Of a stretch of 36,032 nucleotides of DNA, positions 1 to 36,032 are shown one piece after another. The position numbers and the translations under genes were made by a program. Numbering within the stretch: the first letter of the stretch is position 1; every line of letters begins with the position of its first letter. Below the pieces are notes generated by a model that saw nothing but the letters and a program-made list of their open reading frames with translations, did not search any database and was not told the DNA's origin. Source of the stretch: Candidatus Methylomirabilota bacterium (lineage in GTDB: Bacteria; Methylomirabilota; Methylomirabilia; Methylomirabilales; CSP1-5); NCBI GenBank assembly GCA_027293415.1, contig JAPUFX010000134.1, positions 1 through 36,032 of the forward strand, in the 5' to 3' direction.

Positions 1-533
1 TCGATGACGACGAGGGCATGCCCCCCTCCAACCGCCTCACCCTCCTTGACTCGAATCTCCTGCACGGTACCGGGTCCGGCTGAGCGGAGTTCATTCTCCA
101 TCTTCATGGCCTCGACCACAATAATGCCATCGCCGGCACCGACCTGGTCCCCCACACCGACCAAGAGCCGCACCACCTTGCTGGGCATCGGGGCGATGAT
201 GACCTGTCGCCCTTCCGGACCCTCTTCCGCCTTCCGGGTAATAGCCTTTATACGCTTCTCCCGTTCGGTCAGCACCTCCACATCGTGGACCTCCCCGTGC
301 ACCCCCACCGTATAGGGACTCACGCCTTTGATGATGTCGACTTCGTAGGAGGTACCGTCCACCAGGAGGGAGTAGCATCGGTCCGAGATCCTGACGCAGT
401 CCACCTCCCAGGTGACCCCGTCCACTGAGATCCGAAAGATGGATCCTTCCGGCTCTGCCACCTCGATGCGATACTCGCGTCCGTCACTCTCAGCAATATA
501 CTGCATCACCCGATACCCGATGACCGAGGGCAT
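1..533 (-). CDS. Biotin carboxyl carrier subunit of an acyl-CoA carboxylase (3' end cut by the window edge)
   Basis: This is the biotin-carrying arm that shuttles carboxylate between the biotin carboxylase and carboxyltransferase encoded upstream. About 177 residues are visible from the ATG at 533-531, with no stop before the edge. The last residues read ALVVI, typical of the end of a biotinyl domain, so only a few codons should be missing. The biotinyl-lysine motif EAMKMEN is seen with the lysine at about residue 144, after the conserved stretch IIAPMPSKVV. The first 100 residues form the beta-rich linker seen in propionyl-CoA or methylcrotonyl-CoA type carriers. No good Shine-Dalgarno precedes the ATG; a 7-base-word palindrome sits immediately upstream. 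It follows the biotin carboxylase by 52 bases in the same operon. The biotinyl domain is certain; the acyl substrate is inferred from the partners. Confidence 0.9.
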   Translation of the reverse strand, partial: MPSVIGYRVMQYIAESDGREYRIEVAEPEGSIFRISVDGVTWEVDCVRISDRCYSLLVDGTSYEVDIIKGVSPYTVGVHGEVHDVEVLTEREKRIKAITRKAEEGPEGRQVIIAPMPSKVVRLLVGVGDQVGAGDGIIVVEAMKMENELRSAGPGTVQEIRVKEGEAVGGGHALVVI

Positions 534-568
534 TTCCAATTTCGAATTTCGAAATTCGAATTTCTAAG
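534..568. repeat. Heptanucleotide-word palindrome (TTCGAAT words)
   Basis: Five consecutive 7-base words (TTCCAAT, TTCGAAT, TTCGAAA, TTCGAAT, TTCTAAG) fill the spacer between the biotin carboxylase and biotin carrier genes. The core 541-560 is a perfect 20-base palindrome. It belongs to the window-wide family of 7-base-period intergenic repeats. Confidence 0.75.
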
Positions 569-585
569 AGCCGTGAACCCCCCCG

Positions 586-2088
586 CTAGCCGCGTCTCAG
601 TCCTTCGCGACGGGCCGCGAGCGTCCACGCGGATCCAGCGACACCCCGGCCTACGGGGGCTGCGGGCCTCCGTTCCTGCTCGGCAATGTGTGCATGAATC
701 GCGGCGGCCACGATTGCGACATCCTTGTGGCGGGGCTCGCCGCCCTCCTGCTGCGCCAAAAACCTGTCGATGAATGTAGTATCCATGTCTCCCTCCACGA
801 ACCGAGGGTCCGACATGACCTCGAAGAGGAAAGAGACCGTGGTCTTGATCCCGGCAACGAGATAATCCTGCAACGCCTGCCGCATCCGGCTGATGGCCTC
901 GGGCCGATCTTTCCCCCAGGCGACGAGCTTGGATATCAGGGGATCGTAATAGATCGGCACCTCAAATCCCTCGTAGACCCCGCTGTCATTCCGGATGCCT
1001 GGCGCACTCGGGGGTCGATAGAGGGTGATCCTTCCGGGAAAGGGAGTAAAGCGGTTGGTCGGATCCTCAGCATAGATCCGGCACTCGATCGCATGGCCCC
1101 GCGGCTGCACCTCCTCTTGACGCAGGGAGAGGGACTCTCCGGCGGCGATCCGCACCTGGCTCTTGACCAAGTCGATCCCCGTGGTGAGCTCGGTCACCGG
1201 ATGTTCCACCTGCAGGCGGGCGTTGATCTCCAAGAAATAAAAATTCCGGTCGGTATCGACCAAGAACTCCACGGTCCCCGCATTCTGGTAGCGGCAACCT
1301 TTGGCCAAAGCCACCGCGGCCTCTCCCATCCGCCGCCTGAGGTCTGGCGTCATGAAGGGAGAGGGGGACTCCTCCACGACCTTTTGATGCCGGCGCTGCA
1401 GGGAACACTCACGCTCTCCGAGATAGAGCGTGTGACCCGTGGCATCGGCAAGGATCTGCATCTCGATGTGCCGCGGACGGGTCAGATACTTCTCAACGAA
1501 GATGGCATCGTCACCGAAAGAGGATTGCCCCTCCGAGCGGGCTGCCCGAATGGCCGACTGAAGCTCGGCCTCTTCCCCGACAATCCGCATCCCCTTTCCC
1601 CCGCCGCCGGCTGCGGCCTTGATGAGGAGCGGAAAGCCGATCTCCTGTGCCCGCGGGAGGATCTCTTCATCGCGCAGATTTTGGTCGGTCCCAGGCACGG
1701 TCGGCACCCCGACTTGCTTGGCCAGGCGGCGCGAGGCGGTCTTGGATCCACACAGTCTCAAGGTTTCGGAGGAGGGGCCGATGAAGACGAACCCTGCCTG
1801 TTCGCAGGCCTCGGCAAAGGTGGGATTTTCCGCGAGAAAGCCATAGCCGGGGTGGATGGCCTCAGCCTGACTCTGCCGGGCAATCTCAAGGATCCGATCC
1901 ACCCGGAGGTAACTCTCGGCCGAGGGAGATGCACCCACCCAATAGGCCTCATCTGCCTTTCGCACGTGCAGCGCCGAGCGGTCGGCATCGGAGTAAATCG
2001 CCACCGTCCCGATCCCCATCTCCCGGCAGGCCCGGATGACCCGCAGCGCGATCTCTCCGCGATTGGCAATGAGTATCTTTCGAAACAT
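586..2088 (-). CDS. accC: Biotin carboxylase subunit of acyl-CoA carboxylase (AccC-like, ATP-grasp)
   Basis: It carboxylates the biotin of the carrier protein using ATP and bicarbonate, in the cytoplasm. The 500-residue protein starts MFRKILIANRGEIALRVIRA, the family's hallmark N-terminus. GYGFLAEN is at 81-88, the glycine-rich ATP loop KAAAGGGGKGMR at 157-168, and the bicarbonate/active-site segments ECSLQRRHQKVVEE (about 228-240) and EINARLQVEHPVTE (287-300). Length suits the free-standing subunit (445-500 residues). It lies between a small S23-family gene and the biotin carrier, on the same strand as the carboxyltransferase, so it probably serves a propionyl- or methylmalonyl-type carboxylase rather than fatty acid synthesis. 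The only purine-rich tract before the ATG is the GGGGGAC heptad array, which may stand in for a ribosome binding site. Confidence 0.95.
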   Translation of the reverse strand: MFRKILIANRGEIALRVIRACREMGIGTVAIYSDADRSALHVRKADEAYWVGASPSAESYLRVDRILEIARQSQAEAIHPGYGFLAENPTFAEACEQAGFVFIGPSSETLRLCGSKTASRRLAKQVGVPTVPGTDQNLRDEEILPRAQEIGFPLLIKAAAGGGGKGMRIVGEEAELQSAIRAARSEGQSSFGDDAIFVEKYLTRPRHIEMQILADATGHTLYLGERECSLQRRHQKVVEESPSPFMTPDLRRRMGEAAVALAKGCRYQNAGTVEFLVDTDRNFYFLEINARLQVEHPVTELTTGIDLVKSQVRIAAGESLSLRQEEVQPRGHAIECRIYAEDPTNRFTPFPGRITLYRPPSAPGIRNDSGVYEGFEVPIYYDPLISKLVAWGKDRPEAISRMRQALQDYLVAGIKTTVSFLFEVMSDPRFVEGDMDTTFIDRFLAQQEGGEPRHKDVAIVAAAIHAHIAEQERRPAAPVGRGVAGSAWTLAARREGLRRG

Positions 2089-2095
2089 GTCTTCA

Positions 2096-2144
2096 GTCCC
2101 CCGTCCCCCGTCCCCCGTCCCCTATCCCCAGTGCCCAGTGGTAG
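2096..2144. repeat. Heptanucleotide array, left arm flanking the S23-family gene
   Basis: Seven back-to-back 7-base words: three perfect GTCCCCC, then GTCCCCT, ATCCCCA, GTGCCCA and GTGGTAG. The array runs into the last codons of the S23-family gene. It is inverted and similar to the array at 2611-2645, so the two could pair in RNA with the S23-family gene in the loop. Confidence 0.75.
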
Positions 2145-2559
2145 TCCTACGTCTCACGTGCCCGTCTGCCGCCCGCAATCTTCTCCCTCCGGCCTCCGCT
2201 TGACGACCTAGGTAGCCCAGGAATCCGCCGATAAGAGCTCGGATTTCTTCCAACTTGGCGTATAGTTTTTGCAAATCACGCGACGGCAGTTGGCCACGAT
2301 CTAGGGCCAAGTATAGATGCGATTGAAGTTCCGCGGCTGATCGCCTCGCATAAACGAGAAAACGAGCAAACTCCCCGTCAGATTGCGACTCAAAGCCTTC
2401 TGCAATGTTCGCCATGATCGAAATAGAAGCCCGATCGATCTGCTCCTTCAAAGCCCCGTCCCGGGATAATGAGCGGCTGCGGGTCACCTGGACCAGCATT
2501 CCTGCCAGCTTCCTTGCCTCCTGCCAAGCCTGAATATCTTCGAACCGTTCGATCTTCAC
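2122..2559 (-). CDS. Four-helix-bundle protein of the S23 / 23S rRNA intervening-sequence family
   Basis: The protein has 145 residues. It shows the family pattern near the start (FEDIQAWQEARKLA), a central helix with LKEQIDRASISIMANIAEGFE, and the typical FARFLVYARRSAAELQSHLYLA stretch followed by LEEIRALIGGFLGYL. Known relatives are encoded in 23S rRNA intervening sequences, as lone intergenic genes, or (as Avd) with diversity-generating retroelements; their molecular role is unclear. The gene interrupts a carboxylase operon, between carboxyltransferase and biotin carboxylase. It lies between two inverted arrays of 7-base words, and its last codons (TTTGHWG) are encoded by the repeat itself. 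The conserved domain ends near residue 118, so the arginine-rich tail is probably acquired. Family call is strong; function is unknown. Confidence 0.88.
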   Translation of the reverse strand: MKIERFEDIQAWQEARKLAGMLVQVTRSRSLSRDGALKEQIDRASISIMANIAEGFESQSDGEFARFLVYARRSAAELQSHLYLALDRGQLPSRDLQKLYAKLEEIRALIGGFLGYLGRQAEAGGRRLRAADGHVRRRTTTGHWG

Positions 2560-2610
2560 GTCGAGTCTCTCTGAGGGAGTATCGGTGAGAAAGGGGAGAC
2601 CGTTGGCGAA

Positions 2611-2645
2611 CTGAGACAGGGGACCGGGGACTTCGGACCGCGGAC
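2611..2645. repeat. Heptanucleotide array, right arm flanking the S23-family gene
   Basis: Five 7-base words ending in GAC (CTGAGAC, AGGGGAC, CGGGGAC, TTCGGAC, CGCGGAC) lie between the carboxyltransferase stop and the S23-family gene. The reverse complement matches the GTCCCCC-type array at 2096-2144 with few mismatches, giving a stem about 30 bases long around the gene. Confidence 0.75.
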
Positions 2646-2647
2646 TC

Positions 2648-4198
<1,551 letters not shown>

Positions 4199-4237
4199 CG
4201 TCCTTCACCCCTCTCTCACGCGAAAAATAGGTGTTTT

Positions 4238-4266
4238 TACATACCAGCGATCTGAACAAAAGTCAA
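4238..4266 (-). promoter_or_regulatory. Sigma-70-type promoter of the carboxylase operon
   Basis: On the minus strand, TTGACT (4266-4261) is followed by a 17-base spacer and an extended -10, TGgTATGTA (-10 hexamer 4243-4238), about 40 bases upstream of the carboxyltransferase ATG. The -35 matches 5 of 6 positions; the -10 is weak but has the TG extension. Confidence 0.5.
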
Positions 4267-4311
4267 TCAGATATTTGCCCCCCGGATCCGGCGATGAAGC
4301 ACCTCTCGCTG

Positions 4312-4327
4312 TGGCATAAGGATTGCT
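4312..4327 (+). promoter_or_regulatory. Sigma-54-like promoter of the response regulator
   Basis: TGGCATAAGGATTGCT matches the sigma-54 pattern TGGCAyrN4TTGCw. GG (4313-4314) and GC (4325-4326) are at the required -24/-12 spacing. Transcription would begin near 4338, leaving a short leader that holds the GGAG at 4346-4349 and the ATG at 4356. No activator gene is visible in the window. Confidence 0.5.
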
Positions 4328-4355
4328 ACAGAAGGAATCACTGACGGAGCATGCC

Positions 4356-4751
4356 ATGGGAAATATTCTCATCGTTGAAGATGACTCCATGAATATGGAG
4401 CTGGCCCGTGATGTTTTGGAGTCCAGCGGATACCAGGTGTGCGGCGTCGACTCGGCGGCCGAGGCCTTGCAGGTCCTCAAAGAGGCCTTACCCGATCTCA
4501 TTCTCATGGACATCCAGCTCCCCGGGCTCGACGGACTCGAGCTCACCCGAACCTTGAAGCAGGACCCGAGGAAGAAGGACATCATCGTCGTTGCCATGAC
4601 CGCCCACGCCATGAAGGGAGATCGGGAACGGATCCTCGAGGCCGGGTGCAGCGGCTACATCGCAAAACCCATTGATACGCGGGAACTGTGTCGGGAAGTG
4701 GCTAGACACCTCCCCCCACCCGAGCGCCCCAACAACCTTTCAGCGGACTAG
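4356..4751 (+). CDS. Single-domain response regulator (CheY/DivK-like receiver)
   Basis: A 131-residue receiver domain with no output domain. Visible phosphorylation-site residues are the acidic pair D9/D10, the phospho-acceptor D52 (in LMDIQLPGLDG), T82 (AMTAH) and K104 (AKPID). Sequence style (ILIVEDDSMNMELARDVLE) is closest to DivK-type receivers that relay phosphate from a hybrid kinase elsewhere; no kinase is in the window. The ATG at 4356 is chosen because GGAG lies 6 bases upstream and the sigma-54-like promoter places transcription start near 4338. The in-frame TTG at 4323 would fall inside that promoter. The TAG stop lies inside the CTAG that begins a MITE-like element. Confidence 0.92.
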   Translation: MGNILIVEDDSMNMELARDVLESSGYQVCGVDSAAEALQVLKEALPDLILMDIQLPGLDGLELTRTLKQDPRKKDIIVVAMTAHAMKGDRERILEAGCSGYIAKPIDTRELCREVARHLPPPERPNNLSAD

Positions 4752-5006
4752 TGCCCCTCCAACTAATTCTTCCTAAACACCGCGAGCTTCTCCAGGGGCA
4801 CTGAGGGGTTGTAGGAGTGTTCCTCCCCGAGGCTCCCCTACGCCTGGGGGGTGCTCAGCGAGGCAAGCGCCGAGCGCCGAAGGGGGGCCTGCCCCCCGAG
4901 TACTGACTGTGGACCGATGACCGACGACCGAAAAAGGACCCCTTGGTCCCTTACGGTCATCGGATAACGGTCAACGGGCATCGGTCGCTAGTTGGTGCGG
5001 CACTAG
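4748..5006. mobile_element. MITE-like element, copy 1 (CTAG-ended inverted termini)
   Basis: The termini are inverted and similar: CTAGTGCCCCTCCAACT at 4748-4764 and, read on the other strand, CTAGTGCCGCACCAACT ending at 5006 (14 of 17 identical). An internal core of about 85 bases (4793-4879) recurs in inverted orientation at 12754-12838 with only a few differences. No transposase is encoded. CTAG at both ends fits the known IS630 preference for CTAG with TA duplication, so a non-autonomous Tc1/IS630-type element is likely. The right half holds an internal heptad-word hairpin. The left CTAG contains the stop codon of the response regulator. The rest of 4752-5141 contains no gene. Confidence 0.72.
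4904..4987. repeat. Heptanucleotide hairpin nested in MITE copy 1
   Basis: GACCGAT/GACCGAC-type 7-base words (from 4911) face inverted words (ACGGTCA, TCGGATA) after a short loop. CCGATGACCG pairs perfectly with CGGTCATCGG. It is absent from MITE copy 2, so it was probably gained separately. Confidence 0.65.
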
Positions 5007-5141
5007 CCCCATCCCTCGACCATTACGCATTCTCTAGGCCCGCTCCGGCACGGCCAATACGCAAGCATCCCCCGATCAACAGCCGCGGCCCCGCAAGCCC
5101 TTCAAAAGCCTGTCTTTGCATGGCTTCTGGCGATTTTCTCG

Positions 5142-5169
5142 TTGACATCTTCCCCTGTAAAACTAAAAT
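5142..5169 (+). promoter_or_regulatory. Sigma-70 promoter of tRNA-Leu
   Basis: A perfect -35 TTGACA (5142-5147), a 16-base spacer and -10 TAAAAT (5164-5169, 5 of 6) end 12 bases before the first base of the tRNA. Confidence 0.75.
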
Positions 5170-5181
5170 AATAAAGCCCGT

Positions 5182-5266
<85 letters not shown>

Positions 5267-5615
5267 AGGACTCTCGCACGTATGCTCTCGCTCCTCTATC
5301 CCCGCCAACGCTGCCGCCCCCACGGCCAGAGATGCGCGGGCAGGAGACGAGTCGGGAGGTGTTTCTGTCCCCGAAGCCGTGATGCACATGAACAGCCATT
5401 CATCGATGGGAATAGTGTCAGAGGAAGGTGCACCATTGTCGGGACCGCGGACCTGCGGGCCGGCGGGAATTTCCCGAGGACTCTGGATGTTCACTGCGAT
5501 ACAGGAATGTGAAATAAAGCCCTCGACAACCCGTCAAACATGGTAGGGAGATGAGACCCCAGCTCAGAAGATAAACCAAGAGACGGGCGGCGAACGCGGT
5601 AAGGAGGGAAAGGTG
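5267..5615. other. Gene-free spacer between tRNA-Leu and the envelope gene set
   Basis: About 350 bases with no convincing gene, RNA or repeat. Open frames here overlap the tRNA or encode low-complexity translations. The only clear signal is AAGGAGG at 5601-5607, the ribosome binding site of the following lipoprotein. A promoter for that gene presumably lies here, but I cannot pick one out. Confidence 0.6.
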
Positions 5616-6239
5616 ATGCGGAAATTGATGAGTCTCATCGCTGCCGTTGCCCTCGTCAGTGCCTGTGCGAACCGGCCACTCACCTCTCAGGAGCAGGGGG
5701 CCCTGACCGGGGCCGCCCTGGGCGCGGTAGCAGGATCACTCATCGCAGCCGGCACCGGAGGCAATACTGCGACCGCCGCTGCCGCCGGGATGGGTCTCGG
5801 GGCCCTAACCGGGGCGATGGTAGGTGGCGCCATCGAGAACGAGCGGGCGGAAACGGGCAACCCCCCCACTTCAGCCGCATCCACATCCACCCAGTCCACG
5901 GCAGCAGCGCAGGCCGCTCAGCCGTGGTCCGGAACTTATAACCCGACTGCCGGAACCATAGACCCCACCGTGGGAAAGTTCGTCAACGGCACGCGATGGC
6001 AGCTCGAGATCTACGTTGACGCCGACCCGCAGGATTTGGATGGTGCCGCGGGCATCACGTTAAACCCCCAGCAGTCCCAGCCGCAAAACCTGGACCTGGG
6101 GCCCCACCGAATCATTGCCCAGGCTTACGTCGAAACGCAGTTCGGGACCCGAACAGTTGGGCGGTACGACCGGACAGTCCAGGTGGATCCGCGAGGCAGC
6201 GGCTGGACACTCCACTTTACCGAGGGTGATTTCCGCTAA
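5616..6239 (+). CDS. Glycine-zipper lipoprotein
   Basis: Signal peptide MRKLMSLIAAVALVSAC with the lipobox cysteine at residue 17, then a glycine-zipper hairpin (ALTGAALGAVAGSLIAAGT and GMGLGALTGAMVGGAIE, about residues 28-75) as in YMGG/Gly-zipper outer-membrane proteins. A Ser/Thr/Ala/Gln linker follows, then a beta-type C-terminal domain (about 115-207). The ATG at 5616 lies 8 bases after AAGGAGG; a GTG at 5613 is equally possible. It precedes the TonB-like gene by 130 bases and may belong to the same envelope programme, or be separately transcribed. Membrane anchoring and an oligomeric zipper are seen in the sequence; the function of the C-terminal domain is unknown. Confidence 0.8.
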   Translation: MRKLMSLIAAVALVSACANRPLTSQEQGALTGAALGAVAGSLIAAGTGGNTATAAAAGMGLGALTGAMVGGAIENERAETGNPPTSAASTSTQSTAAAQAAQPWSGTYNPTAGTIDPTVGKFVNGTRWQLEIYVDADPQDLDGAAGITLNPQQSQPQNLDLGPHRIIAQAYVETQFGTRTVGRYDRTVQVDPRGSGWTLHFTEGDFR

Positions 6240-6242
6240 GTC

Positions 6243-6359
6243 CTTCGATTCATAAGTTCTGTGTCGAACTTATTTACTCAGGACTTAGTGCTGAGTGACC
6301 AACATCTCTAATGTAATTCACAAAAATACGTAACCGTATTTGCGAATCGAAGCACTAAG
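6243..6359. repeat. Nested inverted repeats in an AT-rich spacer
   Basis: Four interleaved perfect inverted pairs: CTTCGATTC (6243-6251) with GAATCGAAG (6344-6352); CTTAGTGCT (6284-6292) with AGCACTAAG (6351-6359); ATAAGTTC/GAACTTAT around a 6-base loop; and AAATACG/CGTATTT around TAAC. The region is less GC-rich than its surroundings. It could be an operon leader, an attenuator or a small repeat element. Confidence 0.55.
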
Positions 6360-6370
6360 GGAGTGCTGCA

Positions 6371-7555
6371 GTGGCGCACGGGAAGAGATGGAAAGGCCTC
6401 GGTGGCGTTGGGGAGAAGCTCACCGGGAGGCTGGAGACGTGGCTGAGCGGCTGGGAGCAGAGCCGGTTCCTTTCGGCCTATAATCGGTTCCGCCGCCGGT
6501 TTTCAGGACCTCCCGTTCCCGGCCTGCCCGAGAGCAGCACCTTAGATCCCTTTGTTTTCATGTCTGTAGGGATCCATCTCCTGATTCTCCTCCTCATCTA
6601 TCTCTTGGCTGCCCAGACCCTCTCTCTAGCCGAGCGCCCCCCCATCAGCGTCCGGATCCTCGAGACCAAGGCTCAAGCGCCAGCCCGTGCGCGCAAGCAG
6701 AAACCACTCCGCCAAGCAAAGAAACGGACAGCGCAGAAGAAACCGCGGCAGAAGCCCAAACCCAAGTCCGTTCCACAACCCAAGCCAACTCCACCAAAGC
6801 AAGTGGCAAAGCCGAAGTTTACGCCCAAGACCCTTCCCAAGGTCGCAATGGTCAAACCGCACGTCCCCAAACCACTCCCTAAGACAGTCCACAAGGAGAC
6901 GCTCACTGCGCCAAAGCTAGAGACCCCTTCTCCGGAACGCGTGTTACCTGAAAAGGGGCTCCTGCCGATGCCGGTGAAACCCTTTGAGGCTGAACCCGTT
7001 CCGGGGGGACCACCGAGAGAGGTTCCTCGATCATTCACCGCTCCACCCCCTTCGGCACCTGCAGAGGTTCCGACTGAAATCGCTCCACTCCCCGCTCCCA
7101 GCCCGACGGCCTCGGTGAGCCCCACACCCTCTATGCCGACAGAACTCGGCGAGACGACGGTCGAAGGATTTCAGCAGCCCACCGGGCCCGTCGTGGTCCC
7201 GGAGCGCTTTTTGAAAGCGGGAAGACCCCAGACAACCCCGGGAGCGGCCTTGGAGCTCATCGACACTTCTGATCCGGACTTCACAGAATATTTCGAGCTG
7301 ATCAAACGCCGGGTGTTTGCGGCCTGGCGCTATCCTGAAAAGGTCCGGGGCGTCCACAAGGTCTCGCTTCGGTTCAGTCTGGACCGGGTGGGAGTGGCCC
7401 GTGGGATTCAGGTCATCCGGTCCAGCAATGCTGAGCTCAACGCGAGCGCGGCAGATGCCATGGACCGGGCATCGCCTTTTCCCCCGATCCCGGAGAAGTT
7501 TCGAGCCCTGGTCGGACAGCCACTGACGCTGATCTTCACGGTGACGATCCGATGA
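6371..7555 (+). CDS. TonB-like energy transducer
   Basis: The protein has 394 residues. A basic 60-residue cytoplasmic N-terminus precedes one membrane segment (about 61-83, FMSVGIHLLILLLIYLLAA). A long Pro/Lys-rich periplasmic spacer follows (about 95-200), then a Pro/Thr-rich part, and a C-terminal TonB/TolA-type domain (about 295-394: YFELIKRRVFAAWRYPEKV ... VSLRFSLDRVGVARGIQVIRSS). Such proteins carry proton-motive energy from ExbB/ExbD to outer-membrane partners. The cytoplasmic head is longer than in classic TonB. Start is GTG with AAGGGAG seven bases upstream. Its stop overlaps the next gene (ATGATGA), and ExbB/ExbD genes lie downstream in the same set. TolA-like use cannot be excluded. 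Confidence 0.88.
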   Translation: MAHGKRWKGLGGVGEKLTGRLETWLSGWEQSRFLSAYNRFRRRFSGPPVPGLPESSTLDPFVFMSVGIHLLILLLIYLLAAQTLSLAERPPISVRILETKAQAPARARKQKPLRQAKKRTAQKKPRQKPKPKSVPQPKPTPPKQVAKPKFTPKTLPKVAMVKPHVPKPLPKTVHKETLTAPKLETPSPERVLPEKGLLPMPVKPFEAEPVPGGPPREVPRSFTAPPPSAPAEVPTEIAPLPAPSPTASVSPTPSMPTELGETTVEGFQQPTGPVVVPERFLKAGRPQTTPGAALELIDTSDPDFTEYFELIKRRVFAAWRYPEKVRGVHKVSLRFSLDRVGVARGIQVIRSSNAELNASAADAMDRASPFPPIPEKFRALVGQPLTLIFTVTIR

Positions 7556-8901
7556 TGAACGATGCAGCCAAATTTGGATCATGCATGCGGCCTGCTCGAT
7601 GGATACTTTCCCTCCCGATACTCCTGGTGATGGTCGCCCTGGCCTCGGCCGCGCCTCGCAAGCCGAAGGCGGTCTTCCACTACGACGACGAGGGACAAAT
7701 CGCCCGCCAGGAGGTCGACACAAACAACGATGGCAAGATCGATGTCTGGACCTTCTATGTCAAAGGCGAGATCGACCGACAGGAGGAGGACCGGGACTTC
7801 AACGGGAAGGTGGAGGTGTGGTCCTTTTATCTTCGGGGGAAACTGGATAAGCAGCGGGTGGATACTAACGGGGACGGCAAACCCGATATCTGGTACTTTC
7901 TCGGGTCCCAAGGACAGGTGAACCGGGCCTGGAAGGATACCGATTTTGATGGCCAAGTGGACTTCTGGGGCTACTACAGTGGCGACAAGCGCGAGCGGGA
8001 GGAACAGGACCTAAACCAGGATGGCACGCCGGACCGTTTCCTCTTTTTCACCAAGGGCAAACTCACGCGGAAGGAAGAGGCGGGGAATCGGGATGGCAAA
8101 ATTACCGTGCGAGAGATCTATGACCCGCAAGGCAATGTCATCCGGAAGGAGGAGTTTCGCGCAGGCAAGAGCACACCCCGCCTGGTGAGCCTCTACCAAG
8201 GAGGCAAACTCACTCGACAAGAGGAGGACAAGAACGGCGATAGTCGCATTGACCTCTGGACTTTCTTCGACGGGAATGGTGAAATCGTCCGGCGTGAGGT
8301 CGACACCAACCGGGATGGCAAGCCAGATGTCTGGGCCCATTACGTTGACGGAAAGCTGGTCAGGCAGGAGGAAGATCCGAAGGGGATCGGCACGCCCACG
8401 CTCATCTATTACTATGAACGGGGGATTCTGATCCGGCGGGAAGAGGACCGTCAAGGACGGGGCAAACCGGACATCATTGCATATTATGAAAAGGGGAAGA
8501 TTCGACGACAGGTGGAGTTTAACCACCCCGGAAACGAGCCGGATGTGATTACAGAGTTCCAAAACGGCAAGCCAATCCGTCAGGAGATCTCTACCAAGAC
8601 CAACGGCATTCGGGATCTCACTCGGTACTTCAAAGGGGAACAGCTACTTCGGGAGGAGGTCGACACGAACGGGGACAGGAGGCCGGATCTTTGGGTCTTC
8701 TATCGAAACGGGGCGAAGATCACCCAGGAGGAAGACCTCAACTTCGATGGTCAACCCGATGTCCGGTATCGCTTCCGGAGGGGCCGGGTGAGCGCAAAGG
8801 AGGTCCTGACCGATCAGGGGTCGGGTGTGTCTCCCCAACCGGCGACCGTAGAGCAAAGCAGTCCGCAGTCAGCTGTCAGCAGTCAGCAGGGACAGCAGTA
8901 A
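7552..8901 (+). CDS. Secreted protein of about 15 tandem 24-residue DxNxDGxxD / MORN-like repeats
   Basis: After a signal peptide (about residues 12-34), nearly the whole 449-residue protein is a tandem array of 15 full repeats plus a partial one. The consensus is YxxGKLxRQEEDTNGDGKPD followed by xWx and an aromatic pair. Each unit joins a MORN-like aromatic-x-x-G-K turn to a DxNxDGxxD loop resembling EF-hand or thrombospondin type-3 calcium loops. Units 3, 9 and 14 keep the acidic loop best; 6, 7, 10 and 12 have lost it. Calcium binding and a solenoid fold are inferences. The start overlaps the TonB-like stop, implying coupled translation; M12 (7585) would give a shorter signal peptide. The Ser/Gln-rich tail (about 430-449) is encoded by a heptad repeat. 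I know no named family for it. Confidence 0.8.
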   Translation: MMNDAAKFGSCMRPARWILSLPILLVMVALASAAPRKPKAVFHYDDEGQIARQEVDTNNDGKIDVWTFYVKGEIDRQEEDRDFNGKVEVWSFYLRGKLDKQRVDTNGDGKPDIWYFLGSQGQVNRAWKDTDFDGQVDFWGYYSGDKREREEQDLNQDGTPDRFLFFTKGKLTRKEEAGNRDGKITVREIYDPQGNVIRKEEFRAGKSTPRLVSLYQGGKLTRQEEDKNGDSRIDLWTFFDGNGEIVRREVDTNRDGKPDVWAHYVDGKLVRQEEDPKGIGTPTLIYYYERGILIRREEDRQGRGKPDIIAYYEKGKIRRQVEFNHPGNEPDVITEFQNGKPIRQEISTKTNGIRDLTRYFKGEQLLREEVDTNGDRRPDLWVFYRNGAKITQEEDLNFDGQPDVRYRFRRGRVSAKEVLTDQGSGVSPQPATVEQSSPQSAVSSQQGQQ

Positions 8902-8944
8902 GCGATCAGCTGTCAGCCGTCGGCCATCAGTGGTCAGCCATGAG
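8861..8944. repeat. Heptanucleotide array (GTCAGCA words) overlapping the end of the repeat-protein gene
   Basis: 7-base words of the type GCAGTCA, GCTGTCA, GCAGTCA run through the last codons and stop of the upstream gene and on into the spacer (GCGATCA, GCTGTCA, GCCGTCG, GCCATCA, GTGGTCA). The remaining 100 bases before the next gene hold GTTCTTCTAAGAAC (a short hairpin) and the GAGGGG ribosome binding site. Confidence 0.65.
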
Positions 8945-9043
8945 GCTCGAATCCTTTTCCCCAAGAGTTCCTCGTGCCGGCTGCTCAGAGCTGAGTGCTC
9001 ATAGAGCTTCAAGTTCTTCTAAGAACGGCGAGGGGACACCACG

Positions 9044-10522
9044 ATGAGGCGTCAACGCTTCTGGGTTGTTCCGATCGTATGGCTACTGATCGGCGGGTGC
9101 GCCACCTCGGGGACAGGGTCTCGCGGTGGTTCTTCGGTCGGGGTGAGCGGTGGCAGCGGCGGCGTGAACGTCTCGGCCGGGCTCTCCTCGGGACCAGACC
9201 CAGTGATGAACTCCATGATGATGGGGGCTGCGATGGGGGCCATGGGGGGGCCGATTGGATTAGGGGTCGGGGCAGTCGTGGGTCTTATCCGCGGACTCCA
9301 CATGAAGTCACAGTTCGAAAAACAGGCCAAGAACGAAATGACCCGACAGGAACAGATCGACAAAGAGCTCGAACGGCAGATCGAGGCTAAACAGAAAGAG
9401 GCTACCCGAAGTGGGATGGGGGCGAGTAGCGGACTCATCCTCGTTGAAGACCATCTGGCACCGGAGGAGAGGGAGACCGCGCCGATCCAGGCGCCGACCA
9501 CTTCGCTATCAGCCGGAGAGGGCCTCGTCCTGCTCGCCGACAACACCGCCCCCCCCAAGCCCCAAGGGTCTATCTCGACGCAAACCCAGGTGCCTTCCCC
9601 AGTGGTTTCACCCGAAATTCAAACCGGCGAAGGGGAGGACACCGAGACGGCAGAGGCCCGCAGGGCGCTCAAAGAGCAGCTCGCGGCCGCCCGGGAGCGG
9701 ACGCGAAAGCTGCATGCTGCACTCCAGGGGACCCCCGCCCCCGCGAAAACGCCATGGTTCACCAGCATCCCAGCGACGGAGCCTCGCCCGACGATCGATT
9801 CCGAAGGATTCCTCCCGGTCTACCAGGGCGAGAGGCTCGTCCGGAAGGAGCGAGATGTCAATGGGGATAAGCGGCCGGATATCATTCGATACTATGATGA
9901 AACCGGGAGGCTGATCCGGCAGGAGGAGGATAGCCGTCTCGACGGCCGACTAGATACTTGGACCTTCCACGAAGCCGGCCGCGCTGTCCGCAAGGAATCC
10001 GATACGAATGGGGACGGAAAGGTGGACCTCTGGGCCTTCTATGACGGGGCAGGCAATATCGTTCGGACCGAGGCCGACAGCGACTCCGATAACCATCGAG
10101 ACCACGTGATCGTGTATGCGCAGGGAGAGATGGTGGAAGAGCTACGTTACAGCCCGGGCCTCGAGCCCCCCCGGTTTATTGCTACCTATGCGAATGGCGT
10201 CCAGACCCGCAAAGCAGAGGATACCGATGGGGACGGTCGGATGAATCGTGTGACCGAGTACGATGGGTCCGGCCATGTCACGAAGATTTCCCGGGACACC
10301 GCGGGACAGGGCACCTTTAATCTCTTTGCATACTACGAACCGGAGACCGGCAACGTGCTTCGAGAAGAGGAGGACTTGAACGGGGATAACACAGTCGATG
10401 TCATCTCGTATTTCGAGAAAGGCCGCTTGGTCCGGCGGGAGTTCTTTGACCTGCCCGAGGATGGTTCCGTCACGCCCCACGTCCCTCTGGCCTCAGTCCC
10501 GTCGGAGGGGAAGAACCCATGA
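9044..10522 (+). CDS. Lipoprotein with glycine zipper, coiled coil and eight DxNxDGxxD / MORN-like repeats
   Basis: The protein has 492 residues. The lipobox cysteine is at residue 19 (WLLIGGC). A Gly/Ser/Met-rich zipper (about 25-85, with MMMGAAMGAMGGPIGLGVGAVVGLI) precedes a charged coiled coil (about 88-125, FEKQAKNEMTRQEQIDKELERQIEAK). A low-complexity linker and a second short helix (about 205-228) follow. The C-terminal half (about 263-475) carries about eight repeats of the same 24-residue unit as the preceding gene; units 1, 3, 6 and 8 keep the acidic loop. It looks like an anchored paralogue of the secreted repeat protein. Its stop overlaps the next start (ATGA). Anchor and repeats are seen; a structural or docking role beside the Ton motor is inferred. 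Confidence 0.8.
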   Translation: MRRQRFWVVPIVWLLIGGCATSGTGSRGGSSVGVSGGSGGVNVSAGLSSGPDPVMNSMMMGAAMGAMGGPIGLGVGAVVGLIRGLHMKSQFEKQAKNEMTRQEQIDKELERQIEAKQKEATRSGMGASSGLILVEDHLAPEERETAPIQAPTTSLSAGEGLVLLADNTAPPKPQGSISTQTQVPSPVVSPEIQTGEGEDTETAEARRALKEQLAAARERTRKLHAALQGTPAPAKTPWFTSIPATEPRPTIDSEGFLPVYQGERLVRKERDVNGDKRPDIIRYYDETGRLIRQEEDSRLDGRLDTWTFHEAGRAVRKESDTNGDGKVDLWAFYDGAGNIVRTEADSDSDNHRDHVIVYAQGEMVEELRYSPGLEPPRFIATYANGVQTRKAEDTDGDGRMNRVTEYDGSGHVTKISRDTAGQGTFNLFAYYEPETGNVLREEEDLNGDNTVDVISYFEKGRLVRREFFDLPEDGSVTPHVPLASVPSEGKNP

Positions 10523-11736
10523 GCCGACGCGTCATCGTTTTCCTATTTTCTTCCTTTCTTTTCGTCAGCCTCGCCACCGCCGTTTCCGTCTGGGGTGACA
10601 CCCGGGTGCAGGTCGGCATCGAAGCCCCGCAGCACGGGGCCACTATTTCAGGACCAAGCCGCGTCTCGGTGAGAGGACAGGCCCGAGCCTCGCGCGATTA
10701 CCGACCGGCCCTGTTTGATCTCATGCTGATCCTGGATACCTCGGGAAGCACTCGGGCCCCCGCAGGCGTGCAGAGCGTGGGAGGGTTCGGGGATACCACC
10801 ATTCTGGCCGCCGAAGTGAGGGCCGCGGAACGGCTCCTCGAAACGCTGGACCCCAGGAGTACCAGGGTCGGGATCGTCACCTTCGCCGGTGAGTACAACC
10901 GGTTCACGGGCTCGGGAATGACCAATCAGCCCAATGCGATCCTGGCACAGCCCCTCACCGTAAATTACCAAGAAGTTCGGTTGGCGTTACACCGGACCCT
11001 CCGGCGGGGTCCCAGCGGGGGAACCGACATGGCGTCCGGGGTGCGTCTGGCCGTGCGGGAGCTGGCCGCGCTTACGGGGGCCACCAGTTTTCCCCGGCCA
11101 GAGAGCCGGAAGGTGGCCTTCCTCCTGACGGATGGATTCCCTACGTTACCCTTCGGCCACGTCAATAGCATGGACCCCGGTGATATGGAAGTGGCAGTCC
11201 GGGCAGCCTCCGTGGGTGCCAAGGCAAATATCAAGATCCATACCTTCGCCCTGGGCATCGAGGCCGTTTCCGCCCCTTACGCCTGTACGCAGATCGCTCG
11301 GGTGACCGGGGGGACTTTCACACCGCTCCGGAGACCTGCAGACATCATCGAGGTATTACCCAAGACCTCCTTCGCCGATCTCGATATGGTCCTCGTCACC
11401 AATACCACCACCGGCCAGCCGGCCAGCGATCTGCGGGTCAATCCCGATGGCCGCTTTCAAGCGACCGTCCCCCTCGTTTCTGGAGTCAACCGGATCGCCG
11501 TTATAGTCCTTGCCACCGACGGGACCAAAGGGTCCGCCTCGGTCGAGGTTCGCTACAATCAAGAGGAGTCGCTCAAGCTGGAGGTGCTCCAGGACACCAA
11601 GGACCTGGAGCTCGAGCTTCAAGAGCTCCAAGAACAGAATCAGAAGCTGGAAGAAACCCTGAAACAGAAGAAAGAAAAAGAAGAGGAAAGGGCCCGCGAA
11701 AAGGCGCTAGAACTGGAGATCGGGCTCGACCGCTGA
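10519..11736 (+). CDS. Exported von Willebrand factor A domain protein with C-terminal coiled coil
   Basis: The protein has 405 residues: a signal peptide (cleavage near WGDTRV, about residue 26), a short beta region with APQHGATISGPSRVSVRG, then a VWA domain from about 65 to 275. The metal-ion site is intact: D73-T-S75-G-S77 (DTSGS), T169 in GGTDMASG, and D205 in LLTDGFP. A beta domain (about 290-355) is followed by a Glu/Lys/Leu-rich coiled coil (about 355-402). VWA domains bind protein partners through the metal ion. Four-base overlap with the upstream repeat lipoprotein and close spacing to ExbB argue for a joint complex. The partner is unknown; the upstream repeat proteins are the obvious candidates. 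Confidence 0.85.
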   Translation: MSRRVIVFLFSSFLFVSLATAVSVWGDTRVQVGIEAPQHGATISGPSRVSVRGQARASRDYRPALFDLMLILDTSGSTRAPAGVQSVGGFGDTTILAAEVRAAERLLETLDPRSTRVGIVTFAGEYNRFTGSGMTNQPNAILAQPLTVNYQEVRLALHRTLRRGPSGGTDMASGVRLAVRELAALTGATSFPRPESRKVAFLLTDGFPTLPFGHVNSMDPGDMEVAVRAASVGAKANIKIHTFALGIEAVSAPYACTQIARVTGGTFTPLRRPADIIEVLPKTSFADLDMVLVTNTTTGQPASDLRVNPDGRFQATVPLVSGVNRIAVIVLATDGTKGSASVEVRYNQEESLKLEVLQDTKDLELELQELQEQNQKLEETLKQKKEKEEERAREKALELEIGLDR

Positions 11737-11750
11737 GAGGAGGAATCCCT

Positions 11751-12641
11751 GTGTACAAGCACGTATCCCGTCTGGGGCGGATCGCCGTGATCGCCCTTCC
11801 GCTCCTGATACTACCGGCGGGAAGTTGGGGGGCGGAGAAGGCTCCCCCGAAGGCATCCCCGCCCGCCCAGGAGGGACTTGTCCTGAGCTCTCGAGACACC
11901 CTGCTGGATCTCTACTTAAAAGGAGGCGTGGTGATGCACTTCATCACCCTCTGCTCCATCCTGGCCCTGGCGGTTCTCTTCGAGCGGTCGGTCAACCTGC
12001 GGAAGAAGAAGATTGTCTCCCCCCAATTCCTCGAGGAGATCCGGCGCCACTGGTACCGCCGTGAGGTGCAAGAGGCTATTACTGTCTGCAAGTCCCATGA
12101 TATTGCCCTCTCCCGGATCGTGCGGGCTGGCCTTCTCCGGTTCAGCCAGGGGTCGAGGGAGATCGAGCGTGCGATCCAAGATGCCGGCCGGCGGGAGGCC
12201 ACCCTCCTCAAGAAGAATCTGGGGCTCCTTGCCTTCCTGGCGAGTATCGCCCCGATGCTGGGACTCTTCGGGACAGTGCTCGGGATGATTAAGTCATTCG
12301 ACGCCATCGCCCTCCACGGCTCGGGCGGGGGCAATGTTGGGTTTGTCGCGTCCGGCATTGCCGAGGCCCTCCTGACCACCGCCTGGGGGCTCATGGTGGG
12401 GATCCCGGCCCTCGGACTCTATCACTACTTCCGACGGAAGATTGAATTGCGGGTTCTCGAAATGGAGGGGGTCTGCGTGAACTTCCTGGAAGACCTCGCG
12501 ATCCATCACGAGGGTGTGGCCCCGACGGTCCGCGAACGGGAGCCCGTCGTTGCCGCAGCCCGACCCGTCGCCAGGGGGGGACGTACCCCTCGGCCCGGAG
12601 GGGGCTGGGAGGGCGCCCCCAGCTTTAAACCGCCCTCCTAG
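11751..12641 (+). CDS. exbB: ExbB/TolQ/MotA-family proton channel subunit
   Basis: The protein has 296 residues: a cleavable signal sequence (about 1-27), a short periplasmic stretch, TM1 about 61-80 (VVMHFITLCSILALAVLFER), a cytoplasmic helix-rich loop, and TM2/TM3 with the family core (about 158-225: LGLLAFLASIAPMLGLFGTV ... GIAEALLTTAWGLMVGIPAL). The presence of an N-terminal signal sequence is a known variant of the family. The GTG start has AGGAGG six bases upstream. The ExbD gene follows, but 440 bases of MITE separate them. The TAG stop sits in the CTAG terminus of that element. It should power the TonB-like protein encoded upstream; TolQ or MotA-like use is less likely given the context. 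Confidence 0.93.
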   Translation: MYKHVSRLGRIAVIALPLLILPAGSWGAEKAPPKASPPAQEGLVLSSRDTLLDLYLKGGVVMHFITLCSILALAVLFERSVNLRKKKIVSPQFLEEIRRHWYRREVQEAITVCKSHDIALSRIVRAGLLRFSQGSREIERAIQDAGRREATLLKKNLGLLAFLASIAPMLGLFGTVLGMIKSFDAIALHGSGGGNVGFVASGIAEALLTTAWGLMVGIPALGLYHYFRRKIELRVLEMEGVCVNFLEDLAIHHEGVAPTVREREPVVAAARPVARGGRTPRPGGGWEGAPSFKPPS

Positions 12642-13062
12642 TGCCGCACCAACTATTTCTCACTAGCATTCCGCGCTGGTGCGGTACTTCCGCTAGTCCC
12701 GAACGCCTTTCCCGAAGAGACTCTCGTCCCATCGGGACGGGGCGGGATTCGGCGCTCGGCGTTCGCCTCGCTGAGCATCCCCCAGGCGTAGGGGAGCCTC
12801 GGGGAGGAACACTCCTACAACCCCTCAGCGCCCCTGGCCCGCATTATTCACGAACGGAGTGTCATCGTGAATAATGCGTCCACGCCGCTGCGGCGGGACT
12901 CAAGGCTAGCCCTGAGCGACGTCCCGCAAACGCGGGGACTTCGGCGAGCTCAGTCGAGCCGCGGAGTCGAAGCCCGGAGGGCAGATTATTCACTTCTATG
13001 TGAATAATCCGGGCTGGCGGAACCCTGCGGTGCTTAGGAGGAGTGAGTTGGAGGGGCACTAG
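12638..13062. mobile_element. MITE-like element, copy 2, interrupting the exbB-exbD spacer
   Basis: This copy is in inverted orientation relative to 4748-5006. It ends in CTAGTGCCGCACCAACT (12638-12654) and AGTTGGAGGGGCACTAG (13046-13062). The core 12754-12838 matches copy 1 over about 85 bases with few differences. It is longer because of a nested block (12841-13010) and a different right half (12655-12753). No open frame of note is present. The first CTAG includes the exbB stop codon; the element ends 23 bases before the exbD ATG, leaving GGGAGG intact. Confidence 0.75.
12841..13010. mobile_element. Nested 170-base insert bounded by ATTATTCAC inverted repeats
   Basis: Missing from MITE copy 1. 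Its two ends are themselves hairpins: GCATTATTCACGA (12841-12853) with TCGTGAATAATGC (12865-12877), a perfect 13-base stem, and GATTATTCAC (12984-12993) with GTGAATAATC (13000-13009), a perfect 10-base stem extended by AGCCCGG/CCGGGCT. It looks like a second, smaller non-autonomous element inside the first. Confidence 0.6.
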
Positions 13063-13085
13063 TTCCCAGGAGCGGGAGGTTATAG

Positions 13086-13481
13086 ATGCAGTTTAGCGAG
13101 CCAGATGAGGAGCAGGCAGGGATCAATCTGACATCCCTGATCGACGTGGTCTTCCTTCTGCTCATCTTCTTCATGATCACATCCACGTTCATTAAGGTCG
13201 AGCGAAAGCTGGATCTAGAGCTGCCCGAGGCCAAGGCGGCTGAAGTGGAGCAGAAGGAGCGGAAACCGATCCAGATCGAAATGGACAGAGGGGGGCGGAT
13301 CACCCTGGACGGTCAATTGGTGACCATGAAAGCGTTGGAGACAAGGCTCAAGGAGTTTCAGGGAAAGCGGAAAAGCGCTGTCGTCCGGGCCGACCGACGT
13401 TTGAAGCATGGGACGGTCACGGCCGTGCTGGGGCTCTGCCGGGATGCCGGGATCCGGGAGATCGCCATCGCGGTCAAATAA
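13086..13481 (+). CDS. exbD: ExbD/TolR-family biopolymer transport protein
   Basis: The protein has 131 residues: a short cytoplasmic N-terminus, one membrane segment (about 13-35) with the channel aspartate in INLTSLIDVVFLLLIFFMIT (D19), then a periplasmic domain ending in VTAVLGLCRDAGIREIAIAVK, as in ExbD/TolR. GGGAGG lies six bases before the ATG. It is the partner of ExbB 5' of the MITE and should form the proton-driven motor for the TonB-like protein. The element between the two genes may alter their stoichiometry. Confidence 0.93.
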   Translation: MQFSEPDEEQAGINLTSLIDVVFLLLIFFMITSTFIKVERKLDLELPEAKAAEVEQKERKPIQIEMDRGGRITLDGQLVTMKALETRLKEFQGKRKSAVVRADRRLKHGTVTAVLGLCRDAGIREIAIAVK

Positions 13482-13482
13482 A

Positions 13483-13577
13483 ACGGATAACCGTTATCCG
13501 ATAACCGACGACCGTAAAGGAACGAAAGGCGCCTTTGGTCATCCGTGGTCGGTCAACGGTCGTCGGTCATCGGACGT
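13483..13577. repeat. Heptanucleotide hairpin (GACGACC words)
   Basis: The left arm has GATAACC, GTTATCC, GATAACC, GACGACC and GTAAAGG; the right arm has TGGTCGG, TCAACGG, TCGTCGG, TCATCGG. ACCGACGACCGT pairs perfectly with ACGGTCGTCGGT. It fills the spacer after exbD. Confidence 0.75.
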
Positions 13578-13646
13578 CACTCGTCGAGTATCGGCGCACG
13601 AAATCCTCTCCGCTGCACGAAACACGAACTGTCTGGCTGAGGGACC

Positions 13647-14303
13647 GTGAGGGCATCAATCGGCACGGCTTTGCAATGCTACATTCGGATCCTCCTCGTC
13701 GGGGTGAGTGGTCTGATTCTGCTTTATGCGGCGAGGATAGCGCCAGCCCAGACCAACCCTACCCTTCCGATCCCGTCACGGCACGTGAGGATCTCCGCCA
13801 CGGTCGTCCAGCAGAGCGACTCCAGAAGCTGGGGTTTCGGGCCCGAAAAAGGCATTGTTCCGGAAAGCGAATGGAAAAGCTCCCGGAGCAGTTCCACCTT
13901 CTTCCTCCTGGTGGCCGATGGGCAGGAGGGAAGGATTGCCATAGGTGAGAGCGTGCCCGATGGCCCGTGGTTTTACCAGTACAGCCTGAACCAGGGTTAC
14001 ATCGCGCGGGGCTCAGTTTTTCGAAGCGTCTCGACGGGCTTCAGGGTCATCCCCACTATTCTCCCCGGTGATCGCATCCGCCTGCAGATCACACCGGAGA
14101 TCAGCTACTTCACCGATCAGGGGCAAGGCCACATCGCCTTTGTCGAGTCCCGTCTCGAGGCGGTGGTTGTGAACGGCCAGCCGGTCACCGTCGCCGCAAA
14201 TCGCCATGAGACCGAGAGCGTCTTGTTCAACATCATGCGCGGATACGAATCGCGGACCGGGCTCTCCACCCTCGTCATGACCCTTACCCCCGAGATCCAG
14301 TGA
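13647..14303 (+). CDS. Small exported protein of unknown function, secretin-like beta segment
   Basis: The protein has 218 residues: signal sequence (about 1-34, cleavage near APAQT), then a beta-rich domain. The phrases STGFRVIPTILPGDRIRLQITPEISYFTD and TGLSTLVMTLTPEIQ resemble the beta-barrel part of type II secretion secretins, but the protein is far too short for a secretin. A single-domain relative acting at the outer membrane is one reading. The GTG start follows GAGG. Its TGA overlaps the next start (GTGA), so it is translationally coupled to the TatT lipoprotein and may assist it. Not recognised as a named family. Confidence 0.7.
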   Translation: MRASIGTALQCYIRILLVGVSGLILLYAARIAPAQTNPTLPIPSRHVRISATVVQQSDSRSWGFGPEKGIVPESEWKSSRSSSTFFLLVADGQEGRIAIGESVPDGPWFYQYSLNQGYIARGSVFRSVSTGFRVIPTILPGDRIRLQITPEISYFTDQGQGHIAFVESRLEAVVVNGQPVTVAANRHETESVLFNIMRGYESRTGLSTLVMTLTPEIQ

Positions 14304-15217
14304 AGGGTTCCTTTTCCCTCCTCCTGATTACCATGGCGGTTGTCGTCTCCGCCTGCAGTCCGATTCTCAAGCAAATGACGATCTCCTCGGCAACAGAGAT
14401 CTTCCAGGACGGCCAGGTAACTTTCTACCGGGAGGGCGATCTCCGACTGGCGGAGCAGGCTCTCGCCTCCAACCTAAAGCTCCTTGAAGTTTTTCTCCAG
14501 ACCTCTCCCGACAATCAGGAATTGCTCCTGCTGGCCTCTCAAGGCTTCGAGGCCTACACCTTTGCGTTCGTCGAGAAAAAGATCGCCACGCACCGCACTG
14601 ATCCTCAGCTTTCTTCTCTCCATCGCGAGCGCGCCCGCCGTCTCTACCTCCGAGGCCGCAATTACGGTCTGCGCATTCTCAAACTTCGGCACGAGCCGTT
14701 TGCCACGGCTCTTCACGCGGACCTGCCCGCCTTTCGGGAGGCGCTGCAAGTCTTTCAAAAGGAAGATGTCCCCGCCCTGTTCTGGACAGCCTACGGATGG
14801 GCGGGATCCATCAACTGGAGCCGCACCCGTCCGGAGATGGTGGCGGACCTTCCCCGTGCCGTGGCGATGATGCGCCGCGCCTTAGAGCTGGATGAGGAGT
14901 ACTTTTATGCCGGGCCCCACCTTTTCTTCGGCGTCTACTATGCCTCGCGTTCCCCAGCATTAGGGGGGGAGCCCTCTCGGGCAAAGTCCCATCTCGACAG
15001 GGCCTTGGATCTGACCGGAGGCAAGTTCCTCCTGGTGCATCTTTTCATCGCCGACCCCTTCGCGGTCCAGACTCAGGATCGTGCCCTCTTCGAGACGCAG
15101 CTCCGCCTGATCCTCGATGCCCCGGACGATCTGTTTCCAGAGCAGGAGCTGATGAATCAGGTCGCCAAGGCCCGAGCCCGGCTCCTCTTGGAGAGGATAG
15201 ATGAATTGTTCCTGTAG
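14300..15217 (+). CDS. TatT-like TRAP transporter T-component lipoprotein
   Basis: The protein has 305 residues. Lipobox VVVSAC puts the lipid cysteine at residue 19. The rest is helical and TPR-like (AEQALASNLKLLEVFLQTSPDNQELLLLASQGFEAY; PRAVAMMRRALELDEEYFYAG), the pattern of TatT, known from the Treponema pallidum TatT/TatP pair. There the lipoprotein trimer holds a central pore and binds a DctP-type solute receptor. The neighbour downstream is exactly such a receptor, overlapping by 17 bases. GTG start overlaps the previous stop. Family call is good; the ligand is unknown. Confidence 0.85.
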   Translation: MKGSFSLLLITMAVVVSACSPILKQMTISSATEIFQDGQVTFYREGDLRLAEQALASNLKLLEVFLQTSPDNQELLLLASQGFEAYTFAFVEKKIATHRTDPQLSSLHRERARRLYLRGRNYGLRILKLRHEPFATALHADLPAFREALQVFQKEDVPALFWTAYGWAGSINWSRTRPEMVADLPRAVAMMRRALELDEEYFYAGPHLFFGVYYASRSPALGGEPSRAKSHLDRALDLTGGKFLLVHLFIADPFAVQTQDRALFETQLRLILDAPDDLFPEQELMNQVAKARARLLLERIDELFL

Positions 15218-16508
15218 AGCGAAAACCGATGACCGCCTAACGACGACCGATGACCGACGACCGATGACCGCAAATCTCAGGAGAGCGGAAACGAACGGCG
15301 GGAGACTTGAGCCAATGGGGCAGCCGGCGAGGGGAGCAGATCCTGAGAGACGTCCGTGCGGGGCGAGCGGCTCGCGGGTGGTGGAAGCCAGGTCCTCGTC
15401 CTCATCGAATGACCTGTCGACCGATGACAGAAGCAAGGGCCTTTTACGCTTTCTCGATCGTCGGTTTACGGTCATAGGTCGTCGAATAGCGGCCCTTCTC
15501 ATCGGACTTCTATTCCTCACCCCCCATGGAGTGCTCGAAAGCGCCGGCCCCTTCCGAATCAATGGTTCGGCTCCACTCACCATAAAATTTGCCACGCTCG
15601 CCCCCGAGGGCTCCACGTGGATGTTGACCCTTCGGGAAATGGATGCAGAGTTACAACAACGGAGTAGCGGGCGTATCCGTTTTATTTTCTATCCGGGAGG
15701 GGTGCTAGGAGATGAGATCGATGTTATCCGCAAGATTCGCATCGGACAGCTCCATGGTGGAGCCTTCTCCGGAGTGGGTCTCGGCTCCGTACTCCCCTCG
15801 GTCCGCGTCTTAGAACTCCCACTGCTTTTTGAGGGGGCAGACGACGCAGACTTTGTCACCGGGCGACTTGAAGAGAATTTTGCGCGAGCCTTCGAGAAGC
15901 GGGGATTTGTCTTCCTGGCCTTCGCCGAAGCCGGCCCCGTCCATATCTTCTCGCAGAACGCAATCCGTCGCCGCCAAGACCTGAAGGGCATCAAGCTTTG
16001 GACCTGGTATGGAGACCCGCTAGCTGAGGCCCTGTTCCGGACCTATCAGGTTGCAACTGTTCCGCTCGCACTCCCCGATGTATTCCCATCCCTCCAAACG
16101 GGTCTGATTGATGCATTCTACGCCCCGCCGCTCGCTGCCATTGCGCTCCAGTGGTTCAACCAAGTCTCCTATATGTCCTCACAATGGCTTACCCGCGCGA
16201 TCGGCGGGATGCTTATCTCAAGATCCCGCTGGCGGACAATCCCAGAAGATCTGCGGATCACCCTGAAGGATGTGGCCAAGAAGTATGCCCGGCAGGTGGT
16301 CGTCAAGACACGACGGGAAAACCAGGAAGCGCTGACCGTCCTGAAGCGAAACGGTATCCAAATAGTGGACCTCGACCCGGCAGAACGGCATCACCTCCTC
16401 AAGGCGAGCCAACGGGTCTGGGAGGACCAGGCGGGCAGGCTCTATCCGCGATCGCTCCTCGATCAGGTTAAATCGCTCTTGCGACAGTACCGGGGCAAAG
16501 GGTCGTGA
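15201..16508 (+). CDS. TRAP-type solute-binding protein (DctP/TatP-like) with repeat-encoded N-terminal extension
   Basis: The binding domain begins near residue 113 (LTIKFATLAPEGSTWMLTLREM) and shows the DctP pattern through RVLELPLLFEGADDADF, GIKLWTWYGDPLAEALFRTYQVATVPLALPDVFPSLQTGLIDAFYAPP and the C-terminal helices. A hydrophobic signal segment lies at about 94-112 (RRIAALLIGLLFLTPHG). Residues 8-93 are unlike any receptor and are encoded by a heptad-repeat element. The ATG at 15201 has GGAGAGG four bases upstream and overlaps tatT, so it is probably the native start with the element inserted in frame; ATG 15264 or 15315 are alternatives. No DctQ/DctM genes follow. The pair with TatT is strong; the ligand is unknown. 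Confidence 0.85.
   Translation: MNCSCRAKTDDRLTTTDDRRPMTANLRRAETNGGRLEPMGQPARGADPERRPCGASGSRVVEARSSSSSNDLSTDDRSKGLLRFLDRRFTVIGRRIAALLIGLLFLTPHGVLESAGPFRINGSAPLTIKFATLAPEGSTWMLTLREMDAELQQRSSGRIRFIFYPGGVLGDEIDVIRKIRIGQLHGGAFSGVGLGSVLPSVRVLELPLLFEGADDADFVTGRLEENFARAFEKRGFVFLAFAEAGPVHIFSQNAIRRRQDLKGIKLWTWYGDPLAEALFRTYQVATVPLALPDVFPSLQTGLIDAFYAPPLAAIALQWFNQVSYMSSQWLTRAIGGMLISRSRWRTIPEDLRITLKDVAKKYARQVVVKTRRENQEALTVLKRNGIQIVDLDPAERHHLLKASQRVWEDQAGRLYPRSLLDQVKSLLRQYRGKGS
15220..15490. repeat. Heptanucleotide element inside the 5' part of the dctP-like gene
   Basis: The left arm 15220-15275 is eight 7-base words (GAAAACC, GATGACC, GCCTAAC, GACGACC, GATGACC, GACGACC, GATGACC, GCAAATC). The right arm 15462-15490 has TCGTCGG, TTTACGG, TCATAGG, TCGTCGA. 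The loop of about 185 bases contains a 25-base stretch shared with 18068-18092. The frame stays open throughout. Confidence 0.7.
15323..15347 (+). repeat. 25-base dispersed repeat next to heptad arrays, copy 1
   Basis: GCCGGCGAGGGGAG followed by CAGATCCTGAG matches 18068-18092 at 23 of 25 positions, same strand. Both copies lie directly beside heptad arrays, so it may be a conserved part of one class of these elements. Confidence 0.5.
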
Positions 16509-16509
16509 G

Positions 16510-17463
16510 GTGGTCCCCGCCGTGATGGCTCCACAGCGCGTCATCCTGATTTTTTTGACTTGCCTTGCACCACTACCCGCCTTTGCAGCCACTTCGCCAA
16601 TTCCCTTCCCTATAGAGGTCCTCGATGAGAGGGCGAAACAGAAGGTCGAGACCCTCCTGAATGATCACACTCTCAAGCGTTCCCTATCGCTCGAACATCC
16701 GATTCTGAATCGTCCTCTTCACCAATTCCTCCTTGACCGCCCGGACGTCGGGGCCGCGATTTCCCGAAGCCTTGCGATCGGCAACTACACGATCACGCGA
16801 GTAGGTCCGGACCTGTTTCACGGACATGACCCGGATGGGGTCGAAGGGGATATGGAAATCCTCTACCGGGATGAAGGACATCGGGTGTACTTTGCGGAAG
16901 GAATCGCCGAGGGGGCGTTGATCACGTTGCGAGGGAAGACCGTAATCTTTCAAGAGTCTCAGTACGGGAGGGCCGATCATGGGCAGGAGTGGGTAAAGAG
17001 CCGGCTCACCATATATGCCAAAATTGAAAATCCGATTCTTGCTTTCTTTATCAAGATTTTTGAGCCACTCGTTGGAAAACTAGTGGACCCCAAGCTCAGC
17101 AAAGCACAAGGTGTGGTTCGGCAGGTGAGTGAGTTGATGGTTCAAGACCCGCAAGAGAGCTACGGGCGGATTGCAAAGTCTGGCGAACTGTCAACCGAAG
17201 ACCTCATGACTCTTCGAAAGTTGATGAAATTCCCTGAACCCTCAGCCCGCGAAAGAGAAATTAGACGCCGCGCTGGAGCCCCCAGAGGAGTCGGTGTAGT
17301 TGCGGCAGGATGCGATAGGGAAAGCCACGCTGGCGGACATAATCCGCCAGACCAGAAAGGACAGCCTTGTACTCGGACACCAAACCGTTTGGCTGGAGGA
17401 TCACCTTGGCGCTGGGAAGGCCACGACTCTCGACAAATTCCTGGACCTCTGGCAGATCGATGA
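16510..17463 (+). CDS. Exported protein of unknown function, C-terminus read through into antisense queE
   Basis: The frame encodes 317 residues, with a signal peptide (about 6-27, VILIFLTCLAPLPAFA). A mixed domain follows (about 30-245) with an aspartate/glycine-rich patch (GHDPDGVEGDMEILYRDEGHRVYFAEG) and a hydrophobic helix (ILAFFIKIFEPLVGKLV). It does not match a family I know. It starts two bases after the dctP-like stop: GTG 16510 with AAAGGG upstream, or ATG 16525. Residues from about 251 on are the antisense of queE and look random (proline, glycine and arginine rich). In another frame a TAG lies at 17262-17264, right at the queE stop. A frameshift that lost the native stop is likely, though a sequencing error is possible. 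Confidence 0.65.
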   Translation: MVPAVMAPQRVILIFLTCLAPLPAFAATSPIPFPIEVLDERAKQKVETLLNDHTLKRSLSLEHPILNRPLHQFLLDRPDVGAAISRSLAIGNYTITRVGPDLFHGHDPDGVEGDMEILYRDEGHRVYFAEGIAEGALITLRGKTVIFQESQYGRADHGQEWVKSRLTIYAKIENPILAFFIKIFEPLVGKLVDPKLSKAQGVVRQVSELMVQDPQESYGRIAKSGELSTEDLMTLRKLMKFPEPSAREREIRRRAGAPRGVGVVAAGCDRESHAGGHNPPDQKGQPCTRTPNRLAGGSPWRWEGHDSRQIPGPLADR

Positions 17464-17950
17464 CCGGATCGCAGATGACAAACTTCAGATAGAAGTTCTG
17501 GGTCTTGCCGAGCCAATCCAGGGAACCCCATTCACGCTCCATTCCCGCATTTTTGAGCTTCGGTGAGACAGCCCAGTGGCGTACCACGTCGAGTAACGCC
17601 TGTTCCGGCGTGTGTAGTCCATTGGTCTCGACCACGACTTGATAGCCCCCCGCGTCGAACGCGGTGACGAGGGGCAGGATCGGCTGAAGCAGCGGCTCGC
17701 CACCGGTGATGGTAACAAGAGGCGCCCTGGGTTCCTCCCGAAACCATCCCAGTATCTCCTCCATCGTCATTGAACTGTAGTCCTTCTCTTCCACTGCATG
17801 ATCCTGATCCAGCCAGGTGTACTTTGTATCGCACCAGTTACACGTGAGGTCGCACCGGTAGAGCCGGACGAAGTGGGAAGGGATACCCATCACTTCTCCC
17901 TCCCCCTGGATCGAGGTAAACAGCTCGCTTACCTTAAAGCTCGTGTCCAT
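17261..17950 (-). CDS. queE: 7-carboxy-7-deazaguanine synthase, radical SAM
   Basis: It forms 7-carboxy-7-deazaguanine from 6-carboxytetrahydropterin in the queuosine/preQ0 pathway. The protein has 229 residues. FTSIQGEGEVMG near the start is the QueE signature, the iron-sulfur cysteines are C33-x3-C37-x2-C40 (CDLTCNWC), and SAM-binding TITGGEPLLQ and VVVETNG follow. No queC, queD or queF is nearby. The ATG at 17950 keeps the QGEG motif; a later ATG (M21) has a better ribosome binding site but would delete that motif. The promoter at 17959-17987 lies so close that the transcript should be nearly leaderless. The 3' end overlaps the convergent unknown gene by about 200 bases. Confidence 0.94.
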   Translation of the reverse strand: MDTSFKVSELFTSIQGEGEVMGIPSHFVRLYRCDLTCNWCDTKYTWLDQDHAVEEKDYSSMTMEEILGWFREEPRAPLVTITGGEPLLQPILPLVTAFDAGGYQVVVETNGLHTPEQALLDVVRHWAVSPKLKNAGMEREWGSLDWLGKTQNFYLKFVICDPVIDLPEVQEFVESRGLPSAKVILQPNGLVSEYKAVLSGLADYVRQRGFPYRILPQLHRLLWGLQRGV

Positions 17951-17958
17951 AATTAAAA

Positions 17959-17987
17959 ACTGTACGGTGTCAACTCCATGCTGTCAA
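17959..17987 (-). promoter_or_regulatory. Sigma-70 promoter of queE (predicts a leaderless transcript)
   Basis: On the minus strand, perfect TTGACA (17987-17982), a 17-base spacer, then TACAGT (17964-17959, 4 of 6). Only eight bases separate the -10 from the ATG, so transcription would start at or next to the start codon. Confidence 0.55.
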
Positions 17988-18273
17988 CGACTTCATCAGT
18001 CTGGCTATCAGTGCTCAGCCTGGAACGGTGTGAGGTGTCAGGGATGAGGTATTCGGTGTTCGGTGAGGCCGGCGAGGGGAGGAAATCCTGAGGAAGGTGG
18101 AAACTGGCTTGCGTACGGCCGGGGTCCCGCCGCCGGAGCGTAGCAGAGGCGGGGGTGGCCGTCCTGATGCATTCTGATCCGCTTTGCACGTAATAGAAAT
18201 CTATCACCAGGGCACCCCGCGGAACTTTCCGCCGACGAAGGATGCCTTCCCGAGCCGGCGGACCGGACCGCTC
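17988..18273. repeat. Spacer upstream of queE: one-armed heptad array and a dispersed 25-base repeat
   Basis: Read on the minus strand, 18070-17990 is a run of 7-base words (CACCGAA, CACCGAA, TACCTCA, TCCCTGA, CACCTCA, CACCGTT, then GCACTGA, TAGCCAG). GCCGGCGAGGGGAG at 18068 starts the second copy of the 25-base repeat seen at 15323. The remainder (18093-18273) is GC-rich with inverted GCCGCCGG-type patches. I see no gene and no preQ1 riboswitch here. Confidence 0.6.
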
Positions 18274-19311
18274 TCAAAGCTTAATGCCGGGCCATCGGTC
18301 CATCGGATCGGTTGAACGGACGACGTGCATTCCCGCATCAGCGAATCTCTGGAATGCGGCATCCGCCTGATCCGAGTAATCGATGACCCCCGGGACAACC
18401 ACGGGAGACGTACAATCTTCTAAGAGATACACTTTCTCGACCAAGCTCCGGTCTCTGGCAAGCACATGCTCCAACAGGTCCTCGATCGTCCAAGCGACAC
18501 AGTGACTCTTGGCCTGTCCAGTGATGAGGACTGCATCAAATTGCAAGAGCTTCTCGAAAAACTTGTCGCTCTTTTGGCCGATCGGCTCTCCCTCCGGGCC
18601 TTCCAACACCTCAGGCCCAAAAGCGGAATAATGCTCGGTAAACGGATTGTCTCCTGTGACATGGAAATCCGGTTGACTATACCGGGCTACGCTATGGAAG
18701 AAGATGGCTTCCTCAACAGATGAAACAAGGGCATGACCGATCCCTCCCAACATGGCATGATATGGCCAGATGGTGAGGTCATATTTACCGCTCTTTTTTA
18801 GTTGGTGCGTATAGAAGATGAGGTGTCGCTGCCCGTAATTCTCGGTGATCTGAAGAGTGTGACAAAGGGCAGGGTTGAATTTCCAGAGGCCGTTCTTTAT
18901 ATCCTCTTCAGAAACGAGGGTGAAGGGTGCCGGATGTTCCCCACGGTCATTGACCAGATAGATCGCATGAAAAATCTGCATCGCCTGGTGTGTATCCATC
19001 GTCGGACAAATTTGGGTAATCACATCAAGATTTCGATAAATGAAATCGCACAGCCTTCGATTGTCGTCCACCGCTCCTGTCCCTGAACGTGCACCGACAT
19101 ATAACTCAAATCCGGGAATACAAAACGTATTTTGTATATCTATCGCTACAAAACAGATTTTGAATCGGTCGCCGCGTGCGGGCGGTATGTGATGTTGCTT
19201 CACCCAATTCGAAGCTTCACGGGCCCGCTCCTCATAGGGAACTTTCCAGACCTGACCCACTTTATCTGGGTGGAAGTGAGGTGGGATCGGAAGTTCACGG
19301 CGTGCCGTCAT
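18274..19311 (-). CDS. Isochorismatase-like cysteine hydrolase (nicotinamidase-related)
   Basis: The protein has 345 residues. The expected catalytic aspartate is D58 in [11 protein letters not shown], a metal-site-like DxH plus H is at D106/H108/H115 ([11 protein letters not shown]), a lysine lies before the substrate loop ([14 protein letters not shown]176), and the nucleophile cysteine is C271 in [17 protein letters not shown]. It is about 130 residues longer than ordinary nicotinamidases, with an N-terminal extension of about 45 residues and insertions around 200-250. Amide hydrolysis of a nicotinamide-like or other substrate is inferred. AAAGGAAA precedes the ATG, and a strong promoter lies at 19357-19385. 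It is monocistronic or reads towards queE. Confidence 0.82.
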
Positions 19312-19356
19312 TTTCCTTTGCCTCTCGGTAATTACTGTACCCTTGCCTTAAGGCGA

Positions 19357-19385
19357 ACTATAGACCCCGGGCTAACCTCCGTCAA
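19357..19385 (-). promoter_or_regulatory. Sigma-70 promoter of the cysteine hydrolase
   Basis: On the minus strand, TTGACG (19385-19380), a 17-base spacer and TATAGT (19362-19357); each hexamer matches 5 of 6 consensus positions. It lies about 45 bases upstream of the ATG. Confidence 0.7.
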
Positions 19386-19411
19386 GCTGACGCTACCTCA
19401 GTGTGTTGAGT

Positions 19412-20389
19412 CTACAGCTGTCGAAGCTTGGGATTGAAGGCCTCCCTGAGCCCCTCCCCGAAGAGGTTGAAGGCGAGCACGACAATCAGGATCGCCGTGC
19501 CGGGGATAATGGTGAGCCACGAGGCATCGAACAGAAAATTCTTCCCGTCTGCGAGGATATTCCCCCACGTCGCGTCCGGGGGCGGAACACCGAACCCGAG
19601 GAAGGAGAGGCCTGCCTCGGTCAGGATCGCATAGGCGATCCCCAGGGTGGCCGAGACTAGGACCGGGGCGATGGCATTCGGGATGAGGTGGCGGAGGATG
19701 ATCTGGGGACCCGGGACCCCGAGCGCATGCGCCGCCTGGATAAAGTCCTGCTCGCGCAGCGCCAGGATCTCGGCGCGGACGAAGCGCGCCGTTCCGGTCC
19801 AACTGGTGATACCGATCACGACCATAATATTCCATATCGACGGCTTCAGGACGGCCACAACTGTTAGAATTAGGAAGAACGATGGGAAAGAAAGGAACAC
19901 ATCAATGAGACCGGCAATCAGGGTGTCCCAAGTCATCAGCCGGAGAGCCCCGATTCCGATCCGCACGCGACCGTAGTACCCAGCGATGCCTCCCAGGGTG
20001 ATCCCGATGGCGACCGCAATGCCGACAGCCACGAAGCCGACCAAGAGAGAGACGAACGCCCCCTCGAGCATGCGGGCAAAGACATCGCGTCCAAGATCAT
20101 CCGTGCCAAGCAGATAGATGCCGAGGCGTGGCAAGTCCTCTGCGGGGACTGCCTGGGGGTTGGGTAGCGACAGTGGGGGCTTGAACTTGTCCGCGAGCCT
20201 CACCTGCCGGGGGTCGAGAACCGGGCTTTCCCCCTTCGTCAGAAGCAGACCCAGGACGGCCACGACGAAAAAGACGACGCAGGCCAGCATGCCTGCCACG
20301 GCAGTCCGGTTCCGGAGAAAGAATCGCCAGGCGAGGCGGGAGGGGGAGACCGTCACCTCCGAGGGTCGTGACTCTGTCCACGTCGCCAT
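19412..20389 (-). CDS. ABC transporter permease, DppC/OppC type
   Basis: The protein has 325 residues: cytoplasmic N-terminus, first membrane helix at about 31-52, a periplasmic domain, then five helices with the permease loop ALGVPGPQIILRHLIPNAIAPV and the C-terminal motif LTEAGLSFLGFGVPPPDATWGNIL, both diagnostic of the peptide/nickel family. It pairs with the DppB-type permease immediately upstream (stop to start gap of two bases). The two form the membrane channel for an oligopeptide, nickel or similar solute delivered by the binding protein. ATPase subunits are not in the window and must be encoded elsewhere. Confidence 0.93.
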   Translation of the reverse strand: MATWTESRPSEVTVSPSRLAWRFFLRNRTAVAGMLACVVFFVVAVLGLLLTKGESPVLDPRQVRLADKFKPPLSLPNPQAVPAEDLPRLGIYLLGTDDLGRDVFARMLEGAFVSLLVGFVAVGIAVAIGITLGGIAGYYGRVRIGIGALRLMTWDTLIAGLIDVFLSFPSFFLILTVVAVLKPSIWNIMVVIGITSWTGTARFVRAEILALREQDFIQAAHALGVPGPQIILRHLIPNAIAPVLVSATLGIAYAILTEAGLSFLGFGVPPPDATWGNILADGKNFLFDASWLTIIPGTAILIVVLAFNLFGEGLREAFNPKLRQL

Positions 20390-20391
20390 CG

Positions 20392-21360
20392 TTACTCGGC
20401 CTCCAGCCGGATCCGTGGGTCCGCCACCATGTAGAGCACGTCCGAGAGCAACGTCCCCAGCAGGGTCAAGACCGCCGCGATGAAATTCAGGCTAATCACG
20501 ATCGGGTAGTCGCGGCTCAGGATCGCCTCGTAGCCTAATCGCCCGATCCCCGGCCATGCAAAGATTGTCTCAATAATCACACTGCCGCCGATCAGTGCCG
20601 GGACCAGCAGACCAAGCATCGTCACGAAGGGGAGCAGGGCATTGCGCAGGGCGTGCTTATAGAGGACGGTATCCTCACTCAACCCTTTGGCCCTGGCGGT
20701 CCGCACGTAGTCCGAGTTGATGACCTCGAGCATCTGCGAACGCACATACCGCGACAGGACGGCAATCCCCGCGGTCGCCCCGAGGACCGACGGCAGGACC
20801 AGGTGCCACGTCCGATCCATGAGGCGCAAAGGGGCCGCGACTCCCTCGCGTCCAAACGTTCTCAGTCCGATCACATCCACGTGGAAAGTCTGGACGACGA
20901 AGATAATGAGGAGATATGCAAGGTAAAACCCCGGTACAGAAATCAGCGCGAAGACGATGACGGTCGTGACCTTGTCAAAGAGCGAGTTCCGACGGATGGC
21001 GCTAGCGATCCCCAGTGGAAAGGCATAGCACCAGATGAGGACCGTCCCGACCAGGAAGAGAGGGAAACTGTTCCAGAACCGTTCGATGATCTTTGGCAAG
21101 ACCGGCTGGCTGTCTTTGAAGGCACGCAGTTCTCCGGTAAAGAGCTTGCGATAGAACAGGACGTATTGAACGTAAAGTGGCTTGTCGAGGTCAAACGCCT
21201 TCCGATAGCGCTCAAGCTGCTCACGGGTAAACCGCGGGTTCAGGGGATCGATCTGGCTCGGTTGTCCCGGGGCGAGATGGATGACGGCGAACGAGATCAC
21301 CGAGACAAAGAAGAGGGTCCAAAGTTTCTTCCACCCAATGCGGAGCAGCGCGGAGAGCAT
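20392..21360 (-). CDS. ABC transporter permease, DppB/OppB type
   Basis: The protein has 322 residues. The N-terminal signature is present (LWTLFFVSVISFAVIHLAPGQP). The family loops follow: YVRSQMLEVINSDYVRTARAKGLSEDTVLYKHALRNALLPFVTM and GSVIIETIFAWPGIGRLGYEAILSRDYPIV. It sits between the binding protein (six bases away) and the DppC-type permease. Residues about 45-95 include a loop rich in charged residues that is a little longer than usual (FTREQLERYRKAFDLDKPLYVQYVLFYRKLF), as in Opp-type members. Confidence 0.93.
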   Translation of the reverse strand: MLSALLRIGWKKLWTLFFVSVISFAVIHLAPGQPSQIDPLNPRFTREQLERYRKAFDLDKPLYVQYVLFYRKLFTGELRAFKDSQPVLPKIIERFWNSFPLFLVGTVLIWCYAFPLGIASAIRRNSLFDKVTTVIVFALISVPGFYLAYLLIIFVVQTFHVDVIGLRTFGREGVAAPLRLMDRTWHLVLPSVLGATAGIAVLSRYVRSQMLEVINSDYVRTARAKGLSEDTVLYKHALRNALLPFVTMLGLLVPALIGGSVIIETIFAWPGIGRLGYEAILSRDYPIVISLNFIAAVLTLLGTLLSDVLYMVADPRIRLEAE

Positions 21361-21366
21361 TTTACC

Positions 21367-23472
21367 TCAATAGGCCGCGAGCACGGGTTCTGAGGTCTTT
21401 ACCCACTGGTTGAAATGGAAGTTGATTCGACCCAGCTTATCGGCAACAATCGGCAGGTATTGGGGCGTCCCCTCGGGATCCCGGACCATCCGAACGAGTT
21501 TCCGGTCGAGAAGGGTGAGGCCCTTGCCGACGAAGAGGAACGTGTAGGGCTGGTCCTGGGCGATCAGCTCGTGCAAACGTCTCGCCATTTCGACCTGCCG
21601 CGCACGGTTATACTCCTGGCGGATGCGGATCATTAAGGCATCCGCCTCCGGATTGGAATACCCGACGAAATTGAGCTGGAAGTGCCCCATCTGGCTCGAG
21701 TGAAAGATCTGGTAGAGATCTGCATCCAGCCCCATGGACCAGCCGAGAATCAGGGCGTCGAAATCCCCCTTGTCCACTCGCTCGTTGATGAACACCGCCC
21801 ACTCCATGATGAGGGTCTCCACTTTGATTCCCAGGCGGCGCCACGCGTTCTGGGCAACCACCATCACGGCCTTCCGGACCTCATTACCCAAATTGGTGAT
21901 CAAGGTAAAGGCCAAGCGCTTTCCATCCTTTTCGAGCCATCCTTCGGCGTTCCGGGTCCACCCGGCCTCGGCGAGAAGACGGAGTGCCCCCTCAGGGTCG
22001 TAGGGGAGTGGCTTCACTGCTGGGTTGTAGAACTCGGTCTGCTTTGGATAGGGACCGGTGGTCCGCTCCGCCTGGCCGTAAAGAACATAGTCAATGATCT
22101 CTTGGACGTTGATCGCCATGCCCAACGCCTTCCGCACGCGGACATCCTGGAAGATCGGTCGCCGCATGTTGTAGCCAATGTACGTGTAACCTAACCCGAG
22201 CCGCGAGAAGTTCTGGAAGCGCGGATCGTGCTTCAACCGCTCCACCTGATGCGGCTGCGCGCCGTAGGCATCGCTCGTGCCCGCATAGAAGGTCAGCTCG
22301 GCCGTCAGCAGATCGGGAATGACCCGGTACAGATACTCGCGAAGGTTTGGTGAGCCCTCCCAGTAATCTCGAAAACGCCTCAGGCGGATAAACTGGTCGG
22401 TCTTCCACTCGGCGAATCGAAAGGGGCCCGTCCCGATCGGTGCTCTATTGAACGCGGAATCGCGGATGGAATAGGTCTTGGGATCTCGGCCAAGGCGGAT
22501 TGCCTCTGCCTTGAGACGCTCCCGGTTCAGCAGGTGCTCCGGCAGTATCCCCATACCCCAGCTCCCGAACCCCGGCTCGAAGAGCCGTTTGTAGATGATC
22601 TTGACGGTGTACCGGCCGAGCGGCTCCACTGCCTTGACCGGCTCGAAGTCCGGAACCCGGGGTGAGAGGTTTTCCGGAGCCATGATCGCCTGATAGGTAA
22701 ACTTCACGTCGCCCGAGTCGAACTCGTGCCCGTCCTGAAAGAGCACGCCCTTCCGCAGCCGAAATAGGACGACCGGGTTGTGCTCGGTTGCCGGGACGAG
22801 TGCGGCGGTCCGCTCCCGGGTGATGACCGGCTCAGCCGCCTCGACAAAGCGGGAAGGGTCGATCCGGTCCCCGTAGCCACCCAGCAAGCGGTTGAGCTTG
22901 ACAAAGAAGTCTTGGTCTACCTCGCTCAGGGTGAACTTGACCCGGGACGGCTGATGCACCGTCACCTTCACCATACGCTTCTTCGGTTTGCCCGACTCCT
23001 GCCTCGGAATTGCCACTTCGATCTGTTCGATCTTCGATTGGCCGGGCAACAGCTCGATCTTCTGCACGAGTCGAAGGGCAGGATCGCGAGCTGCCCGTGC
23101 CTTTTCAAGATGGCGGAGGAGACGGTCGGCGGTCACTGGATTACCGTCGGGCAGGCGCTGCGTGTCATCCACGACCAGGTAGGCCTCCTCGAAAATGTCC
23201 CACGACTCGGCGAGCCGGCCGCGGAAGGCGAGGTCGAGGTTCCGATCGATCAATCCCTCGAAGACAAGGCTATTAATGTCGCTGCTGGCCGAATCCGCGG
23301 CGAGGGTGGGATTCAGGATGGATGCATCACCGATGGAGGTTTGAATATATCGTGTGAGGCGTCCGGGGTCCCCCTTCACCTGGTCCTCAAAGGTGGGTAC
23401 CCAAAAGTAAGACTGGAGTAAGAAGAGGCTGACAAGGGTCGGAGCCAAGATCAGAATTTGCTTCACGCGCAT
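21367..23472 (-). CDS. ABC transporter substrate-binding protein, family 5 (peptide/nickel type)
   Basis: About 701 residues from the ATG at 23472, with an N-terminal hydrophobic signal or anchor (ILILAPTLVSLFLLQSYFW). The family-5 core is clear: LVFEGLIDRNLDLAFRGRLAESWDIF, VVLFRLRKGVLFQDGHEFDSGDVKFTYQAIM, YKRLFEPGFGSWGMGILPEHLL, RKALGMAINVQEIIDYVLYGQAERTTGPYPKQ. The protein is larger than typical members (500-600); the excess is an insertion at about 110-220 with no family resemblance. An upstream GTG (23517) would overlap a probable -10 (TATTAT, 23523-23518) and lacks a ribosome binding site. It feeds the two permeases downstream. The ligand cannot be deduced. Confidence 0.9.
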   Translation of the reverse strand: MRVKQILILAPTLVSLFLLQSYFWVPTFEDQVKGDPGRLTRYIQTSIGDASILNPTLAADSASSDINSLVFEGLIDRNLDLAFRGRLAESWDIFEEAYLVVDDTQRLPDGNPVTADRLLRHLEKARAARDPALRLVQKIELLPGQSKIEQIEVAIPRQESGKPKKRMVKVTVHQPSRVKFTLSEVDQDFFVKLNRLLGGYGDRIDPSRFVEAAEPVITRERTAALVPATEHNPVVLFRLRKGVLFQDGHEFDSGDVKFTYQAIMAPENLSPRVPDFEPVKAVEPLGRYTVKIIYKRLFEPGFGSWGMGILPEHLLNRERLKAEAIRLGRDPKTYSIRDSAFNRAPIGTGPFRFAEWKTDQFIRLRRFRDYWEGSPNLREYLYRVIPDLLTAELTFYAGTSDAYGAQPHQVERLKHDPRFQNFSRLGLGYTYIGYNMRRPIFQDVRVRKALGMAINVQEIIDYVLYGQAERTTGPYPKQTEFYNPAVKPLPYDPEGALRLLAEAGWTRNAEGWLEKDGKRLAFTLITNLGNEVRKAVMVVAQNAWRRLGIKVETLIMEWAVFINERVDKGDFDALILGWSMGLDADLYQIFHSSQMGHFQLNFVGYSNPEADALMIRIRQEYNRARQVEMARRLHELIAQDQPYTFLFVGKGLTLLDRKLVRMVRDPEGTPQYLPIVADKLGRINFHFNQWVKTSEPVLAAY

Positions 23473-23656
23473 ACGCAACCTCGCGGTGCCAATTCCCTTG
23501 TGCTTCGAAACGCACACATAATAATGTGCAGGCGAACCATTAGAACAAGATTAGATGAGGATGAGAAGTCGCTCATGGAGGCCGGTGGAGACCGCTCTCA
23601 CGCGAAATAGGGTTTGGCACGTGCGCCCGGTCATCACGGTCACGACAGAGTGTTCG

Positions 23657-24007
23657 TTACTGTGCCGAGGGGGGAGGTTCTGGCTGTGCCGGGACTGGCT
23701 CGGCTGGCTGCGCCGGGGCCGACTTTGCTGGCGCTGCCCTTACCGGCTCCTCCGGGATTACCGAAGTAGGTTGTTGTTGCCGGACGGCGTAGATCGTGAG
23801 GATGACCGAGGTCACCATAAACAGGGCAGCAAGTGCGGTGGTCATCCTATGCAGAAACGTGGTCGGTCCCCGACCTCCAAAGACGGTCTGAGAAGACCCC
23901 CCACCAAAGGCTGCGCCAATGTCTGCTCCCTTCCCGGTCTGGATCAAAATCACCCCGATCAAGGCTAAGCCCAGCAGGACATGCAGAATCAGCAGTACTG
24001 CGTGCAT
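23657..24007 (-). CDS. secG: Protein-export membrane protein SecG
   Basis: Third component of the SecYEG translocon. The 116-residue protein has two membrane helices (about 3-21 and 56-74) around the conserved cytoplasmic loop IGVILIQTGKGADIGAAFGGGSSQTVFG. The Pro/Ala/Gln-rich tail (about 85-116) is a common low-complexity extension. AAGGAGG precedes the ATG. It follows tpiA, the usual gap-pgk-tpiA-secG order, with a large heptad hairpin in the spacer. The 139 bases downstream hold nothing recognisable. Confidence 0.95.
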   Translation of the reverse strand: MHAVLLILHVLLGLALIGVILIQTGKGADIGAAFGGGSSQTVFGGRGPTTFLHRMTTALAALFMVTSVILTIYAVRQQQPTSVIPEEPVRAAPAKSAPAQPAEPVPAQPEPPPSAQ

Positions 24008-24025
24008 CGATCCTCCTTCTCTAAT

Positions 24026-24188
24026 CGTTATTCGATGACCGTTGATCTGTGACCGTTATTCGACGACCGATCACCGTAAACCGATGACCGTAAAAGATTA
24101 ATAGATACTTCTTCGGCCGTCGAAAGTCGGTCAACTATCATCGGTACTCGGTCTTCGGTCATCGGTGGTCGGTCACCGGTGGACGTCG
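24026..24188. repeat. Long heptanucleotide hairpin between tpiA and secG
   Basis: Ten left-arm words (GTTATTC, GATGACC, GTTGATC, TGTGACC, GTTATTC, GACGACC, GATCACC, GTAAACC, GATGACC, GTAAAAG) run in perfect 7-base register. After a 30-base loop come ten inverted words (TCGGTCA, ACTATCA, TCGGTAC, TCGGTCT, TCGGTCA, TCGGTGG, TCGGTCA, CCGGTGG and so on). It is the best example of the family in the window. Confidence 0.85.
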
Positions 24189-24192
24189 GACT

Positions 24193-24954
24193 TTATACTT
24201 TCTCGAAACGCACAATCCGCGCAAAGGTATCCGCCTTCAGGCTCGCCCCACCCACTAATGCCCCGTCGATATCCCGCTCGGCCATCAGTCCATCGATATT
24301 GTCGGGCTTGACGCTCCCCCCGTAAAGGATACGGACTGCATTGGCCATTGCCTCCCCCCAGAGCTCAGCTAGTCGCTCCCGGATCAAGCTGTGAACTTCC
24401 GCTGCCTGTTCTGCACTGGCGGTGCGTCCGGTCCCAATAGCCCACACCGGCTCGTAGGCTACGGTGATTCCTTCCGCCGACTGAGCGGGAATGCCGCTCA
24501 ACCCCCCCTGCAGCTGCCCCTCGACCACCTGAAACGTGCGACCGTCTTCCCGCTCTACCAAAGTCTCACCGACGCAGAGGATGGGGGTCAGTCGGTGCTC
24601 CAGGGCCGTCTTCAGCTTCCGGTTGACCTGCGGGTCGGCCTCGCCAAAGTACTGCCGTCTCTCGGAATGGCCCAAGATCACGTACCGGCATCCGACATCC
24701 TTTAGCATCAATGGGGAGACTTCGCCGGTAAACGCCCCTTCCTTTTCCCAGTGCATGTTCTGTGCCCCGAGACCGATCCGAGAGCCCTTGAGGGCTCCAG
24801 CCACTGCCGGCAAGGCGGTGAAGGGGGGGCACACCACCACCTCTGCCTCGTCGTCATGCTCCTCCAAAAGCGACTGGAGCTGTTTCACCAGCGCCACCGC
24901 ATCAGCGGTGGTTAGGTACATCTTCCAGTTGCCCGCGATTAAAGGTATCCGCAT
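24193..24954 (-). CDS. tpiA: Triosephosphate isomerase
   Basis: Interconverts dihydroxyacetone phosphate and glyceraldehyde 3-phosphate. The 253-residue protein starts MRIPLIAGNWKMY and has N9, K11, H96 (ILGHSERR) and catalytic E168 (AYEPVWAIGTG), plus the phosphate-binding GGSVKPDN. The ATG at 24954 is chosen over the longer frame from 25008, because the extra 18 residues are translated heptad repeat. No Shine-Dalgarno is visible before this ATG; the repeat abuts it. It is the third gene of gap-pgk-tpiA-secG. Confidence 0.96.
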   Translation of the reverse strand: MRIPLIAGNWKMYLTTADAVALVKQLQSLLEEHDDEAEVVVCPPFTALPAVAGALKGSRIGLGAQNMHWEKEGAFTGEVSPLMLKDVGCRYVILGHSERRQYFGEADPQVNRKLKTALEHRLTPILCVGETLVEREDGRTFQVVEGQLQGGLSGIPAQSAEGITVAYEPVWAIGTGRTASAEQAAEVHSLIRERLAELWGEAMANAVRILYGGSVKPDNIDGLMAERDIDGALVGGASLKADTFARIVRFEKV

Positions 24955-24961
24955 CGCTCGT

Positions 24962-25047
24962 ACACCGATGACCGTAAACCGATGACCGAGAAGAATAAAA
25001 AGGGACATCTGTTTCTGTTGTCGGTCATCGGACGTCGGTCGTCGAAA
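24962..25047. repeat. Heptanucleotide hairpin between pgk and tpiA
   Basis: ACCGATG/ACCGTAA-type words (24962-24990) face TCGGTCA, TCGGACG, TCGGTCG (25021-25043). CCGATGACCGA pairs perfectly with TCGGTCATCGG. It reaches to within a few bases of the tpiA start codon and of the pgk stop. Confidence 0.8.
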
Positions 25048-25048
25048 T

Positions 25049-26239
25049 TTATTGCTTATCGGTTAAAGCCGCGATCCCGGGCAGTTCCTTTCCCTCGAGA
25101 AACTCCAAAGATGCTCCTCCCCCCGTCGAAATGTGAGTCATCTTATCTGCCACCCCTGCCTGGACCACCGCTGCCGCGGTATCTCCCCCACCGATGATCG
25201 AGCTACCCCCGCTAGCCGCGACTGCAGCCGCGACGGCCCAAGTCCCCTCATGAAATGGGGGAGTTTCGAAGACGCCCATGGGGCCGTTCCAGAGAACCGT
25301 CCGTGCCCCTTTGATTATCACAGCAAAAGCCTCTTGCGTCTTGGGACCGATGTCGAGGGCCATCCACCCCTCGGGAATTTCAGGGCCATCCACCACCCGA
25401 GTCGGGGCATTGGGCTCGATCCGTTCCGCCACGACATGGTCGGGAGGCAGCAGGAAGGGGACCTTGGCGGCCCGGGCCGCTTTCATCGTCTCGCGAGCCA
25501 ACTCCAGTTTGTCCTCATCCACCAAGGACTTGCCCACCGAACCCCCTACCGCTTTCAAGAACGTATAGGCCATGCCGCCCCCGAGCAGGAACGTGTCCAC
25601 CTTCTCGATCAGGTTCTTCAGGACCCCAATCTTGTCCGAGACCTTTGCCCCTCCCATGATCGCCACAAATGGATCTTCCGGAGCGGTGAGGAGCTTTCCG
25701 AGGTATTCGATTTCCTTTCTCAAGAGAAAGCCGCACGCCGCGACCGGGACAAAATGGGTAATGCCGGCCGTCGACGCATGAGCCCGGTGCGCAGCGCCGA
25801 ATGCGTCGTTGACGTACACATCGCAGAGGTCCGCAAGGGTCCTGGCGAAATCCTCCGCATTTTTCTCCTCCTCCGGGTGAAAGCGCAGGTTTTCGAGGAG
25901 AAGGACTTCGCCGGGCCGTAGGGCTTTTACAGCCGCCTGCACCCCTGCTCCAATACAATTCTCGACCATTCGCACGGGTGCCGCGAGAAGCTGCGACAGA
26001 TGTTCGGCAACCGGTTTCAGGGTGAACGCCGGGGAAGGCTTGCCTTTGGGCCGACCGAGGTGGGAACAGAGGATCACTTTTGCCCGCTGCTCACGGGCAT
26101 AGCGGATCGTGGGCAAACTCTCCCGGATCCGGGTATCATCGGTCACCTGGCCGTCCTTCAGGGGGACGTTGAAGTCCACGCGGATCAGGATCCTCTTGCC
26201 CTTGAGCTCGACTTCGTCGATGCATACCTTATTAAACAT
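25049..26239 (-). CDS. pgk: Phosphoglycerate kinase
   Basis: Glycolytic/gluconeogenic kinase, 396 residues, usual length. Seen: RVDFNVPLKDG near the start, RIRESLPTIRYA, SHLGRPKG, the hinge and nucleotide motifs FVAIMGGAKVSDKIGVL and NGPMGVFE, and the C-terminal GGGDTAAAV and STGGGASLEFLEGKELPG. It lies between gap and tpiA. The bases before the ATG are heptad repeat (TGAACGGGCCCA) without a normal Shine-Dalgarno. Confidence 0.97.
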   Translation of the reverse strand: MFNKVCIDEVELKGKRILIRVDFNVPLKDGQVTDDTRIRESLPTIRYAREQRAKVILCSHLGRPKGKPSPAFTLKPVAEHLSQLLAAPVRMVENCIGAGVQAAVKALRPGEVLLLENLRFHPEEEKNAEDFARTLADLCDVYVNDAFGAAHRAHASTAGITHFVPVAACGFLLRKEIEYLGKLLTAPEDPFVAIMGGAKVSDKIGVLKNLIEKVDTFLLGGGMAYTFLKAVGGSVGKSLVDEDKLELARETMKAARAAKVPFLLPPDHVVAERIEPNAPTRVVDGPEIPEGWMALDIGPKTQEAFAVIIKGARTVLWNGPMGVFETPPFHEGTWAVAAAVAASGGSSIIGGGDTAAAVVQAGVADKMTHISTGGGASLEFLEGKELPGIAALTDKQ

Positions 26240-26245
26240 TGGGCC

Positions 26246-26340
26246 CGTTCATGGTTGAGGGTTCATGGTTCAGAGTTCAGCCCAGCGTCAGTTCAGTCCG
26301 CATCACTTCACCATGAACCATGAACCGTGAACTGTGAACC
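26246..26340. repeat. Heptanucleotide hairpin (GTTCATG words) between gap and pgk
   Basis: GTTCATG, GTTGAGG, GTTCATG, GTTCAGA, GTTCAGC on the left; ACCATGA, ACCATGA, ACCGTGA, ACTGTGA on the right. The same word family, in the same arrangement, occurs at 33701-33795. Confidence 0.8.
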
Positions 26341-26343
26341 AAT

Positions 26344-27384
<1,041 letters not shown>

Positions 27385-27387
27385 TCA

Positions 27388-27410
27388 GTGAAATGTAAAT
27401 CGTAAATCGA
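27388..27410. repeat. Short one-armed heptad run in the gap leader
   Basis: GAAATGTAAATCGTAAATCG contains two GTAAATC words in 7-base register, downstream of the gap promoter. No inverted arm is visible, so membership of the heptad family is tentative. Confidence 0.35.
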
Positions 27411-27429
27411 AAAGACCAATTTTTATTTA

Positions 27430-27458
27430 ATAATAGAGGCGATATTCAGCGAAGTCAA
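27430..27458 (-). promoter_or_regulatory. Sigma-70 promoter of gap-pgk-tpiA-secG
   Basis: On the minus strand, TTGACT (27458-27453), a 17-base spacer and TATTAT (27435-27430), each 5 of 6. It starts directly behind the comF stop codon, in the only strongly AT-rich stretch of the area, and gives a leader of about 75 bases. Confidence 0.75.
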
Positions 27459-27460
27459 CC

Positions 27461-28222
27461 TTACAGCGCCCGCGCCAGGGTGTAGACAAGGACCCTCTGA
27501 GCACCGGCTTTCATCAAAACCTTCGCACACTCGTTGACGGTCGCCCCGGTCGTGAGCACATCATCCACCAGGAGGAAAGTCCGATCTTTGATCTTCTCCG
27601 GATTTCCGACGGCAAAGGCTCCACGAACATTCCGCACGCGCTCCCGACGCTTGCCGGTCTGCGGGAGGGTTGGACGGATCCGCCGCAGAGTCTTCCGGAG
27701 GACGGGCCGCTGCAGACGTTTCCCGACAACCCTGGCCAAAATCTCGGCCTGGTTAAACCCACGCTCTCGCTCACGATTCCGGTGGAGGGGAACCGGCACG
27801 ACCGCATCAAGGGTGGGATGACCAAAGAGGTGCGTTGCCCGGTCGGCCATGAGACGGCCCAGGGGTCCGCCCAGGGCATCCCTCCGGCCGTGCTTGAAGA
27901 GAAGGAGGACCTCGCGGAGGGGATCATCTCGCTCATAGAGAAGGGCCGAGCGAGCGAGAAGGTATTGAGGCTGCCGAACTCGACAACCTTGGCACAGATG
28001 AGACGGGGGATGGACGACAGTGTGCCCCCAAAAGGGCCGCCCACATCGAGGACAGAAGGGAGGGTCAAGGAACTTAACCCGGCCCCAGCAACCCCCACAG
28101 ACGACCGACCGAGAGCCGAGCCCGAGGGTGCCCTCACAGACGGCACATCGGGCCGGGAGCAGGAACCGGAGGAAGGAGAAATAGAATTCCAGGCCCCACC
28201 GCTTCGATCGCGCGAGCCTCAC
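27461..28222 (-). CDS. ComF-family phosphoribosyltransferase-like protein
   Basis: About 253 residues from GTG 28222 (AAGGGG six bases upstream). A zinc-ribbon N-terminus has four CxxC pairs (CAVC, CGGC, CPRC, CQGC), then YERDDPLREVLLLFKHGRRDAL and VPVPLHRNRERERGFNQAEILA, ending in the PRPP-binding loop FLLVDDVLTTGATVNECA. Relatives act in DNA uptake (ComF) or are housekeeping proteins of unclear role; no other competence gene is present here. The frame remains open upstream to 28399, but that part overlaps the dksA-like gene and is not conserved in style. Confidence 0.9.
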   Translation of the reverse strand: MRLARSKRWGLEFYFSFLRFLLPARCAVCEGTLGLGSRSVVCGGCWGRVKFLDPPFCPRCGRPFWGHTVVHPPSHLCQGCRVRQPQYLLARSALLYERDDPLREVLLLFKHGRRDALGGPLGRLMADRATHLFGHPTLDAVVPVPLHRNRERERGFNQAEILARVVGKRLQRPVLRKTLRRIRPTLPQTGKRRERVRNVRGAFAVGNPEKIKDRTFLLVDDVLTTGATVNECAKVLMKAGAQRVLVYTLARAL

Positions 28223-28299
28223 GTGGTGCCCCTTGTCGAGGGAGGGTGCCAAGGTAGGCCTAAAATCACAGGGGGGAGAACGGTCCGGGAAGGAGCGGT

Positions 28300-28641
28300 T
28301 TATTGGCGCTCCTCCTCCTCCTGGCATGAGATGCAGTACTCCGCAAAGGGGACGGCTTCCAAGCGCTTGAGGGCAATCTCCCCCTCGCACTTTTCGCACT
28401 TACCGTAGGTGCGGAGACGGATCTTCTCCAAGGCGGCATCCACCTGCCGTAACAGCCGCCTGTCAGCATCTCCCAGCGAGAGGAGAAACTCCTTGGTGTA
28501 CGCGTTGGCCGCTTGGTCGGCCAGGTCTAAGGTTCCACTACCCGTCTCGAGATTGCTCGCCTGGGCACGGACCCCGCTCAAGAGCCCTTTTCGCTTTCCG
28601 AGGAGCCATTTCTCTAGTTCCTTTAGCTTCGATGCCCTCAC
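28300..28641 (-). CDS. DksA/TraR-type zinc-finger protein
   Basis: 113 residues from GTG 28641, with AGGGGGAG just upstream. A coiled coil (about 5-75) carries DLADQA at 39-44, matching the DxxDxA tip motif of DksA. The C4 zinc finger is C82-x2-C85-x17-C103-x2-C106 (YGKCEKCEGEI ... AEYCISC). Such proteins enter the RNA polymerase secondary channel or act as general stress/sporulation regulators. The longer open frame up to 29001 is antisense-like and overlaps rsfS. It lies between rsfS and comF. Confidence 0.87.
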   Translation of the reverse strand: MRASKLKELEKWLLGKRKGLLSGVRAQASNLETGSGTLDLADQAANAYTKEFLLSLGDADRRLLRQVDAALEKIRLRTYGKCEKCEGEIALKRLEAVPFAEYCISCQEEEERQ

Positions 28642-28650
28642 CTGCTCCCC

Positions 28651-28683
28651 CTCTTCTCTCGCTCTTCTCTCGCTCTTCTCTCG
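28651..28683. repeat. Three perfect tandem 11-base units upstream of the dksA-like gene
   Basis: CTCTTCTCTCG is repeated three times without change. On the transcribed strand this is purine-rich (CGAGAGAAGAG) and merges with the ribosome binding site of the following GTG start. Confidence 0.8.
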
Positions 28684-28753
28684 TGAATTTTGTGGACCGG
28701 ATGTGGTGATCTTGTCAGTCGCGATGTAGCCGCTCACCCGAGCCAAACCATCT

Positions 28754-29107
28754 CTAGCGTTGGTACTCCCGTTGCGGCGCATCCGCCCAAAGCCGCTCCA
28801 GATTGTAGTAGCGCCGCGTTTCTTCGTCGAAAATATGTATGACGAGATCATGGTAGTCAAGCAAAATCCACCGCGCCCCATGATACCCTTCCCGGTGGTG
28901 TGGGCGGATGTGCATCTTCTCGAGACACTCCCCGATGTGATCGGCAATGGCGCGCACGTGTCGGTCCGAATCCGCACTGCAGACAAGAAAATGATCCGCA
29001 ATACTAGAGATCCCCCGGAGGTCCATGATAATGGGATGCCTGGCTTTGACCTCCCAGGCAGCGTGCGCTGCCAGATCGACCAGTCGGTTCGGTTCTATTC
29101 TTCCCAT
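28754..29107 (-). CDS. rsfS: Ribosomal silencing factor RsfS
   Basis: Binds L14 on the large subunit and blocks subunit joining in starvation. 117 residues with the family landmarks IIMDLRGISSIADHFLVCSADSDRHVRAIADHI and GYHGARWILLDYHDLVIHIFDEETRRYYNLERLWADAP. It overlaps the end of nadD by 13 bases, the common nadD-rsfS order. GGAGG touches the ATG, too close for normal use, so translation may be coupled to nadD. Confidence 0.95.
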   Translation of the reverse strand: MGRIEPNRLVDLAAHAAWEVKARHPIIMDLRGISSIADHFLVCSADSDRHVRAIADHIGECLEKMHIRPHHREGYHGARWILLDYHDLVIHIFDEETRRYYNLERLWADAPQREYQR

Positions 29108-29829
29108 CCTCCAAGGAGGCTCCCCTGAACCCCCTCACTCGTAATCCCCTTCGATCGCTGATAGAGCTTATTCTTGGCCATATAAGCGGCCACCGTATCG
29201 GGGACCAAGAACCGGATGCTCCGCCCCTCCTCCACCAGCTGTCGGATCTCCCGGGAGGAGAGATCCAAGGAGACCACTTCCACCAACAGCACCAGGCCGG
29301 GGACCGGCCCCTCTTGACTCAGCTCCGGAGTCACCTCTGAGATCTTCAGGTACTTAAACTGGGGATTGCCCAGTTGTCGCCGCTGCTCGGGCGTGAGCGT
29401 ATCTTCCACTTCGTCCAGACGCCAGCCGGGTCGGGCGGTGACGATCACCTGCGCCAGCCGCAGGATCTCCCCAGCCTCTTTCCACATGCTCATCTCCAGA
29501 AAGGCGTCCACCCCCATGATGAAGTAGAGGTGGGTCTCGGGCCCGTACAACTTGAGTAGCTCCCGCATCGTCTCCGCGGAGTACGACCGGCCCGGCCGAT
29601 TCAGCTCGATTGGAGAGACAGTGAAGTACGGGGCAAAGACCGTGGCCAGCGAGACCATTTCATACCGATGGATCGGCGCCGCCACGTCTTGGTCGGCTTT
29701 GTGAGGCGGACGGGCCGCCGGGACAAAAATAATGTGATCGAGCCCGAAGGCCCAGTAGATCTCCTCGGCCGCCCGGAGATGGCCGAGATGAATCGGATCA
29801 AAAGTCCCCCCCGTCACACCGATACGCAT
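29095..29829 (-). CDS. nadD: Nicotinate-nucleotide adenylyltransferase
   Basis: NAD biosynthesis: adenylylates nicotinate mononucleotide. About 244 residues. The nucleotidyltransferase motif GVTGGTFDPIHLGHLRAAEE is at the N-terminus, followed by FVPAARPPHK, a phosphate-binding SSREIRQLVEEGRSIRFLVPDTVAAYM and the family core YFIMGVDAFLEMSMWKEAGEIL. The start is ATG 29829; a GTG lies just before it. It belongs to the block proB-proA-nadD-rsfS. Confidence 0.95.
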   Translation of the reverse strand: MRIGVTGGTFDPIHLGHLRAAEEIYWAFGLDHIIFVPAARPPHKADQDVAAPIHRYEMVSLATVFAPYFTVSPIELNRPGRSYSAETMRELLKLYGPETHLYFIMGVDAFLEMSMWKEAGEILRLAQVIVTARPGWRLDEVEDTLTPEQRRQLGNPQFKYLKISEVTPELSQEGPVPGLVLLVEVVSLDLSSREIRQLVEEGRSIRFLVPDTVAAYMAKNKLYQRSKGITSEGVQGSLLGGWEE

Positions 29830-29842
29830 CACGAAACCCGCG

Positions 29843-30014
29843 CTATCATCTGTCCGCTGTCAGCAATCAGCAAGAAAATAATTAAGCGGTGCCGCTCATG
29901 TATGTTCGCCGCCCCCACCCCTGCAACTTTCCTACGGCCGATCTTCCAAGCTTGCCAGCATACCAGCCTCTTTGCTCCTTCTTGCTGACTGCTGACGGCT
30001 GATTGCTGACCGCT
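29843..30014. repeat. Heptanucleotide hairpin (GTCAGCA words) between proA and nadD
   Basis: The left arm is CTGTCCG, CTGTCAG, CAATCAG, CAAG (29850-29873). The right arm is CTTGCTG, ACTGCTG, ACGGCTG, ATTGCTG, ACCGCTC (29985-30014). The loop of about 110 bases shows no gene. Confidence 0.75.
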
Positions 30015-30016
30015 CG

Positions 30017-31273
30017 TTAACGGCGGGAGTCCCGGACCTGGCCTTCGCCCAGCACGATGAATTTCGCACAGGTCAATTCTTTGAGCCCCATAGGGCCCCG
30101 CGCGTGAAGTTTCTGTGTGCTGATGCCAATCTCTGCCCCCATGCCGAACTCCCCCCCATCGGCAAAGCGGGTGGAGGCGTTTACAAAGACCGTCCCGGCA
30201 TCCACCTCGCGGAGGAAGCGCATCGCCCGACCATAATCAGCAGTGACGATTCCTTCGGCCAGTCCCGACCCGTACTGACAAATATGCACCACTGCCTCTT
30301 CAAACGATCCCACCACCTTGATGGAGAGGATCAGGTCAAGATATTCGGTCTCCCAATCGATGTCCGTGGCTTTCGTCAGATGGGGCAGGATTGCCCGGGT
30401 TTGGGGGCATCCTCTGAGCTCTACGCCAGCGGATTCGAGGCGCGCCGCCATCTTGGGAAGGGCTTCAACTGCAACCTGCTCGTGCACGAGCAAGGTCTCA
30501 AGGGCATTGCAGACCCCTGGCCGCTCTACCTTGGCGTTAAAGACTATCTCCTCGGCCATCGAGATATCGGCCGCCACGTCCACATAGATATGACAGAGAC
30601 CCTTCTCGTGGGCAATCACCGGGATCGTGGACATCTCCTTCACTGTCCGGACGAGTTCTTCCCCCCCTCTGGGGATGACCAGATCGATGTACCGATCGAG
30701 CTTGAGGAGGGTGTGCACCGCCGCTCGATCAGTAGTCTGCACGATCCCCACCACTCCCTTGGGGAGGCCCACGGTCTCCGCCGAAGCCGTCAGGACAGCC
30801 GCGATCGCTGTGTTGCTCCGGATGGCCTCGGAGCCGCCTCGCAAGAGAATGGCGTTGCCAGTCTTGATGCACAAGCCTGTCACGTCGGCGGTCACATTCG
30901 GCCGGGACTCGTAGATCACAGCAATAACGCCCAGAGGGACCCGCATGCGACCCACCCAGAGGCCATTGGGGCGTCGCTCCAACGCGGTTGCCTCCCCGAC
31001 CGGATCCGGAAGGGCCGCTACCTCTCGCAGACCTTGCGCCATTGCCCGCACGCGCTCGGGGCTGAGCCGCAGCCGATCCAGAAAGGCGGACGGGTGCCCC
31101 GTCCCCTCCGCCGCGGCCAGATCTTGAGCGTTGACTTGGAGAATCTCTTCCTGGCGATCGAGCAGGCCTTCCGCCATCGCATGCAGGGCTCGATTCTTGA
31201 CCTCGGTAGAGGCAAGGGCCATAGCTCGTGCCGCCTCTCGGGCTTGGCCGGCCAACGCCTCCACTTCTTTCAT
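30017..31273 (-). CDS. proA: Gamma-glutamyl phosphate reductase
   Basis: Second step of proline synthesis, NADPH-dependent. 418 residues, usual length. Seen: GVIAVIYESRPNVTADVTGLCIKTGNAILLRGGSEA, DLVIPRGGEELV, catalytic cysteine in VERPGVCNALETLLVH, and FVNASTRFADGGEFGMGAEIGISTQKLHARGPMGL. The start overlaps the proB stop by four bases, and AAGGAG precedes the ATG. Confidence 0.97.
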   Translation of the reverse strand: MKEVEALAGQAREAARAMALASTEVKNRALHAMAEGLLDRQEEILQVNAQDLAAAEGTGHPSAFLDRLRLSPERVRAMAQGLREVAALPDPVGEATALERRPNGLWVGRMRVPLGVIAVIYESRPNVTADVTGLCIKTGNAILLRGGSEAIRSNTAIAAVLTASAETVGLPKGVVGIVQTTDRAAVHTLLKLDRYIDLVIPRGGEELVRTVKEMSTIPVIAHEKGLCHIYVDVAADISMAEEIVFNAKVERPGVCNALETLLVHEQVAVEALPKMAARLESAGVELRGCPQTRAILPHLTKATDIDWETEYLDLILSIKVVGSFEEAVVHICQYGSGLAEGIVTADYGRAMRFLREVDAGTVFVNASTRFADGGEFGMGAEIGISTQKLHARGPMGLKELTCAKFIVLGEGQVRDSRR

Positions 31274-32406
31274 TTCGCTCCTTCCAGGATCACCAGGTTA
31301 TCTCGGTGTATGACCTCGTCAGAGTGTTTGTACCCCAAGACTTGCTCAATCTCACTACTCTTGCGTCCCTTGATCCGCTCCACTTCCTCCGCGCTGTAGT
31401 TGACGAGGCCTCGGGCAAACTCCCCCCCCTCCGCGGCCAGGATCGATACCACGTCCCCGACCTGAAACGACTTGACCGTCCCCTGGATCCCTGAGGGGAG
31501 AAGACTCCGCCCTTGGTGGATCAGCGCCCGTGTAGCACCCGCATCTACCCGGACCCCCCCTCGGGGACGCGTGGCGAAGGCCAGCCACCGTTTCCGGCTC
31601 CCCATCCTGACGGCCCGGGAGAGAAAGAGGGTCCCCAGGGACTCGCCGCTCAAGAGGCGGAGGAGGATGTCTGGCGTGAAACCGTTGGCGACGATCGTGG
31701 GAATTTGGGACGCGGTGGCCAGTCGGGCTGCCTCTACTTTGGATGCCATACCCCCGATCCCGACGAGGGTCCGGGAGGGACCCGCCCAAAAGGCATCAGA
31801 GGGAAACGGACTGGACAGAACCGGGATCAGCCGTGCCCCAGGATCGGTGCGCGGGTCCGCCGTATAGAGACCCTCCTGATCGGTGAGCATCACCAAAAGA
31901 TCCGCATTTACAAATGAAGCGACCAGCGCCGATAGGATGTCATTATCCCCGAACTTGATCTCTTCCACCGCCACGGTATCATTCTCGTTCACGATGGGGA
32001 GAACATTGAGAGCGAGAAGAGTGAAAAGGGTGTTCCGGGCATTGAGATATCGGACTCGGTCATGGACATCTTCCCGCGTGAGCAGGATCTGGGCGACCTT
32101 GATCCCGAACGGAGCAAAGGCCTCCTCGTAGGTAGCCATCAGTGCACTCTGACCGATGGCGGCCGCGGCCTGTTTCAGGGGGATGCTTCGCAGTCGCTCC
32201 TCGCGCTCGAGCCTTTCGATCCCGGCCAACATAGCCCCTGAAGAGACCAGGACCGTCTGCACCCCCTTGGCCATCAGGGTCGCAATCTGCTTTGCCAGTC
32301 CCTGGATCGCCGCCACGTCCAAGCCTGGAGTGCCCCCGGACAGGACCCCCGTCCCGACCTTGACCACGAGACGTCGAACCTCATTGCACAGCTCGACCCG
32401 GTTCAT
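31270..32406 (-). CDS. proB: Glutamate 5-kinase with PUA domain
   Basis: First and feedback-regulated step of proline synthesis. 378 residues: amino-acid-kinase domain (VVKVGTGVLSGG, VLVSSGAMLAGIERL, LPIVNENDTVAVEEIKFGDND, VGIGGMASKVEAARLA) and a C-terminal PUA domain (about 280-365, GGVRVDAGATRALIHQGRSLLPSGI). It overlaps obgE and proA by four bases each, a tightly coupled trio. Confidence 0.97.
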   Translation of the reverse strand: MNRVELCNEVRRLVVKVGTGVLSGGTPGLDVAAIQGLAKQIATLMAKGVQTVLVSSGAMLAGIERLEREERLRSIPLKQAAAAIGQSALMATYEEAFAPFGIKVAQILLTREDVHDRVRYLNARNTLFTLLALNVLPIVNENDTVAVEEIKFGDNDILSALVASFVNADLLVMLTDQEGLYTADPRTDPGARLIPVLSSPFPSDAFWAGPSRTLVGIGGMASKVEAARLATASQIPTIVANGFTPDILLRLLSGESLGTLFLSRAVRMGSRKRWLAFATRPRGGVRVDAGATRALIHQGRSLLPSGIQGTVKSFQVGDVVSILAAEGGEFARGLVNYSAEEVERIKGRKSSEIEQVLGYKHSDEVIHRDNLVILEGAK

Positions 32407-33413
32407 CGAACTTCCTTCTGGCCAGGCGCTAGGCTCAGACCCTGTCGAAGGCCATCCTTGAGGGCAGAAAGGCCTGTTCCTGTTAAAGCCGAGATGGGGT
32501 ACAGCGGAATCCCCCGCCCGGCAAAATAGGACTGGCAGCGCGCCAGGTTTTTCTCATGAGGGAGATCGATCTTATTGGCCGCCGCCAGTCGGGGGAGATG
32601 CCCGAGGGGGCGACCGTACGCGGTGAGCTCTTCCTCCACGTCTTGGAACGCCTTGAGCGGGTCGTGTCCCCCTGAGATATCGAGCACGTGAACGATCACG
32701 CGAACCCGCTCAATATGGCGAAGAAAGGTCAGACCAAGCCCGGCACCTTCCGAGGCCCCAGCGATGAGCCCCGGGATATCGGCGACTGTCACTCGCTCGG
32801 TGAGGGAAAAGTCGAGAACCCCCAGGTTGGGAACCAGGGTCGTGAAGGGGTAGTCGGCAATCTTGGGCTGCGCAGCGGTGAGGGCCTGAAGAAGCGTGGA
32901 CTTTCCGGCGTTGGGAGCACCCACCAACCCGATCTCGGCGAGGAGTTTAAGCTCCAAGAGCAGGTTGCGCTCCTCGCCCGCCGCCCCGTCCTCGGCATTC
33001 CGCGGGGCTCGACGCGTTGCCGTCGCGAACGCGGCGTTTCCTCGCCCGCCCCGGCCACCTCGCGCGACCAGGACTCGTTGTCTCTCTTCGGTGAGATCCC
33101 CCAGGATCTCGCCGGTCTCCCCATCCTTGATCACCGTGCCCAAGGGAACCCGGATGACCACATCGGCCCCATCACGGCCGTGCTTCTTCTTGCCCTGCCC
33201 GTGTTTCCCTCCTGGCGCCCGGTAGACCTGCTGGTACTTCGGATCGATGAGCGTCCTCACCGACCGAGAGGCCTCCATGAGGAGGCTGCCTCCCCGTCCT
33301 CCGTCCCCCCCGTCCGGGCCGCCCCTGGGGACGTGCTTTTCACGCCGAAAACTGACGCAGCCCTTTCCGCCGTGACCCGCCTTGACCCTGATCCGGGCAA
33401 CATCAATGAACAC
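32403..33413 (-). CDS. obgE: Obg-family GTPase
   Basis: Ribosome-associated GTPase for large-subunit assembly and stress control. 336 residues: glycine-rich Obg fold (1-158, GHGGKGCVSFRREKHVPRGGPDGGDGG), then the G domain with P-loop GAPNAGKSTLL, switch II DIPGLIAGASEGAGLG and the guanine-specificity element NKIDLP. The C-terminal OCT domain found in some Firmicutes Obg proteins is missing, as in many Gram-negative versions. It follows rpmA by five bases. Confidence 0.96.
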   Translation of the reverse strand: MFIDVARIRVKAGHGGKGCVSFRREKHVPRGGPDGGDGGRGGSLLMEASRSVRTLIDPKYQQVYRAPGGKHGQGKKKHGRDGADVVIRVPLGTVIKDGETGEILGDLTEERQRVLVARGGRGGRGNAAFATATRRAPRNAEDGAAGEERNLLLELKLLAEIGLVGAPNAGKSTLLQALTAAQPKIADYPFTTLVPNLGVLDFSLTERVTVADIPGLIAGASEGAGLGLTFLRHIERVRVIVHVLDISGGHDPLKAFQDVEEELTAYGRPLGHLPRLAAANKIDLPHEKNLARCQSYFAGRGIPLYPISALTGTGLSALKDGLRQGLSLAPGQKEVR

Positions 33414-33418
33414 GGAGT

Positions 33419-33691
33419 TTAGGGAGTTTTCTCAGGCTCAACCGGAGCAATGTTCACAAACCGGCCTCGCCCCTCACGCTGCACAACGGAAACGGTCCCG
33501 GTCACCTTCGCATAGAGAGTATCATCCCGACCGATCCCGACATTCCAGCCAGGCTTGAACCTGGTCCCGCGCTGCCGAACGAGGATGCTCCCGCCGGAGA
33601 CCAACTGCCCAGAGAACGCCTTCATCCCGAGCCGCTTCGCGTGGCTCTCCCGGCCGTTTTTCGTACTGCCCAATCCCTTTTTATGCGCCAT
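33419..33691 (-). CDS. rpmA: 50S ribosomal protein L27
   Basis: 90 residues with the usual N-terminus [22 protein letters not shown] and the [34 protein letters not shown] core. No processed N-terminal extension of the Firmicutes type is present. GGAGGG precedes the ATG. It lies between rplU and obgE, the usual order, with a heptad hairpin in the rplU-rpmA spacer. Confidence 0.97.
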
Positions 33692-33700
33692 CTTTCCCTC

Positions 33701-33795
33701 CGTTCATGGTTCACGGTTCATAGTTCACGGCAAATGCCTCGGAGAGGGCTCATGTGGAACTCTATTTCTGAAACGTGAACCCTGAACTATGAACC
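33701..33795. repeat. Heptanucleotide hairpin (GTTCATG words) between rplU and rpmA
   Basis: GTTCATG, GTTCACG, GTTCATA, GTTCACG on the left; CGTGAAC, CCTGAAC, TATGAAC on the right. GGTTCATAGTTCA (33715-33727) pairs perfectly with TGAACTATGAACC (33782-33794). It ends at the rplU stop codon. Confidence 0.82.
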
Positions 33796-34104
33796 AACCG
33801 CGATTTCCTCGACCCGCAGCCGGGTCAGCCGCTGACGGTGTCCAGTCTTTCGCCGGTACTTCTTTCGCCGCTTGAACTTGAAGACCGTAACCTTTGCGCT
33901 CCGGACCTGCCCCAAGATGGTTGCGCGTACTTTCGCCCCTGGCACCAGGGGAGATCCAATCTGGACTTTCTCTCCCTCGGCGACCAAGAGGATCCGAGAA
34001 AGCTCCACGACCTCGCCCACGTCCCCGGGCACACGCTCCACGGCAACAACACCCCCTGGGGCCATCCGATATTGCTTTCCACCAGTTTCTACCACCGCGT
34101 ACAT
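33787..34104 (-). CDS. rplU: 50S ribosomal protein L21
   Basis: 105 residues from ATG 34104 (MYAVVETGGKQYRM), with GGGAGG upstream. The characteristic FKFKRRKKYRRKTGHRQRLTRLRVEEI is at the C-terminus. The longer open frame to 34158 adds 18 residues that cross the promoter and is rejected. It heads rplU-rpmA-obgE-proB-proA-nadD-rsfS. The last codons overlap the repeat arm downstream. Confidence 0.96.
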   Translation of the reverse strand: MYAVVETGGKQYRMAPGGVVAVERVPGDVGEVVELSRILLVAEGEKVQIGSPLVPGAKVRATILGQVRSAKVTVFKFKRRKKYRRKTGHRQRLTRLRVEEIAVGS

Positions 34105-34139
34105 CCCAACCTCCCTCACAATTGACAACCGGATCTTTT

Positions 34140-34168
34140 CTTTTACCAAGAATACCAACGGCTGTCAA
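34140..34168 (-). promoter_or_regulatory. Sigma-70 promoter of rplU
   Basis: On the minus strand, perfect TTGACA (34168-34163), a 17-base spacer, then TGgTAAAAG (-10 hexamer 34145-34140). It lies about 40 bases upstream of the rplU ATG. A perfect TATAAT also occurs at 34205-34200 but lacks a -35 at proper distance. Confidence 0.5.
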
Positions 34169-34239
34169 GAAACCCGGCGACGCGCAAACCGCCCCCTGCA
34201 TTATAGGGAAAGCCCCGGAGTGCGGGTAGCAAGATGCCG

Positions 34240-35769
34240 TTATCCCTCGGAGACTTGGTACTTCTCGACCGGCCACCCCTCCTCAAGTGCAAGGGAGATC
34301 TCGCTCCCAAACTTCTGCTGCAAGGCCTCGATCACCTCCGCCTCCTCTGCCCTCAGCCAGTTCACCGCTTCTGGGTGGGCGCGGATCTTGAGATGACCCG
34401 GCTTTCGTTTAAGCATCCACCACTCCGCCTCCCGCAGAATCTGGTGGGCGAGGGAAGGGATGGCCCTAAGCAGGCCGGTCCCCCCGCAGCTGGGACAGCT
34501 CACGCTGAGGGAGCGAATGAGTCCCTGCTTGACTCGCTTCCGGGTCATCTCCACGAGGCCCAGCTCGGAGAGGAGGACCACATTGGTGGGAGAGCGATCG
34601 GGCTTGAGGTGCTCCTTGAGCTCAGCAAGCACCCGATCCCGGTGATCCTGCCTCGCCATATCGATGAAGTCGATAATGATGATCCCTCCGAGATCTCGGA
34701 GCCGTACCTGACGCGAAACCTCCCGGGTCGCTTCCAGATTCGTCTTGAAGACGGTCTCCTCGAAGTCGTGCTTACCGACATGGCGACCTGTATTAACATC
34801 AATAGAGACCAACGCCTCGGTTTCCTCGATGACGATATACCCCCCAGATTTCAACCACACCTTCGGCCGCAAGGCCTTTTCGATTTCCCGCTCTACACCG
34901 AAAGACCGAAAAATGGAGTCCTCCTCGGTGTAAAGGAAAAGATGGGAACGAAGATCGGGAAAGAGGGATTCGACAAACTCTAAACACCGTTCATATTCCG
35001 CCTCACTGTCCACTACAAGTCGGGTGACCTCGTGAGTGAAGAGGTCGCGGAAAATTCGAAAGACCAGATCGAGGTCTTTCTGAACCAGAGCGGGAGGGGT
35101 CAGGGTCTCCGCCCTGGTTTTGATCTTTCGCCAGAGGGATTGGAGAAACTCCAGATCGGCCGCGATCTCACCCCGCTTCTTTCCCATCCCGGCGGTGCGG
35201 ACAATCACCCCCTCGGTCCCCGCATTCAACTCTTGCACGATCCGGCGCAGGCGGACCCGTTCCCCCTCATTCTCTATCTTTCGCGAGATGCCGATGTGCT
35301 GCTCGGTCGGCATGTAGACGAGAAATCGCCCGGGAAGCGTTATGTGAGAGGTGATTCTGGCCCCCTTGGTGCCTAGGGGTTCCCGGGCTACCTGGACCAG
35401 CACCTCCTGTCCCTCCTTGAGAAGTTCCTCGATGGAGGGCTGGCCCCCCCGGGGGGCTCGTTTGGAAGAAAGGGGTGGCACAACTCGCTCCTCCCCCTCG
35501 AATTCCTCACCAGCCGTGAGGACCCGCTCATACTCCTCCAAATCCTCGTAGATATCCCGGACAAAGAGGAAGGCATCCTTGTCGAGCCCAACATCGACAA
35601 AAGCCGCCTGCATCCCGGGGAGGATCTTGAGTACTCGGCCTTTATAGATGTTGCCGGCAAGCCCCTCCTTCTTGACGTCCCCGATCATCAACTCCACCAG
35701 CTGGCCGTCCTCCAGGACCGCCACGCGGGTTTCCACCATGGAAGAATTGACGATGATCTCACGCTTCAT
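34240..35769 (-). CDS. rng: Ribonuclease G/E
   Basis: Endoribonuclease for rRNA and mRNA processing. About 509 residues: an N-terminal RNase-H-like/S1 region (NIYKGRVLKILPGMQAAFVDVGLDKDAFL), with an insertion of about 45 charged residues (about 83-125) inside the S1 domain, then the DNase-I-like catalytic domain. Metal-binding aspartates are in VSIDVNTGR and IIIIDFIDM. CPSCGGTG is the zinc-link. There is no long degradosome-scaffold tail, so the protein is of RNase G type. Start at ATG 35769 (GTG 35775 possible); ribosome binding site weak. It is upstream of rplU, a common pairing. Confidence 0.95.
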   Translation of the reverse strand: MKREIIVNSSMVETRVAVLEDGQLVELMIGDVKKEGLAGNIYKGRVLKILPGMQAAFVDVGLDKDAFLFVRDIYEDLEEYERVLTAGEEFEGEERVVPPLSSKRAPRGGQPSIEELLKEGQEVLVQVAREPLGTKGARITSHITLPGRFLVYMPTEQHIGISRKIENEGERVRLRRIVQELNAGTEGVIVRTAGMGKKRGEIAADLEFLQSLWRKIKTRAETLTPPALVQKDLDLVFRIFRDLFTHEVTRLVVDSEAEYERCLEFVESLFPDLRSHLFLYTEEDSIFRSFGVEREIEKALRPKVWLKSGGYIVIEETEALVSIDVNTGRHVGKHDFEETVFKTNLEATREVSRQVRLRDLGGIIIIDFIDMARQDHRDRVLAELKEHLKPDRSPTNVVLLSELGLVEMTRKRVKQGLIRSLSVSCPSCGGTGLLRAIPSLAHQILREAEWWMLKRKPGHLKIRAHPEAVNWLRAEEAEVIEALQQKFGSEISLALEEGWPVEKYQVSEG

Positions 35770-35887
35770 GGCCACTCGAGCAGGTCGGTAGCATCGTACC
35801 GACCCCTCATCCTTTCTTTTCTTGTTGTTGCGACTCGCGCAGGCCAGACAGTCTCAGGGAGGGAGCCTTCGGGAAGTCACCGGGGGC

Positions 35888-36032
35888 TTATCGGATGGAT
35901 ACGCCTCGAAGGACGAAAGGGATCGTCTGTGCAATCCTGAGCCCTTCGAAGGTCACAGGGATCACATCCTGCTCGGAACCGGAGACGCGTGAATCCATCG
36001 CCTCCAGCCAATGAGCCATCTTGTACCCCCCG
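35888..36032 (-). CDS. 3' end of a gene entering from the right edge (unknown product)
   Basis: An uninterrupted frame of 47 codons ends in TAA at 35890-35888, on the same strand as rng and 112 bases upstream of it. The translation includes YKMAHWLEAMDSRVSG and IPVTFEGLRIAQTIPFVLRG, with normal-looking composition. In many genomes this position holds the radical-SAM-linked DUF2344 gene, but the 47 residues are too few for me to assign it. Confidence 0.5.
   Translation of the reverse strand, partial: GGYKMAHWLEAMDSRVSGSEQDVIPVTFEGLRIAQTIPFVLRGVSIR

Follow-up and report, generated by a model that had tools for sequence, protein, structure and literature searches.

An S23 gene between inverted heptad arrays in a carboxylase operon

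Why should a gene of the S23 family, known from the intervening sequences (IVSs) of 23S rRNA, lie between two genes of a carboxylase operon, with an inverted array of heptads on either side? The question is raised by one end of a 36,032-nt stretch of Candidatus Methylomirabilota DNA (contig JAPUFX010000134.1), which as a whole is called the window below. The features on which the argument depends are:

586..2088, minus strand: biotin carboxylase (accC-like), the host operon gene downstream of the cassette (PF02786/PF00289/PF02785)
2087..2140, no strand: downstream arm, a heptad array with plus-strand unit GTCCCCN that abuts the accC start codon (TRF, lag-7 scan, shuffles)
2122..2559, minus strand: gene for a four-helix-bundle protein of the S23 / 23S_rRNA_IVP family, 145 aa from a GTG start (PF05635, TIGR02436, translation)
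2615..2646, no strand: upstream arm, a degenerate heptad array that abuts the stop codon of the carboxyltransferase gene and is inverted with respect to the other arm (inverted repeat, shuffles)
2648..4198, minus strand: carboxyltransferase (accD-like), the host operon gene upstream of the cassette (PF01039, E 1e-203)
24026..24180, no strand: protein-less heptad hairpin, CCGAYGA unit (TRF; orthologous sites)
26247..26342, no strand: protein-less heptad hairpin, GTTCANN unit (TRF, orthologous sites, lag-7 scan)
29846..30014, no strand: protein-less heptad hairpin, TCAGCNN unit (orthologous sites)

The initial annotation described a four-helix-bundle gene set between two inverted heptad arrays, and the description holds. 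In profile searches the ORF matched PF05635 (E 1.9e-29, 102.4 bits versus a cut-off of 33.8) and TIGR02436, 'four helix bundle protein' (E 1.5e-27, 96 bits versus a cut-off of 24). Gene and arms together take up the whole intergenic spacer, which is bounded by the carboxyltransferase stop codon at 2648-2650 and by the start codon of biotin carboxylase at 2086-2088. The core of the downstream array, about four copies of GTCCCCC at 2096-2122, has 100% matches at TRF period 7, and a lag-7 scan follows the array as degenerate units to 2140. Both the S23 stop codon, at 2122-2124, and the final few codons fall within these degenerate heptads, so that the end of the gene is indeed made of the repeat, as had been proposed. 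The units of the upstream arm are GTCCGCG, GTCCGAA, GTCCCCG and GTCCCCT. With 1000 dinucleotide-preserving shuffles of the flanks as the null model, the inverted score of the arms was matched in 1/1000, and the 7-periodicity in 0/1000 for the left arm, 9/1000 for the right arm and 0/1000 for both arms jointly. The locus has the IVS trait of an S23 ORF bounded by terminal inverted repeats, and it fits the class proposed here, in which an S23 gene is flanked by inverted arrays of one common 7- or 8-nt unit. It does not lie inside a 23S rRNA gene: its neighbours are accC and accD, and an Rfam search found no rRNA in the window.

Matched arms at S23 genes of many phyla

A profile search found four PF05635 genes in the genome, and all four adjoin heptad arrays; both flanks are readable for three of them, and one side for the fourth (C183), which is at a contig end. 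The four loci have four different units, of GTCCNNN, TCAGCNN, GTTCANN and ATTTCGN type. For the order as a whole, 70 S23 loci from this genome and from its relatives were compared, over 180-nt flanks, with control ORFs from the same loci. Matched inverted arms were found at 62/70 S23 genes versus 5/187 control ORFs. Period 7 was present in 97/140 S23 flanks versus 52/374 control flanks, and period 8 in 24/140 versus 11/374; other periods were rare. In a multi-phylum set, which comprises the 80 best matches to one S23 alignment/motif in GTDB representative genomes and is not a random sample, matched inverted arms accompanied 56/80 S23 genes, as against 9/152 controls and 1/240 shuffles. This set takes in Elusimicrobia, candidate phyla (e.g., Daviesbacteria and WOR-3), Planctomycetota, Bacteroidota, Bacillota, Chloroflexota, Acidobacteriota, Nitrospirota, several proteobacterial groups and Methanophagales archaea. 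S23 loci on cyanobacterial plasmids had matched inverted arms in 6/6 cases. In the order and multi-phylum sets the enrichment was limited to periods 7 and 8, and the loci lacking arms at the threshold used numbered 8/70 and 24/80, respectively. No S23 locus lay within rRNA in the 17 sources scanned with Rfam, and a crude, unvalidated motif scan over all S23 loci of the analysis found none in rRNA. The architecture claimed for the window is right, and is far more general than the initial annotation supposed.

One unit is common to both arms of an S23 locus, and units differ among loci. Unit similarity rose with the identity of the S23 proteins, both for pairs from different genomes (rho 0.22) and among the multi-phylum loci alone (rho 0.15), with 0/999 permutations in each case, and S23 pairs more than 70% identical mostly have the same unit. 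On the S23 tree, period 7/8 requires 12 changes, compared with a minimum of 15 and a mean of 20.3 in 500 shuffles. Unit and period follow the protein lineage, a point absent from the initial annotation. The clade with the TCAGCNN/AGCNNTC unit includes Methylomirabilota-like genomes, Geothrix, Methylobacillus and Paludibacteraceae; its three genomes outside the order with this unit had 14-35 TCAGCNN array matches each, and such matches also occurred in 5/24 other genomes. AGTGNNN, considered as a second cross-phylum unit pattern, was not specific enough and was rejected: several genomes gave large counts for the reversed pattern.

The arms had also been taken for a heptad-repeat stem. They are inverted, and 2615-2646 is 78% complementary to 2095-2126, but because the right arm is degenerate the pairing would be imperfect. 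The in-register match between arms was 0.807, versus 0.806 with shuffled unit order (p 0.83); a match no better than that of shuffled order indicates that the unit is conserved, not pairing between specific units. The arms thus show no covariation, and a selected perfect stem was rejected. Heptad arms (32 nt) had a median of 4.57 units and octad arms (38 nt) one of 4.75, estimated after periodic arms had been selected, so that low counts are biased upward. These similar counts at 32 and 38 nt indicate that unit number is kept, not length. The lack of covariation and the constant number of units per arm fit protein sites better than a selected stem. The solved S23 structures 2GSC and 2RLD have five chains each, and two papers describe Xcc0516 as five four-helix bundles (Lin 2006 as cited in PMC10053308; also PMC4990558). 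Some 4.6-4.75 units per arm, taken together with pentamers, suggest one unit per S23 subunit.

We think it probable that the window locus is a copy of a mobile S23 cassette whose arms are putative cognate S23-binding arrays, and that protein-less hairpins and rRNA IVSs are other forms of it. The cassette would be compact, about 430-580 nt, with one S23 gene between two inverted arrays, each of some 4-5 copies of a 7-nt unit (8-nt in some lineages); the cassettes measured are about 485 nt long (10-90%: 429-584). The arms would most likely be cognate binding-site arrays for the cassette's own S23 pentamer, with one unit per subunit, and recognition of the arms may lead to spread of the cassette, and of protein-less hairpins of the same unit, into short intergenic spaces. 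In this genome a GTCCNNN-type copy lies between accD and accC, where relatives have other hairpins; in other bacteria the cassette would have spread into 23S rRNA helices, to be cut out there by RNase III. Counting against the proposal are the armless S23 loci of both sets, the array-rich genomes and the strand bias described below, the upward bias of the unit counts, and an S23 protein with no known catalytic site. The proposal is open to direct test, since each S23 should bind its own unit, with about one unit per pentamer subunit, and if it is true the unit-protein pairs are a natural code to decipher.

Presence, absence and unit turnover at orthologous sites

The accD-accC spacers of four genomes of the genus (G002, G004, G005 and G006) have no S23 gene and contain hairpins of GTTCANN (G002, G004 and G005) or TCAGCNN (G006). 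More distant relatives have GGGTANA or TCAGCNN hairpins at this site, and G028 has a short spacer of 30-odd nt. The S23 gene is not, then, conserved between the carboxylase genes; relatives have other hairpins there. With this and the heptad flanks found at S23 genes elsewhere, both of the checks that the initial annotation set against its own reading turned out in its favour. The C11 cassette is present in G000, the genome of the window, and in G004 and G006; in G002 the junction consists of the stop codon TAG, CC, and the start codon ATG. The C57 cassette of G000 is missing from G004, which has a plain 100-nt spacer between flanks that are 94-96% identical. At the C57 site of a further genome (G001:C97, L203 3455-3720) there is a protein-less octad hairpin (GCTAGNAN) nested in TCAGC-type arm remnants, and its octad resembles the arms of a G004 S23 gene (L074).

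Among S23 pairs that are 70-80% identical, 19/26 lack any flank homology; those of the TCAGC clade retain the unit, and cassettes of the same unit occur, that is, in unrelated contexts. The S23 protein is under purifying selection (dN/dS 0.08-0.18).

The window contains 16 arrays of period 7; across the remaining periods between 5 and 11, the only arrays are two with period 11. At the site orthologous to 24026-24180, the hairpin of G002 has GTCCNNN, which is also the unit type found in the window cassette, and at the 26247-26342 site relatives have other units or nested units. The hairpin at 29833-30016 is TCAGCNN in G000 versus GTTCANN in G004, with flanks 97-98% identical, a case of fast unit turnover in a fixed slot. 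These comparisons support the view of gene and arms as a single cassette, with the remaining heptad hairpins as protein-less versions of the same sort of element. A perfect 11-nt tandem repeat, CTCTTCTCTCG x3, at 28651-28683 is unrelated to the heptads.

The same data bear on the possibility that S23 is a trans-acting RNA regulator, a ring that would bind heptad arrays in UTRs or spacers, as TRAP binds spaced triplets, with protein-less arrays as the targets of its regulon. Such a regulator would account for the 4.6-4.75 units per arm at both periods with a pentameric S23, for the unit-protein coupling, and for dispersed arrays with matching units. However, units switch freely at orthologous spacers of close species, even between flanks that are 97-98% identical, so that targets are not conserved as those of a regulon would be, and a regulator has no need of the paired inverted arrangement. 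We regard this explanation as unlikely.

A census of TCAGCNN x3 and GTTCANN x3 patterns gave counts of up to more than 100 per genome in the S23-bearing clades. These arrays numbered zero in the f3 family, which has no S23, and zero in 25/25 f7 genomes, which have no S23 above the cut-off (three marginal matches, in two genomes). Five genomes of S23-bearing clades (G026, G022, G010, G029 and G003) have many arrays and no detected S23 gene. One of them, G026, is complete in one contig of 2,752,854 bases and has 109 TCAGCNN array matches, with a PF05635 gene undetectable. Five array-rich genomes without detected S23, one of them complete, indicate that arrays can persist after loss of the gene or be supplied from another source. 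If slippage made heptad hairpins in permissive spacers and S23 genes were tolerated inside them by chance, arrays would be expected to be mostly intergenic and variable in the number of unit copies, as they are. This neutral reading leaves unexplained, though, the matched units in both arms, the cross-phylum link of unit and period with the protein tree, the absence of both tested arrays from f3 and f7, and the purifying selection on S23; it is already disfavoured, and we consider it very improbable.

Known elements and the means of spread

Elements of REP/REPIN type, with their RAYT protein, resemble the S23 cassettes: they too are short inverted elements, dispersed and associated with a single protein lineage, and their protein-less copies predominate. 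They differ in that RAYT is a Y1 nuclease, whereas the elements described here have tandem heptads and S23, for which we know of no catalytic or nuclease site. The window cassette encodes S23 alone, with no Y1 gene in the element. As a common mobiliser, a reverse transcriptase or a Y1 transposase was rejected, because neither tracks the arrays across 60 relatives: array-rich genomes without a detected reverse transcriptase are G001, G002, G022, G027 and G034, those without a detected Y1 are G001, G005, G027 and G034, and reverse transcriptase or Y1 genes also occur in array-free genomes.

S23 is also a distant relative of Avd, the accessory protein of DGRs, with matches to the Avd profile NF033474 at E 4e-5 to 2e-4, below its cut-off, and with a structural similarity reported in PMC10053308. 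Avd, unlike S23 here, acts with a reverse transcriptase and template/variable repeats. No adjacent reverse transcriptase with such repeats was found at the window cassette, and the single reverse transcriptase of G000 is on another contig. The kinship with Avd is what speaks for a retro- or REP-like mobilisation in which a reverse transcriptase or a REP/RAYT-type Y1 transposase would move the arrays with S23 as an Avd-like helper. Set against the array-rich genomes that lack a detected reverse transcriptase or Y1, and the array-free genomes that have one, this mechanism seems quite unlikely to us. Two marginal S23-like matches beside reverse transcriptases (L033 and L035, in G042 and G036), which fall below the arm thresholds, are probably DGR Avd genes.

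The closest likeness is to the 23S rRNA IVSs of Coxiella and Leptospira, which share a single S23-family ORF, terminal inverted repeats, a length of 428-444 nt and a sporadic distribution (PMC4990558). In Coxiella, the IVS is an S23p element of 428 nt that has inverted repeats of 28 bp at its termini and is excised by RNase III; three GACAGAT heptamers plus GACAGAA precede its S23p ORF, and these were taken as a local feature when published (PMC4990558). Tandem heptamers before the ORF are a further likeness, and the window cassette shares its architecture with the rRNA IVS, as had been proposed. We read the Coxiella IVS as the cassette architecture inserted in rRNA. The window copy differs in lying between protein genes.

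The S23 gene is on the strand of its operon neighbours in 54 cases versus 8 on the opposite strand. Strand-blind DNA insertion would not be expected to give such a bias unless selection acted later, and the bias would favour a dependence on host transcription or an RNA stage. At its furthest, the arms would pair in the polycistronic mRNA, RNase III would cut the hairpin out as it does the 23S IVS, and S23 would protect or use the RNA, spread being secondary or of retro type. The Coxiella IVS, with the same gene, similar size, heptads and RNase III cutting (PMC4990558), the sense-strand bias, and the way the window cassette abuts the stop and start codons of its neighbours all agree with this. 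But the arms do not covary, a specific fold of the window cassette was set aside as weak (z -1.8 versus shuffles), and reverse transcriptase genes do not track the arrays, so that we hold an IVS-like life in mRNA to be possible but doubtful. The interpretation of the initial annotation is partly supported, and excision of the cassette from RNA is kept as its hypothetical part.

Dispersed, intergenic, degenerate heptads like those of the window occur in Xanthomonas (GGGANTN), in Nostoc (GGGGA(C/T)T, which we take to be the STRR) and in Beggiatoaceae (TAACTGA). The S23 cassettes described here differ from those repeats in bearing matching arms, and a term search of the Xanthomonas, Nostoc and Beggiatoaceae reports returned no mention of S23 genes. 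In Xanthomonas there are 70-75 convergent inverted pairs of GGGANTN heptads per genome (PMC4692102), and S23 cassettes of Xanthomonas codiaei and Pseudoxanthomonas have GGGGACC arms. The mobile cassette would join three subjects: the 'four helix bundle' (S23) family, the question of where 23S rRNA IVSs come from, and the abundant degenerate intergenic heptads of the Xanthomonas, Nostoc and Beggiatoa types. We are evenly divided on whether such cassettes make up a major class of prokaryotic mobile element that has so far gone unrecognised. Such a class would combine a pentameric nucleic-acid-binding protein with cognate inverted arms of 5 x 7 nt (or 5 x 8 nt), and would have lineage-specific protein-unit codes, many protein-less hairpins, 23S rRNA IVSs as its rRNA-inserted members, and movement that needs no resident reverse transcriptase or Y1. 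If there is such a class, it alone accounts for much of the small-hairpin content and spacer turnover of many genomes. In the openly searchable literature, to which the claim of novelty is limited, we found no paper that ties S23 genes to heptad arrays in general.

Three individual cassettes are of separate note. On a Nostoc edaphicum plasmid (L189 331-3312), a TAGGGAG-armed S23 cassette separates the beta gene of ribonucleotide reductase from the alpha gene and is on the strand opposite to theirs. In G017:C28 (L083 3931-6935) an S23 cassette lies, in the same orientation as its neighbours, between a reverse transcriptase gene and cas1/cas2-looking genes; cas loci with S23 genes have been recorded earlier (PMC3936711). 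Finally, the S23 gene of L080 (G011:C24), a neighbour of the octad clade on the tree, has possible 9-nt units (TCTNTCTGG) around it, in the flanks of 5001-5315.

Follow-up and report, generated by a model that had tools for sequence, protein, structure and literature searches.

A heptad-repeat hairpin at the tatT–dctP junction as an apparently translated, length-variable front of a solute-binding protein in a Methylomirabilis-like genus

The STRR sequences of cyanobacteria are heptanucleotide repeats, with a period of 7, that occur many times per genome and near start codons. For the TAACTGA heptamers of the Beggiatoaceae, the relevant passages likewise report many copies per genome near start codons, with some sets located inside reading frames, mostly at the ends of proteins (PMC4679880). 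The Rickettsia palindromic elements (RPEs) are, according to the sections devoted to them, small inverted repeats that occupy intergenic positions but also lie in frame within conserved proteins, to which they add a tolerated segment (PMC2229807, PMC10969869). A Yersinia element, YPAL/RU-2, is mentioned in one of these sources as forming part of a signal peptide at the locus YPO1552 (PMC2229807), and the coding tandem repeats of Borgs are portrayed, in the portion of the text concerned, as lying in genes with the frame kept and giving rise to disordered, sometimes N-terminal, segments (PMC9879509).

The window considered here, i.e. the whole stretch of 36,032 nucleotides that was analysed, comes from the genome designated G000, belonging to a group of bacteria associated with methane, and contains, between a tatT gene and a dctP-like gene, an inverted-repeat element built of heptads. 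This element is probably translated, as judged from the sequence, as a variable N-terminal extension of the dctP-like protein starting from the ATG at 15201, following an ancestral insertion at the tatT–dctP junction. The closest known kind is that of the protein-coding palindromic elements of Rickettsia: the present elements, too, are inverted repeats, and copies of them occur in intergenic positions as well as in frame in conserved genes. They differ in that RPEs constitute sequence families of about 105–150 bp, whereas here a period of 7 nt is combined with variable arms and loop and with several unrelated units, so that instead of one conserved family of defined length there are inserts of 91–268 nt with loops that cannot be aligned; the phylum is different, too. 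With YPAL/RU-2, as far as its brief description goes, the locus has in common that a short repeated element, joined in frame, contributes to the N-terminal part of a protein predicted to be exported, but there the element encodes the hydrophobic cluster, whereas here it encodes a basic stretch, of species-variable length, before a native core. The TAACTGA heptamers and the STRRs resemble it in the period of 7 and the position near starts—for STRRs the likeness rests on this period, the unit sequences aside—but consist for the most part of a single unit repeated directly, in contrast to the two inverted arms and several unit types seen here. The Borg repeats, in the features given for them, are perfect, have units divisible by three and belong to archaeal extrachromosomal elements, whereas the present unit measures 7 and only in its entirety does the sequence preserve the frame. 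Literature searches for heptad repeats in these bacteria, as well as for heptanucleotides with signal peptides, brought nothing on point among the matches listed, which does not imply absence from print.

The gene for the TRAP transporter T-component, tatT, covers positions 14300–15217 of the plus strand (Pfam TAtT, PF16811; E 1.5e-79; 267.5 bits against a cut-off of 26.5) and ends with the stop codon TAG at 15215–15217. Its 3′ end also contains, within tatT codons, a ribosome-binding site, GGAGAGG (15190–15196), and the ATG (15201–15203) that most likely starts the dctP-like gene, since it shares one open frame with dctP in all five species compared. The dctP-like gene thus lies directly downstream of tatT, overlapping it by 17 nt, and its frame, 15201–16508 on the plus strand, is open throughout its 435 codons; in these respects—the well-placed site, the overlap and the absence of stops from the intervening sequence—the initial annotation proved right. 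The product of 435 amino acids is a TatP-type solute-binding protein according to both Pfam (DctP, PF03480, residues 130–409; E 1.9e-43; 149.3 bits, curated cut-off 23.4) and NCBIfam (TRAP_S1, NF037995; E 1.4e-81; 273.8 bits, cut-off 50), and its PDB matches include a solved relative, Tp0957/TatP. The hydrophobic signal core, IAALLIGLLFLTPHGVL, encoded on the plus strand at 15486–15536, is where the top 15-residue hydropathy window of the N-terminal part lies; the signal segment expected near residue 94 is indeed present, with the core beginning at residue 96 (IAALLIGLLFL), i.e. after an extension of 95 residues.

The element itself, on the plus strand, consists of a left arm of ACCGATG/ACCGACG units (15220–15275), a loop (15276–15454) and a right arm (15455–15484), the last of them encoding the basic DRRFTVIGRR immediately before the signal core. 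The left arm exhibits a tandem period of 7/14/21, detected at 15225–15270, which agrees with the tandem-heptanucleotide definition of cyanobacterial STRRs. The inverted repeat joins 15241–15270 with 15455–15484, 30 nt that are 80% complementary and 184 nt apart; both arms had been recognised in the initial annotation, the right one having been placed a few bases off, at 15462–15490. Inverted arms were found in all five species, the best inverted repeat of each insert being matched by 0, 0, 1, 0 and 1 of 100 shuffles, and a peptide resembling that of the right arm, SSxxGxRSxxxxRx, occurs in G004, G001, G006 and G002. The loops differ, and that of the window cannot be aligned to those of the sister species. 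The loop of the window was also considered as a mobile piece, an idea that was rejected, only short matches of 24–53 nt being found elsewhere. One piece of it (15322–15347) recurs over 24–29 nt in G005, G006 and G001, the copies in G005 and G006 sharing a slightly longer context outside heptad elements.

Arms retained in all five species around differing loops would suit a hairpin acting mainly as an RNA device between the two genes, setting message stability or the TatT/DctP stoichiometry, with coding as a by-product of the overlap; such roles have been described, in the passages available from that source, for other small elements (PMC2229807). Folding, however, speaks against it: the whole region has an unremarkable energy compared with shuffled sequences (z −0.4 to −2.2 over the five species) and folds little more strongly than shuffles do in G000, G006 and G002 (z −0.9, −0.4 and −0.8, respectively). 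Such a device as the main role of the element is considered unlikely, and it would in any case not preclude that the element is translated. The closeness of the whole-region energies to those of shuffled sequences led to rejection of the view that strong RNA structure is the principal feature.

Translation of the element as the front of the dctP-like protein finds support in the comparison within the genus, where six genomes in addition to G000 were inspected. A dctP-like orthologue adjoining tatT is present in four of them (G004, G001, G006 and G002, with 94, 77, 70 and 69% identity, respectively); none was found in the available sequence of G003 (85% complete) and G005 (68% complete). The alignment over the N-terminus that the initial annotation had called for reveals the same in-frame layout in all four sister orthologues, and what the sequences of the five species directly display is a common arrangement in which GAGAGGAT-N-G-ATG in the end of tatT opens the dctP frame. 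The tatT stop and the hydrophobic core are separated by a different distance in each of them—268 nt in the window, 91 in G004, 154 in G001, 151 in G006 and 169 in G002—but all five inserts equal 1 modulo 3 and are free of stops in the dctP frame. Under a first-order Markov model, the chance of an insert being in frame and stop-free is 0.036 for the window, 0.22 for G004, 0.16 for G001, 0.17 for G006 and 0.09 for G002; the product of four of these, with the window left out as it had been chosen for its in-frame feature, is ~6e-4 if they are independent, and since the five species are related, this value serves only as a guide. It should be added that the inserts of G006, G001 and G004 are stop-free in at least one other frame as well. 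The predicted extensions comprise 36–95 residues before the core and carry a net charge of +3 to +11, their last 20 residues contributing +3 to +6 in all five species; the one from G002 includes a second hydrophobic stretch.

The start codon can be approached through the tatT codons with which it overlaps. In the alignment of the five tatT genes, 65 of the 174 invariant degenerate positions keep one codon, and these include GAG and AGG of the ribosome-binding site and GAT, the Asp codon overlapping the ATG, each of them identical in all five species; the Leu codon preceding those of the ribosome-binding site ends in TG in every one of the five genes. AGG makes up 8.2% of the Arg codons in the genes used for training the codon table, and among the 19 invariant Arg positions of tatT no more than five have an unchanging codon, which is CGC at four of them and the AGG of the ribosome-binding site at the remaining one. 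This synonymous conservation is the pattern expected of a used ribosome-binding site inside a coding sequence. As for other possible starts, the extension in the window contains internal ATG codons at 15264 and 15315 and GTG codons at 15378 and 15381, whereas G004 possesses no ATG, GTG or TTG between the tatT-internal ATG and the signal core; near the core, there are two ATGs in G006 and one TTG plus one ATG in G002, a downstream start being possible there.

The behaviour of heptad elements beside other genes served as a control. With a codon-usage gene caller, the frame of the gene remained open through the adjoining element in 6 of 36 pairs in G000 (7 of 37 before the dctP pair was subtracted) and in 2 of 20 pairs in G004, i.e. 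in 8 of 56 altogether; as the control stretches (L069–L104) were picked for holding heptads, these pairs do not sample genes at random. The open pair in the stretch L093 was scored for the gene following a histidine kinase and not for the kinase. Calling genes by the longest frame was dropped as a control, since such frames overlapping real genes made it unreliable. An example of the ordinary arrangement is the heptad hairpin at 24958–25045 of the window, upstream of a gene which we take, from its N-terminus, to be tpiA: a proper start with little ribosome-binding site follows shortly after the element. The dctP-like gene does not conform to this example, given that the G004 orthologue offers no such codon between the tatT-internal ATG and the core.

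These data bear on another explanation, namely that the element is untranslated intergenic DNA, open by chance, and that the start of dctP, a weak or non-standard codon (ATA, ATC, TTG or GTG), lies at the right arm or behind it. Codon usage would be in line with it, the extension being unlike genes and becoming gene-like only from near the signal core, so that a codon model would place the dctP start at 15531; so would the ATG GGT CGG CGA ATG that G006 has at the place where the heptad-free paralogues start, as well as the many heptad elements that are ordinary intergenic sequences located shortly before a start. It is, however, hard to reconcile with G004, where the usual start codons are missing between the tatT-internal ATG and the core, with the frame being open in five of five species at differing lengths as compared with 8 of 56 cases elsewhere, and with the ribosome-binding site and ATG inside tatT being kept at synonymous positions, and is regarded as rather improbable. 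Post-transcriptional removal or skipping of the insert, through an intron, RNA processing or ribosome bypass, as the initial annotation had allowed, is very improbable indeed: the flanks could be drawn together by the long arms that complement each other, but whole-region folding is not out of the ordinary, Rfam returned no match of any kind, intron or other RNA family, at E up to 1 within positions 14900–15800 of the window, and a skipped insert needs no open frame, yet the frame is open in five species. Excision had been supposed to join the start to a normal signal peptide; what separates the tatT stop from the core is 268 nt, not a multiple of three, and removing exactly these nucleotides would therefore not restore the frame. 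Thus, the frame kept in five species, the synonymous conservation and the lack of another start in G004 together make translation of the element most likely and its removal from RNA unneeded, and of the three options originally offered, the odd N-terminal extension, its frame kept in the orthologues, fits best.

Concerning the history of the insertion, relatives lacking the heptads are informative. In G018 and in the heptad-free paralogous pairs of G004 and G001, the start of dctP shares 4 nt with the tatT stop, stands behind a strong ribosome-binding site and is followed by the signal core within about 20 residues; in the genus under study, the end of tatT comes earlier, with the heptads directly behind its stop. 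Relatives of this kind, starting downstream with their own ribosome-binding site, had been named beforehand as counter-evidence, and they indeed start right before the signal, but that place is at the same time the tatT stop. The MGRRMAAVLLVLLLL of G006 aligns, on visual inspection, with the start of the paralogues, (M)KRTIVATLTLFVLLLL, the other species having ATA or ATC there. Since G006 retains an ATG at the place of the old start, the element may, on this comparison, have landed upstream of that start, which then decayed, the tatT-internal ATG being the newer one; alternatively, it may have landed after the old start. The initial description as an insertion in frame after the start is supported as regards the position between a start that looks used and the core, kept in the orthologues. 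A clean empty site for the dctP insert, by which its limits could be defined, is absent at close distance within the genus. G019, in which the reading of tatT continues in another frame, is omitted from this comparison, and G009 and G025 were not used as a simple outgroup. The junctions of the latter two (L043 and L044) display long stretches, devoid of obvious heptads, that lead from the tatT stop to a signal core carrying paired arginines.

For the favoured reading, i.e. the translated extension, we infer the following course of insertion, translation, export and cleavage. A dispersed inverted-repeat element with a period of 7 nt would have entered the tatT–dctP junction in the ancestor of the genus. 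Ribosomes finishing tatT would initiate dctP at 15201, inside the end of tatT, and read the element as codons, giving a basic and variable extension of 36–95 residues before the core, with the right arm providing the basic stretch directly in front of it. Later changes of the element would have been retained only if the frame stayed open. Export would proceed from the native hydrophobic core, and the extension probably leaves with the signal peptide, as its position suggests, which would explain why it is tolerated.

The heptads are not confined to this junction. A strict scan for a 7-nt period over 204,906 bp of G000 (the window and 20 further stretches) gave 24 arrays against one in a single base-shuffled copy; the 24 include the stretch L049, a run of N throughout, and the array in the shuffled copy is most likely the same run, so that the fair count is 23 versus 0. 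A looser list contains several unit types, mostly between genes or at frame ends. The exact pattern GGTCRTCGGTCRTCGGTC was found in all seven genus genomes searched and in one of 53 others, its reversed control in none of the 60, and a second heptad unit type in 14 of the 60. Within the window, period-7 elements with differing units, among them AATTTCG, GTCCCCC, GTCAGCA and GTTCATG, are located at 528–571, 2086–2141, 8855–8930, 26245–26343, 29843–30018 and 33698–33797. Another heptad element (13480–13585) separates a gene, presumably exbD-like, from the next one and has a counterpart in G004 at about the matching place.

Under a strict criterion, demanding gene-like codon usage on both sides of the element and thereby excluding dctP itself, two of 95 elements are located in frames that clearly code, dctP being additional to them. 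The first, recognised by codon usage and domain, consists of GGTCATC heptads in frame within the ATPase domain of a histidine kinase from G004 (HATPase_c, E 4.6e-25; L093, G004:C100, about 1986–2023, minus strand). This insert is absent from the close relatives G002 and G006 and from G008, G012, G010, G026 and G028, and filled and empty sites in related species, as known for RPEs, are thus at hand (G004 filled; G002, G006, G008 and G012 empty); the same HATPase_c loop bears other, shorter inserts in G007, G023 and G016. The second, identified in the same way, is formed by GTTCACG-type heptads encoding a linker of an ABC_transp_aux protein (domain match E 8.7e-37; L051, G000:C10, 14006–14080, minus strand), which is of similar length in G004, G002, G001 and G003 and is replaced by different linkers outside the genus. 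A contig scan gave two loci, one apparently the contig of G004 and the other from a distant relative. Tentatively, the period-7 hairpins may represent a reservoir of protein-coding DNA spread across the Methylomirabilis-like genus, which could insert, grow and shrink, be kept in frame in or beside genes and supply signal-peptide front ends, domain loops and linkers; they would then possibly make up a second independent lineage of protein-coding palindromes, one without a fixed sequence family.

The five species show that a repetitive hairpin can persist, apparently translated, at the head of an exported protein and yet vary freely in length and content. The resulting natural series, from 36 to 95 residues, allows one to ask what length and what degree of variation are possible ahead of a bacterial export signal, and the case takes protein-coding palindromes beyond the lineages for which the papers cited describe them.
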